This document shows, in pieces, positions 1 through 64,000 of a DNA stretch of 64,000 bases; position 1 is the first letter of the stretch, and each line of letters begins with the position of its first letter. Made by a program: the position numbers and the translations under genes. A model generated the notes under the pieces. The model was given only the letters and a program-made list of their open reading frames with translations, did no database searches and was not told the DNA's origin. The stretch spans positions 1 to 64,000 of the forward strand of contig JACDSH010000019.1 of assembly GCA_013450215.1 (NCBI GenBank), in the 5' to 3' direction. This stretch comes from Nitrosospira sp. GTDB taxonomy: Bacteria > Pseudomonadota > Gammaproteobacteria > Burkholderiales > Nitrosomonadaceae.

Positions 1-62
1 CTGTGTACAACCCACTCTGCCCAATCAGATCATTTAGGTTAAAATGAGCCGTTGATCACTAT

Positions 63-1286
63 GTGCCGGCCTCTGTTATGAAAAAAACTCGTGCCCCGCA
101 CCGCAGCAAATCCCCACGCGCCGTTCAGGAGCTCTCGCGTCTGGCAGCAGGGCTCGCTGCTTCTGGGAGTCGGATTGAAGATGCCTTCTGGGAGAATCTA
201 CTGGCAGCGACGATCCACGGCCAGTTACGAACGGGTGATGATCAAAATCTGGAAACAGCACTGGATCAGCTTTATGAAACCGATCCGGCTGGTTATGGCG
301 AGTTCATCCATGCCATCGAAGCGGCGATTGAGTGCAGTGTCTTGACCCATAAAGACCGTAACTATGACGTGCTGATGTTCGCAGCTCCAGTACTGACCTG
401 GTCACGCTTTTCGATCCCCTCTGGTCCTATTCCAGAGCCAATGCTCGCCAGTCTACGAGCGCATCTTCAAGCACAAGTGCTAGCAACGGATATTCAATTT
501 TCCCTAGCGGATTACCTATTCAGCCCAGACCAGCTGCCGCGCGGTTATCACCTCACTCATGAACTGGCCAAAAAACTTTGGGTAGCCTCAGCTGAGAATC
601 GTGATTTACACATGAACCCTCGTCAATTGGCTGAGACAGGGCGATTTCTATCAGATACTCGATACCTCCTCGGCGCCATTGCCGTACCCCGGGGGAAACC
701 CATGTTCCAGTGGCAGGAGTCTATTGGAACCAGCCAAGTCGGGAAGGTGCCCGAGACTAAGACTCAGAAACAAGAGATATTACTTGCTTGGCAGACTCCT
801 GGCAGCGAAGTCCTCCGCCCGCTATTCCAAGGTTGCGCTCTGGAACTGCTATTGCCGGACGGCTTCTTTTCCGCTTGGCGCATGGCAGACCGCCTCGCTC
901 GCCCTTACTCCATGCACGCCACCATCGATTTCCTACAGTCCACGCTGAATATTCCTGCAAGTGGCTTACGCGCCGTGATCGCGCCATTTTTTGATCAATG
1001 GCTAGAAGAGTATCGCATCAGCTTCACCTTCAAGGATCGCGACGACGTACTCTACGGCATCGTTTGGGCACTAGTCGGTGAGGAAGACGAGACTAATGAT
1101 ACCGTGGCACAGATCGAAACGACGCTTCGTGAATGTGGCGTAACCCATGTCACGCTGCTGGATAATCGCTTTCCTCTTGAATATTGCGAAGAGTGTGGAG
1201 CGCCTCTGTTTCCAAATCCGGAGGGGGAGGTAGTACATGCCGAATTCCCCGAAGAGGGGAAAACATCGTCGATGCATTTACACTGA
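63..1286 (+). CDS. DUF2863-like conserved betaproteobacterial protein of unknown function (start may be ATG at 78)
   Basis: Long 407 aa ORF; overall sequence resembles the betaproteobacterial DUF2863 family from memory; no recognised catalytic motif. Confidence 0.65.
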   Translation: MPASVMKKTRAPHRSKSPRAVQELSRLAAGLAASGSRIEDAFWENLLAATIHGQLRTGDDQNLETALDQLYETDPAGYGEFIHAIEAAIECSVLTHKDRNYDVLMFAAPVLTWSRFSIPSGPIPEPMLASLRAHLQAQVLATDIQFSLADYLFSPDQLPRGYHLTHELAKKLWVASAENRDLHMNPRQLAETGRFLSDTRYLLGAIAVPRGKPMFQWQESIGTSQVGKVPETKTQKQEILLAWQTPGSEVLRPLFQGCALELLLPDGFFSAWRMADRLARPYSMHATIDFLQSTLNIPASGLRAVIAPFFDQWLEEYRISFTFKDRDDVLYGIVWALVGEEDETNDTVAQIETTLRECGVTHVTLLDNRFPLEYCEECGAPLFPNPEGEVVHAEFPEEGKTSSMHLH

Positions 1287-1383
1287 ACTATACTTTGGCT
1301 AGCTCAAAAATACAGGAGCTTTTCCCAGTTTAGGCTGTCATAAGTGTTTTCGTTACTAACCACAAATCTATCATCCGGCATTT

Positions 1384-1929
1384 ATGAAGTTTTTATTCGA
1401 TCTTTTCCCGGTCATCTTGTTCTTCATCGCATTCAAGATATATGGCATCTATACCGCCACTGCCGTGGCTATTGCTGCCACTTTTCTTCAGATCGGCTGG
1501 GTCTGGTTCCGTCACCGCAAGGTTGACAGGATGCTATGGGTGAGCCTTGTCATTATCGGCGTATTCGGTGGAGCCACACTCATACTACAGGACGAAACCT
1601 TCATCAAGTGGAAGCCCTCGGTGCTCTACTGGCTATTTGCTGGCGCATTGCTGGTGGCCCATAGTTTTTTCAATAAGAACTTGATCCGCGTGATGATGAA
1701 AGAACAAATCAGTCTGCCTGATAGAATATGGGGGCGGCTCAATACCAGTTGGGCGGGGTTTTTTGCATCGATGGGTGGGATCAATCTCTACGTGGCCTTC
1801 AATTATTCCACCGAGACTTGGGTTAACTTTAAACTATTCGGGTTCATGGGCCTGATGCTGACTTTTGTTTTGTTACAAGCGCTGATGCTGGCAAAGTATG
1901 TAGAAGACAAGGAGGACAAAGGAAAATGA
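1384..1929 (+). CDS. yciB: Inner membrane-spanning septation protein YciB/IspZ family
   Basis: [30 protein letters not shown]..., multi-TM, typical YciB length and sequence; followed by yciI and bolA. Confidence 0.93.
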
Positions 1930-2231
1930 TGCTCTACGTGATAAATGCTGAGGATGCCCCCAATAGCCTAGAAAACCGACTGACGGCCCGTTCTGCCCAT
2001 CTGGAACGACTCAATACTTTGCAGAATGACGGACGCCTCATCCTGGCGGGCCCCTACCCGTCAGTCGATAGCCCCGACCCAGGTCCGGCAGGGTTCTCTG
2101 GAAGCCTCATCGTGGCTGAGTTTGAGTCACTAACAGCCGCTCGCGCTTGGGCAGAGGCTGACCCCTACGTCACCGCAGGAGTCTATGCAGAAGTTACAGT
2201 CAAACCTTTCAAGAAAGTCTTTCCTACTTAA
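1926..2231 (+). CDS. yciI: YciI family protein
   Basis: [28 protein letters not shown]...[11 protein letters not shown]; overlaps yciB by 4 nt. Confidence 0.9.
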
Positions 2232-2249
2232 TTAGCGGCCACGACACAA

Positions 2250-2531
2250 TTGAAAACACTCGACCTAATCAAACAGAAACTTGCCACACTCAATCCTGAG
2301 AGCATTGAGCTCTCTGATGAGAGCGCCCGGCATGCGGGGCATGAGGGCGCCAAGAGCGGTGGTGGACACTACCTTCTAACTATTGTCTCTCCAGAATTCT
2401 CTGGAAAGCCGGCAATGTCTCGACACCGCCTAGTTTATGCCGCATTAGGCGAGATGATGAGCAAGGATATTCACGCAATTAGTGTAAAAGCGTATACTCC
2501 AGAAGAGTTTAATTCTGATTCAGTCCACTGA
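2250..2531 (+). CDS. bolA: BolA family protein (TTG start)
   Basis: SIELSDESARHAGHEGAKSGGGHYLLTIVSPEF...RHRLVYAALGEMM matches the BolA pattern. Confidence 0.88.
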   Translation: MKTLDLIKQKLATLNPESIELSDESARHAGHEGAKSGGGHYLLTIVSPEFSGKPAMSRHRLVYAALGEMMSKDIHAISVKAYTPEEFNSDSVH

Positions 2532-2552
2532 CAGGGGAGCCAAGGTACCTAT

Positions 2553-3350
2553 ATGAAACTAATAAAATTTTCGCATTTACTAGCGATTGGAATTTCTGGT
2601 CTGATCGCCGCAACCACCGCTCAGGCCCAGCCTGCAGTGCCTATGGCTAAGGTGAATGGGGTTGCAATCCCGCAATCGCGGCTCGATTTTATTATGAAGG
2701 CACGCGTTACACAGGGCCAACCGGATAGCCCTGAAGTCAGGAAGGCCTTGCGTGATGACCTAATCGCTGAGGAAGTGATCGCTCAAGAAGCCTTAAGAAA
2801 GGGCTTGGATCGAGATCCTGAAATCATCGCTCAATTGGAAATTGCTCGTCAGACAGCGCTAGTCCGCGCATACCAGATCGACTACATTAAAACCCATCCA
2901 GTCAGTGATGCAGAAATGCGTAAAGAGTATGAAACACTAAAAACTCAGATGGGTGACAAAGAATATAAGGCACGCCACGTTTTGGTTACAACAGAGGCCG
3001 AGGCGAAGGATATTATTGCCCGAGTCAAGAAAGGCGCGAAGCTTGGTCAAATTGCCCAGGAAAAGTCTATGGACGCTGGCAGTAAAGGAAAGGGAGGTGA
3101 ACTCGAGTGGAGTCCTGCTGGAAATTATGTGACCCCCTTTGCTGAGGCCCTGACCAATCTGAACAAAGGACAACTCACCGATCAACCGGTACAGACACCT
3201 TTCGGATGGCACGTGATCCGATTGGAGGATGTGCGTCCACTAAAGATTCCGTCGTTTGAAGAGATTAAGAATAACCTGACGCAGCGTGTGTTACAGCGAC
3301 AATTTGAAAGTGCTGTCAATGAGCTACGCGCCAAAGCCAAGGTCGAGTAA
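2553..3350 (+). CDS. Parvulin-type peptidylprolyl isomerase with signal peptide
   Basis: Signal peptide MKLIKFSHLLAIGISGLIAATTAQAQ; rotamase motif ARHVLVTTEAEAKDII...GGELEWSPAGNYVTPFAEAL...PVQTPFGWHVIRL. Confidence 0.92.
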   Translation: MKLIKFSHLLAIGISGLIAATTAQAQPAVPMAKVNGVAIPQSRLDFIMKARVTQGQPDSPEVRKALRDDLIAEEVIAQEALRKGLDRDPEIIAQLEIARQTALVRAYQIDYIKTHPVSDAEMRKEYETLKTQMGDKEYKARHVLVTTEAEAKDIIARVKKGAKLGQIAQEKSMDAGSKGKGGELEWSPAGNYVTPFAEALTNLNKGQLTDQPVQTPFGWHVIRLEDVRPLKIPSFEEIKNNLTQRVLQRQFESAVNELRAKAKVE

Positions 3351-3370
3351 CCATAACAAGTTGCTTGATA

Positions 3371-3404
3371 AAAGGGGCGACCTTAATGGTCGCCCTTCTT
3401 TATT
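3371..3404. terminator. Bidirectional Rho-independent terminator between ppiC and alr
   Basis: 8-bp stem GGGCGACC(TTAAT)GGTCGCCC, preceded by aaaa and followed by ttctttattt; lies between convergent genes. Confidence 0.85.
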
Positions 3405-4477
3405 TAGGCTACTACATGCATACGCGGTGCCAGAGCGCACAATAGCTCATAGCTAATGGTGCCAGCCGACTGCGCCACTTCATCCACTGGCATTCCGTCC
3501 CCCCACAGTATTACAGGACTTCCCACACCCGCACCCTCGATTCCACTCAGATCCACATGTAACATATCCATCGATACACGTCCGAGAATACGGCTGCGTT
3601 TGCCATTCACCAGTAACGGTGTGCCGGTGGGCGCGTGACGCGGATAGCCATCTGCATAACCACCCGCAACGATCCCAACCTGCATTGCTCGGTCGGCGCG
3701 AAAAGCATGACCATACCCAACCGCATCTCCCGACTTGATATCCTGCACGGCGATGACTTTACTAGATACTGTCATTACAGGACGAAGACCCAGATCAGCG
3801 GCAGTCTTGTCGACAAATGGCGAGGCGCCATAGAGCATAATGCCGGGGCGCACCCAATCGGTATGGGTTTCAGGGTAGCGTAAAATCGCTGCTGAATTAG
3901 CTAATGAGCAGGGCAAATTTCGTCCTGCAACGACTGTGTTAAAAAGTTGAAATTGAGAGTTCACGCTTTCCTTGCCAATCAGTTCATCCGCTCGAGCAAA
4001 ATGAGTCATCAAGGTAATCTGTCCAATAGCAGGATTACCTTTCAAGGACTCCAACGCAGCAGAAAATTCTTCAGGCATAAATCCCAATCGGTTCATGCCG
4101 GTATTGAGCTTCAGAAATACATCCAAACCGCCTCGCCGCTTGAGGGCAGATAGCATGGATAATTGCTCGCCATGGTGAATCACGGTGCTCAATTGGTATT
4201 CCTCGATCAGCGCCAATTCCTCTATAGAAAAAAAACCTTCAACGAGTAATATAGGTTGTCGATAGCCCGCATCCCGCAAGCGTATTGCAGCATCCAACTC
4301 AAGCAACGCAAATCCATCCGCGCTCTTGAGTGCGCTGGCGGCGCGCAGTAAACCGTGGCCATAGGCATCCGCCTTAATCACCGCCATTACGCGTGCTCGC
4401 GGCGCGTGACGTCGAACTATAGACAGATTATGTTCGAGCGCAGAGAGATCAATTAGGGCTTGAATGGGGCGTGTCAT
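3404..4477 (-). CDS. alr: Alanine racemase
   Basis: PLP motif VMAVIKADAYGHG; VRPGIMLYGASPF; RVSMDMLHVDL. Confidence 0.96.
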   Translation of the reverse strand: MTRPIQALIDLSALEHNLSIVRRHAPRARVMAVIKADAYGHGLLRAASALKSADGFALLELDAAIRLRDAGYRQPILLVEGFFSIEELALIEEYQLSTVIHHGEQLSMLSALKRRGGLDVFLKLNTGMNRLGFMPEEFSAALESLKGNPAIGQITLMTHFARADELIGKESVNSQFQLFNTVVAGRNLPCSLANSAAILRYPETHTDWVRPGIMLYGASPFVDKTAADLGLRPVMTVSSKVIAVQDIKSGDAVGYGHAFRADRAMQVGIVAGGYADGYPRHAPTGTPLLVNGKRSRILGRVSMDMLHVDLSGIEGAGVGSPVILWGDGMPVDEVAQSAGTISYELLCALAPRMHVVA

Positions 4478-4746
4478 CTATCTTATATTGAGTGGGGATG
4501 CATTACGGAGTCGCCACATCACAGGTTGATGCAAGACTTTAGTAGAGTGCTTAACGAAGCATTCAATCACAAATTCTGTCATTCGGATAGTATCTGACAG
4601 AGCCCTCATCATCAAGAATCGGATCAGGTTGTTATGGTTAGCCGATGTAGCAATTTCATGGTATAAAGCCGGCTGCCCAAGAGCAAGCGTAGGTCTCCAT
4701 TCTATAATCCAGCATCTGATGACGAAAATTTATTCGGAGTGACATC

Positions 4747-6021
4747 TTGAAACGCGGGTTCTATACCATCATGGCGGCGCAATTCTTCTCGTCGCTAGCA
4801 GACAATGCATTACTGGTTATCGCTATTGCGCTATTAATAGACCTGCACGCCCCCGCCTATCTCACTCCCATGCTTAAGTTTGTATTTGTGCTTTTCTATG
4901 TAATTCTTGCCCCTTTTGTAGGCGCTTTCGCTGACTCCATGCCAAAGTGGAGGGTAATGTTTATCAGCAATGCCATCAAGATTGTGGGCTGTAGCTTGCT
5001 CTTTCTCGCAACGCATCAATACTCCGCCCTCGCTGCCTATGCAATCGTAGGCCTAGGTGCTGCCGCTTACTCCCCAGCTAAATATGGCATACTGACTGAG
5101 TTGCTACCACCGGAGAAGCTGGTCATTGCCAACGGTTGGATCGAGGGATTGACCGTTGCCTCCATCGTTCTTGGTACAGTTCTGGGCGGAATATTGATCA
5201 CACCTGCCGTTTCTTCTGTATTCCTAGCATTCGACTTTCCCTTCATCAATACCGGCGTGGACACCGTAACGGAAGCAGGCATTCTGCTTATCGCTACCTT
5301 TTACTGCATCGGAGCTACTTTCAATTTGTATATCCCCGATACCGGGGTTGATCACCGCATACTCAGGAAGAATCCGGTATTCCTGATACACGAGTTCAGC
5401 CACTGCCTGAAATTGTTATGGACCGACAAGCTTGGCCAGATCTCCCTCGCTGTCACAACACTATTCTGGGGGGCAGGTGCAACTTTACAATTTATTGTAC
5501 TGAAATGGGCCGAAACAGCGCTCGACTTTCCACTCAGCAAGGCCGCTCAGTTACAAGGGGTAGTTGCTCTAGGCATTGCGGTGGGCGCAGTCATGGCTGC
5601 CCGCTTAGTTTCACTGCGAAAATCGGTCAATGTGATTCCACTAGGTATTGCTATGGGCATTGTGGTGATGACTATGGTCGTGGTGCGAGACCTGTGGGTC
5701 GCGATCGGGTTACTTATGCTGATCGGCGGACTGGCTGGATATTTCGTGGTACCGATGAATGCTCTTCTGCAGCATCGTGGTCACATACTGATGGGCGCTG
5801 GTCATTCTATTGCAGTACAGAATTTCAACGAAAATCTAAGCATACTTATAATGCTGTCCCTTTATGCTTTACTGATTAGCCTCGATGTACACGTTTACAC
5901 CGTCATCATTCTGTTTGGATCGTTTGTAGCAGTGATCATGACCCTGATCCGTAAATGGCACTTGATCAACCAGAGCAAGGAAGACTCGTTACATCTAATC
6001 GGGGAACACAAGGGCCATTAA
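4747..6021 (+). CDS. lplT: Lysophospholipid transporter LplT (MFS)
   Basis: 424 aa multi-TM protein; MAAQFFSSLADNALLVIAIALL and MPKWRVMFISNAIKI are LplT-like. Confidence 0.9.
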   Translation: MKRGFYTIMAAQFFSSLADNALLVIAIALLIDLHAPAYLTPMLKFVFVLFYVILAPFVGAFADSMPKWRVMFISNAIKIVGCSLLFLATHQYSALAAYAIVGLGAAAYSPAKYGILTELLPPEKLVIANGWIEGLTVASIVLGTVLGGILITPAVSSVFLAFDFPFINTGVDTVTEAGILLIATFYCIGATFNLYIPDTGVDHRILRKNPVFLIHEFSHCLKLLWTDKLGQISLAVTTLFWGAGATLQFIVLKWAETALDFPLSKAAQLQGVVALGIAVGAVMAARLVSLRKSVNVIPLGIAMGIVVMTMVVVRDLWVAIGLLMLIGGLAGYFVVPMNALLQHRGHILMGAGHSIAVQNFNENLSILIMLSLYALLISLDVHVYTVIILFGSFVAVIMTLIRKWHLINQSKEDSLHLIGEHKGH

Positions 6022-6030
6022 ACAGACTTA

Positions 6031-6312
6031 TTATAAAACGACCAGATCGTTGATCAACTCAGGTGTGGCCTGAATACCGTCCACTCTGGAGCGGGCGTTG
6101 GTAACACCCAGCAATACATCTTTCTCCTGTGCCGCAAAACCTTTCACAACACTTACCAAGTTCGAGACTAGATCGGCACGATGCTGGTACTAATTTAGAA
6201 CTTCCACCCAGCCAGCCTTGATCCACTCATCATTAGACTGCAGGGTATTGTAACCACACCCTCCTAAAGCAAGGGTAAGCAACAGCGTGATGGACAATAA
6301 TAGACTGCGCAA
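6031..6312 (-). pseudogene. lemA: lemA remnant: lipoprotein signal plus N-terminal part of LemA with an in-frame TAG, C-terminal part missing
   Basis: Minus-strand translation from TTG (GGAGGG upstream): MRSLLLSITLLLTLALGGCGYNTLQSNDEWIKAGWVEVLN*YQHRADLVSNLVSVVKGFAAQEKDVLLGVTNARSRVDGIQATPELINDLVVL*; internal TAG at 6190-6192 where LemA normally has Q (NQYQ). Confidence 0.85.
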
Positions 6313-6359
6313 GGACCCTCCAAAAAAATCTGATATCGGTTAAATGGGGACTGAATTAA

Positions 6360-7064
6360 TTATTGCAACAGCCTCTGCATAGTGGCTTTTGCAAAGCATA
6401 AATCCTCCCAGGCCTTGGTTTTGTCGGCTTGTGTCTGTAGTAAATAGGACGGATGATAAGTTACGATCAAGGGGATGCCCGAGAATTGATGTAATTTTCC
6501 ACGCAGACTAGCGACCGTGGCATCGGTATTAAGAAAGCTCTGCGAGGCGAAATTTCCGAGTGCAATAATGAGTCTTGGCTGGATTAATTCAATCTGCCGT
6601 GCCAGATAAGGATGACACTGCAGCGCCTCAGCATTCTCAGGGTTGTGGTTGGCAGGCGGATGGCACTTAACGATATTGGTGATATAGACATTACTGTCTC
6701 GCTTCAGAGAGATTGCTGCCAGCATATTATCCAGCAGCTTACCAACCTGACCGACGAAGGGCGCGCCATTAGCATCTTCCTCAACACCCGGGCTCTCTCC
6801 CACCCATAGCCAGTCAGCATTCTCATCGCCAGCGCCAAACACCGAATGGGTACGTGTCTGATGCAGGGGGCAGGCAGCACAGTCCGCCACGCTGACTTTG
6901 AGCTGAGTCCAGTCCATCTGCATCACCCGCGCATGCCTGTTATTAGTAACGTCGGCCTGATGAATAGCCTCCATAGCGCTATCTGTTACATGCTGGAGAG
7001 TTCGCCGGTGCCAGAGCGGTGTCAGACCCAACTCTTCGAGCATCTCCTCCCGCCTGGCACTCAC
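6360..7064 (-). CDS. Uracil-DNA glycosylase, family 4 (Fe-S type)
   Basis: CAACPLHQTRTHSVFGAG...LWVGESPGVEEDANGAPFVGQVGKLLDNML...YITNIVKCHPP...ALG. Confidence 0.92.
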   Translation of the reverse strand: MSARREEMLEELGLTPLWHRRTLQHVTDSAMEAIHQADVTNNRHARVMQMDWTQLKVSVADCAACPLHQTRTHSVFGAGDENADWLWVGESPGVEEDANGAPFVGQVGKLLDNMLAAISLKRDSNVYITNIVKCHPPANHNPENAEALQCHPYLARQIELIQPRLIIALGNFASQSFLNTDATVASLRGKLHQFSGIPLIVTYHPSYLLQTQADKTKAWEDLCFAKATMQRLLQ

Positions 7065-7083
7065 ATCAAACTCACGGCAGGTT

Positions 7084-7545
7084 TCATAACATCAGTTCCA
7101 TAACAAGCGAGTCTTCTCGTCCACCCATCGCGGGATAATAATCTTTGCGTTTAGCGATATTCCTGAATCCAATTCGTTCATACAGCTTGGCAGCAGCTCG
7201 GTTGGATTCACGCACATCCAGAAACATCGACTTCGCATGATGCTCTCTGGCAATACAAATAAACTGCTGCAGTAATTTCTCACCCCAGCCCTGCCGCTGC
7301 CATCCGGCGGCAATACTAAGTGTGAGCAGATGAGCCTCATCTGCCCCGATGGTCATCACACCATAACCGAAAATATGGCCAGACTGCTCCAACACCCTGC
7401 AATGGTAGCCAGCGTTAAGTGAGTCACTGAAATTACGATGCGTCCAGGGGAAAAGAAAAACCTCGTGTTCAACGGCTATCACCCCATCCAGGTCCGCCGG
7501 GAGCATGCACCTGATTTGCGGTATTTCTTTCCACTGGGCATTCAT
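7084..7545 (-). CDS. rimI: Ribosomal protein S18-alanine N-acetyltransferase
   Basis: GNAT fold; LTLSIAAGWQRQGWGEKLLQQF; FLDVRESNRAAAKLYERIGF; next to tsaB. Confidence 0.93.
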   Translation of the reverse strand: MNAQWKEIPQIRCMLPADLDGVIAVEHEVFLFPWTHRNFSDSLNAGYHCRVLEQSGHIFGYGVMTIGADEAHLLTLSIAAGWQRQGWGEKLLQQFICIAREHHAKSMFLDVRESNRAAAKLYERIGFRNIAKRKDYYPAMGGREDSLVMELML

Positions 7546-8213
7546 CGCTTCGACTCCTTCAGAGCCACCTTGTTTCGAATATAAAATGGCGCAGCATCGG
7601 CCGGATCTAACGCTAATCCGCCTAAAAATCTGGGTACTGCCAGTTGCACCATCTCCCGCGCACGCGGACTAAGGTCGCCGGCAATACGTCCGATAGACCC
7701 TTGATAACGGCTGCGCAAGGTCTCATCATACTTAGCAAACCCGCTGCCGCAACCCGTCCAATTGATCCCAGACATCGTTGGCGCCTGCTGGGGTAGACAA
7801 AGAGAGGGCTCACTCACTACTTGCCAGCCATCCACCGATTTTGTGTAGGAAGCATGATAAATCTCACTCATGCGAGCATCAATCGCTACAATTACATTAG
7901 CATCCCCTGTCTGTTGAGCCAACGCTTCCAGCGTACTTATACCTATGACAGGCAAGTTCATACCGAAAGCTAATCCTTGTGCTACTCCACAGGCAATACG
8001 CAGTCCGGTGAATGATCCAGGACCAGCGCCAAAGGCAATTCCATCCATTTGTGCAAGCGTCAGACCAGCTTCTTCCAGTAACTCGTGCAGCAGTGGCAGA
8101 AGCAACTCTGAATGTCTTTGCCCAGCAAGCACCTCCCGGTTCCGTATCTCGCCATCAAGCCAGAGCGCGAGGGAACAGTACTCGGTAGAGGTATCGAATG
8201 CGAGTACCTTCAA
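7542..8213 (-). CDS. tsaB: tRNA threonylcarbamoyladenosine biosynthesis protein TsaB
   Basis: MKVLAFDTSTEYCSLALW...HSELLLPLLHELL...GPGSFTGLRIACGVAQGLA. Confidence 0.95.
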   Translation of the reverse strand: MKVLAFDTSTEYCSLALWLDGEIRNREVLAGQRHSELLLPLLHELLEEAGLTLAQMDGIAFGAGPGSFTGLRIACGVAQGLAFGMNLPVIGISTLEALAQQTGDANVIVAIDARMSEIYHASYTKSVDGWQVVSEPSLCLPQQAPTMSGINWTGCGSGFAKYDETLRSRYQGSIGRIAGDLSPRAREMVQLAVPRFLGGLALDPADAAPFYIRNKVALKESKR

Positions 8214-8307
8214 GACAGGAGCTTCAACCCAGAAAGCCCACTGAGCGTCTTTCTAATCCCATACGCTTGATGGTGATCACTTTTTCCCCACTTTTGACAC
8301 TTACTTG

Positions 8308-8910
8308 TCATGCTAAAGACCAACGACCGATAGGGGTATAACCAGATCTGCCGTTAGCCTGCCCTGACTTTACCAATACCCATTCACCCACCGACCAGAT
8401 CACTGGTTGCATCCCATCAGGCAAATCTATCCCGGGCCCAATCGAAGGAATAGGGAACTTGGCCTTTCTTACCAGCGTTATATGAGGCACATAAGCCTGG
8501 AGGTCGAATAAAAACCCAGCAGTGGACAGCTTTCTCTGTAACGCAAATACCAAATTCAGGAGCTCCTGAGGAGTCTTGCTCAGCCCTGCATAAGTAATAT
8601 GGTTATGCTTCCAGTTACGAACTTCATCAACCACGAAATCGAAAGCCTGAAGCCCATCTCCCTCAACTTCGCTCGCAATCTGACATAATGCGTCCAGCCG
8701 ACTGTCCTTTACATCCCCCAGAAATAACAGCGTCAGATGAATATTTTCTGCTCTAACTTTTCGTCCGCCACAGCTATTTTCGAGCTGTGTTGCAAGGTCA
8801 TCTAACCGTCTTTGCACCGCAGTATCAGGCCAGACAGCAAAGAAGACCCGAGCGATTTCTTCCTTGATGGAGGTATTTTTTTCAACCAACTGCATCGTCT
8901 GTTGTGGCAA
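8308..8910 (-). CDS. thpR: RNA 2',3'-cyclic phosphodiesterase
   Basis: 2H motifs IHLTLLFLG and PHITLVRKA. Confidence 0.9.
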
Positions 8911-9379
8911 TCAGGCACACCACCTCTGCCTCTATTCCCTCACCCCGACCCACCGGGCCAAGACACTCCGCAGTCTTAGCCTTAACGTTGATATCCAGAG
9001 CTGGCATCTGCAAATCCTGCGCGATATTAGCGATCATGGTTAGGATATACGGCGCCAATTTAGGCGATTGAGCTATGATGGTTGCATCAATATTACTCAC
9101 TTTATAGCCACTCTTCTCCAACAACCGATGAACCTCGCGTAATAAAATACGACTATCGATATTCTTGTAGCGAGGATTGGTATCCGAGAAGTGCCGACCG
9201 ATGTCCCCCAACGCAGCGGCTCCAAGTAATGCATCGCAGACCGCATGCAGTAACACGTCAGCATCAGAGTGCCCCATCAGGCCCTTCTCATAAGGGATGG
9301 TAACACCGCCGATGATCAGCTCACGACCTTCAACCAATTGATGAACATCAAAGCCCTGCCCGATTCTAATCTTACTCAT
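8882..9379 (-). CDS. ispF: 2-C-methyl-D-erythritol 2,4-cyclodiphosphate synthase
   Basis: [42 protein letters not shown]; adjacent to ispD. Confidence 0.97.
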
Positions 9380-10080
9380 TACGGTTTCCTCTCGCGTAAA
9401 ATCAATTCTGCCAAAGCCAAGTCTTGGGGATAGGTAACCTTTAAATTACGGGTATCACTCAGTACTAATTTAGGGTATAGACCCAATGCTTCAACTGCGC
9501 CAGCATCGTCTGTCATGGCCGCCCCGCCAATCCTGCTCAAGGCATCAAGTAGCAGCCTGTATCGAAACATCTGCGGCGTTTGTGCCTGCCACAGACCCTC
9601 CCTAGATTCGGTATGCTCAACCCGGCTATTGGCATCGCTACGTTTTAAGGTATCAGCCACCGGAACCGCGAGCAACCCACCCACCGCATCATCAACAAGT
9701 TCATTGATCAGTTTGTTAAGCTGCGCCACACTCAAACAAGGTCTGGCCGCATCGTGAACCAGCACCCAATCGTCATCGCAAATGGGCGATGCTGCTGGAG
9801 CTTCTTTAAGACAATTGAGTATGCTCTCGGCACGAGCCGCACCGCCGCAATTGAATACCACCAGCTTGCCGAAAAATTCAGACCAGTCATGCCGTGGCCA
9901 CTCGTTGTCCCCAGGCGAAAGTACGACAAACACCCCGGCAATACGAGGAGAGTCGCATAGCGTGCGCAAGGCATGATAGATCATCGGCCTCCCGGCTAGA
10001 GGCAAATACTGCTTGGGCAACTCATTGCCCATACGCGAACCGAACCCCGCCGCAGGAATTAATGCAAAGAATTTTGCCAT
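9379..10080 (-). CDS. ispD: 2-C-methyl-D-erythritol 4-phosphate cytidylyltransferase
   Basis: [52 protein letters not shown]. Confidence 0.96.
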
Positions 10081-10223
10081 GGCGTGATTGTAACGAAAAA
10101 ATCACCCCTCCTGCCGATAAGACGCAGGTATCAAGATATAGCCCCCTCTCCAACATCTCTGCGGCGGTCTCATCCTAGGTTACTGTATAATTTTATTTTA
10201 TTGCATTTTCAGGTTAGACACCC

Positions 10224-11328
10224 ATGGAAGCTGAACAAATCAACGCCATTGCCAACCAACTCAACTCTCTCGACAACCGAGCGATAGAGCTACGGAGGTA
10301 TCTTTGACTTCGATTCCAAACAGACACGCCTAAATGAACTCAATCGCCAGGCTGAAGATCCAGCCATCTGGGGTGACAGCAAACGCACCCAAGAATTAGG
10401 ACGTGAAAAAAAATTGCTTGAGAGTGTCGTCAACACCTTAGAAACAACTGGGCGGCAGCTTCACGACGCCCGCGATCTGTTCATGATGGCCAAAGAAGAA
10501 AATGACGATGCTACCCTGGAGAGTGTCGGTATCGATGTCTCGCAACTGGAGAAAACTGTCGCCGACATGGAGTTCCGCCGCATGTTCTCCAATCCGATGG
10601 ATCCTAATAACTGCTTTATTGATATTCAATCTGGCTCCGGCGGCACTGAAGCTCAGGACTGGGCGGCCATGCTGGAACGCATGTACTTGCGCTATTGCGA
10701 ACGCCGTGGCTACAAAGTGGAGGTGCTGGAAGAGTCCTCAGGCGAGGTCGCCGGGATTAAGAGTGCTAGCCTTAAAATCTCTGGTGATTTCGCCTACGGC
10801 TATTTACGCACTGAAAGTGGCGTGCATCGATTAGTCCGAAAATCTCCATTCGACTCTGGCAACCGTCGCCATACCTCTTTTGCCAGCGTTTTTGTTTACC
10901 CAGAAGTCGATGAAACTATTGAAGTAGATATCAACCCTGCAGACTTGCGCATTGATACATTTCGCGCCTCCGGTGCGGGGGGTCAGCATATTAACAAAAC
11001 CGATTCGGCGATCCGTATCACCCATAACCCTACCGGAATTGTAGTTCAATGCCAGAATGACCGCTCGCAGCACCGTAACCGAGCAGAAGCCATGGCCATG
11101 CTGAAGTCACGCCTATACGAAGCAGAATTACGCAAGCGTAACGACGAAAAACAAGCGATGGAAGATTCCAAGACTGATATTGGGTGGGGACACCAAATCC
11201 GCTCTTACGTGCTGGATCAGTCGCGCATCAAAGATTTACGTACTGGAATCGAGATTGGTAATACCCAAGGCGTCCTCGACGGCGGGCTGGATACCTTTAT
11301 CGAGGCAAGTCTGAAACAATGTGTTTAA
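10224..11328 (+). CDS. prfB: Peptide chain release factor 2, expressed by programmed +1 frameshift at 10302-10307
   Basis: ATG at 10224 reads [27 protein letters not shown] then TGA (10305-10307), followed in the +1 frame by [15 protein letters not shown]...; slippery site [32 protein letters not shown] motif downstream. Confidence 0.95.
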
Positions 11329-11353
11329 TAGCCTGTTAAGGAGTTCAAATAAA

Positions 11354-12883
11354 ATGGATGAGTCGAAACTCAACAAAAACTTGCACGACACAGATGCCAA
11401 AACGCCACTAGAGGCCAGCCTAGTCGATGAGCGACGAGCCAAACTGACTGAGTTGCGCAAATCTGGCAATGCCTTTCCCAATGATTTCCGACGCGACAGT
11501 CTGACATCAGATCTCCACAGACAGCATGGTGCAGATGACAATGCAACGCTTGAGGCTGCGGCAAAATTAGTACGGGTCGCAGGGCGAATGGTGTTAAAGC
11601 GTGTGATGGGCAAGGCTAGTTTTGCCACTATCCAGGACATGAGCGGACGAATCCAGCTCTATATCAGTAACGATCTAACCGGTGAATCTGCTCACCAAGC
11701 ATTCAAGCATCATGATCTCGGTGACATAATCGGCGCTCAGGGGGCGCTCTTCCGAACCAAAACAGGCGAACTCTCAGTTCGGGTAACACAGCTACGCCTT
11801 CTAACCAAATCACTACGCCCGCTACCGGAGAAGTTCCACGGCTTAACCGATCAAGAACAAAAGTATCGCCAACGTTATCTTGATCTGATCACGAATGAAG
11901 AGACACGCAAGGTATTTGCCAGCCGTTATAAAATTATCCAGTCCATCCGTGAGTTTTTCGTTAAACGCGGCTATCTGGAAGTGGAAACACCGATGATGCA
12001 TCCTATCCCAGGCGGCGCGGCGGCTAGACCTTTTGCCACTCATCATAATGCACTGGATATGCCGCTTTACCTGCGCGTTGCACCGGAACTTTATTTGAAA
12101 CAACTGGTGGTAGGGGGCATGGAGAAAGTATTCGAAATCAACCGAAACTTCCGTAATGAAGGAATCTCCACTCGACATAACCCTGAATTCACCATGCTAG
12201 AGTTTTACGAGGCTTATCAGGACTACATTTACCTGATGGACTTCACCGAGGTTATGTTGAGGGAGGTGGCGGAGAAGGTTCTGGGTACAACCAAATTCAC
12301 CTACCAGGAACGGGAAATCGATTTTTCAAAACCATTCACACGGCTGACCATCACCCAGGCGATTCAGAAATTTCACCCGCAATTCACCGACACACAGCTC
12401 AGTGACCGGGATTTTCTGATCGACCAATTGCAAACCTTAAAAGTTTCCCACAAACCAAGAGACGGCATCGGTGGATTACAGCTCACATTGTTTGACGAAA
12501 CCGTTGAACACTTATTATTCGAACCAACCTTCATTATTGATTATCCAGCAGAGGTCTCGCCTCTGGCACGGCGCAACGATATTAATCCTGAGATAACTGA
12601 CCGTTTCGAGCTCTACATCGCTGGACGAGAAATTGCTAATGGTTTTTCAGAGTTGAACGATCCAGAAGATCAGGCGGCCCGTTTCCTAGAGCAAGCAAAA
12701 GCTAAAGAGGCCGGTGATGCTGAGGCCATGCACTATGATGCAGACTATATCCGCGCGCTAGAATATGGATTACCCCCCACTGCAGGGGAAGGTATCGGCA
12801 TAGACCGTCTGGTCATGCTATTCACTGACAGTCCTAGCATTCGTGATGTGATTCTATTCCCGCAGTTGCGGCGGGCGGACTGA
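11354..12883 (+). CDS. lysS: Lysine--tRNA ligase, class II (ORF is open from 11321)
   Basis: ATG at 11354 behind [84 protein letters not shown]. Confidence 0.96.
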
Positions 12884-12995
12884 CGCTGGTGCATACTGCA
12901 GAAAAATGTGAATTCCTCTGTATCCTAGTTACCTCATTACTGACTACTTAAATCTGCTCTGCATATGCTGACCTCGCCATGAATGTGCAGCCAAT

Positions 12996-15392
12996 ATGAG
13001 CCCTCCTACTCTCAAGCAGATTGAGCTTCCTATCGCGGGCATGACATGTTCAGCCTGCGCCTCGCGGATCGAAACGAACCTGAATAAACTCCCGGGCGTT
13101 CATGCGGCGGTTAACTTCGCCAATGAAAAGGTGCGGATTAGGCTTGATTTCGTTGCCGCCACTAAGCCAGAGGATTTGGTCCATTCAATTGAGCAATCAG
13201 GTTTCCACGTTGCCCCACAGTCGATACAACTAAAAATCAGCGACATGACCTGCGCTGCATGCAGCAACCGTATCGAAAAAACACTCAACAAGATCCCCGG
13301 CGTTACCGCCACGGTTAACCTGGCGACGGAAACAGCTCGAGCCAGCTTCACTCCCGGATTGGCAACACCCGATGACCTAATTGCTGCTGTTGAAAGGTCT
13401 GGCTATGGCGCTATTGAAATCAATGATGCCAGCCTCATTGAAGAGAAGGCGAAACGGGCAATAGCTTACAAGAAGGAGCTGCATATATTTTTGATTTCGG
13501 CTGCCCTCACTCTGCCTCTGATGCTTCATATGGTTACTATTTTCGCTGGTGTAAATACCGAATTTTTACCACGATGGCTGCAATGGCTACTGGCTACACC
13601 GGTACAGTTCTGGATCGGCAAGCGTTTTTATATAAGTGCATGGCATGCATTACGTGGTGGTGGCGCCAACATGGATGTGCTAGTCGCACTCGGTACCAGC
13701 ATGGCGTATTTCTTTAGTGCAGTAGTGACGATACTCTCACTGGATCAGCATGTATATTTTGAATCAGGTGCGGCAATCATCACGCTAGTATTGCTCGGAA
13801 AGTTGATGGAGGTTCGTGCCAAGGGGAAGACCTCGACCGCTATCGAGGAACTGATAAAGCTACAACCTAAAACTGCGCGGATGGAACGCGATGGTGAGAT
13901 CATTGAAGTTGATGCAAATACCCTTGTGGTAGGAGATATATTCATTGTGCGCCCAGGGGAGAGTCTTCCAGTGGATGGCATCGTGATCGAGGGATCATCC
14001 AGTGTGAATGAGGCCATGCTGACCGGTGAGAGCCTCCCAGTCACGAAGCAAACCGGAGCAAGAATCTACGCGGCTACTATGAACCAGCAGGGCTTGCTCA
14101 AGTGTCGCGCAACCGATGTTGGCAGCCATACCCAACTCGCAGCCATTATCAACTTAGTAGACCAGGCACAAGGGTCCAGGGCCCCCATCCAGAGAATGGC
14201 GGACGCTATCTCCGCCGTATTTGTGCCGGTGGTGATGACCATCAGTATGCTGACACTATCACTCACCTGGTGGTTTTTGGGTGATTTTGTTACAGCATTG
14301 ATTAATGCTGTCGCGGTACTGGTAATCGCCTGCCCCTGCGCATTAGGTCTAGCAACACCGACAGCGATAATGGTTGGCACTGGTCGTGGGGCCCAAGCGG
14401 GCTTACTCGTGAAGAATGCTGCCGCACTGGAGAATGCAGAAAAAATTCAGGTCCTGATCGTGGACAAGACTGGCACTCTTACAGAAGGCAGACCTGCGGT
14501 GACTGATATTATCCTGACAGGAATGGTTACCGAACACGATTTGATGCAAGTTGCCGCCTCGCTGGAGCAGGGCTCAGAGCATCCTCTCGCAAAAGCAGTG
14601 CTTGAGCGCGCTGGAGGTATGAACATCCGATCACAAAGAATAACTGACTTTACCGCTGTCACTGGTAGCGGGATTACTGCCAATATCGATGGCACTAAAT
14701 ACTTTTTAGGTTCACCTAAATTTCTACGCAGCCATGGCGCTAAAATTGAAGATGCCGATATCGTTACCCTTCAAACTGAGGGCAAGACGATTATCGCTAT
14801 CGCGGTCGTAAACAACGATATCCCCCAAATTATGGGCTACTTTGCCATCGCAGACCGCTTACGCAACACCTCCGCGCGGGCGGTAAAACGACTTCAATCT
14901 ATGGGTATTGAGGTCATAATGCTGACCGGGGACAATCCGACCACCGCTGCTGCCATTGCCCTGCAAACAGGTATCTCCAACTATCGTGCCGAAGTATTGC
15001 CACAGGACAAGGCCACAGAAGTCGAAAAATTGCGAGCGAGTGGTAAATTCACCGGCATGGTAGGGGATGGCATCAACGATGCACCGGCGCTTGCTGCAGC
15101 CGACGTAAGTTTTGCCATCGGGGCAGGTTCTGATATAGCGATTAAAGCGGCCGACATTACCTTGATGCGTAATGATCTAATGAGTGCGGCCGATGCGATT
15201 TCGCTCTCGCGAGCAACACTGAGTAAAATCCGCCAGAACCTTTTCTTTGCCTTCATCTACAACATTCTTGGCATTCCACTCGCTGCCGCAGGGCTCCTCA
15301 ATCCGGTGATTGCAGGTGCGGCAATGGCAATGAGTTCAGTGTCAGTGGTGAGCAACTCATTACTTCTAAAACGCTGGCAACCAAGATCATAA
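12996..15392 (+). CDS. copA: Cu(I)-translocating P1B-type ATPase with two N-terminal HMA domains
   Basis: [11 protein letters not shown] and [14 protein letters not shown] motif [39 protein letters not shown]. Confidence 0.95.
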
Positions 15393-15413
15393 CGATTTAA
15401 AGGAGGGCAGCAA

Positions 15414-15620
15414 ATGCGAACAACTGTGATCAATATTAAGGGTATGACCTGCATGGGCTGTGTTAAGAGTATAAAGAATGTACTGAAAATTCTCCCCGGG
15501 GTGGGCGATGCGGATGTTTCGCTGGAGAATGCTCAGGCTAGGGTTCAGCATGATGATGCAATAATCAGTATTGCTCTTTTAGAGCAGTCCATTAGGGATG
15601 CAGGCTTCGAAGTTGTTTAA
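15414..15620 (+). CDS. copZ: Heavy-metal-associated domain copper chaperone
   Basis: 68 aa HMA fold with MTCMGCVKSIKNVLKILPGV; directly downstream of copA. Confidence 0.85.
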   Translation: MRTTVINIKGMTCMGCVKSIKNVLKILPGVGDADVSLENAQARVQHDDAIISIALLEQSIRDAGFEVV

Positions 15621-15666
15621 TCAGCGCGGCCCATAACTCTATTTATTCACCCCATTCCTGCGCACA

Positions 15667-16743
15667 ATGAAGTTGCATCTTCTCATTCCTTCCCTTTTCT
15701 GGCCGGAAGATTCCTTGCCTGAAATATACCGTGACCTCCCGTTACCCGCTCTTGAAACCCTGCTTGCGAAAAGCTTACGTACTGAAGATGGGTCGAATGG
15801 GCTTGAGGCTTGGCTGTGCCACACTTTTGGTGTAGAAAAACAGCAAGATTGGCCCGTGGCACCAATCACGTTGCAGGCCGATAGCGGGGGTCAGGTAACA
15901 GCCGGAAATCATTACTGGCTTCGCGCTGACCCTGTGCATTTACGGATCGAACACACCCAGATTGTGCTGGCTGACAGTCAGATTTTCCGAGTTACAGCAG
16001 AAGAAGCGATCCAATTTACTGATTTACTTAACCGCCATTTTGCCGGAGATGGTTACGATCTCACTTTAGGGGACTCCGGTATCACAAAACAGAGGCCGCT
16101 TCTTCTGCCACTAGCGCCAGACCGTTGGTATTTGCGTGTGACCGAAGCGCCTACTCTGAAGACCCACTCGCTCAGTTCAGTCTCCGGGAGGGACATCAGC
16201 GATCTTCTTCCATCCGGTGGAGACGGTCTCCAATGGCAGAGATACTTCAACGAGATTCAAATGTTCCTATACGAGCATCCACTCAATCTAGCGCGCGAGG
16301 CGCGAGGCGAACTTGCTATTAATAGCATCTGGCCCTGGGGCGGCGGAACCATGCCACAATCGATCGGCTCTCCCTATACTCACGTATGGGGCAATGCTGT
16401 TCTCCCCAAATCCCTCGCATTGGCGACCACTACGAGCCATGCGGATCTCCCACCCACAGCAGCAGCATGGCATCATGCTGCTGCAACTGGCAATCACTTG
16501 GTTATACTCGACACTCTAAGCGGGAAGGCTCAATACGATGATGCTTACGGCTGGCGAGAAAACCTGAATAAATTTGAACTGGAGTGGTTCGGTCCCTTGC
16601 TAAAATCCTTAAAGCAGGGTGAACTAGAAAAACTTACCCTGACCACTGTTGATGAACGTAGCATCAAGAGTTTCTCTATAACAAGTTATGACTTATGGAA
16701 ATTCTGGAGGGCAGCTAAACCACTCGCAACTTATGCCCCTTGA
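15667..16743 (+). CDS. Conserved hypothetical protein (phosphoglycerate-mutase-like/RpfE-type regulatory protein family)
   Basis: 358 aa ORF; INSIWPWGGGTMP segment typical of this proteobacterial family. Confidence 0.55.
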   Translation: MKLHLLIPSLFWPEDSLPEIYRDLPLPALETLLAKSLRTEDGSNGLEAWLCHTFGVEKQQDWPVAPITLQADSGGQVTAGNHYWLRADPVHLRIEHTQIVLADSQIFRVTAEEAIQFTDLLNRHFAGDGYDLTLGDSGITKQRPLLLPLAPDRWYLRVTEAPTLKTHSLSSVSGRDISDLLPSGGDGLQWQRYFNEIQMFLYEHPLNLAREARGELAINSIWPWGGGTMPQSIGSPYTHVWGNAVLPKSLALATTTSHADLPPTAAAWHHAAATGNHLVILDTLSGKAQYDDAYGWRENLNKFELEWFGPLLKSLKQGELEKLTLTTVDERSIKSFSITSYDLWKFWRAAKPLATYAP

Positions 16744-16792
16744 ACTGAGGATCTGGAACTCAAAGTTGCAGGATTGACCGATCACCGAGAGA

Positions 16793-18142
16793 TCATGCTA
16801 CAGCCAACGCCTCGAGTAATTTCTCATGGATGCCACCGAAACTGCCATTGCTCATAATAAGCACGTGATCGCCAGAGTAGGTGGTTTCAACAATAGCAGC
16901 GATTAACTGCTCTAGACTGTCGTGGTTTGATATTTTGGAGCCGAGAGACTGCAAAGATTCTGCGGCATTCCAACCCAGGTTATCGGTATAACAGAACACT
17001 CGGTCGGCAGCTGCAAGACTACCTGCCAGACTTTCCTTCCAAGTCCCCATCTTCATGGTATTAGAACGAGGCTCTAGGACCGCGACAATGCGTCCTCCAT
17101 TTACTTTGTCGCGCAAACCTTGCAACGTCGTGTGGATTGCAGTGGGATGATGAGCAAAATCATCATATACAGTGATGCCCCTGACTATGCCGCGCACTTC
17201 CATACGACGTTTGACGTTTTTAAATCGCGCCAGCGACTCGATGCCAATTCTAACTGGCACGCCAGCATGGCGAGCCGCAGACAGCGCTGCCAAAGCATTC
17301 ATGCGGTTATGATCGCCCATCAGCTCCCAGTTCAGAATACCCTGCGACTCGTCCTTATAGGAGATGGAAATTCCACCACCCTCCCGGGTACTCGCCTGCC
17401 AGCCGTCTGGTATCCCCACTTTTTCCAATGGCGTCCAACAACCTTTGGCCAGAACTCGCTGCAAACTCTCATCTCTGCCATTAGTAACGATTAAACCATT
17501 ATTTGGGATGATACGGACGAGCTGATGAAATTGATGCTCGATAGCAGCAAGATCAGAGAAAATATCAGCATGATCGAACTCCAAGTTATTGAGAATTACT
17601 GTCCTGGGACGGTAATGAACAAATTTAGAGCGCTTGTCAAAGAAGGCGGTGTCATACTCATCCGCTTCGATGACAAAGAAAGGTGAGTTACTACCAAGCT
17701 GAGCCGATGTACCAAAATTCTGAGGTATTCCGCCGATCAGAAAACCCGGCTTCATACCGGCATCTGAAAGTATCCAAGCCAACATCGAGCTAGTAGTTGT
17801 TTTGCCGTGGGTACCAGCAACTGCTAACACCCATTTATCTCGTAATACGTTCTCTGAAAGCCATTGTGGACCTGAAATATAAGGTAGATTGCGTCCAAGA
17901 ATTTCTTCCATCAATAGATTGCCACGAGATACCACGTTACCAACCACAAACACATCAGGATTCAGTCCGATCTGTTCGGGCGAGTATCCCTCAATCAGAT
18001 CGATCCCTTGCTTCTCCAGTTGAGTGCTCATCGGTGGATAGACATCTGCATCACATCCCGTGACCCTGTGCCCAGCCTCGCGGGCTATTGCCGCGATCCC
18101 GCCCATAAAAGTACCGCAAATGCCGAGAATATGAATATGCAA
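16793..18142 (-). CDS. mpl: UDP-N-acetylmuramate:L-alanyl-gamma-D-glutamyl-meso-diaminopimelate ligase
   Basis: [58 protein letters not shown]. Confidence 0.95.
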   Translation of the reverse strand: MHIHILGICGTFMGGIAAIAREAGHRVTGCDADVYPPMSTQLEKQGIDLIEGYSPEQIGLNPDVFVVGNVVSRGNLLMEEILGRNLPYISGPQWLSENVLRDKWVLAVAGTHGKTTTSSMLAWILSDAGMKPGFLIGGIPQNFGTSAQLGSNSPFFVIEADEYDTAFFDKRSKFVHYRPRTVILNNLEFDHADIFSDLAAIEHQFHQLVRIIPNNGLIVTNGRDESLQRVLAKGCWTPLEKVGIPDGWQASTREGGGISISYKDESQGILNWELMGDHNRMNALAALSAARHAGVPVRIGIESLARFKNVKRRMEVRGIVRGITVYDDFAHHPTAIHTTLQGLRDKVNGGRIVAVLEPRSNTMKMGTWKESLAGSLAAADRVFCYTDNLGWNAAESLQSLGSKISNHDSLEQLIAAIVETTYSGDHVLIMSNGSFGGIHEKLLEALAVA

Positions 18143-18289
18143 GTCATCTCCTAAGGATGGAATAGAGCCCTCTCAGCAGGCGTAGCTCATCAAAAAGACA
18201 ACCGGCTCTGAGTGGTTTCTATAGTTATATCATGGCATGCGCCCGAAAGTTTATTCCCGCAACGACTCTCTGCCTAACATTAGGCCGCC

Positions 18290-18928
18290 TCATCTACTAC
18301 CACTTGGTAAAAGTTTCTGTAGATGAGTTACATCACCCCAGAGCGGGAGTGACCAGCATCCCGTCTCGTCAAGGATTAGGCAATTGAAACCAGCATTCGG
18401 TAATAAGGCCGTGCGTGGTCCCTGCAACGGAAGTCTGCTGGCATGGCGATACATCACGTCTAGGGTCCCGCCGTGGGTTACCACCACTACAGATCTCCCG
18501 GGAAACCGACTCGCGATGGAAGTAAAGGTTGCTACTACCCTCGTAATGAAGTGAATTGCATCCTCACCACCCGGGATCACACAGTCTGGATCAAAGGTCC
18601 TGTAACGGGTATAGATTTCTGGATACAAGACCTTTGCTTCGGTACGAATGAGTCCTTGTAACACCCCCAGATTGCGCTCTCTGAGAGTTGAATCAAGAGT
18701 GACTCGATGGCTGGTAACGCTCGCAATACGCTCGGCTGTCTCATGTGCGCGACCCAGATCGCTGCTATAAATGGCAGCAAAGTCTTCACCCGCCAGCCGT
18801 TGAGCCAAGGCTTCAGCCTGTGCGATACCGGCGACACTGAGAGGGCTATCGAGATGTCCCTGGATACGGCTCTCTTGATTCCATAGGGTTTCACCGTGGC
18901 GAAGAAGAATGATACGGCTAATGTCCAT
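18290..18928 (-). CDS. Histidine phosphatase family protein
   Basis: IILLRHGETLWNQESRIQGHLDSPLSVAGIAQA; VVVTHGGTLDVMYRH. Confidence 0.92.
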   Translation of the reverse strand: MDISRIILLRHGETLWNQESRIQGHLDSPLSVAGIAQAEALAQRLAGEDFAAIYSSDLGRAHETAERIASVTSHRVTLDSTLRERNLGVLQGLIRTEAKVLYPEIYTRYRTFDPDCVIPGGEDAIHFITRVVATFTSIASRFPGRSVVVVTHGGTLDVMYRHASRLPLQGPRTALLPNAGFNCLILDETGCWSLPLWGDVTHLQKLLPSGSR

Positions 18929-19334
18929 TGGATTTACTTCGAAACAGATGGCGAGATTATACTGTGACAGGAATACTTTTCTTGTCAGTGATACTGAGTA
19001 CCGAAACTGTCACATACTTTCTTTAATATGTCCGGCAGCAATATCGATCCCGCTCGCCTCCCTCAACTGAAGACAACACCCCCGCTAATACCCAGATTAT
19101 CAAGGATTGTATGTGGTTTGTGCCTTGTTTTTTGTTACACTTACAACCTTATTCGCCCATGCAGCATCGTCTGACAGGCTGAGTGGCAGGACCAATGAAT
19201 GCTCCCTTCCCTGGAAGCCGACCGCGAAAGGATACATGCCGTCGCACTTCGATACCGGTAATGCAATAATTAGAAACCTGAAAATGGCAATTGATCCGCG
19301 GTCGGACAGCCTTTTCACGGCAGAGCTCCAAAAA

Positions 19335-21977
19335 ATGAGCTCATATTTTCCCTACCCTATCCATTGGCTGATTTGCTTACTCTGCATCTCGCTCAATGTA
19401 CAAGCCGAAACCTCTTCACCCACCCTGAACGCGATTGTTGACTCACCACCACTGGTACGCAAGACACTGAAAAACAACAGCGCCCCTTCGCCCTCACTCA
19501 TTGAAGCTGGTCGCATGCAAGGTCATTATGAGCGCAACATTGAACTGGTTAGTGAGATCCAACTGCGAGGCGTAACCCCAGTTGTAGTGGCTGAACCCGT
19601 ACCACCAACCCCCGCCACTCCGGTCGGACCGGCGATTTCTATCGCAAAGAAAATCGCCAACCCCAATAAATTCGTATTCGTGGAGACTGGCCGGATACAG
19701 GGCCATCAGGAGCGCGGAGTCGGCCCCTTATATGAGAATGAGCTACGGGGCGCCGAATCAGAAAACAAACTGGTATATATCGATGCAGATAGCCTAGAAG
19801 GGACTGTCGACGAAATGTTCGAGGCGATCGGCAATGTCGAGGTACGTAGCGATGACAAGCTCATCACGGCTAAACGAATAAGATATCTGCCAAATACCAA
19901 TGAGATTACGGTCGAGGACACCGTGCGTATCGAGCGTCGTGGCGGAAAAGATCTAATTGAAGGCTCTGAACTCAGGATAAATCTTGACAATACAACCGGC
20001 CAATTGAGCCGGGCTAATTATCGTCTTCAGGAGGGCCTTGATAAGGACGCTGGTAGCGCCCGAGGTAACGCTAAGTTACTAATGTTTGAAGGTGAGGATA
20101 GCTACCGGGTCCGGCAAGGAAGCTACACCACCTGTCCAGAAGGTGACAATGACTGGATGCTTCTGGCAGATGATCTAAAAATAGACACCAAGAAAGAGAT
20201 AGGTACCGGCCGCCATGTCAAAATCGCTTTCAAGGGGGTTCCGATCGCTTACACGCCATGGGTAAACTTCTCCCTTGACACTAAGACCCGAAAAAGCGGA
20301 TTACTCGCCCCTGAAATTGGTTACAGCGTTAGAACTGGCGCCGAGCTCACGATTCCATTTTATTGGAATATCGCACCCAATATCGATGCAACCTTCGCGA
20401 TGCGATCAATGTCTAATCGTGGCATCATGATGCAAAATGAATTGCGTTATATGGATAAGAAAGCAACCGGAAATATACTGCTAGAGATCTTACCCAGCGC
20501 AACTTCAGGCGTAATTCCAGGTGCAGCCACTTCCGATCTGAATCGATATAGCCTAGCCTTCAAACACGAGCAGAGGTTTGGCTATGGATGGACCGGCAAT
20601 GTTGACTTCAATAAGGTTTCCGATAATAACTACTTCATTGACCTAGCCTATGATGTCACAAAGACCAGCCAGGCAAATATGAAGCAAGAGGCCTCTCTAG
20701 CTTATCAGCGTAATCTATGGGAGGACGGAACGGTCAACTTCAAAGTGATGACACAGAGCTTCCAGAATATCCGCGGGGGAGGGGTTTACCAACGTCTGCC
20801 TGAATTCACATTCAATATCAACAAACCCAATATTTTCGGTGCGGAGCTTGATCTGAAGAGCAGTTGGGCAAGCTTCTCTCATAGACTGGCTAGCATGCCA
20901 ACTGGTAATCGCCTAGTATTTAATCCCAGCATCAGCTTTCCTCTGCGCAAGGAATTCGGTTTTATTATCCCGAAGATTGGCATACACCACACCAGCTATG
21001 ACCTCAATGCCAGCCAGGCCACAACCAATTTGGGCAGCTCTCTGCAGCCGGATCGTACTATGCCCATACTGAGCTTGGATAGTGGCCTCATTTTTGACCG
21101 TGATGTCGCAGTACGTGGGGAGCGCTTCACCCAGACCCTCGAACCACGGGCTATGTACGTCTATGTCCCTTTCCGCGACCAGACCCGCCTACCCAACTTT
21201 GATTCAATCTTTACAGATTTTAGTTTCATACAAATCTTTAATGAGAATCGATTCAGTGGGAATGATCGCATCAATGACGCTAACCGAGTCACACTGGGAC
21301 TCACTTCACGCTTCCTCGAAGCAAACACCGGTAAGGAACGTCTAAGCCTGAGCATTGGTCAGCAGATTTTCTTCACGCCGACCCGGGTAACCATGTCAGG
21401 AGTAGCCCCAACCAATAGCAAGATAGACCTTATCGCTGGAATCACGGGTCACTTCACGCCACAAATCAAGACCGATACGACCGTTCAGTTTGATCAGAAT
21501 AATGCAGAAGTCGGCGTGGTACGCTCCGCCTTAAGTTATAGTCCACAAATGGGCAGAGTCATTAACCTCGGCTACCGATTCTCCCGTTATGGGCCTGGTG
21601 CACTTCTGAATCCAGTAGTGATACCGTTATATCCTGTGAATCCATTTGGGCTTCACCAAGCCGACATCTCGGCCCAGTGGCGTTTCAATGATAAATGGCA
21701 GGCTGTCGGAAAAATAAATTACTCTCTTCTAGACTCCAGAACTTTGGAAAGACTGGTAGGGATTGAGTATAATGCCTGCTGCTGGTCGCTACGATTCATG
21801 TACTCACAGATAGCTCTTACTCCCCTGCATTCAACCCAAGCGGTCTTCCTACAACTTCAGTTGAATGGCCTGATGGGGATCGGCAATAGTCCACTTAAAG
21901 CACTTGAACAGAGGATCCCCGGCTACACCGATACCAGTCCAACCGCGAGAACTACCGGGGGCGCTATGAGGCCATGA
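19335..21977 (+). CDS. lptD: LPS assembly protein LptD (ORF is open from 19107; start at 19335 preferred)
   Basis: Signal peptide MSSYFPYPIHWLICLLCISLNVQAET; OstA region; YTTCPEGDNDWMLLADDL; beta-barrel ending with YNACCWSLRFMYSQI. Confidence 0.93.
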   Translation: MSSYFPYPIHWLICLLCISLNVQAETSSPTLNAIVDSPPLVRKTLKNNSAPSPSLIEAGRMQGHYERNIELVSEIQLRGVTPVVVAEPVPPTPATPVGPAISIAKKIANPNKFVFVETGRIQGHQERGVGPLYENELRGAESENKLVYIDADSLEGTVDEMFEAIGNVEVRSDDKLITAKRIRYLPNTNEITVEDTVRIERRGGKDLIEGSELRINLDNTTGQLSRANYRLQEGLDKDAGSARGNAKLLMFEGEDSYRVRQGSYTTCPEGDNDWMLLADDLKIDTKKEIGTGRHVKIAFKGVPIAYTPWVNFSLDTKTRKSGLLAPEIGYSVRTGAELTIPFYWNIAPNIDATFAMRSMSNRGIMMQNELRYMDKKATGNILLEILPSATSGVIPGAATSDLNRYSLAFKHEQRFGYGWTGNVDFNKVSDNNYFIDLAYDVTKTSQANMKQEASLAYQRNLWEDGTVNFKVMTQSFQNIRGGGVYQRLPEFTFNINKPNIFGAELDLKSSWASFSHRLASMPTGNRLVFNPSISFPLRKEFGFIIPKIGIHHTSYDLNASQATTNLGSSLQPDRTMPILSLDSGLIFDRDVAVRGERFTQTLEPRAMYVYVPFRDQTRLPNFDSIFTDFSFIQIFNENRFSGNDRINDANRVTLGLTSRFLEANTGKERLSLSIGQQIFFTPTRVTMSGVAPTNSKIDLIAGITGHFTPQIKTDTTVQFDQNNAEVGVVRSALSYSPQMGRVINLGYRFSRYGPGALLNPVVIPLYPVNPFGLHQADISAQWRFNDKWQAVGKINYSLLDSRTLERLVGIEYNACCWSLRFMYSQIALTPLHSTQAVFLQLQLNGLMGIGNSPLKALEQRIPGYTDTSPTARTTGGAMRP

Positions 21978-23362
21978 GCATCAACTCGCAACCCAGTTAT
22001 CTAATGCTCATCTCGCTCCGACTCCTTAGAACCCTCACACATATGAGCACAAGTCACTCTCACCACTTCCTAGTTCTACTGCTTGTTCTGGTAGCCCAGA
22101 CTACTGCTGCACAGCAGATTGCTCATATCGGTAGAATTGCACCGATAGATCGTATCATTGTGGTGGTGAACGACGAGGTCATTACACAGAAAGAGCTTGA
22201 TGAGATGCTGAGCCATACCATCAGAGAATTGAAGACGCGCGGCGTGCAACCACCCCCACACGACGTTCTGGAGAAGCAGCTATTGGAACGTTTTATCACC
22301 ACGCAGTTACAACTGCAGATGGCAAAGGAAACTGGCCTAGCAGTCAGTGATGCCGATCTTGATGATACCCTGCGCCGTATCGCCAAAGAAAACAAAATGA
22401 CCTTACCAGAGCTTCATACTGCACTCGAGCGAGATGGGATTAAGTTCAATAAGTTTCGCGATGAGATTCGTAATGAGCTGATCGTGACTCGTCTAAAAGA
22501 CCGTGAGGTGAATAACAGAACCACTGTGACGGATGGTGAAGTCGACAACTTTCTTCATAAGCAAGAAATCTCGGGCGCTGGCGTGAATGAGTATCTTCTT
22601 GCTCACATCCTAGTACAAGTCCCAGAACGGGCAGAGGCACCGCAAATCGAGGTCAAATACCGGCGCGCAGAGGCTGCTTTGACTAAATTGAAGAATGGAG
22701 TTGAATTTGCTCAGGTAGCTGCCGAATTTTCAGACGCCCCAGATGCGATGAAGGGAGGCGTACTTGACTGGCGTCCGAGCACTCAGCTGCCAACAAAATT
22801 TGCCGAGGTACTGGCATCGATGAAGTCAGGTGAATTGACACCAGTCGTTCAGAGTCCAAATGGTTTTTATATTTTTAAGTTGCTCGAGCGGCGCGGACAG
22901 AAAGCAGCCACCGTGATAGTAACCCAGACTCAGGCCAACCATATTCTTGTCAAGACCAACGAGCTGACCTCTGCCAGCGATGCCAGACATCGAACTGTTG
23001 ATCTAAAAGAACGATTAGACAATGGTGCTAGTTTTCAGGAATTAGCGAAACTTCACTCTGAAGATTCCAGCGCTTCATCCGGCGGCAGTCTGGGCTGGAT
23101 CTCGCCCGGGGATACCGTGCCCGAGTTCGAGCAAGCCCTCAATTCTCTCCAACCCGGACAGATCAGTGAACCCGTGCAATCTCCATTCGGCTGGCATCTG
23201 ATTCAAGTTGTCGAGCGTCGAACCTTAGACGTTAGCAGCGAACAGCAGCGAAAAACCGCTCGTCAGTCTATTCATGCACGCAAAGCTGACATAGCTTTTC
23301 AGGAGTGGCTACAACGACTCCGTGATCGAGCCTATGTCGAATATCGACTGGAAGAGCGTTAG
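21974..23362 (+). CDS. surA: Periplasmic chaperone/peptidylprolyl isomerase SurA (start possibly 22043)
   Basis: IDRIIVVVNDEVITQKELDEML; two parvulin domains; follows lptD. Confidence 0.94.
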   Translation: MSINSQPSYLMLISLRLLRTLTHMSTSHSHHFLVLLLVLVAQTTAAQQIAHIGRIAPIDRIIVVVNDEVITQKELDEMLSHTIRELKTRGVQPPPHDVLEKQLLERFITTQLQLQMAKETGLAVSDADLDDTLRRIAKENKMTLPELHTALERDGIKFNKFRDEIRNELIVTRLKDREVNNRTTVTDGEVDNFLHKQEISGAGVNEYLLAHILVQVPERAEAPQIEVKYRRAEAALTKLKNGVEFAQVAAEFSDAPDAMKGGVLDWRPSTQLPTKFAEVLASMKSGELTPVVQSPNGFYIFKLLERRGQKAATVIVTQTQANHILVKTNELTSASDARHRTVDLKERLDNGASFQELAKLHSEDSSASSGGSLGWISPGDTVPEFEQALNSLQPGQISEPVQSPFGWHLIQVVERRTLDVSSEQQRKTARQSIHARKADIAFQEWLQRLRDRAYVEYRLEER

Positions 23363-23381
23363 GACCCCCTTCTCACCGTTC

Positions 23382-24383
23382 ATGACACTGCTCAACCTAC
23401 CTCGCATCCAGACCCTTGCCCTCACCGCTGGCGAGCCCGCCGGAATCGGCCCCGATTTGTGTGTACAGATTGCACAACGACAACCGTCTTGCAATCTAGT
23501 AGTCATAGCCGACCGTGATTTGCTGCATCAACGGGCTCAGTTACTACAACTCCCACTAGAGTTGACAGAATATCTCCCAAATATCTCAGCTGAGCATAAG
23601 GCAGGAAAACTACAAATAATTCATGTTCCGTTGAATGAATCGGCCGTTTCTGGTCAGCTCAATCCAGCAAATTCCTGCTATGTACTGAAAACTCTAGATC
23701 GCGCTATAGCGGGTTGCAGTAACGGAGAATTTTCTGCGATGGTCACTACACCTGTACATAAGGGCGTCATTAACGATGCCGGTATTACTTTCACCGGACA
23801 TACTGAGTATCTATCCCAACTCTCTCACAGTCAAACCGTAATGATGCTAGTTGGCGGTGGAATGCGGGTTGCGCTTGCCACCACTCATCTGCCTCTCAAG
23901 AAGGTGGCCGAAGCCATTACGCATGAGAGTTTGGAGCGACAACTGCGCACCATCCAAAGCGAGTTAATTTCGCGCTTTAACATCAACAGACCACGTATCG
24001 CAGTAGCAGGGTTAAATCCTCATGCAGGTGAATCCGGCCATCTTGGCAGAGAAGAGATAGACATCATCATCCCTGTACTGAATCAACTTCGTGCCGAAGG
24101 AATGCAGCTGATTGGTCCACTGCCGGCCGATACTCTGTTTAACCCTTCACAGCTGAAAAATTTTGATTGCATATTTACTATGTACCATGACCAGGGGTTG
24201 CCCGTCTTGAAGCACGCAAGCTTCGGAACCGGGGTTAATGTTACGCTGGGCCTGCCCTTCATTCGTACCTCAGTGGATCATGGTACCGCGCTTGATCTTG
24301 CCGCAACTGGGCGCGCCGATCCGGGTAGTTTGCTAGCAGCAATTGAACTAGCCGTGACGCTGGCTAGTAACAAGAAGACTTAA
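23382..24383 (+). CDS. pdxA: 4-hydroxythreonine-4-phosphate dehydrogenase (ORF open from 23322)
   Basis: LALTAGEPAGIGPDLCVQIA; GLNPHAGESGHLGREE; YHDQGLPVLKHASFGTGVNVTLGLPFIRTSVDHGTALDLA. Confidence 0.95.
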   Translation: MTLLNLPRIQTLALTAGEPAGIGPDLCVQIAQRQPSCNLVVIADRDLLHQRAQLLQLPLELTEYLPNISAEHKAGKLQIIHVPLNESAVSGQLNPANSCYVLKTLDRAIAGCSNGEFSAMVTTPVHKGVINDAGITFTGHTEYLSQLSHSQTVMMLVGGGMRVALATTHLPLKKVAEAITHESLERQLRTIQSELISRFNINRPRIAVAGLNPHAGESGHLGREEIDIIIPVLNQLRAEGMQLIGPLPADTLFNPSQLKNFDCIFTMYHDQGLPVLKHASFGTGVNVTLGLPFIRTSVDHGTALDLAATGRADPGSLLAAIELAVTLASNKKT

Positions 24384-24386
24384 CTC

Positions 24387-25199
24387 ATGCGTCACACACC
24401 TCGGAAACGTTTTGGCCAAAACTTTCTGGTTGATACCAGAGTCGTGGCAGATATTATTTCAGCTATACACCCGACCAAAGATGATCTATTAGTAGAGATC
24501 GGTCCAGGGCTCGGTGCACTGACGAGACCACTACTACAATCACTCCACCATCTACAGGTTGTAGAAATTGACCGCGATATTGTTGAGCGCCTGCGCCAGG
24601 AGTTCCCTGCAGAACGACTGACAATATACTCAACCGACGCTCTTGAATTTGATTTCTCCCTACTTGGAAAAAATCTACGAGTGGTTGGCAACTTACCTTA
24701 CAACATCTCCACCCCAATTCTGTTTCACTTGAGCTGCTTTGCAGAGAGTATCCATGACATGCATTTCATGCTGCAAAAAGAGGTCGTGGCCCGTATGGTT
24801 GCAGCACCCTCGACTCCCGATTACGGCCGACTTTCAGTGATGCTGCAATGTCAATTCGAGATGGAAAAACTCTTCACCGTTCCGCCAGAATCTTTTCACC
24901 CAGCACCGAAAGTTGAATCGGCCATCGTCCGCATGTCTCCCCGCCGAGAGGCTCTCATTGAGCCAGACAAGGGAAACTTGTTTGCTAGGATCGTCTCTGC
25001 AGCCTTCTCGCAGAGGCGTAAAACTCTACGCAATACGCTGCATGCTCATCTCAGACCAGAAGACTTTATTGCACTGGATATTGACCCAAGAATGCGGGCA
25101 GAGAATTTATCCATAGCGCATTTTGCGGCAATCACAGACCACTTGGTTGCGCATGAGAGGGGGAAATTAGATTTGCGTATCAGTGCAGAATCACTTTAA
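24387..25199 (+). CDS. rsmA: 16S rRNA (adenine1518-N6/adenine1519-N6)-dimethyltransferase
   Basis: RKRFGQNFLVDTRVV; VEIGPGLGALTRPLL; VVGNLPYNISTPIL. Confidence 0.96.
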   Translation: MRHTPRKRFGQNFLVDTRVVADIISAIHPTKDDLLVEIGPGLGALTRPLLQSLHHLQVVEIDRDIVERLRQEFPAERLTIYSTDALEFDFSLLGKNLRVVGNLPYNISTPILFHLSCFAESIHDMHFMLQKEVVARMVAAPSTPDYGRLSVMLQCQFEMEKLFTVPPESFHPAPKVESAIVRMSPRREALIEPDKGNLFARIVSAAFSQRRKTLRNTLHAHLRPEDFIALDIDPRMRAENLSIAHFAAITDHLVAHERGKLDLRISAESL

Positions 25200-25297
25200 T
25201 CTTTATCATCATCATCTTTTTTACGCGGCTTTGTGCACCACACAATAATAAACATCAACACAAGAACCACACCTGCTTCTAGTAAGAGTATCCACAT
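25196..25297 (-). CDS. Candidate 33-aa single-TM small protein
   Basis: ATG at 25297 minus: MWILLLEAGVVLVLMFIIVWCTKPRKKDDDDKD*; one hydrophobic helix followed by a charged KPRKKDDDDKD tail; fits the rsmA-mltA gap, overlapping the rsmA stop by 4 nt; no clear RBS. Confidence 0.45.
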   Translation of the reverse strand: MWILLLEAGVVLVLMFIIVWCTKPRKKDDDDKD

Positions 25298-25347
25298 ATT
25301 TTTGCCATCGTTGTATATTCAACAAGTGTGACTTTAACCATAATCCA

Positions 25348-26523
25348 ATGAAAAACCAATTAAGTTTGATTGGCATCACGCTGTTACTAGTCAGCGCCTG
25401 CACTGCCGTCCCAATTGTCCCAGCCACATCGGAGAAGTCGCCGCTGTCTGCAAGTTCGCAACCTCCCATCTCCATACTCAAAGCGACCGAGTGGAGCTCT
25501 CTAACCGGTTGGACGGATGACGATATTTTGCCGGCATGGGATGCATTCCTGCGCAGTTGTACGGTATTAATGAGCCGGCCCCTGTGGCAGGAAACCTGTA
25601 CTCTAGCTATTTCAATGCAACAGCCTGATAGCACAAAACTTAAACAATTTTTCGAGAGTCGTTTTGTCCCCCATCAAGTGCTGAATTTTAATGGCGGAAG
25701 CGACGGACTAATCACGGGCTATTATGAACCACTGCTAAAAGGCAGTCGCAAGCCTTATGGGCGTTATCGCTTCCCACTATACGCTACACCTGATGAACTT
25801 CTCGTTGTCGAGTTGGGCGATATCTATCCAGAACTCAAGAATATGCGACTACGCGGACGGTTGCAGGGGCGCAAAGTGGTACCTTATTACAGTCGTGCAG
25901 AGCTTGAAAATGGTGCCAGCAAGGGTGCGACGTCGCTACAAGGGCGTGAGCTTGTATGGGTTGAGGATGCGGTCGAATTATTCTTCCTTCAGATTCAAGG
26001 ATCTGGCCGAGTGGAGCTTGAAAATGGCGAGATCATGCGGGTCGGTTACGCGGAACAGAATGGTCACCCGTATAAATCCATCGGCAAAATTCTCGTAGAT
26101 CGAGGTGAGTTAGCGCTGGAGAAGGCCTCTATGCAAGGGATTAAGGCTTGGGGACAGAAAAATCCAAAAAAATTAAACGAGTTGCTCCGACAGAACCCGA
26201 GTTATGTTTTTTTTCGTGAATTACCAGTCGGCCTGCCCGGCCCATTGGGTGCACTTGGCGTGCCCCTGACAGCGGGCAGGAGTCTTGCCATTGACCCTCG
26301 ATCCATCCCTCAGGGAGCACCGGTGTTCCTTGCCACTACCTGGCCTGACAGCGACAAAAAACTCCAACGACTGATGATCGCACAGGATACCGGGGGTGCC
26401 ATTAAGGGGGGCGTTCGTGCTGACTTCTTCTGGGGCTTTGGTCCAGATGCTGGGAATCAAGCGGGGAAGATGAAACAGAGTGGAAAAATGTGGGTATTAA
26501 TGCCTAGCGGCTATACGCCTTAA
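25348..26523 (+). CDS. mltA: Membrane-bound lytic murein transglycosylase A (lipoprotein)
   Basis: Lipobox LVSAC; GLITGYYEPLLKGSRKP; IQGSGRVELENGEIMRVGYAEQNGHPYKSIG; AQDTGGAIKGGVRADFFWG. Confidence 0.95.
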   Translation: MKNQLSLIGITLLLVSACTAVPIVPATSEKSPLSASSQPPISILKATEWSSLTGWTDDDILPAWDAFLRSCTVLMSRPLWQETCTLAISMQQPDSTKLKQFFESRFVPHQVLNFNGGSDGLITGYYEPLLKGSRKPYGRYRFPLYATPDELLVVELGDIYPELKNMRLRGRLQGRKVVPYYSRAELENGASKGATSLQGRELVWVEDAVELFFLQIQGSGRVELENGEIMRVGYAEQNGHPYKSIGKILVDRGELALEKASMQGIKAWGQKNPKKLNELLRQNPSYVFFRELPVGLPGPLGALGVPLTAGRSLAIDPRSIPQGAPVFLATTWPDSDKKLQRLMIAQDTGGAIKGGVRADFFWGFGPDAGNQAGKMKQSGKMWVLMPSGYTP

Positions 26524-26545
26524 CACGATCAAACTGATGATTTCG

Positions 26546-27262
26546 TCATTTTGTTGGAATAACAGCTAATTTCTTTTCAATCATTTCAGCAGCTATCATT
26601 CCCGGTGCAACTGAGCCATCGGCAAAAATCAATGTCGGGGTGCCGCTCACACTGTGTTTCTGAGCCGCTTCAATGATTTTATCAATCGGCGTTTCACAGA
26701 CCTTTGAGGTTGGGGCAACCCCCTTTAACATAAAATCATCCCAAGCCTTGAGCCGGTCTGTGGAGCACCATATCGCAGACGCTGTTGCTACTGAGCCATT
26801 GAGCACTGGATACAGTAGCGTATAGATGGTTACATCAGTGACCTTACTCAACTCAGTCTCTAGACGCTTGCAGTATGGGCAATTCGGATCGGAGAAAACA
26901 ACTACCCGTCGTTTACCGTTGCCTCGTACAGCCTTGATTGCCAACTCCAGTGGCAAAGAGTCTATGCTGATCCGTCGCGTCTCTTTGATCTGCTGCAGCC
27001 GTCCATCGGTCAAACTTTGACCCGTTTTTGGATCGATCACATGCCCAGAAAAGAAGTAACTAGCCTTCTCGTCCGTATAGAATAATCCGTTTCCAACCAC
27101 AACTTCGTATAGCCCCAGGTAAGGAGTCTTCTTAAGGCTCTCAACCTTGTCACCAGGAAAATGGGGCTTAAGTGCTTTCCTCAATGACGCTTCATCCGCA
27201 ATAGCTACACCGGAAAGAAAGCACAGCAGCAGGATGGGAGTTAAGCGCATAAACATAGTCAC
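26546..27262 (-). CDS. dsbC: Thiol:disulfide interchange protein DsbC
   Basis: Signal peptide; VVFSDPNCPYCKRLE (CPYC); SGTPTLIFADG. Confidence 0.93.
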   Translation of the reverse strand: MTMFMRLTPILLLCFLSGVAIADEASLRKALKPHFPGDKVESLKKTPYLGLYEVVVGNGLFYTDEKASYFFSGHVIDPKTGQSLTDGRLQQIKETRRISIDSLPLELAIKAVRGNGKRRVVVFSDPNCPYCKRLETELSKVTDVTIYTLLYPVLNGSVATASAIWCSTDRLKAWDDFMLKGVAPTSKVCETPIDKIIEAAQKHSVSGTPTLIFADGSVAPGMIAAEMIEKKLAVIPTK

Positions 27263-27330
27263 TCCAGTTTAAGAAAAGTACTAACAGAATATTCATACTG
27301 CCAGACTATGGAATCTATCAGTCCGATAGC

Positions 27331-28500
27331 TCAATTCAATGCATGCTGGATCAGGCGGTTTTTTACCAGGGGCAACTGGTTAGTAATTCCCAGTCCCAAA
27401 TTGCGCAAACGGGCAAGGGTCGGATTGGCATTGTTAAATAATTTCTGCAGGCTATCGGTAGCGAGCTCCATCGCCAGGATATCCTCCTTACGTGCCCTTT
27501 CATAGCGACGCAGTAGCCGGTAATCACCACAATCCGTCTGAGACGTGCGCGCCATAAGAGTTGCGGCCAAAGTACGTGCATCTCGTAAACCCAAGTTCAC
27601 ACCTTGCCCAGCCAGAGGATGAATGCCATGAGCGGCATCACCTATCAGTGCAAGACGTGGCTGTACCAATTTCTTTACGTGTACAAAATTCAATGGAAAT
27701 GCAGCCGGCGGGGTGACGAGCTGCAATCTTCCTAATGCACCGTAGGCAGCCTCAGATACCTGATGACACAGCTCCGTCTCTGGCAGACCAATCAATAACT
27801 GCGCCCGCTCCTCGCTTGTTGACCACACCATCGATACCATCTTATTTGGCAGAGGCAGTAAAGCCAATACCCCATCCCGGCGAAACCATTGATGAGCAAT
27901 ATTACGGTGGGATAACTCCGTATTAAAATTCGCCACTACACCGATTTGTTTATAGGAGTGTTGTGATGATTCTACCTCTGCCTGTTTCCGTACCCAGGAG
28001 TTCAGACCATCCGCACCAACAATCAATGCAGCCTCTAACAGACTTCCATCGGCCAACTGTAGATCAGCTTGAGATTCATTCCATACGATCGAAACACATT
28101 GAGCGGGGCAGAAGATTGTCAGATCATTTTCTCGCTGCTTGAGAGAATCCCATACTGCAGAATGCAGTTGACGACTTTCCGCGATGAAAGCCAGCTCGGT
28201 CAAGCCGGTATCATAGGCGCTAAAATCCAGATGCGCAGCACCATCATCCCCAAATACCTGCATTTCGTAAACTGGCGTTACGCGCGCATTAGAAAGCCTC
28301 TGCCAAACACCCAGTTTTTTTAATAAAACGGCACTACCAGGACTAATAGCGTAGACCCTACTATCCCAGCTGTTGTCAACGGGTACAGATAGGGGTGAGC
28401 GAGACTCAACTAAAGCTATTTTTAAACCACTGTCCGTGAGGGCAAGTGCTAGAACAGCTCCGACCAATCCCCCGCCGATAATGACGATATCGAATTTCAT
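27331..28500 (-). CDS. UbiH/UbiF/VisC/COQ6-family FAD-dependent hydroxylase (ubiquinone biosynthesis)
   Basis: DIVIIGGGLVGAVLALALTDSGL; LIGDAAHGIHPLAGQGVNLGLRDARTLA. Confidence 0.92.
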   Translation of the reverse strand: MKFDIVIIGGGLVGAVLALALTDSGLKIALVESRSPLSVPVDNSWDSRVYAISPGSAVLLKKLGVWQRLSNARVTPVYEMQVFGDDGAAHLDFSAYDTGLTELAFIAESRQLHSAVWDSLKQRENDLTIFCPAQCVSIVWNESQADLQLADGSLLEAALIVGADGLNSWVRKQAEVESSQHSYKQIGVVANFNTELSHRNIAHQWFRRDGVLALLPLPNKMVSMVWSTSEERAQLLIGLPETELCHQVSEAAYGALGRLQLVTPPAAFPLNFVHVKKLVQPRLALIGDAAHGIHPLAGQGVNLGLRDARTLAATLMARTSQTDCGDYRLLRRYERARKEDILAMELATDSLQKLFNNANPTLARLRNLGLGITNQLPLVKNRLIQHALN

Positions 28501-28673
28501 GCTAGGATTATACAGGTGCTTCGCATCTGTTAGGATAGGGGTTTATCGGCTTGCTCGAATCAAGATAATTGTAGAGAAGTTGTGCCCTGTACGTAAAAAT
28601 ATAGGCAGGTCGGATTAAGCACGGTATTTTTTATAAGAAACCTACGAAAATTGAACGTAACCCATTGTCAATA

Positions 28674-28702
28674 TTGACAGAACGCCTCTCCAAAGGCACA
28701 AT
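28674..28702 (+). promoter_or_regulatory. Sigma70-type promoter for tRNA-Met
   Basis: TTGACA (28674-28679), 17-nt spacer, CACAAT (28697-28702), then C-rich GCCCCCTC discriminator region; tRNA begins at 28727. Confidence 0.7.
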
Positions 28703-28726
28703 GCCCCCTCATTTGGGTCCGCACGT

Positions 28727-28802
28727 GGCGAATTAGCTCAGTGGTTAGAGCAGCGGAATCATAATCCGTTGGTCCCCAGTTCGAGTCTGGGATTCGCTAC
28801 CA
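28727..28802 (+). tRNA. tRNA-Met (CAT), elongator type, CCA encoded
   Basis: GGCGAATTAGCTCAGTGGTTAGAGCAGCGGAATCATAATCCGTTGGTCCCCAGTTCGAGTCTGGGATTCGCTACCA folds as a cloverleaf; anticodon loop ATCATAA; T-loop TTCGAGT. Confidence 0.95.
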
Positions 28803-29063
28803 TCAACCCTACCCAACCGTCAGAATTGACATTCATATATAGAATCTAGCGCACTGCGCCACTTATAGCTGCTCACACCTAAGCTTGATTTAGGTCTCCT
28901 TGCAAAACTTCTTAGTCAAGAATCAATTTTCTATATATGCTGAAAACCCTGCTTCTTGATGAACTCGTGATGGATACGGAGTTTACTGAATAGGCCACTG
29001 AGAATCTTTAGAAAAAGAAAAGCAACGTCCATTACCCATAGTTATTATATTTCCGCTGAGATC

Positions 29064-30425
29064 GTGGCCAAAAAACTTTACATTAAAACCTTCGGCTGCC
29101 AGATGAATGAGTATGACTCTGACAAAATGGCACAGGTACTACATGCCGCACATGGTATGGAAAAAACTGACAGTCCAGATGCAGCTGATGTGATTCTATT
29201 TAATACCTGCTCAGTACGAGAGAGAGCCCAAGAAAGGGTCTTTCATGACCTAGGACGTATCAGGCACCTTAAGAAAGCTAATCCCAATTTACTCATCGGT
29301 GTTGGAGGTTGCGTTGCGAGCCAGGAAGGCGCAGAGATTGTAAAGCGAGCACCCTACGTAGACATTGTGTTCGGACCACAAACCCTACATCGATTACCTC
29401 AATTAATTGCAGCCCGCCAAATTACTGGACAACCACAGGTTGATATTTCTTTTCCAGAAATTGAAAAATTTGATTACCTGCCGCAAATGCTGGCGCATCC
29501 TAAAGATCGCACGGGTAGTGTAAGTACTTTCATTTCCATCATGGAGGGTTGTAGTAAGTATTGCAGCTTTTGTGTGGTTCCATATACACGCGGCGAAGAG
29601 GTCTCTCGACCGCTGAGTGATGTATTGATGGAAATTACGAGAATGGCGCAGCAAGGTATAAAGGAAGTAACCCTGCTGGGGCAAAACGTCAACGCTTACC
29701 GTGGCATCATGGACCTCGAGAACGTTAATGACACGGCAGATCTCGCGCTGCTACTTGAATACATCAATGAAATTCCCGGCATTGAACGTATCCGTTACAC
29801 CACATCACACCCAAAAGAAGTCACCCCGCGCTTGATTGAAAGTTATGCGACATTACCAAAACTCGTTAGTCACTTGCACCTGCCAGTGCAATCTGGTTCC
29901 GATCGTGTACTGGCAGCAATGAAACGTGGCCATACCGCCCTAGAATACAGGTCAATCATTCGTAAATTATATGCCGTACGCCCAGATATCTCACTCACGT
30001 CCGATTTCATCATTGGCTTCCCCGGAGAGACTGAAGCAGACTTTGAGGACACAATGAGATTAATTGAAGAAGTGAATTTCGATGACTCCTATAGTTTCAT
30101 TTACAGTCCTCGCCCTGGCACACCTGCCGCGGAACTACCTGACAATACACCCTATGAAATAAAGCTTGATAGGCTACATCGTCTACAGACAAAAATTTCA
30201 CAGCAGACACAAGTCATCAGCCAGAATATGATTGGCACCACGCAGCGCATCCTAGTGGAGGGCCCCTCCAAGAGAGATCCGAGTGAATTTTGCGGACGCA
30301 CTGACAACAACCGTATGGTGAATTTTTCCGGCTCCCAAGACTGTGTCGGCCATTTCATAAATATAAGGATTAATGCTTCCTTATCACATTCTCTACGCGG
30401 CGAGATATCAAAAAGTATCGTTTAA
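29064..30425 (+). CDS. miaB: tRNA-2-methylthio-N6-dimethylallyladenosine synthase (GTG start)
   Basis: [15 protein letters not shown]; radical-SAM motif [34 protein letters not shown]. Confidence 0.96.
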
Positions 30426-30440
30426 TACACTGCTTGTAAT

Positions 30441-31466
30441 GTGTCTCTGTCACTGCGAGAATTAGAACCATATGAACTTTTTAACGCGCCTTTGAAAGCT
30501 CAACCCGTCGAAATTTCTTTTGCCCCAATAGATAATCAGCGTCTTGCCAACCTGTGCGGGGTGCTGGACGAAAACCTAAAACAGATCGAGACAGCTTTGG
30601 ATGTTGCCATCGCGCGACGCGGAGAACATTTCAATCTTCATGGCAGATCTACTCAGACCAAACTCGCCGCTAAAGTGCTACGCAATTTCTATCATCAATC
30701 TGAGCATCCCCTGACGATAGAGCAGGTTCAGCTGGGCCTGATCGAAGTGATGAGTTATAAGTGTGCACCAAGGCATACTTCGACTGATCCCTCAGACAAC
30801 GACATCGCGGCACCCCTCCTGAGCACGCGTCGGAGTGACCTGCACGGCCGAACACCACGTCAAGTTCAGTACCTTAAACAAATTCAGCAGCATGACATCA
30901 CCTTTGCCATTGGTCCTGCAGGTACCGGCAAGACCTACCTTGCGGTAGCTAGTGCAGTAGATGCCCTTGAACGCGGTACGGTGGCACGTATTGTACTAGT
31001 GCGACCAGCGGTGGAGGCTGGTGAACGGCTAGGATTCCTCCCTGGCGATATGGCGCAGAAGGTAGACCCTTACTTACGTCCTCTCTACGATGCCCTCTAT
31101 GAACTAATGGGGCTCGATAAGACCAACCGTCAATTCGAGCATAGAGCAATTGAAATTGCACCTCTTGCCTTCATGCGTGGCCGCACACTGAACCAGTCGT
31201 TCATCATTCTTGATGAAGCTCAGAATACGACACCGGAACAGATGAAGATGTTTCTGACCAGAATCGGATTCGGCTCCAAGGTTGTGGTGACTGGCGATGT
31301 GACCCAAATTGATCTGGCCAAGCACCAGAGAAGTGGGCTGGTCGAGGCCAGAATGGTTCTGAATAAAATACCAGGCATTGCCTTCACTCATTTCGAAACT
31401 GAGGATGTGGTGAGGCACCCTCTAGTACAGAGAATCGTTAATGCCTACGAGAAATATGAGAAATAA
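30441..31466 (+). CDS. ybeZ: PhoH family protein (YbeZ)
   Basis: FAIGPAGTGKTYLAVASAV (Walker A); SFIILDEAQNTTPEQMKMFLTRIGFGSKVVVTGD; conserved order miaB-phoH-ybeY-corC-lnt. Confidence 0.95.
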   Translation: MSLSLRELEPYELFNAPLKAQPVEISFAPIDNQRLANLCGVLDENLKQIETALDVAIARRGEHFNLHGRSTQTKLAAKVLRNFYHQSEHPLTIEQVQLGLIEVMSYKCAPRHTSTDPSDNDIAAPLLSTRRSDLHGRTPRQVQYLKQIQQHDITFAIGPAGTGKTYLAVASAVDALERGTVARIVLVRPAVEAGERLGFLPGDMAQKVDPYLRPLYDALYELMGLDKTNRQFEHRAIEIAPLAFMRGRTLNQSFIILDEAQNTTPEQMKMFLTRIGFGSKVVVTGDVTQIDLAKHQRSGLVEARMVLNKIPGIAFTHFETEDVVRHPLVQRIVNAYEKYEK

Positions 31467-31953
31467 GGGGAAGACCCCAGAGCTTACTGAAAAATCTACG
31501 CGTACCATCGTTAGTCTTAAACTGATGGTGCAGTATGCAATGAATAATGAAAAAGCCGCCGGGGAAGTGCCCACCAAGCTACAATTTCGAAAATGGGCTA
31601 GAACCGCGCTGATGCGCGATGCAGAGATCGTATTACGCCTCGTGGATGAGCCCGAGGGCCGCACTCTCAACTGGAATTTTTGCAAAAAGGATTACGCTAC
31701 CAATGTGTTGACCTTTGTCTACGATGACGGGCCGTCTCTATCTGGCGATATTGTGCTATGTGCGCCGATAGTCGCTAAAGAGGCTAAGCAACAACACAAG
31801 AATCTAACAGCACATTATGCCCACCTCACGACACATGGGATCTTACACCTTCAGGGCTGGAACCATGAGAATGAACTTGAAGCAATTGCGATGGAACGCC
31901 TTGAAACAGCCATCGTCACTAAGCTAGGGTATGACGACCCTTATCTAGAATGA
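31441..31953 (+). CDS. ybeY: Endoribonuclease YbeY (rRNA maturation factor); exact start uncertain
   Basis: TNVLTFVYDD...GDIVLCAP; zinc motif HGILHLQGWNHENELEAIAME; overlaps phoH by 26 nt. Confidence 0.92.
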   Translation: MPTRNMRNKGKTPELTEKSTRTIVSLKLMVQYAMNNEKAAGEVPTKLQFRKWARTALMRDAEIVLRLVDEPEGRTLNWNFCKKDYATNVLTFVYDDGPSLSGDIVLCAPIVAKEAKQQHKNLTAHYAHLTTHGILHLQGWNHENELEAIAMERLETAIVTKLGYDDPYLE

Positions 31954-31995
31954 TATTTAAAATCACTTATATTACCCTCGAACCGGAAGATCAAT

Positions 31996-32829
31996 ATGAA
32001 CGACCCTTTACCTAAACCTGGTTGGCTTGAACGGCTCAGCACTCTGCTGCTCCGAGAACCGGGTGATCGGGAGCAACTGGTAGCACTGCTGCACTCTGCA
32101 TTTGAACGTGATCTTCTTGATTCGGATGCCTTGAGTATGATCGAGGGTGTAATGCAGGTCTCGGAAATGCAGGCACGCGATATCATGGTACCTCGCTCGC
32201 AGATGGATGTAATCGACATTAGCGAGACCCCAGATAAATTCATCCCACTGATTATCGAAACTGCTCACTCTCGTTTTCCTGTTATCGAAAATGATAACAA
32301 CAATGTAATTGGAATTCTGCTTGCGAAGGATCTACTCCGCTACTATGCCGGAGAAGAGGAATTCAGCGCTCGTGATATGTTGCGTCCGGTGGTCTTCATC
32401 CCAGAATCCAAACGACTCAATGTACTACTCAAGGATTTTCGTAGCAACCATAACCACATAGCCATCGTGGTGGACGAATACGGCAGCGTAGCGGGATTGG
32501 TAACCATCGAAGATGTATTGGAACAGATCGTCGGAGAAATTGAAGATGAATATGATTTCGACGAAACTGAGGACAATATCGTTCAGGATGCGACTGATCG
32601 TTACCGGGTTAAAGCAATTACAAAAATTACCGATTTTAACCAAATGCTAGTGGCGAAATTTGAGGATGAAAATTACGACACCATTGGCGGGCTCGTATTA
32701 AACAAGTTTGGTCGCCTGCCAAAACGCGGCGAATCGGTTATGATCGGCGACTTCAATTTCACGGTGATACATACTGACAGCCGGAGATTACATATGCTTC
32801 TGGTTGAGAGAACCAGAGGAGAGAATTGA
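31996..32829 (+). CDS. corC: HlyC/CorC family CBS-domain transporter-associated protein
   Basis: QARDIMVPRSQMDVID; VVDEYGSVAGLVTIEDVLEQIVGEIEDE; CorC_HlyC C-terminal domain. Confidence 0.93.
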   Translation: MNDPLPKPGWLERLSTLLLREPGDREQLVALLHSAFERDLLDSDALSMIEGVMQVSEMQARDIMVPRSQMDVIDISETPDKFIPLIIETAHSRFPVIENDNNNVIGILLAKDLLRYYAGEEEFSARDMLRPVVFIPESKRLNVLLKDFRSNHNHIAIVVDEYGSVAGLVTIEDVLEQIVGEIEDEYDFDETEDNIVQDATDRYRVKAITKITDFNQMLVAKFEDENYDTIGGLVLNKFGRLPKRGESVMIGDFNFTVIHTDSRRLHMLLVERTRGEN

Positions 32830-34373
32830 GCTATATGGGCTCAAGCATCTTGAATCAATCGGTTAATGGAAATCCTCGCTACAGCTTAATTATTGTTTTT
32901 TTTCTTGGTGCATTTACCGTTCTTGGTTTCGCACCATTCTATCTTTTCCCCGTCCCAGTGATTACGCTGTCATTGCTACTTCACTCCTGGCGCAGCAGCT
33001 CGTCTCCACTACAAGCGGCTCTACAAGGATTCATTTTCGGCATGGGTCTTTTTAGCGCAGGAGTGACCTGGATTTACGTTAGCCTACATGATTTTGGGGC
33101 TATGCCAATGCCCATTGCAATCCTTACGCTTGTCCTGCTATGCGCCTACCTCTCCTTATTCGCGACACTAACAGGCTGGTTGATAACAAGACTACACATC
33201 ATCTCACCTCTAGTCTGGACATTGACTATTGCCGCATTATGGGTTCTATCTGAGTGGCTACGTAGCGTTCTGTTCACTGGGTTTCCCTGGCTGGCATTGG
33301 GCTATTCACAAGTACCAACTAGCCCACTCGCAGGCTTTGCTCCGCTGGCGGGAGTGTACGGCGTTTCATTGATGCTAATACTGAGCGCCGCATTCCTCTG
33401 TCTTTTTTTTGAGACTATTGAAAATAGATTATGCAACTGGCTCTATGCATTACCTCTGCTAGCAATATGGGGCGCGGGCTTCGGCTTACAGCAGATCAGT
33501 TGGACAGAGACCCAAGGAGAACCCATCACAGTGAGCTTGTTGCAAGGAAATATTTCTCAAGATCTCAAGTGGCGGCCGGATCACGTGGTTAATTCAATGG
33601 ACGTTTACGCTAGGCTTGCTCTCGAAAGTAACAGCCGCCTTATCATCACACCCGAAATTTCGGTGCCGCTATTCCGCAATGAAGTGCCATGGAGCTATCT
33701 TTCGCCACTTGCCGATCATGCGAAACAGAATAATGGTGACATCCTTATCGGGATGGCTGAGACATCTGCTGAAGGAAAAGAGTACTACAACACTATGTTC
33801 AGCTTCGGTGCATCTCCCAATCAGATTTATCGCAAGTTTCATTTAGTGCCATTTGGTGAATTCATCCCATTAAAGTCTTTGTTTGGATGGGTGATTGATA
33901 TTCTAAAAATTCCGCTATCCGACTTTTCGCGTGGCCGGCCTGACCAGCGCCCGATGAACCTAGCCGGTCAAAGCGTGGCAGTAAATATCTGCTATGAAGA
34001 TGTATTTGGTGAAGAAATAATCAACCAATTGCCGCAGGCTACGTTACTCGTCAATGTTAGCAATGATGCCTGGTTCGGACGCTCTATTGGTCCGCAGCAG
34101 CACTTACAAATTTCGCAAATGCGAGCTCTGGAGACCGGCCGCTATATGCTGCGCGCTACCAATACCGGCGTCACCGCCATCATCAATCAGCGCGGCGAAA
34201 TCCTTCAAGAGGCGGAAATATTCACCACCACCACACTAACCGGCTTAGCGCAGGGATTTACTGGTGCGACTCCATATGTTCGCTTTGGCAATAGTCTAAT
34301 ACTAGGGGTATCTGGAATACTCACGTTTATAGGTCTACTGTCTGCATTTCGCAGCGCACGCAAAACCCTGTAA
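32826..34373 (+). CDS. lnt: Apolipoprotein N-acyltransferase
   Basis: Multi-TM N-terminus plus CN-hydrolase domain: VSLLQGNISQDLKW; RKFHLVPFGEFIPL; NICYEDVFGEE; NVSNDAWFG. Confidence 0.95.
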   Translation: MSYMGSSILNQSVNGNPRYSLIIVFFLGAFTVLGFAPFYLFPVPVITLSLLLHSWRSSSSPLQAALQGFIFGMGLFSAGVTWIYVSLHDFGAMPMPIAILTLVLLCAYLSLFATLTGWLITRLHIISPLVWTLTIAALWVLSEWLRSVLFTGFPWLALGYSQVPTSPLAGFAPLAGVYGVSLMLILSAAFLCLFFETIENRLCNWLYALPLLAIWGAGFGLQQISWTETQGEPITVSLLQGNISQDLKWRPDHVVNSMDVYARLALESNSRLIITPEISVPLFRNEVPWSYLSPLADHAKQNNGDILIGMAETSAEGKEYYNTMFSFGASPNQIYRKFHLVPFGEFIPLKSLFGWVIDILKIPLSDFSRGRPDQRPMNLAGQSVAVNICYEDVFGEEIINQLPQATLLVNVSNDAWFGRSIGPQQHLQISQMRALETGRYMLRATNTGVTAIINQRGEILQEAEIFTTTTLTGLAQGFTGATPYVRFGNSLILGVSGILTFIGLLSAFRSARKTL

Positions 34374-34420
34374 AATCTAAGCACCGCTAGATATTTTTGA
34401 CCATTGTTATTTCACCCAGC

Positions 34421-35320
34421 ATGCCAACCTTCCAAGAAATTATCCTCACGCTGCAACATTATTGGGGAAAGCAGGGCTGCGCCTTGCTCCAACCCTATGA
34501 CATGGAAGTGGGTGCAGGCACTAGCCACACCGCAACTTTCTTGCGCGCACTTGGGCCCGAGCCGTGGAAAGCTGCTTATGTACAACCTGCACGCCGCCCT
34601 AAGGATGGGCGTTATGGCGAGAATCCGAATCGCCTTCAGCATTACTACCAGTTTCAGGTGGTATTAAAACCCGCGCCGACCGACATTTTGGAACTGTACC
34701 TAGAATCACTAAGAGAGCTGGGTTTTGACCTCAAGAAAAATGATGTTCGGTTTGTCGAGGACGATTGGGAAAACCCGACACTAGGTGCTTGGGGGCTCGG
34801 ATGGGAGGTATGGTTGAATGGGATGGAGGTAACTCAATTTACCTACTTCCAACAAGTGGGTGGAATCAATTGCAAGCCAATCACCGGTGAAATTACTTAT
34901 GGTCTGGAACGACTGGCAATGCACCTACAAGGGGTAGAAAGCGTATTTGACTTAGTCTGGACAAAAGGACTCACTTACCGTGACGTTTACCACCAGAATG
35001 AGGTTGAGCAATCGGCCTATAACTTTGAACACAGTGATGTAGAGTTTCTGCTACTGGCCTTCGTTAAGCATGAACAACAGGCCAATTATCTAATGGAACA
35101 ACAACTCGCACTCCCGGCTTATGAACAGGTTTTAAAAGCAGCACACAGTTTCAATTTGTTAGACGCTCGCGGAGCAATCTCCATCACAGAACGTGCGACG
35201 TATATCGGACGTATTCGCCACTTGGCGCGCAGCGTGGCGCAGGTCTACTACCAAAGCAGAGAGCGTCTTGGCTTCCCGCTGGCTCCGAGAGAATGGGTAG
35301 CGCAATCCGCAGAAAATTGA
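34421..35320 (+). CDS. glyQ: Glycine--tRNA ligase alpha subunit (ORF open from 34397)
   Basis: [47 protein letters not shown]. Confidence 0.97.
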
Positions 35321-35321
35321 T

Positions 35322-37424
35322 ATGAGCGCATCCGTAAAAAATCTTCTGGTTGAACTGTTAGTTGAAGAACTGCCACCTAAATCTCTGAAGAAAATTGGAG
35401 ACAGTTTTGCTGAGATGCTAGCCTCTAATCTCAAAGTACAGGGCTTAGCAGCGGGTGATGCAGTGGTGACGGTCTATGCTTCACCACGCCGTATTGCGGC
35501 GCATGTCACGAATGTAGCGGAGCGAGCAGCTGACAAGTCCATCTCCCAAAAACTCATGCCCTTAGTGGTGGGACTGGGTATAGATAACCAGCCCACTGCT
35601 GCACTTCTTAAAAAACTTTCTAGTTTGGGCGCGGATGCATCAGCAGTCCAGAATCTCAAGCGTGAAACCGATGGGAAAACAGAAACCTTGTACTTTGACA
35701 GCATCGTCATGGGTACATCGCTTTCACAAGGCTTACAGAAAGCGCTCGATGACGCTATCGCTGGACTACCAATCGACAAGTTGATGACCTACCAACTCGC
35801 CGATGGCTGGAGCAGTTTGAATTTCATACGTCCTGCTCATGGCCTTCTCGTACTGCATGGCGAAGAGGTCGTGCCGATCAGATTGTTAGGACTGGATGCT
35901 GGACGCTTATCACAAGGCCATCGTTTCGAATCAGCCAGCACAACCATCCATATCCACGATAGCAACAGTTACGAATCTCAGATGGAGGAGGAAGGTGCAG
36001 TGATCCCTAGCTTTGGCAAACGTCGCGCTGAGATTGCTCGCCAGTTGATGGGTGCTGTAATAAAAATGGGGGGCTTAGTGCGGCCTATTGATGATGACAC
36101 TTTGCTAGATGAAGTGACTGCATTGGTCGAACGTCCCAATGTCCTGGTGGGAGAGTTTGACAATGAATTTCTGGAAGTGCCTCAGGAATGCTTAATCCTG
36201 ACTATGAAATCAAATCAGAAGTATTTCCCGCTTCTTGATGCTAGTGGCAAAATTACCAATAAATTTCTAATCGTTTCAAATATTAGTCCGGCAGATTCAA
36301 GCTTAGTGATCAGGGGCAATGAACGTGTGCTACGAGCACGTCTGGCAGATGCGAGATTCTTCTTCAATAAAGATAGGAAGAATCCTCTAGATTCACACGT
36401 ACTCGACTTGGCCAAGGTGGTATACCACAACAAACTGGGAAGTCTGGGCGACCGGGTAAAACGTGTTCAGTCCGCCGCTAGCAAAATCGCCACAGAACTA
36501 GGTGGAGAGGAGCTAGCAAGACAAGTCGATCAAGCCGCCCTACTATCCAAAGCTGACCTGTTAACTGATATGGTTGGAGAATTCCCGGAACTGCAGGGCA
36601 TCATGGGACGCTATTACGCACAGCATGATGGATTGAATGACGATATCGCATTCGCCATTGAGGATCACTATAAACCACGTTTTTCGGGTGACGAACTACC
36701 CCGCAACACGGCCGGTATGTGCCTGGCTCTGGCGGACAAGCTGACAACCTTAATCGACCTGTTCGGTATCGGTGAGATTCCAACTGGGGACAAGGATCCC
36801 TTCGCGTTGCGTCGCCACGCACTCGGTATAATCCGCATTCTAATTGATCGTGATCTCCCATTTGGACTGAACTGGTTGTTACATGAGGTATGCCCATCAG
36901 ATGCCAAAACAATAATGGCACTCTCCGATTTTATGTATACCCGGCTTGCTGGCAACCTCCGTGAACAGGGCTATTCAGTGCAAGAGGTGGACGCTCTAGT
37001 GAGCTTACATCCCCAACGTTTAGGTGACTTGCCAAAACGCCTTGCTGCCGTGAGGGCATTCACCGCACTACCTGAATCTGTAAGCCTCGCTGCTGCCAAT
37101 AGGCGGGTGGGGAATATTCTAAAAAAAGTAAGCAGTGGAATCAGTGGCGAAGTTAACATCGCCTTATTGCAAGAGCCTGCGGAGCAGGCGCTATACCATG
37201 CATTATCAGAGATCTCACCCAAGGCGGATAAAGCTTTTGCCGCAGGAGACTATACTAACTCTTTACAAATCCTAGCCTCACTGAAAGATCCGGTTGATAC
37301 TTTCTTCAACGAGGTGATGGTTAATACAGAAGATATAGTGCTTCGCAATAATCGGTTAGCTTTGCTACAGAAAATGCAATATACCATGAACCGTGTGGCT
37401 GATATTTCCAAGCTAGTCAACTGA
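35322..37424 (+). CDS. glyS: Glycine--tRNA ligase beta subunit
   Basis: LLVELLVEELPPKSLKKIGDSFAEML; TMKSNQKYFPL; DKLTTLIDLFGIGEIPTGDKDPFALRR. Confidence 0.97.
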   Translation: MSASVKNLLVELLVEELPPKSLKKIGDSFAEMLASNLKVQGLAAGDAVVTVYASPRRIAAHVTNVAERAADKSISQKLMPLVVGLGIDNQPTAALLKKLSSLGADASAVQNLKRETDGKTETLYFDSIVMGTSLSQGLQKALDDAIAGLPIDKLMTYQLADGWSSLNFIRPAHGLLVLHGEEVVPIRLLGLDAGRLSQGHRFESASTTIHIHDSNSYESQMEEEGAVIPSFGKRRAEIARQLMGAVIKMGGLVRPIDDDTLLDEVTALVERPNVLVGEFDNEFLEVPQECLILTMKSNQKYFPLLDASGKITNKFLIVSNISPADSSLVIRGNERVLRARLADARFFFNKDRKNPLDSHVLDLAKVVYHNKLGSLGDRVKRVQSAASKIATELGGEELARQVDQAALLSKADLLTDMVGEFPELQGIMGRYYAQHDGLNDDIAFAIEDHYKPRFSGDELPRNTAGMCLALADKLTTLIDLFGIGEIPTGDKDPFALRRHALGIIRILIDRDLPFGLNWLLHEVCPSDAKTIMALSDFMYTRLAGNLREQGYSVQEVDALVSLHPQRLGDLPKRLAAVRAFTALPESVSLAAANRRVGNILKKVSSGISGEVNIALLQEPAEQALYHALSEISPKADKAFAAGDYTNSLQILASLKDPVDTFFNEVMVNTEDIVLRNNRLALLQKMQYTMNRVADISKLVN

Positions 37425-37425
37425 C

Positions 37426-37965
37426 ATGAGACTAGTTACTCTCGATCGCGATGGCGTGATCAATTGCGATAGAAACGCTTTCATAAAGAACCCCGATGAA
37501 TGGAAACCTATTCCAGGAAGTCTGGATGAGATTGCAAATTTGACCCAGTCTATTTACCGAGTTGCCGTTGCCACCAATCAGTCCGGTATCGGTCGCGGCC
37601 TGCTAGATATGGCGGCACTCAATGCCATCAACGAAAAAATGAGCAAGGCAGTAAATCAGATAGGAGGATGCATTGATGCAGTGTTCTTCTGTCCGCATAC
37701 TCAGTTAGACCAGTGCAATTGTCGTAAACCTGAAAGTGGTCTATTCAAGGATATTGCAGAGCATTTTTGTCTAGACTTAAAAGGTGCGCCTGCAATCGGA
37801 GATTCGCTTAGTGACTTGCAAGCAGCTACCTCAGTGGGCGCGATTCCATTGCTGGCGCTAACCGGAAAAGGCAAAGAAACTCAATCCACAGACAATCTTC
37901 CTCTAAATACGCAATTTTATTCTGACCTAGCGCAAGAGATTGACAACTTGACAGGGAAAACATGA
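37426..37965 (+). CDS. gmhB: D-glycero-beta-D-manno-heptose 1,7-bisphosphate 7-phosphatase
   Basis: LVTLDRDGVINCD; VATNQSGIGRGL; CPHTQLDQCNCRKPESGL. Confidence 0.92.
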   Translation: MRLVTLDRDGVINCDRNAFIKNPDEWKPIPGSLDEIANLTQSIYRVAVATNQSGIGRGLLDMAALNAINEKMSKAVNQIGGCIDAVFFCPHTQLDQCNCRKPESGLFKDIAEHFCLDLKGAPAIGDSLSDLQAATSVGAIPLLALTGKGKETQSTDNLPLNTQFYSDLAQEIDNLTGKT

Positions 37966-38720
37966 TCCTGGCAGCACTTCGCTCGTTACTCTATACCTTC
38001 ATCCAGATCGTCACTACACCTCCTTATGCGTTGATTGCGCTGGCTACTTTCCCTCTTAAACCGATCGATCGCTATCGCATTATTTCTGGCTGGGCGCATC
38101 TGATGCTATTCCTGCTTCGCACTATCTGCGGCATCCGCTACCGTGTAGTAGGGGCTGAAAACATCCCGAAGTTACCGAGTATAGTTTTGTCCAAACATCA
38201 GTCTGCGTGGGAGACACTGGCATTCCAACAGATATTTCCGCCTCAAGTATGGGTACTTAAAAAAGAGCTACTGCGCATCCCCTTCTTTGGCTGGGGGTTG
38301 TCTATGACAAGCCCTATTGCTATTGATCGCGGTTCCGGAAAAGCAGCACTCAAACAGATCGTCAAGCAAGGAAAAAATCGGTTAAGTCAAGGCTTCTGGA
38401 TCGTTATTTTCCCAGAAGGGACTCGTATTGCCCCTGGAGAAAGAGGCAAATATGGCATTGGCGGCGCATGGCTTGCAACCCATTCCAATGCGCCAGTCGT
38501 GCCGGTTGCTCATAATGCTGGAGAGTTCTGGAGTAAAGATGCTTTTATCAAACTGCCTGGCACGATTACCGTGAGTATCGGCCCGCCGATAGACCCCACT
38601 GGTTTGGAGCCAGGAGAACTTAATGCCAAAGTGGAATCATGGATTGAAACTGAAATGACTCGCATCGGCGATCCCAAAAGACATGCAACCCTGTCCATCT
38701 CGGGGGCGGAGAATGGCTAG
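37962..38720 (+). CDS. plsC: 1-acyl-sn-glycerol-3-phosphate acyltransferase
   Basis: LSKHQSAWET (HX4D-like), FPEGTRIAPGERG; overlaps gmhB by 4 nt. Confidence 0.92.
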   Translation: MILAALRSLLYTFIQIVTTPPYALIALATFPLKPIDRYRIISGWAHLMLFLLRTICGIRYRVVGAENIPKLPSIVLSKHQSAWETLAFQQIFPPQVWVLKKELLRIPFFGWGLSMTSPIAIDRGSGKAALKQIVKQGKNRLSQGFWIVIFPEGTRIAPGERGKYGIGGAWLATHSNAPVVPVAHNAGEFWSKDAFIKLPGTITVSIGPPIDPTGLEPGELNAKVESWIETEMTRIGDPKRHATLSISGAENG

Positions 38721-39471
38721 AGATAAACTGCTGTTCCTATCAAGCGATCAGGTTTCTCCTCGAGGAGAGACCTGTCGTGTCAGCCTGAATGGAACAGAGG
38801 TGGTCTACACACTCAAACGTTGTAGACGGAGAACGATCGGCATGACGATTGACAGCTACGGTCTGACTGTTAGCGTCCCACCACGAGAATCGCTACGCTG
38901 GGTTGAATCAGCCCTGCGCGATAAAGCTGACTGGGTGATACGAAAACTTGCCGAATGGACCAATAAAAAATTAATCCGACTGGTGTGGGAAGAGGCTGCG
39001 ATTTTCCCGCTTTTGGGAGAACCATGGCAACTGACGAAAGCTGCGTCTGGGTCACTGCAAATGACCCCGTTAAAAATTAAAACCGAAACTGAAGACAAAC
39101 AACTCACACTACCTTTTACATCCCCACTAACCAAGTCGCAGATTGAAGAGCTTGTGATGACGTGGTATGGCCAGAAAGCCCTAAGCTGCTTCAGCGAACG
39201 CCTCATGCTCTTTGCAAATAAGCTCGGTGTACCGCTACCCAAGTTACGACTTTCCCGTGCCAAAACACAGTGGGGAAGTTGCAATGCCCATAGCGTTATC
39301 CGTCTCAACTGGCGACTAATCCAAATACCACTTCCTCTGGTGGATTATGTAGTAGCACATGAGCTGTCACATCTCGTTGAGATGAATCACTCCCCAGCCT
39401 TCTGGCGAACAGTAGAAAGTATTTACCCGGATTATCAGGCAGCGCGAAAGGAATTGAAGATGCTGGGATGA
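38713..39471 (+). CDS. YgjP-like SprT-fold metallopeptidase domain protein (ORF open from 38683)
   Basis: RAKTQWGSCNAHSVIRLNWRLIQIPLPLVDYVVAHELSHLVEMNHSPAFW; HELSH zinc motif. Confidence 0.92.
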   Translation: MARDKLLFLSSDQVSPRGETCRVSLNGTEVVYTLKRCRRRTIGMTIDSYGLTVSVPPRESLRWVESALRDKADWVIRKLAEWTNKKLIRLVWEEAAIFPLLGEPWQLTKAASGSLQMTPLKIKTETEDKQLTLPFTSPLTKSQIEELVMTWYGQKALSCFSERLMLFANKLGVPLPKLRLSRAKTQWGSCNAHSVIRLNWRLIQIPLPLVDYVVAHELSHLVEMNHSPAFWRTVESIYPDYQAARKELKMLG

Positions 39472-39540
39472 CGGCCTAGACTCATTCATTACACTGCCTT
39501 TATGTTAATATTTTATATCCATACCCCGGGTCATAATTCC

Positions 39541-39666
39541 ATGCACAGACTTTGTATCGCCACTCTTCTATTCTTCCTGCTTGGCGCATGCGGACTGAAA
39601 GGACCCCTCTATCTTCCGCAAGATGTTCCTGCCCAGCAACCCAAGAATGACGGGGCAAAGAAGTGA
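39541..39666 (+). CDS. lptM: LPS translocon maturation chaperone LptM-like small lipoprotein
   Basis: Absent from the ORF track (41 aa): MHRLCIATLLFFLLGACGLKGPLYLPQDVPAQQPKNDGAKK*; lipobox LGAC followed by GLKGPLYLP; immediately upstream of lysA. Confidence 0.9.
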   Translation: MHRLCIATLLFFLLGACGLKGPLYLPQDVPAQQPKNDGAKK

Positions 39667-40916
39667 ATAGCTTCCCATCATTTTCTTATCATGATGCTAA
39701 GCTCCATGTGGAATCAGTTTCCCTAGATCGAATTGCGGTCGAGTTTGGGACACCCTGCTATGTCTATTCACACGCAACGCTAACTGCCGCCTACCGAGAG
39801 TTTGACTCTGCTTTTGCTGGTCGTGATCACCTAATATGTTACGCAGTTAAGGCCAACTCTAATCTAGCTATACTCAATCTATTTGCTCGCCTCGGCAGTG
39901 GTTTTGACATTGTTTCTGGGGGTGAGCTAAAACGGGTATTGAATGCCGGTGGCGATCCACATAAAGTAGTTTTTTCTGGTGTAGGTAAGCACCCGGAAGA
40001 GATGCGTGCAGCACTTACTGCCGGAATACTCTGTTTCAATGTCGAGTCAGAGGCTGAGTTGCTAAGGCTCAACCAGATAGCGGCGGAAATGAACAAGATC
40101 GCTCCAGTGAGTTTACGCGTCAACCCTGATGTTGATGCGAGAACTCACCCATATATTTCGACCGGCCTTAAGGAAAACAAGTTCGGCATTCCTTTTGATG
40201 AGGCGGAGAAACTATATCTCTCCGCCCAGAAATTCTCAAACATCCGGTTTACGGGACTGGACTGTCATATCGGTTCACAGCTGACTGAGCTCAACCCTTT
40301 CATCGAGTCCGCTGAGAAAGTGCTCGGCCTTCTTGCCCGCTTAGAAGCACAGGGATCAAGGATAGAACATCTGGATCTGGGTGGTGGACTCGGAATCCGA
40401 TACTCTTCAGAAATGCCTCCACTAGCAAGGGACTATGTAGCAGCATTGTGTGCAAAAATTGGGCAACGGAGCCAGCGCATTTTAATCGAGCCTGGACGTG
40501 CTCTAGTAGGGAACTCTGGTTTACTTCTTACCCGTGTCGAATACTTAAAACATACCCCGTATCGTGATTTCGCTATCGTAGATGCGGCTATGAATGATCT
40601 GATACGTCCAGCACTCTATGACGCATACCACGAGGTCCTACCGGTCGCTATGAGTGAGGAGAACGCTAAGTTGTACCAAATTGTCGGGCCAGTCTGTGAA
40701 ACAGGTGACTTTCTGGGGCATGACCGAAGGCTGTCACTAAGACAAGGGGATTTGCTCGCCGTGATGTCTGCAGGCGCCTATGGCATGAGTATGAGCTCAA
40801 ATTACAATACCCGCCCCCGCGCGGCTGAAGTAATGGTCGAGGGTGACCATATCCATCTAATACGAGAACGTGAGTCGGTAGAGCAATTAATCGCTCACGA
40901 AAGAATCCTACCTTGA
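39663..40916 (+). CDS. lysA: Diaminopimelate decarboxylase (GTG start overlapping lptM stop)
   Basis: YAVKANSNLAILNLFARLGSGFDIVSGGEL; HIGSQLTE; EPGRALVGNSG; GAYGMSMSSNYNTRPRAAEV. Confidence 0.96.
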   Translation: MNSFPSFSYHDAKLHVESVSLDRIAVEFGTPCYVYSHATLTAAYREFDSAFAGRDHLICYAVKANSNLAILNLFARLGSGFDIVSGGELKRVLNAGGDPHKVVFSGVGKHPEEMRAALTAGILCFNVESEAELLRLNQIAAEMNKIAPVSLRVNPDVDARTHPYISTGLKENKFGIPFDEAEKLYLSAQKFSNIRFTGLDCHIGSQLTELNPFIESAEKVLGLLARLEAQGSRIEHLDLGGGLGIRYSSEMPPLARDYVAALCAKIGQRSQRILIEPGRALVGNSGLLLTRVEYLKHTPYRDFAIVDAAMNDLIRPALYDAYHEVLPVAMSEENAKLYQIVGPVCETGDFLGHDRRLSLRQGDLLAVMSAGAYGMSMSSNYNTRPRAAEVMVEGDHIHLIRERESVEQLIAHERILP

Positions 40917-40992
40917 GATGTCATACTCTAAGTCGACACTTGTATCATAAGTAACGCCTACTTAGGTTGAGAGCCCACTCTTGTTATAACTG

Positions 40993-42435
40993 CTACAACA
41001 AAAACACTGTCGCCAGTCCCAAGAATATAAAGAATCCACCGCTATCAGTAACGGCAGTGATCATTACGCTGGAACCTGCGGCAGGGTCTCGTCCTAATTT
41101 TTGAAGAAGCAACGGGATTATTACTCCGAAAGATCCTGCCAGCAGGAGATTCAATGTCATTGCCAGGGTCATCACCAGACCGAGCGCAACGCTATCATAA
41201 ATCAAGAAAGCGAATAACCCGACTGCACTCCCCCATATCATCCCATTTAGAGCACTCACCCCAATTTCCTTGGCAAATAGCTTGCGTGCATTACTGAGAT
41301 TAAGTTGGCCCAAAGCAAGGGCTCGAACAATCATTGTGATGGTCTGATTACCAGAGTTTCCACCGATCCCGGCAATGATTGGCATCAACGCTGCCAATGC
41401 CACCAGCTTTTCAATGGAACCTTCAAATACACCAATCACTCGTGAGGCAATAAATGCCGTTACCAGATTGACCGACAACCAGATCCAACGGTTCCTTACA
41501 CTCTTCCATACCGGAGCAAATAGATCCTCTTCTTCGCTCAGCCCTCCAAGTTTGAGCGCTTCATTTTCAGATTCCTCGCGGATAAAATCCATTACTGCAT
41601 TGACGGTCACGCGTCCAACTAGTCTCCCTTCCACATCCACGACTGATGCAGAAACAAGATCATAACGCTCAAACGCGTGTGCTGCCTGCTGCGCCTTGTC
41701 ATCTGGACGAAGTTTCAGCATTTCTGTAGACATCACTGCCGCCACCTCGGTAACAGGGTCGCTCACTAGCAGACGATTTAATGGCAGGACGCCCTTGAGA
41801 TGCTCGTCACGGTCTACTACGAATAGTTGATCGGTATGTCCAGGTAGCTCATCTAGGCGGCGCAGATAGCGCAATACCACTTCTAGGGTCACATCCTCTC
41901 GGATCGTAACCATATCAAAATCCATCAGAGCTCCCACAGAATCTTCTGGATAGGACATGGCGGCGCGTAATTGCTCACGTTCTTCCACCGGCAGTGATCG
42001 AAATACATCATCAATAACAGAACGTGGCAAATCTGGGGCGAGATCAGCAATTTCATCTGCATCTAGCTGTCCCGTTGCAGCTACAAGTTCGTGACCAGCC
42101 ATGGCAGCGATAAGTGTTTCACGTACCGCGTCGGAAACTTCCAACAAAATCTCTCCGTCGTGCTCCGCCTTGACCAAATTCCAGATCGTCAGACGATCTT
42201 CCTGTGGCAAAGCTTCTAGGATATGAGCAACATCAGCAGAGTGGAGCCTATCAAGTAGCTGCTGCAACTCTAACAGACTTTGTCTGTGGGTTAGGGATTC
42301 GACCAGTTCATGCGATGGCATTTCCTGTGTCTTCACAAAGCCTGCCATCAGCTTGTAGCTGCTCAGTAGATGAGTCACCCGTTGCAATTGCACTTGCAGG
42401 TTCTCTGTTTCTCTGCGATTGTTTTCTTTATTCAT
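40993..42435 (-). CDS. mgtE: Magnesium transporter MgtE (ORF open to 42450)
   Basis: MgtE_N plus CBS pair; GGNSGNQTITMIVRALALGQL; TAVTDSGGFFIFLGLATVFLL. Confidence 0.95.
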   Translation of the reverse strand: MNKENNRRETENLQVQLQRVTHLLSSYKLMAGFVKTQEMPSHELVESLTHRQSLLELQQLLDRLHSADVAHILEALPQEDRLTIWNLVKAEHDGEILLEVSDAVRETLIAAMAGHELVAATGQLDADEIADLAPDLPRSVIDDVFRSLPVEEREQLRAAMSYPEDSVGALMDFDMVTIREDVTLEVVLRYLRRLDELPGHTDQLFVVDRDEHLKGVLPLNRLLVSDPVTEVAAVMSTEMLKLRPDDKAQQAAHAFERYDLVSASVVDVEGRLVGRVTVNAVMDFIREESENEALKLGGLSEEEDLFAPVWKSVRNRWIWLSVNLVTAFIASRVIGVFEGSIEKLVALAALMPIIAGIGGNSGNQTITMIVRALALGQLNLSNARKLFAKEIGVSALNGMIWGSAVGLFAFLIYDSVALGLVMTLAMTLNLLLAGSFGVIIPLLLQKLGRDPAAGSSVMITAVTDSGGFFIFLGLATVFLL

Positions 42436-42571
42436 GGCGGATCGGCCCAATAACGAGACAAAATTTTTTTGATTTTAAGTAAAATCAGGAGCCAGGTCGA
42501 ATACTTCCCAATCAAAGTGCTGAATGAAAGACCATATTCCCTTCATTTATAGCAGCTAGATTTTGAATCTA

Positions 42572-43273
42572 TCAGCGCGGAATTGACGTTGAAGCCATCC
42601 GATTAAAAATAATATCCGTCTTTTTCAATAGCCATGGCGTATTGCGGTTAAGGTCATAAAATCTTGGGCTGGGGACCATTGCAGCAAGACGTGCAGCTTG
42701 TTTTGATGTGAGGGCTGAGGCAGAGACACTATAGTAATAACGGCTAGCAGCTTCTGCACCAAACACCCCATTACCCCACTCTATCTTATTCAAGTAAATT
42801 TCCAAGATGCGGCGCTTGGACATTACATTCTCCAGCATCAGCGTAATAATTGCCTCCTCGATCTTGCGCCACGGCGTTTTTCTTCCAGAGAGGAAGAGGT
42901 TCTTCGCAAGCTGTTGGCTGATAGTTGAACCACCCCTGACAAACTTCCCCTTCTCTATGTTCTTCTCGTAGGCTTTCTGAATGGCCTCAAAGTCAAAACC
43001 TTCGTGCTGCAGAAACTTCCCATCCTCTGCAGCAATGATGGCGCGTTTCAGATGGGGAGAAATTTTCTCATACGGCACCCATTGATACAGTAAGACTGCC
43101 TCGGGTTTCTTCTCCTGCATTACATCCAGACGTTCTTGCATGAATGCACTACTCGATGGATTATAGAAGTTCCAATAAACAATGTGGCCAAGAATCCACA
43201 GTTGATAGAGTAATACTGCGCCGGCAAGAACGAGGGTAAGTCGCCAGACCCATCGCTTAAGAGATTTTCCCAC
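42572..43273 (-). CDS. mtgA: Monofunctional biosynthetic peptidoglycan transglycosylase
   Basis: AIIAAEDGKFLQHEGFDFEAIQKAYEKN...GGSTISQQLAKNLFLS; IYLNKIEWGNGVFGAEAASRYYY. Confidence 0.95.
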   Translation of the reverse strand: MGKSLKRWVWRLTLVLAGAVLLYQLWILGHIVYWNFYNPSSSAFMQERLDVMQEKKPEAVLLYQWVPYEKISPHLKRAIIAAEDGKFLQHEGFDFEAIQKAYEKNIEKGKFVRGGSTISQQLAKNLFLSGRKTPWRKIEEAIITLMLENVMSKRRILEIYLNKIEWGNGVFGAEAASRYYYSVSASALTSKQAARLAAMVPSPRFYDLNRNTPWLLKKTDIIFNRMASTSIPR

Positions 43274-43303
43274 GTGTTATTGGATAACCTTAAGCCATAA
43301 TCT

Positions 43304-44122
43304 TCATGTCTCTGATCGTAGCATCGCAATCACAGGTCCCGTTTCTGGCCTCAATCCTCGCCACAGTAAAAAAGATTCCGCCGCTTGTTCCACCAGCATA
43401 CCTATCCCATCGGATAGGTGGACCGCACCTTGCTGCCTTGCAAACTGTAAAAAAGGCGTGGGACCACTTCCGTACATCATATCGTAGGCTAATGACTCTG
43501 CAGCGAATATACACGGCGGTAATGATGGCAGCTTACCGTTAAGGCTTGCAGAAGTAGCATTAATGACAATATCAAATTCATGACCAGCAAGATCCGCATA
43601 ATCAGCTGGAATGACAAAATTATATTCAGCAAATCGCTGCTGCAGTTCGATTGCTTTCTGTTTGGTCCGATTCGCAATTGTCAGCATCTTCGGCTGATGT
43701 TCCAGTAGAGGAAGTAGAGCACCGCTAGCAGCTCCGCCTGCACCCATTAACAATACTCGCTTACCCGTAATTATAAAATCTAGATTACTTACGATATCAC
43801 GCACCAATCCAATACCATCGGTATTCTCACCGAGAATTTCATCATTATCGAGCGCGAGTGTATTGACCGCCTGGGCAGCAGCAGCACGTTCAGTCAGACG
43901 AGTAGAAATCTTACAAGCTTCGAGCTTGAATGGAATAGTTACATTCATGCCCCTACCACCAAATTTCCGAAAGGCTTCTACCGCTACAGAAAAACCATCA
44001 GGGGGGGCAAGGATCGCCTCATAGCGCATATTCTGATCAGTCTGTTTCGAAAATTCAGCATGGATTAATGGTGATTTGCTATGGGAGATTGGATTACCGA
44101 TGACGGCATAAAGATCTGGCAT
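43304..44122 (-). CDS. aroE: Shikimate dehydrogenase
   Basis: YAVIGNPISHSKSPLIHAEF; GMNVTIPFKLEA; GENTDGIGLVRDI; LLMGAGGAASGALLPLL. Confidence 0.95.
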   Translation of the reverse strand: MPDLYAVIGNPISHSKSPLIHAEFSKQTDQNMRYEAILAPPDGFSVAVEAFRKFGGRGMNVTIPFKLEACKISTRLTERAAAAQAVNTLALDNDEILGENTDGIGLVRDIVSNLDFIITGKRVLLMGAGGAASGALLPLLEHQPKMLTIANRTKQKAIELQQRFAEYNFVIPADYADLAGHEFDIVINATSASLNGKLPSLPPCIFAAESLAYDMMYGSGPTPFLQFARQQGAVHLSDGIGMLVEQAAESFLLWRGLRPETGPVIAMLRSET

Positions 44123-44184
44123 AATGGAAATAATTAAGTATTAGGTAATTGCATCAATTAACTCTGGACTGGTCGCTGTTCTGA

Positions 44185-45102
44185 CTATTCACTCAATAGT
44201 TCATCCGACCGGGTAAATACCCATGTACGGGTGATATGTAATATGTCGGTATCTTGACTGATGTTAGATGGAAAAGGAGAAAATCCGTTCTGACCTGCGA
44301 GCTTAACAATACGTACCGCCGCTTCATCTAAAATCTTTCTGCCTGACGAGCGATTGATTTCAATAGACTCTAGGCTGCCGTCTGACTTGATACCGACTGT
44401 GAGTTGCAGGTTTCCAAATAATTTTTCTCGCTTAGCGGCCTCAGGATAATTCAGATTTCCAACCCGCTCCACCTTCGCCCTCCAGTCTTCGATATAACGG
44501 GCGAAACGGTACTCCTGTGCATGAGCACCCACAAATCTACGTTTTGGAGGTTTCTGATAAGCCTCATAATCCTTAGCTATTTGTGCCTCAAGACGTGCGA
44601 TCTCAAGGCTACGTTGAACCAGGCCCGCAGTATTGGGCGCATCCTGTTTTCGTGGTAACGACTCTGACTGAATTTTCGGTTGATAGATGTCGTGCCTGCT
44701 ATTAACCTCCGCCATCAACCTCTTTGCTTCTTGTTCTAGCTGACCAATTTTTTGGTCGGCATTGACCATATCCGCTGAGAGTTTATTCTCTGGTAACAGA
44801 GGGAAGGGTGACTGGGCCTGGCGGCTGTCATCAGTATTGCCTCCACCATCCAAATTGGCTTGGGCAAGCTTATTGGCCATGTGAGGCTTTGAGCTTGATT
44901 TACTATTAACCAGCACCACCTCCAGCGTGGCTTGAGCTCTATCGATTTTCGCAGATGGAGGTGTAAAGGTTATGCCGAACAATACGACCGCATGCAAAAC
45001 CAATGAAAATAGTATTGCCACATTCAACCGTGATGACGGATCAAGCAGCCAGTCCTGAAATATGGCGAGATTAAAACTTGTTTTATTTGGTGTGGCGGCC
45101 AA
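44185..45102 (-). CDS. Energy transducer TonB family protein (TTG start, uncertain)
   Basis: N-terminal TM, variable linker, TonB_C domain GNLNYPEAAKREKLFGNLQLTVGIKSDGSLESIEINRSSGRKILDEAAVRIV. Confidence 0.85.
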   Translation of the reverse strand: MAATPNKTSFNLAIFQDWLLDPSSRLNVAILFSLVLHAVVLFGITFTPPSAKIDRAQATLEVVLVNSKSSSKPHMANKLAQANLDGGGNTDDSRQAQSPFPLLPENKLSADMVNADQKIGQLEQEAKRLMAEVNSRHDIYQPKIQSESLPRKQDAPNTAGLVQRSLEIARLEAQIAKDYEAYQKPPKRRFVGAHAQEYRFARYIEDWRAKVERVGNLNYPEAAKREKLFGNLQLTVGIKSDGSLESIEINRSSGRKILDEAAVRIVKLAGQNGFSPFPSNISQDTDILHITRTWVFTRSDELLSE

Positions 45103-45196
45103 CGTTCTAGGGAGTTTTAGAGTTAAGCCAGAGAATATTTATCAGCACGCCCATTGTAAGCAACAACTGCGCGATTGTCACATGCGTATCGGTAGC

Positions 45197-47107
45197 TTAT
45201 GTGTCCATTCTGCGCATATACCTTGCATCGCATGTCAGTTCCAATAAGTCTATCTTAGAGATCTCTACCTCAACATGTGTTTCTGGTGGCATGTCTGGCA
45301 ATGATGGTACCCGCATCGCCAACGGCAAACGATCTAATCCCACCAGGCCCTCCTTCAGAACCTGTGCACTAGTCGTATTGATATTCTCCTGCAACAGCCA
45401 GCGCAGACACCAATAGCGCTCCATCCTGCGCTGGAATTCTCCATAAGCCTCATAGACCGCTTCAAAATCTCTTATCGCTAAAAGCAGTTCATCACCTTCT
45501 TTGGCATAGGGTGGCTCTTCTCTACGCAACAACGCGATTAATTGCCGTTGATTAATGAGATCTATATAGCGCCTCAGTGGTGAACTAACCCAGGCATACT
45601 GCGATACTCCCAGTCCATGATGCGGAGCGGGGGAGGTACTCATCCGCACTTTCCCACCGCTCTGATTGCGATAAATTCCAGCAACGCCTCCATCAGCCAA
45701 TTGTTTACCCCACTCGGTATTAACAAAGATCATCAACTCTGACACCACCTTATCAATTGGTGAGCCGCGTCGACGTTCGGTGATCATGACAAAATCATCT
45801 TTAACGTTAAAGCTGTAATCTATCCTATCGTTGTTGCTGTCGCTGCCTTTTCCCCTCAACGCCTCCATCCTGTTAGCGAAATTCCACAATGACCTCAATT
45901 CCCGCCCAAAAGGATGATCGAGAGTATTACCTGTCAGAGTCTGTTCGTTAAAGTGCTGCTCAAGTGTGTCGTGTCTCAGATTTGCAGAAATTCTCACCTG
46001 CTCGATGCAGCTGTGCGTATTAACTATGGCGAAGTCATCTGATACCTCCAGATACATTGAAAGCACTGGGCATAGACGATCTTCACCAAGGGTGTAGTGA
46101 TGTATTACAGCCTCTGGCAGCATAGTGATCTTGTCGCCCGGCATGTAGACGGTAGAAAGTCGCTTCGCGACCACATCGTTCAGGGGCGATCCTGCCCCAA
46201 TCCCCAATGCCGGGGCAGCAATATGGATTCCGATGCGAATGCTACCAAACGGTAGAGGTGTTACTGAGAAAGCATCATCAATTTCTGTGGTAGTGGCATC
46301 GTCTATACTGAAAGCAACTACGTCAGCTACCGGCAGGTCTGACCAGGTGATCTGGTCGTCGCTTCCGTTGAGTGAGCTGAATCCTATGCCTTCTGGAAAA
46401 TATTCCAGTAGAAATCGGTTGAAATGATAATCATGTGAGGATGGAATTGCACCACACTTTTCCAGAAGTTTGAGGGCACTTAACTTCACTGCAGTGCAAG
46501 CAGCATCTAAAGCCTTCCATTCAATGCTTCTCTTGTCGGGCTGGTAGAGTAGTTCTGACAGCATCGGCCTGAACTCATCTGGCAATGTGAATGTAATTAA
46601 TAGACTCACATATCGAGATTGCTGCTCTGCTTGGAGGTTTTTTTTATCTTGGCTAGCAAGCGCTGACTTAAGTGCTTCGGGTGGAGCTGCTTTGTATCTA
46701 CCCCGCCCCTTTTTATAGAAGTACATCGGCGCTCCATGCAACCGACTGAGCACTGCTGCCAATTCCACTGGGCTAGGTGAATGTCCAAAATAATCCGCCG
46801 CTAGTGTGTCACTGGCGAATTCAACATCAGTTGCGCAACACTCCCAGAGGAAACTCAAATCAATTTCATCTGCAGTTTTCTGTGCAATATGTATGAACTC
46901 AGACAGCGGTGGCGCATCAAATTTCAGCAGAACTGACACACTCTTTATTTTAGAGCGCTTACCGTGAGGGGCCTCTACTTGCAGAGAGGTTATGTTATCG
47001 GCAAGAATCATTCCTGCCTTAAAAGTACCGTCCTCTTCGTAAAAAACATTCATGAGTTTTATTGCGGGTATGAATGGCGAGAGTGGCTGAAATAGCCGAG
47101 CCAACAT
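45197..47107 (-). CDS. RNB-domain ribonuclease (RNase II/R superfamily)
   Basis: AFSIDDATTTEIDDAFSV; GIHIAAPALGIGAGSPLNDVVAKRLSTVYMPGDKITMLPEAV; SPLRRYIDLINQRQL. Confidence 0.92.
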   Translation of the reverse strand: MLARLFQPLSPFIPAIKLMNVFYEEDGTFKAGMILADNITSLQVEAPHGKRSKIKSVSVLLKFDAPPLSEFIHIAQKTADEIDLSFLWECCATDVEFASDTLAADYFGHSPSPVELAAVLSRLHGAPMYFYKKGRGRYKAAPPEALKSALASQDKKNLQAEQQSRYVSLLITFTLPDEFRPMLSELLYQPDKRSIEWKALDAACTAVKLSALKLLEKCGAIPSSHDYHFNRFLLEYFPEGIGFSSLNGSDDQITWSDLPVADVVAFSIDDATTTEIDDAFSVTPLPFGSIRIGIHIAAPALGIGAGSPLNDVVAKRLSTVYMPGDKITMLPEAVIHHYTLGEDRLCPVLSMYLEVSDDFAIVNTHSCIEQVRISANLRHDTLEQHFNEQTLTGNTLDHPFGRELRSLWNFANRMEALRGKGSDSNNDRIDYSFNVKDDFVMITERRRGSPIDKVVSELMIFVNTEWGKQLADGGVAGIYRNQSGGKVRMSTSPAPHHGLGVSQYAWVSSPLRRYIDLINQRQLIALLRREEPPYAKEGDELLLAIRDFEAVYEAYGEFQRRMERYWCLRWLLQENINTTSAQVLKEGLVGLDRLPLAMRVPSLPDMPPETHVEVEISKIDLLELTCDARYMRRMDT

Positions 47108-47135
47108 TGGCTAATGCCTATCGTTAAGCTGATGC

Positions 47136-47159
47136 TTCGGCAGTATATTATACTCCGAA
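47136..47159 (-). promoter_or_regulatory. Candidate promoter -10 (TATAAT) embedded in a 24-nt imperfect palindrome upstream of the RNB ribonuclease gene
   Basis: Plus strand ttcgg c agtata t tatact ccgaa; minus strand contains TATAAT at 47152-47147; RNB start codon at 47107. Confidence 0.45.
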
Positions 47160-47281
47160 CCAACTGCCAGTGCCTTCGCTTAGGGCGTTTGAGAGGGGAT
47201 ATGATGCTGTGACGAGCCCGTTGATACTAGTGATAAGGAAACATAATCGGCAAAACTCTTGTAGATTCTGCTCGGCAGCGG

Positions 47282-50008
47282 CTAGCTCAGCTTTCCGTGA
47301 CACTGTTTATACTTTTTCCCAGATCCGCATGGGCAAGGGTCATTGCGACCGACCTTTTCATCTTGTCGAACGAATGGCTGATGCTTCTCCTGCCCATCCT
47401 GCTGTTCCCCATCTTCCCCAAATATTTCCTCATAAGCCGCATGGTGGTATTGAACATTAACTGGCGGCCGCGTTGCCTCAGCCACCTCTTCCACTTGCTG
47501 CTCACTTCTGATCTGAACTGTCATGAGTATTCTAGTAACTTCAGCTTTGATTTCTTCCAGCATGGTAGTGAATAGATCAAAAGCCTCCCGCTTATATTCT
47601 TGCTTAGGATTTTTCTGTGCATAACCACGCAAATGGATACCCTGGCGCAGATGATCTAGAGCTGCCAAATGCTCGCGCCAGTGGGTATCTAAACTTTGTA
47701 ACATTACCGCGCGCTCATAATGATGCATTACATTGGCGCCGACCTGCTGCACCTTTCCTTGATAATGATCGCTGACCACTCCAGCAACACGCTGAAGCAG
47801 ATTTTCTTCATGTAGATCTGGTTCTTTCTCCAACCATTCATGCACTGGTAGATGTAGCTGATACTCTGCAGTTAAAGCCTTCTCTAATCCCGATACGTCC
47901 CACTGCTCTTCGACGCTTTGTGGTGGTATATAGAGGCCGATAAGACTACTTATCGCATCCTCACGCATCGCCGTGATAGTTTCTGAAATATCTTCTGATT
48001 CCATTAATTCGTTACGCTGCTGATATATCACCTTGCGCTGATCATTGGCAACATCATCATATTCCAGCAATTGCTTGCGCATATCAAAGTTACGCGCCTC
48101 TACTTTTCTTTGGGCATTCTCAATGGCGCGCGTAACCCACGGATGCTCGATCGCCTCACCTTCAGGCATATTTAATCGCTGCATAATGCTGGCTACGCGA
48201 TCGGATGCAAAGATACGCAAGAGAGGGTCTTCCAACGATAGATAGAAACGACTGGAACCAGGATCACCCTGTCGCCCAGATCGTCCGCGCAGCTGATTAT
48301 CCACGCGGCGTGATTCATGACGTTCAGTCCCAATGATATGTAACCCTCCTTGCTTTAACACCTCATCGTGGAGACTTTTCCACTGCATCCGTAACTCGGC
48401 AACTTTCTCCCCCTTAACCGACTCGTTCATACTGCTGTCTAATTGGACGCGGTCTATCTCGGGCTCCGGGTTACCACCCAATACAATGTCAGTTCCTCGT
48501 CCGGCCATATTGGTCGCGATAGTGACCATATTAGGACGTCCAGCTTGCGCGACTATTTCTGCTTCGCGTGCATGCTGCTTCGCATTCAGTACTTGATGCG
48601 GCAGTTTTTCGTGGGTGAGCAGTCCAGACAATAGTTCATTACTTTCAATTGAAGTCGTACCCACTAAAACTGGTTGACCTCGTTGGTAACAGTCTTTGAT
48701 GTCTGCAATAATTGCTTGATTCTTCTCATTTGTAGTGCGAAACACCTGATCCATGCGATCGTCACGTACCATTGGGCGATGAGTCGGAACAATTACTGTC
48801 TCCAACCCATAGATTTGTTGAAATTCATAAGCCTCAGTATCTGCTGTGCCTGTCATACCGGAGAGCTTTTGATACATACGGAAATAATTCTGGAATGTTA
48901 TCGAGGCGAGCGTCTGGTTCTCTTTCTGAATCGGAACGCCTTCTTTCGCCTCTACCGCCTGATGCAATCCTTCCGACCAGCGCCTGCCAGACATCAGGCG
49001 ACCTGTAAATTCATCAACAATAATCACTTCATTGTTCTGCACCACATAGTGCTGATCAAGATGAAATAGGGCATGGGCACGTAGTGCTGCGTACAGATGA
49101 TGCACTAGATTGATATTGCTGGGATCGTAGAGGTTGGTCCCAGCTAGCAGTAGGCCCGATTGGGTTAATAATTTTTCTACATGCTCGAAACCTGCCTCAC
49201 TCAGCAAGACTTGCTGCGTTTTTTCATCCACGCTAAAATCGCCCGGACTATCCTCTTTCTCCTGTCGCGCTAGTCTTGGAATTAACGCGTTCATCCTGGT
49301 ATACACTTCGCTACTACCTTCTGCCTGACCCGAAATGATCAAAGGCGTACGTGCCTCGTCAATCAAGATTGAGTCGACTTCATCAACAATTGCGTAGTTG
49401 AGGTGACGCTGAACCCGTTCTGAAGGGTGGTTCACCATATTGTCCCGCAGATAATCGAACCCAAATTCGTTATTTGTGCCGTAAGTAATGTCGGCTGCGT
49501 AGGCGGCCTGCTTTTCGCCATGATCCTTTTGTGAAAGAATCACGCCCACACTGATCCCGAGAAACTGGTAAATCCTTCCCATCCACTCGGCATCCCTCTT
49601 GGCCAGGTAATCGTTCACAGTTACTAGGTGCACGCCTTTTCCAGACAACGCATTAAGATACGAAGGCAAAGTCGCCATCAGAGTCTTACCCTCCCCTGTA
49701 CGCATCTCCGCAATCTTGCCGCTATGAAGAACCATGCCGCCTATCAACTGCACACCGAAGTGGCGCATCCCTAATACCCGCTTGCTAGCTTCGCGCACTA
49801 CAGCAAATGCCTCTGGTAGCAAGGCATCCAAAGTCTCTCCTTCTGCTATACGGCTCTTGAACTCATCAGTCTTGGCGCGCAACTCTATGTCAGTAAGCAC
49901 TTCAAATCCAGGCTCCAGCGCGTTAATCACGCCCACCGCCTGAAAATATTGCTTGATCAGCCTATCATTGCGGCTGCCAAAGATTTTCTTAAGCAGATTA
50001 TTCAGCAT
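47282..50008 (-). CDS. secA: Protein translocase ATPase SecA
   Basis: [41 protein letters not shown]-terminal zinc motif [17 protein letters not shown]. Confidence 0.98.
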
Positions 50009-50041
50009 AAATTTCCGATTAAATTCTGTTTAAACAGTCTT

Positions 50042-50077
50042 CCAAAAGCAAAGGGGTGAGGTTTTCGGCCTCACCCC
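50042..50077 (-). terminator. Rho-independent terminator between the M23 locus and secA (minus strand)
   Basis: RC: GGGGTGAGG(CCGAAAA)CCTCACCCC followed by TTTGCTTTTGG. Confidence 0.85.
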
Positions 50078-50100
50078 CCACAGTAGATCATCATTTCAGC

Positions 50101-50740
50101 TTACCCAGTCGATTTTAAGAATCGTGTCAGATTCTGCGGTAAGCTCCTGTGTCTGACTTCAAAATGAAGGTGTGAGCCGATAGAATGCCCGGTACTTCCA
50201 ACTTCTGCAATTCTCTGTCCCCGTAGAGCTACTTGACCAGTTTTGACGAGACGCCTTGCAGCATGGGCATATCGACTGACTAGGTCATTGCCGTGGTCAA
50301 TATCAACCATTTTACCATATCCAGGCTGATAGTCAGAATAGACTACAACGCCACCTGCTGAGGCTATGACTGGCGTCCCTATCTCAGCAATAAAATCAAC
50401 CCCTTCATGGAATGCACTTTTCCCTGAAAATAGGCCTATACGCAAACCACAGCCGCAGTAGTTGGGTTTGCATCTGTCCCATTCTAAAAGCCATGGCGTT
50501 CAAACTGTCGCGCAGGTATGATTGGTTTTTTTGGTGCTCTTCCTGTTTCACTCTGAGCACTAGAGATCGGAGGGAAGGGCTATCTATTTTATCTGCATAG
50601 CGTAAAGACAGATAATTAAACCCCATTACCAGCATTATAATTACGAATAAGAGAGCTTCCGACAGCATCGTCAAATTCGTGCCGGTTAGGGTTAGAGTCC
50701 CTGCTTTTAACAAATTACTGGAGACCAGAATTACATTCAT
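50101..50740 (-). pseudogene. M23 (LytM) family metallopeptidase, apparent internal deletion plus frameshift
   Basis: N-terminal part from ATG 50740 (MNVILVSSNLLKAGTLTLTGTNL...LNAMAFRMGQMQTQLLRL) is out of frame with the C-terminal peptidase part (RIGLFSGKSAFHEGVDFIAEIGTPVIASAGGVVVYSDYQPGYGKMVDIDHGNDLVSRYAHA...HLHFEVRH); typical central linker missing. Confidence 0.75.
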
Positions 50741-50766
50741 CTTATTACCCAAATTCTCACGCAGAT

Positions 50767-51267
50767 ATGACCGCACGCAAGATTGACTTCTACCTAACCA
50801 CTCTCGGCACCGCTGATCAGCAAGGCCTATTCGCTCAGGCGAGTCAATTGACACTGATGCAACGAGCATTTACGGAATTTGTTCCGCCTCGATTATCAAT
50901 ATACTGCACCGTCGGCTGGATTTCCAAAGGAAATTTAACTATCTATGCTTGTAACGGCGCAATTGCAGCAAAACTGAAACAGATTTCACCTTCGTTGCTT
51001 TTAAAATTCCAGCAGAATAATTTTGAGGTGGCTGCGATCCGGGTTGTTGTGCATGCACATAACCACTTTGCAGTTGTTGACAAGAAGATCGATAAAGACT
51101 TGATTATCGGCCCACTTGGTTTGGACAACTTGAGTCAGCTGGCTGCGGGACTACCCTCATCGCCACTAAAAAGCGCCGTTGAATCACTACTTAAAAAACA
51201 AATCAAGCCAGCGACATCTCAGCCTAAGGCTGCGTTAGCGGCGCCTACTGTCCGAGTCCCACAATAA
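50767..51267 (+). CDS. dciA: DUF721/DciA-like protein (putative replicative helicase loader family)
   Basis: 166 aa; WISKGNLTIYACNGAIAAKLKQISPSLLLKFQ resembles DUF721; position divergent from the M23/secA locus is typical of betaproteobacteria. Confidence 0.7.
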   Translation: MTARKIDFYLTTLGTADQQGLFAQASQLTLMQRAFTEFVPPRLSIYCTVGWISKGNLTIYACNGAIAAKLKQISPSLLLKFQQNNFEVAAIRVVVHAHNHFAVVDKKIDKDLIIGPLGLDNLSQLAAGLPSSPLKSAVESLLKKQIKPATSQPKAALAAPTVRVPQ

Positions 51268-51481
51268 AAGATCATCTTCTCATATAGCGCAAGGCTCTCG
51301 CTGCCCATGATGCCGCGAGAGCGGGAGTCGATGGCCACTAAACAGCTTACTTCCCACCCCAAATCTGGGAATAGTTTCAGTCATTTTCATGCATTGGCGC
51401 TTGATCCCTAATTAGCCCTACATCCAGCGAATTTCTCTTTTTTAGCCCACACAACATCACAAAAATCCTTAATAACCCTTA

Positions 51482-52648
51482 TCAATCGGCTTGTTTTCGT
51501 AGGAATGCAGGGATATCCAGCACATCTACCCCGGATTGTCTCATCGCTTCCACTGTTAAACCGTGCCTTCTGTTGGTGCGGATTGCAGCAGGAATCTCCG
51601 ACCCCTTCCAGCTCGAAGCGTCTACCAATATTGCATTGTCGGTTCCGGTTCTGGTATGGATAATACTCAACGGTTTCGGCTGAGTATGGCTAACCACACC
51701 ACCCAACCCGGTTGCCACCACGGTGACCCTAAGGTTATCTCCCATGTTCTCGTCGATTACGGTGCCAACAATTACAGTTGCATCTTCAGCCGTAAAGTCT
51801 TTGATCGTGCTCATCACTTCATGAACTTCACGCATCTTCATTCCCGAGCTGGCGGTGATATTCACCAAAACCCCGCGCGCGCCAGAGAGATTCAAGTCTT
51901 CCAGCAATGGACTTGATACCGCCTGCTCTGCTGCTACGCGGGCCCGATCTATGCCCGAGGCGAATGCGGAGCCCATCATCGCCACTCCCATTTCCGACAT
52001 CACCGTCTTAACATCAGCAAAGTCTACATTTACTAACCCCGGACAGTTGATGACCTCTGCAATTCCAGCAACTGCCCCATACAAGACATTATTTGCAGCC
52101 TTGAATGCGTCCAACATACTTACATCCTCTCCCAGCACCATCATCAACTTATCATTAGGGATCACGATCAACGAATCAACATGTTGCGACAGTGCCTCCA
52201 TTCCAACTTGTGCCGCTTTAAGTCTCTTACCCTCAAATGTGAAGGGCTTTGTCACCACCGCTACAGTAAGTATGCCCATCTCCTTAGCTACCTGTGCCAC
52301 CACGGGTGCGGCACCTGTACCCGTTCCACCTCCCATACCAGCGGTAACAAATAGCATATCTGCACCTTCAATCAGTTCGGCTATACGGTCACGGTCTTCT
52401 AGAGCGGCTTCCCGACCAATCTCGGGGTTTGCACCTGCACCCAATCCTTTAGTAATCTCTGCCCCTAATTGCAGCAGTGTGCGTGCTTGATTACGCTTCA
52501 ATGCCTGCGCATCAGTATTGGCACAAATGAACTCAACACCCTGCACCCCGTTCTGGATCATGTGATCTACAGCATTACCTCCGCAACCACCGACGCCGAT
52601 AACTTTGATAACTGCTTCCTGTGTTTGTGTATCCATGATTTCGAACAT
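51482..52648 (-). CDS. ftsZ: Cell division protein FtsZ
   Basis: IKVIGVGGCGGNAVDHM; GMGGGTGTGAAPVVA; C-terminal peptide DVLDIPAFLRKQAD. Confidence 0.98.
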   Translation of the reverse strand: MFEIMDTQTQEAVIKVIGVGGCGGNAVDHMIQNGVQGVEFICANTDAQALKRNQARTLLQLGAEITKGLGAGANPEIGREAALEDRDRIAELIEGADMLFVTAGMGGGTGTGAAPVVAQVAKEMGILTVAVVTKPFTFEGKRLKAAQVGMEALSQHVDSLIVIPNDKLMMVLGEDVSMLDAFKAANNVLYGAVAGIAEVINCPGLVNVDFADVKTVMSEMGVAMMGSAFASGIDRARVAAEQAVSSPLLEDLNLSGARGVLVNITASSGMKMREVHEVMSTIKDFTAEDATVIVGTVIDENMGDNLRVTVVATGLGGVVSHTQPKPLSIIHTRTGTDNAILVDASSWKGSEIPAAIRTNRRHGLTVEAMRQSGVDVLDIPAFLRKQAD

Positions 52649-52773
52649 TATGTTTCTCCTTTTATGAATTTAAAACGCTGCATTTAAAAAGTATCCTTAA
52701 ACTTTTAAGCCTAGATCTGACAGCCTTGATAACGAACGCAACACCCTCGCTCCGAAACTCTTATTTCAAAGTT

Positions 52774-54012
52774 CTAAAAATTCCCCTGAAACCAACTCTT
52801 CATCCTCTCAAGAATCTGTTTCATTGAGTTGCCCTGCAGTCGAACGTGCTGCTGACGCTGAAATTTCTCCATCCCAGCAATAATCAAGCCAACACCGGTC
52901 GAGAACCGTGGCGTACGTACTACTTCTTCCAAACTGCCCCGATACTGTGGCAACCCTAACCTTACCGGCATGTGAAATATTTCTTCACCCAACTCCACCA
53001 TTCCTTGCAGGGAACTACTACCGCCCGTAATGACGATCCCAGATGAAAGTAACTCCTCGAATCCGCTACGACGCAACTCACCCTGCACCAGCGAATAGAG
53101 CTCTTCTACCCGTGGCTCAATCACCTCCGCTAAGGTCTGCCTTGAAAGCTGGCGTGTACCACGCTCGCCCACGCCCGACACCTCCACCATTTCATGAGGG
53201 TCAGCCATACCCCGCAAAGCGCAACCATAGGCACACTTGATATCTTCTGCATCTTTTGTCGGCGTTCGCAATGCCATTGCAATGTCATTGGTGATCTGGT
53301 CCCCAGCGATCGGAATTACCGCCGTATGGCGAATTGCACCATTAGTAAATACCGCTATATCTGTAGTCCCTCCGCCTATGTCGACTAGGCACACACCCAG
53401 ATCTTTCTCGTCTTCTGACAGAACAGCCATCGCCGAAGCTAGTGGCTGCAAAACTAAATCGCGTACCTCCAAGCCACAACGTCGCACACACTTCATGATG
53501 TTCTGAGCCGCCGATACCGCACCTGTCACAATGTGCACCTTTACTTCTAGGCGTATACCACTCATACCGATCGGTTCGCGTACATCCTCCTGCCCATCCA
53601 CGATAAATTCCTGATTGAGAATATGCAGCACCTGCTGATCAGCTGGAATATTTACTGCCTTCGCGGTTTCCATCACTCGCTCTACGTCTATGCGCGACAC
53701 CTCTTTGTCTTTTATCGCTACCGTCCCATGCGAATTGAAGCTTTTGATATGGCTTCCCGCAATCCCTGTGTACACTTCACGGATCTTACAATTAGCCATC
53801 AGTTCTGCCTCTTCCAAAGCTCGCTGAATTGCGTTCACTGTAGTTTCGATATTGACGACCACCCCCTTCTTTAAGCCACGAGAAGGATGGCTGCCCATGC
53901 CAATAATTTCAAATCCACCTTCGGGTTTGACCTCGACGACGATGGCAACGATCTTTGAAGTTCCTATATCGAGGCCAACAATCAGGTCTCTGTTTTCATT
54001 AACTCTACTCAT
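52774..54012 (-). CDS. ftsA: Cell division protein FtsA
   Basis: LIVGLDIGTSKIVAIVVEV; VDIGGGTTDIAVF; IVITGGSSSLQGM. Confidence 0.97.
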   Translation of the reverse strand: MSRVNENRDLIVGLDIGTSKIVAIVVEVKPEGGFEIIGMGSHPSRGLKKGVVVNIETTVNAIQRALEEAELMANCKIREVYTGIAGSHIKSFNSHGTVAIKDKEVSRIDVERVMETAKAVNIPADQQVLHILNQEFIVDGQEDVREPIGMSGIRLEVKVHIVTGAVSAAQNIMKCVRRCGLEVRDLVLQPLASAMAVLSEDEKDLGVCLVDIGGGTTDIAVFTNGAIRHTAVIPIAGDQITNDIAMALRTPTKDAEDIKCAYGCALRGMADPHEMVEVSGVGERGTRQLSRQTLAEVIEPRVEELYSLVQGELRRSGFEELLSSGIVITGGSSSLQGMVELGEEIFHMPVRLGLPQYRGSLEEVVRTPRFSTGVGLIIAGMEKFQRQQHVRLQGNSMKQILERMKSWFQGNF

Positions 54013-54033
54013 CTATTTTATGTATCCTTAATC

Positions 54034-54801
54034 TCAAGCTGCTTTCTTCACGCTTGCTATGCGGTTTTCGTGCTGCAGTGTTTCCTGTGTACGAACCGCA
54101 AAGCCATTGGAATAGCGTAAATCAACATATGTAAAATTTTGATTCAACTGCGCGACGCTGCGGTCGTATGTTGAAACATAACGCAGCAACCGATCTTCCA
54201 TTCGATCACGTCCTAACTCAAGCACAGTCCCATTTTCTAGTTGAATTCTCCAGGCGCGTCTCGGCGACAGAACTAACTGAGCAATATCCTGCTGCAACGG
54301 CTGCAGTAATTTACTGAAGGCAACGTATTGCGCCACCACATCGAAGGAGCTTCCGGTTGGCCCGATGAATATCGGCAGCCTCTCCTCACCCCCAACGACT
54401 GATCCGACAAATAACTCTCCGTGACTATTTACAAGCTCTTCTCCGCCCCACTGCGCTACCGCCACATGCTCTTCCAAAGTTACCTCTAGACCCTGTGGCC
54501 AATGCCGCCGCAAACTTGCAACCCTTACCCATGACAGCCTCTCGAATCCTTCACGTATTGCGTCCAGATTTATCGTCAGAAAATTACCTTCAATCTCACC
54601 TCGAACTACTTTATCTATTTGCTCACGAGTAACGTGTTTCAATTCCTTTCCGCTATTGCTAGCCCCAATCACTTTCACCTGCTTCACCGGAATCATTGAT
54701 GAGTTCACTGCCCATGACCCAATGATGTAGGTTGCCGCAAGTGCCGCAATCCACAGCAGCAGATTGGCCAATAGGCGTAAGGCCTGGTGGTTATCCCACA
54801 T
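54034..54801 (-). CDS. ftsQ: Cell division protein FtsQ
   Basis: Single TM plus POTRA and FtsQ domain; between ddl and ftsA. Confidence 0.93.
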
Positions 54802-55714
54802 GGGCCGACTCTAGTATTGTCACTACCAGGTCCTCAAATGTGATTCCTGCTGCTCTTGCCGCCATTGGCACGAGACTGTGATCGGTCATTCCGGGTGAAG
54901 TATTAGTCTCTAGAAAGTAAGCGCTTCCTAGCTTATCTAGCATTACATCCACTCTGCCCCAGCCCTCACATCCCAAAATCTTGTGTGCCTGTAGAGCTTG
55001 CTCTTGAATTACCAGTTCCTCTCCTGCAGACAGGCCGCTCGGGCAGAAATAACAAGTATCATTTGCAAAATATTTAGCTTGATAATCGTACAGCCCTCCC
55101 GCTGGCTCGATCCGTACCAGAGGTAATGGAGTCTCTCCCAGAATCGCAGCCGTCAGCTCTATTCCATCGATGAATTGCTCTGCCAATACGACCGCATCAT
55201 GCTTTGCGGCTAACTTGTAGGCAGCTTGCAAGTCCTCTTCTACCATCACCTTGCTCAATCCTATTGTCGATCCTTCGCGCGACGGCTTTACGATAAGTGG
55301 CAGCCCCAATTCCTTCACCACAGCAGCTAAATCGCTTTGTTCATCGAGTACGGCATAACGCGGCGTTTTAATTCCTGCTGCTTGCCACAGCAGTTTGGTG
55401 CGCCACTTGTCCATCGCCAGTGCACTCGCCATGACGCCGCTCCCGGTATACGGCAATCCCATTAACTCCAAGGCCCCTTGCACAGTTCCATCTTCGCCAT
55501 ATCGTCCATGTAATGCGATATGCGCTCTTTTGAAACCCTGCCGTAACAATTCTTCCATCGCCTCTTCGGCTGGATCAAAAGGGTATGCATCCACGCCTTT
55601 GCGTCTCAGCCCATCCAGCACTGCTTGCCCGCTCCTGAGTGAGATCGCACGTTCAGCTGAACGGCCACCCAAGAGAACTGCTACTTTTCCGAAGTCATGA
55701 TTATTCACAATCAA
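54791..55714 (-). CDS. ddl: D-alanine--D-alanine ligase
   Basis: [81 protein letters not shown]. Confidence 0.96.
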
Positions 55715-55763
55715 GCACTCCCGCCCAATAAATCAATAAACCAAATTTTAAATTTATCGTTAA

Positions 55764-56741
55764 TCATTTGGCCTCACCGATGATTCGCACTTCCTGTATC
55801 AACTCCACTCCAGTTCTCTCTTTTACCATTCTGCGCAACGCCACAATTACCATTTCAATATCTGTGGCGGTGGCGTTGTTTGCATTAACAATGAAGTTTG
55901 CATGCTTAGTTGAAACCATCGCACCACCGATACAGAAACCCTTTAGTCCACTCGCCTCGATCAATCGAGCCGCATGATCTCCCGGTGGGTTTCGAAATAC
56001 TGAACCAGCATTGGGCAGACTCAATGGTTGACTTTCGATTCTATGGGAGAGCAATTCTTTAATTCTCTTTCGCGATGCGGCGACCTCGCCGCTCTTTAGT
56101 CTGAACCACCCCCCTACAAACCACTCTTCACTCCCAACGCTCCCAAATCCAGGGCGTAATGCAACATGCCGGTAATCTATTGTGAAGTCCTTATGATTAC
56201 GTACCTGCAACTGTCCGGCACGGCCAATCATCTGAACATTCTCGACAATGTCCCAAGTTTCGCTGCCATAGCAGCCAGCATTCATTGTCAACGCTCCGCC
56301 CACTGTTCCAGGTATGCCAGCCAAAAATTCGGCGCCGGCCAGCCCATGTACTGCCGCATATCGCGCGACCTTGGCACAGGACACACCCGCCTCCGTATAT
56401 ATCAATCCTCCATCTGAACTCTGTTCCTCAAGATTCAGCCCTTTCAAACGCATGTGAAGCAGGATAAGTGTGCCGCGCACCCCACCGTCACGTACCAGCA
56501 AATTGCTGCCCAACCCAACCATATATACCGGCTCCCCTTTCGGCAAAACTCGCATAAACTGAATAAGGTCGTTCAAATCAGCTGGAATATAAACACGTTG
56601 CGCTTCACCCCCTACCCGCCACGATATGTGCTTCCTCATCGACTCATTCACTCGCACCTCTCCGCGCAGGGCTTCTCCCATCCCCTTCTTATGAAGCGCG
56701 TATGAGTGAGTCTCAAATTTATTAGGCTCTGTCATATCCAT
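55764..56741 (-). CDS. murB: UDP-N-acetylmuramate dehydrogenase
   Basis: [77 protein letters not shown]. Confidence 0.96.
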
Positions 56742-58154
56742 TCATGCATCCCACATCGCAGTAATTGACGCCACTGCACCCACCGATCCTGCTCCCATCA
56801 CCAGGACTACATCGCCATCCTGCACCACCCTCCTGATAGCAGCAGGCATCTCATCCACTGTCTCAACATAAATTGGCTCTACCTTCCCCTGTATCCTTAG
56901 TGCTCGAGCTAACGACTTACTATCAGCAGCCACGATTGGCACCTCACCCGCGGGATAAACTTCGGTTAATAACAGCACGTCAACGGTTGATAATACTTTG
57001 ATAAAATCTTCAAATACGTCACGCGTACGCGAATAGCGATGCGGCTGAAACGCCAACAACAAACGACGACCAGGGAACGCTCCTCGCGCAGCTGCAATAG
57101 TCGCAGCCATTTCTACAGGGTGGTGGCCATAATCATCGACCAGTGTGAAGCAACCGTTTTGACCATTCTCTGTTTTATCTATTTTGATCTCGCCATACCG
57201 CTGGAAACGGCGCCCCACTCCTCCGAATCTTGCTAGTGCCTTGATGATAACCTCGTCGGCCACCCCTACCTCGTTCCCAACGGCAATCGCCGCCAACGCA
57301 TTTTGTACGTTATGCAGACCCGGGAGATTCAGTGATATTTCAAGCTTGCGTGTCTTTCCACACGTCCCCACTATCGCGGTAAAACACATCCGCCCTCCGC
57401 TGTGATGAATATTCACAGCACGGATCATTGCTTTATCTGACAGTCCGTATGTTGTGATCGGTTTAGCGATGGCGGGCATGATTTCACTTACATTCGCATC
57501 GTCTATGCACAGCATCACCATCCCGTAAAAAGGTAGGTGCTGCACAAAGTCTACAAACGCCTGCTTGAGTCTGCCGAAATCATGGCCATAGGTCTCCATA
57601 TGATCGGCATCGATATTGGTCACTACCGCTAACACCGGTTGCAAACAGAGGAATGATGCGTCCGACTCATCCGCTTCAACCACAATGAATTCACCACTCC
57701 CCAGTCTGGCATTCGAACCTGAAGCTTCTAATCTGCCACCAATAACGAAAGTGGGGTCCATTCCCGCTTCCGCCAGGATGCTTGCAATCAGGCTAGTGGT
57801 GGTAGTCTTTCCATGTGTACCTGCAACGGCGATGCCCTGTCGTAACCTCATCAGTTCCGCCAGCATCATTGCGCGGGGCACCACAGGAATATTGCGCTCA
57901 TGTGCTTCAGTCACTTCTGGATTGTCTGGCTTCACTGCTGTTGATGTCACGACAGCATCTGCCGATACCACCTGATTACTTTCATGTCCCAAATAGATAG
58001 TGATTCCTAGACTTTTTAGACGTTGCGTTGTGGCACTGTCAGTCAAGTCTGAACCACTCACTTGGTAACCTAAGTTAAACATTACCTCTGCAATGCCACT
58101 CATGCCAGAGCCGCCAATACCAATAAAATGAATGTGTTTGACTTTATGCTTCAT
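56742..58154 (-). CDS. murC: UDP-N-acetylmuramate--L-alanine ligase
   Basis: [74 protein letters not shown]. Confidence 0.97.
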
Positions 58155-58164
58155 GATTCTCGGC

Positions 58165-59298
58165 TCATATTCTTGCCAATCCCATACACACTTCAGCCAC
58201 TATTTGTGTCGCATCGGGTTTCGCTAGTGCGCGCGCTTTCACCGCCATCTCTGCTAACCTCTCACGGCTTAATTTCGTTAAGAGTGTTGCCAACCCTTGT
58301 GGGGTCAGTTCATTTTGTGGAATCAGTACCGCAGCATCCCGCTCACTCAGGAATCTAGCATTACTGGATTGATGGTCATCTACGGCATATGGGAACGGCA
58401 CTAGTATGCTTGCCACACCTGCTGCTGCCAGCTCTGCAATTGTGAGAGCACCGGCCCGACAAATAACAAGATCAGATGCCTCGTAACAGGCTGCCATATC
58501 CTCGATGAAGGCAACCAGATCGCCTGTCACTCCAGCTTCTTCATAATTTTTTGTTAATGCCTCTAGATGGTTTGTTCCCCCCTGGTGCTTTACCCTCGGA
58601 CGCCTGTCTTCTGACATTAATTTCAATGCCTGTGGCACGATAGTATTTAACGCATACGCGCCCAAGCTACCTCCTATCACCAGCAGACTCAGCCTCTGAC
58701 CATCATTCATATCGTTGCTGGCATACCTTTTCTCGGGCGCAGTCATCTGAGCAATCTCATTGCGCACCGGATTACCAGAAAAAATTGCCTTCTTATTGCC
58801 CCTGATTGCATAGGGAAAGCCCAGTAAAACTTTATCTGCAAACTTTGCCAGCACTCTATTGGTAAGACCCGCTATCGAATTCTGTTCGTGTATTACCAGC
58901 GGCTTACCCAATATCGCAGCCATCATGCCGCCAGGGAACGCAGGATATCCCCCCAAACCCAAAACTACATCTGGACGCACCTGATAAATCACCTTGGCAC
59001 TTTGCCAAAATGCTCGCAGCAACTGTAGCGGCAATCCTATCCATGCCCCGATACTTTTGTTCCGCACTCCAGAGAACTGAATGGTCCTTATGTCATACCC
59101 ACGTTTTGGCACCAAGATGGTCTCCATCCCTCCCTCAGTTCCCAGCCACACAACGTGCCAACCTACTGCCTTCATGTAATCTGCCACTGCTAGTCCAGGG
59201 AACACGTGCCCACCAGTTCCACCAGCCATGATCAAGATAGTGCGTTCCAAGTCCACACTCCTCCATTTATTTTCGGCGTGTACCCACTCACAAGGCAA
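58165..59298 (-). CDS. murG: Undecaprenyldiphospho-muramoylpentapeptide beta-N-acetylglucosaminyltransferase (true start probably internal, near [11 protein letters not shown])
   Basis: [67 protein letters not shown]. Confidence 0.96.
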
Positions 59299-60457
59299 AT
59301 CCCCGCATACTTTGTCGATTCTCCCAATCTACTCGCAGCAACACCGCAAGAGCCACACAGTTAGCAACAATACTGCTGCCGCCGAAGCTCATCAGCGGCA
59401 GAGTCAATCCTTTGGTCGGCAATATTCCCATGTTCACACCCATATTGATGAGAGCCTGTACTCCTAGCCATACACCGATACCTTGTGCCACCAACGCGGA
59501 AAAGTGTCGTTCCTGCATCGCAGCCTGACGCCCTATTACAAAGGATCGCACCACCAGTCCTGCAAATAATATTACGACCGCTACTACACCGACAAAGCCT
59601 AACTCTTCTGCAATTACTGCCAATAGGAAATCGGTATGCGCTTCTGGCAGATAAAAAAGTTTTTCTACGCTACCACCCAGCCCGACACCCAACCACTCAC
59701 CTCGTCCGAACGCAATTAGTGCATGACTTAGCTGATAGCCTTTTCCATAAGGATCAATCCACGGATCCATGAACCCTACAATGCGCTGCATCCGGTAAGG
59801 CTCAATCCAAATCAGCGTCAATAGACCAACGATCAGGATGCTGATTAACCCCATGAACACCTTCAAGTTAACCCCTCCCAGAAAGAGTGTTGCCATCACA
59901 ATGGCGGTGATAACGACGAATGCTCCGAAGTCTGGCTCTTTCAGCAGCAGTAAACCGATCACCGACATCACAACTAGTATCGGGAAAAACCCTTTTCGAA
60001 AGTTATCTAGGTGCACTCTCTTCCTGATGGTGTAATCGGCGGCATAAATCACCATAAATAATTTTACGAACTCGGATGGCTGAAAATTGACTACCAGCAG
60101 CGATATCCAGCGACGGCTTCCATTAACTTCTCGCCCTATCCCCGGAATGAGCACCAAAACCAGCAGCAGCACCCCCAACAAGAGTAAACGGAATGAGTAT
60201 TTCTGCCATATCGGCATCGGCACTTGGAACGCAATCAACCCGACTAATATACCGATTAGCAGATAAGCACCATGCCGCATAAGAAAATGGGCTGCGTATC
60301 CACCGGTACCTCGCGCCGCCTCAGCGATTGCAATAGAAGCGGAGTAAACCATCACCAGTCCCAGGCTCAGCAAAAGTATCGCTGACCAGACTAAAATCTG
60401 ATCAAAGTCCTGCGCTATCCTTTGATTACCAATGTCAGTTTGGTAAATCATTGGCAT
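59288..60457 (-). CDS. ftsW: Peptidoglycan polymerase FtsW (SEDS family)
   Basis: SEDS multi-[54 protein letters not shown]. Confidence 0.96.
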
Positions 60458-61863
60458 GGGCCTTGAACAATCTTGGCTGGAATTCTTGCAGCTAGGTCCC
60501 TAACTGCTGCAACAAAAACCTCTGCTCGATGTGCATAATTTCTGAACATATCAAGGCTGGCACAAGCGGGTGACATCAGCACCACATCCCCTTGTTCCGC
60601 CAACATAAAACTTTTTTGCACCGCTTCTTCCATCGTCTTTGCTTGATGCACCGGTATGATGCAGCCAGCAAGCGCAGCCTCAATCTTTTTTGCATCTCGC
60701 CCAATCAGAACTACCGCACGCACACGCTCAACCACTGAGTGTTTCAATGGTGTGAAGTCCTGCCCCTTTCCGTCACCGCCGGCGATCAGCACTACCCGTT
60801 GCGTCATGCCGTTAAGCGCTGCAACCGTAGCTCCGACATTAGTGCCCTTCGAGTCGTCGTAAAATGTGACACCTCCGAATGTCGCTACTTTTTCTACCCG
60901 ATGTGGAAGTCCCTTGAATTCACGTAAAGCCTGTAATAATGATCCGAAAGGTAATTCAATGGCTCGACATAGTCCCAATGCGGCGAGTGCATTAACTACA
61001 TTGTGCTGACCAATAAGATTTAACTCGCTTGTTCTCATCAGGCGTGTTCTTCCCTGTACCAACCATGTATCACCACCCTCATGCAACAAGCCAAAATCAT
61101 TCTCAGAAACAGGCTCACCCAGGCCAAAAGTTATCTGCTTTCTCCCGGGCACAGCCATTGCACGTACCATCGGGTCATCTCTGTTAAGAACCTGGGTTCC
61201 ATTCACCTCGCTTAGGAATATCCTTTTTTTGGCCGCGACATAATCTGGCATTCCTACATATCGATCTAAATGGTCTTCGCATAGATTTAACACTGTGGCT
61301 GCATCAGGGCTGAGGCTTCGAGTTGTCTCCAATTGAAAACTGGAAAGCTCCAGAACCCATACCTGAGGAAATTTGCCAGAGTCTTCCCGTCGCATCAATG
61401 CATCCAGTGCTGCAGGGCCAATATTGCCCGCCACTTCAGCATCACAGCCGGCCTTCTTAGCCATTGCTCCCACCATGGCAGTTACCGTTGTTTTCCCGTT
61501 TGAACCAGTGATTCCCAGAATTTTTGATTCTGATCTGCCGAGCCGTCTAATCGCTTGCGCGAAAAGCTCTATATCACCCACTACTGAAACACCGCGCTTT
61601 ACTGCATCCTGCATTAATGGTTCTGCCAGCGTTATACCTGGGCTGACCGCTATGAGATCTATACGTGAAAATATCTTAGCGACAAATTTTCCGGTGAATA
61701 TCTGAGAAATTGGTATGACTCTTTGTATTGCATCCAGATTAGGTGGTACAGCACGGCTGTCTGCGACACGCACAATCGCACCTTGGCGTGTCAGCCACTT
61801 AATCATGGACAATCCGGTTTCCCCCATCCCCAGTACCAGCACCGTTTTATCTTGTAAATTCAT
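60448..61863 (-). CDS. murD: UDP-N-acetylmuramoyl-L-alanine--D-glutamate ligase
   Basis: [63 protein letters not shown]. Confidence 0.97.
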
Positions 61864-61882
61864 AAGACCACTTCAGAGTCTT

Positions 61883-62968
61883 TCATCTCAATTTCAGTGT
61901 GGACAAGCCAATCAGCACTAGCATCATAGTAATAATCCAAAACCTCACCACCACCTGATTTTCTTTCCACCCCTTCAACTCGTAGTGATGATGCAATGGC
62001 GCCATCCTAAAAATACGTTTCCCTGTCATCTTGAATGACGCCACTTGTAACATCACAGATAGAGTCTCTACAACGAATACCCCACCCATGATGACTAATA
62101 CAATCTCCTGGCGCACGATCACTGTTACTACGCCTAGTGCAGCACCCAACGCCAGCGCACCGACATCACCCATGAACACCTCAGCTGGGTATGCGTTGAA
62201 CCATAGAAAGGCAAGTCCAGCTCCAGCCATGGCGCCACAGAAAATAGCTAGCTCACCTACATGTGGGATATAAGGAATACCGAGATATTTCGCAAATACT
62301 GAATGGCCTGTCACATAAGCAAACACCGCCAACGCACTGCTGATCATTACAATGGGCATGATAGCCAAACCATCCAGCCCATCAGTCAAGTTGACCGCGT
62401 TGCTAGTCCCAACGATGACAAAATAGCTCAACATCACAAAACCGAATATTCCAAGTGGTATTACTACCTGCTTGAAAAATGGCACGATTAAACTGGTCTG
62501 TTCTGGCAAATCTGCTGTGAATGCGAGATACAGCGCCACCGAAATTGCAATTAAAGATTGCCAGAAGAACTTGGACTTGGCCGATATCCCTTTGGGGTTT
62601 CGATATACCACCTTGCGGTAATCATCCACCCAACCGACAACACCAAAACCCAACGTAGTTAGCAGTACCACCCACACATAACGATTACTCAAATCCGACC
62701 ACAATAAGGTGGTGACGGCAATAGACAACAATATTAGTGCGCCGCCCATGGTTGGCGTTCCAACCTTAACAAGGTGAGACTGAGGACCATCATCGCGTAC
62801 CGATTGCCCGATTTTATAAGCAGTGAGCTTGCGTATCATGGCCGGACCTACCGCGAATGAGATCACCAGCGCAGTTAGTGCTGCGAATACTGCACGTAAC
62901 GTAATGTAATTGAACACGTTAAAGATTCGAATATCTTGGGACATCCATTGAGCGAGTTCTAGCAACAT
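61883..62968 (-). CDS. mraY: Phospho-N-acetylmuramoyl-pentapeptide-transferase
   Basis: [64 protein letters not shown]. Confidence 0.97.
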
Positions 62969-63028
62969 AGCGAGTGCGCCATTGAAATTTGTTTTTTTAT
63001 TGTCATTCCATGTTTAACAATTCTTTGC

Positions 63029-64000
63029 TCATGACTCGATAGCCTTGACAACTCGCTCCATCTGCATGAAGCGCGATCCCTTGACCAGTATCGTGACATC
63101 TGCTGCCAACTGGTCCCTAACCTCGGCCACCAGCTCCTCGATTCGCTCATAATGCCGTGCACCCTTACCAAATTTATCTACTGTAGCTGCGCTTAACTTA
63201 CCCATAGCAAACAACCCATCCAATCCTGCAAGTCGAGCCTCTTCACCTATTTGTTCGTGCAGAGTCACAGCATTTGAACCCAACTCACCCATATCGCCCA
63301 ACACTAAGATTCTTTTACCTGGAGCGGCCGCTAGCAAGGCTATAGCAGCACGTACCGACTCTGGATTAGCGTTATAACTGTCATCTATCAATATCGCCTC
63401 ATTCAGCCCATGTTTTTTCTGCATTCGACCCTTTATCCCGCAGAAGCCCATTAATCCTTGCGCTATGGTCTCTTTACCTATTCCCATTGCCGTTGTTGCC
63501 GCTGCAGCTGCGAGTGCGTTGCGAACGTTATGCTCCCCCGGGACCTGCAATGACACTTCCTCAGTGCCGTCTGGAAGCATCAATTTCATTTTGATGTTAA
63601 ATAGATTTGTCTGGTAATGTGCGCTCACCATCGCACCTGAGTTCAAGCCAAAATCAACTACCCTCCTGCTGCCTGCAAGTTTTCTCCATAATGGTGCGTA
63701 CACATCATCAGCATTGATGACCGCCACTCCCTTTAATCCCAATCCTTCGAAAATCTCACCCTTGGCACGAGCTACTGCTTCCACTGAACCCAACCCATCA
63801 AGATGCGCCTCACCCGCATTATTTATCAATGCCACGCTTGGCCTTACTAATTCGCTGAGGTACCCAATCTCACCTGCATGATTCATTCCCATTTCGATCA
63901 CCGCGTAATCATGCTTCTCACGCATTCGCAGCAACATCTGCGGCACTCCGATATCATTGTTAAGGTTCCCTTCAGTCGATAACACCTTGTCTTTACTACC
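63029..64000 (-). CDS. murF: UDP-N-acetylmuramoyl-tripeptide--D-alanyl-D-alanine ligase, 5' end outside the window
   Basis: Open frame to the window edge (GSKDKVLSTEGNLNNDIGVPQMLL...); EMGMNHAGEIGYLS; LIDDSYNANPESVRAA; LGDMGELG. Confidence 0.96.
   Translation of the reverse strand, partial: GSKDKVLSTEGNLNNDIGVPQMLLRMREKHDYAVIEMGMNHAGEIGYLSELVRPSVALINNAGEAHLDGLGSVEAVARAKGEIFEGLGLKGVAVINADDVYAPLWRKLAGSRRVVDFGLNSGAMVSAHYQTNLFNIKMKLMLPDGTEEVSLQVPGEHNVRNALAAAAATTAMGIGKETIAQGLMGFCGIKGRMQKKHGLNEAILIDDSYNANPESVRAAIALLAAAPGKRILVLGDMGELGSNAVTLHEQIGEEARLAGLDGLFAMGKLSAATVDKFGKGARHYERIEELVAEVRDQLAADVTILVKGSRFMQMERVVKAIES

Follow-up and report, generated by a model that had tools for sequence, protein, structure and literature searches.

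Does the M23 (LytM) peptidase gene that lies beside secA in this Nitrosospira genome still encode a working protein, or is it the remnant of one? We addressed this question in a window of 64,000 nucleotides, i.e., the whole stretch of DNA analyzed, which belongs to a Nitrosomonadaceae genome of 1.61 Mb in 59 contigs (99.8% complete). A sequence-only reading of the window had proposed that the gene is internally deleted and frameshifted. Both parts of this proposal were borne out, since the gene shows a 278-bp gap and its two halves lie in different frames relative to the single open reading frame (ORF) of its relatives.

Layout of the M23 locus between dciA and secA

The locus and its neighbors comprise the following features.

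50740..50101, minus strand, 640 bp: broken M23/LytM gene, between dciA and secA
50453..50740, minus strand: N-terminal remnant of the M23 gene (MNVILVSSN...MQTQLLRL), aligning without gaps to residues 1-96 in the closest relative with an intact gene
50450..50453, minus strand: deletion junction, GCT (50453-50451) and then one G unlike the relatives, from a nucleotide alignment with nine relatives
50101..50450, minus strand: C-terminal remnant with most of the M23/LytM peptidase domain, from Pfam M23 and the alignment
47282..50008, minus strand: secA, intact downstream neighbor, a 908-aa ORF whose SecA is 96% identical to that of the relative
50767..51267, plus strand: dciA (DUF721), intact divergent neighbor (Pfam DciA, E=1.3e-11)

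Judging by eye, the N-terminal remnant consists of a short cytoplasmic stretch followed by one probable transmembrane helix and the start of a coiled linker. Its frame runs from the ATG at 50740 to a TGA at 50405, so that the N-terminal fragment is now 111 codons long. The LytM frame is offset by +1 from the N-terminal one, stays open for 114 codons, and ends at the stop at 50101. Both frames are open around the junction, where they overlap.

A 278-bp deletion relative to intact orthologues

Orthologues of the M23 gene were sought in 40 relatives and in GTDB genomes. In the other genomes of the genus where the locus was found, the orthologous frame was open over 313-348 codons in every case (7/7); G008, of the same genus, was left out of this count since its contig starts about 150 bp ahead of secA. 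The alignment of the same-genus loci L035-L041 showed one unbroken M23 ORF of 918-924 bp, encoding 305-307 residues from the equivalent ATG. These searches place the genome in the family Nitrosomonadaceae, the best relatives being metagenome-assembled genomes (MAGs) with the labels Nitrosomonadaceae and Nitrosospira and, after these, isolates of Nitrosovibrio, Nitrosospira, and Nitrosomonas.

Alignment with the intact M23 genes beside secA, the check that had been suggested, revealed a single gap between the window copy (640 bp) and that of its nearest relative, L035 (918 bp), corresponding to a deletion of 278 bp. GCT occurs at both ancestral ends of the deleted segment, and one copy of these 3 bp is left in the window at 50453-50451. 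The junction at 50453-50450 thus falls within the interval 50445-50465, where it had been expected, and the loss amounts to some 93 codons, a little below the "about 100 or more" residues first estimated. As 278 cannot be divided evenly by 3, the halves of the gene are in different frames. The deletion takes away the linker as well as the first strand of the peptidase domain (W-x-x-S-x-F-G; W-F-T-S-S-F in relatives), ahead of the zinc-ligand motifs. The aligned relatives are intact and the linker part lies inside the deleted segment, in agreement with the claim of a full-length ancestral protein carrying a linker. Such a pattern would fit slippage or illegitimate recombination at microhomology. 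Conservation of the compact arrangement in many relatives, which had been named as an objection to a lesion, did not materialize, as the arrangement occurred in none of the relatives examined.

The remaining peptidase domain

The LytM frame matched Pfam Peptidase_M23 (PF01551) with 106 bits (E=1e-30; cut-off, 28.7), compared with 117.9 bits for the intact L035 protein, and no Pfam match was obtained for the N-terminal frame. The zinc-ligand motifs H-x3-D and H-x-H are present in the remnant as HEGVD and HLH, and YAH is also kept. The suggestion that the catalytic domain is intact therefore holds for the motifs HEGVDF and HLHFEVRH and not for the domain as a whole, in which the first strand is deleted and five residues are replaced, namely the D and P of R-x-D-P (RIDP), the R and T of STGRSTG, and the P of QNPTRF. 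In 80 relatives, these residues vary little or not at all. Unlike the intact relatives, the window copy does not have a complete exported domain that shares one frame with its anchor.

Selection on the window branch

Selection was assessed with a custom codon branch model of the MG/GY type, using F3x4 frequencies and a fixed eight-taxon tree. The dN/dS of the M23 gene was 0.98 on the window branch versus 0.065 elsewhere (P=1.8e-10), and a value of 1 fitted the window branch equally well (P=0.96). Taken separately, the N-terminal half (1.20) and the LytM half (0.86) were both compatible with 1; for the LytM half, 0.25, the level of ftsZ on the window branch, was rejected (2dlnL 4.87, P about 0.03). 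On the sister branch leading to L035, the gene had a dN/dS of 0.17, and the rise was not significant. The neighbors on the window branch gave values of 0.17 for secA, 0.22 for dciA, 0.25 for ftsZ, 0.11 for ftsA, and 0.54 for ftsQ. Parsimony with L036 as the outgroup (L037 for RNB) yielded 21 non-synonymous and 9 synonymous changes in the M23 gene on the window branch, versus 79 and 124 in six neighbors (Fisher P=0.0025).

Across 45197-54801, dN/dS on the window branch also exceeded the background in ftsZ (0.25 versus 0.04), secA (0.17 versus 0.06), and ftsA (0.11 versus 0.02), which suggests that selection is generally weaker in this lineage. Given the values of ftsQ and ftsZ, part of the rise in the M23 gene is genome-wide. 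The window lineage therefore combines a mild general relaxation with a complete relaxation in the M23 gene.

The C-terminal remnant carries 11 non-synonymous changes. Of the differences, 5/12 fell in the 36% most conserved columns, where 4.3 are expected at random; there is no excess, and a rate matching chance is what a neutral sequence should give. Neither half has gained further stops or indels. Of simulated sequences given 30 neutral changes, about 45% were without a stop, so the missing extra stop is weak evidence against a pseudogene.

Two marks of a pseudogene are thus present, i.e., a frame disrupted relative to the orthologues of nine relatives and the loss of purifying selection. On these grounds, we consider the M23 locus beside secA to be, in all likelihood, a pseudogene. 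It is an ordinary one, newly described at the secA-adjacent locus. The sequence-only reading had offered a choice between a recent event and a LytM part still translated on its own. The first is not supported, given the dN/dS of about 1 in both halves along the entire branch leading from the split with the nearest relative, which makes the loss of constraint old on that scale; the second fares no better, as selection keeping the LytM part was not seen.

Alternative explanations

Translation of the LytM fragment alone, from the TTG at 50445 or from the other candidate start, the ATG at 50310, would yield a truncated enzyme or an activator. The 114-codon open frame and the retention of HEGVDF, YAH, and HLHFE speak for it. 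Nevertheless, we regard it as very unlikely, because the dN/dS of the C-terminal half does not differ from 1, with the level of ftsZ rejected, the first strand of the domain is gone, and (nearly) invariant residues are replaced. The TTG proposed as a start does exist in the LytM frame, but by inspection the 16 bases upstream (CTACTGCGGCTGTGGT) contain no Shine-Dalgarno-like purine run, and an export signal is missing as well. Independent translation was accordingly rejected on dN/dS and on the missing start signals. The fragment might instead be retained as a short separate protein with a new and less constrained role, e.g., in cytoplasmic or regulatory zinc binding, and we give this version even less credence.

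An assembly or sequencing artefact, in which a gene that is really intact was assembled with its linker collapsed, seems more improbable again. The genome is a single draft assembly, and short common ends such as GCT could be misjoined. However, a common end of 3 bp is too short for a typical assembly collapse, and SecA, DciA, FtsZ, and FtsA on the same contig are under ordinary constraint. As far as could be tested, the objection also fails on selection, because an error at one junction would not give neutral change on both sides of it. The 278-bp deletion is therefore very probably real in this one genome of the species.

Finally, programmed ribosomal frameshifting or transcript slippage could exploit the overlap of the frames to produce a compact anchored peptidase, but this can be practically dismissed given the neutral evolution of both halves, the lack of conservation of an arrangement found in no relative, and an overlap in which inspection showed no slippery homopolymer except short runs. 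We also rejected a recoding or structure element at the junction, where the local RNA structure was not beyond chance (RNA fold z = -0.47).

Proposed course of the decay

The pseudogene descends from a gene for a 305-residue protein in which a coiled linker tied an anchor in the inner membrane to a LytM (M23) peptidase domain in the periplasm; from its domain, the protein was probably a murein endopeptidase or an amidase regulator. The loss of 278 bp between two short GCT repeats deleted the linker together with the first strand and put the remainder out of frame. The LytM fragment is left with neither a membrane anchor nor a signal sequence, so that, even if made, it would presumably remain cytoplasmic and not reach peptidoglycan. 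Selection no longer acts on either half, both having a dN/dS that is not distinguishable from 1.

Three other M23 genes remain in the genome.

M23 paralogue 1, 435 residues, beside an anmK-like gene: MepM-like layout (by eye, from layout and sequence)
M23 paralogue 2, 349 residues, a LysM plus M23 lipoprotein beside a pcm-like gene: NlpD layout (by eye)
M23 paralogue 3, 403 residues, a coiled-coil M23 protein before a ctp protease gene: EnvC layout (by eye)

The loss was probably tolerated because the genome retains these LytM proteins of probable MepM, NlpD, and EnvC type and because genome reduction is under way in the lineage. Great Lakes freshwater Nitrosospira with reduced genomes of 1.45-1.68 Mb and about 50% GC have been described as streamlined (PMC9239080), and the size of the window's genome, together with the GC content of the window (47-51%), fits that group.

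The gene has also been lost or altered elsewhere in the family. In G011, G013, and G016 (L128, L129, L130), dciA directly adjoins secA with no trace of M23. In Nitrosospira sp. Nsp11 (L056, about 5437-6357), the orthologue is frameshifted after ADKIDSP, with its N-terminal 55 residues in a separate frame, which may be due to an error in sequencing or to a second lesion of independent origin. With several family members having lost or broken the gene independently, the LytM peptidase next to secA appears dispensable. The locus is a clean case of a gene decaying as the genome shrinks in a Nitrosospira-like lineage of fresh water. Automated annotation would list a pair of short genes here, one of them a "peptidase," in place of a dead gene.

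Lipid A genes around the locus

In many betaproteobacteria, lpxC adjoins ftsZ. In the window, lpxC is missing between ftsZ and dciA (51268-51481), and the same holds for L035. This is in line with a family-wide absence, as neither LpxC nor LpxB was above the cut-off in 25/25 Nitrosomonadaceae genomes searched, including the window's genome (G000); both were present in 16/16 genomes from other families of the order. A search also found LpxK to be absent from the window's genome. LptD was present in 41/41 genomes (lptD lies at 19107-21977 in the window), and the window's genome has two LptF/LptG proteins. Lipid A gene loss has been reported for N. europaea and N. multiformis (PMC3087551), and a phosphosphingolipid gene cluster for N. 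eutropha (PMC11324152). A literature search found no paper joining M23 peptidase, secA, lpxC, and ftsZ.

Comparison with known systems

The best-matching characterized LytM domains for the intact L035 protein are those of the MepM/ShyA-type murein DD-endopeptidases (M23; PDB 6UE4, 6U2A), with matches to NCBIfam ShyC (2.5e-30) and MepM (5e-30) and to PDB ShyA (5e-29). Against the NCBIfam equivalogs of this type, L035 scored 104.5 and 103.2 bits, far below the cut-offs of 341 and 700, and hence the intact protein is not assigned to the ShyA, ShyC, or MepM types. The window copy differs from all of these in being broken.

The streamlining freshwater Nitrosospira (PMC9239080) resemble the window's genome in their size of about 1.6 Mb, their GC content of about 50%, and their loss of dispensable genes; a keyword look-up in that paper found no mention of the M23 gene beside secA.

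The window copy also resembles the M23 (LytM) metallopeptidases found next to secA in Nitrosomonadaceae and other betaproteobacteria (L035-L114). In the relatives examined, these likewise lie between dciA and secA, and they have the N-terminal anchor sequence and the LytM domain in common with it, with 89% identity between L035 and the window copy over the common C-terminal part. Whereas these relatives keep the gene in a single frame, encoding 305-307 residues within the genus, the window copy has lost 278 bp, its reading frame, and its constraint.
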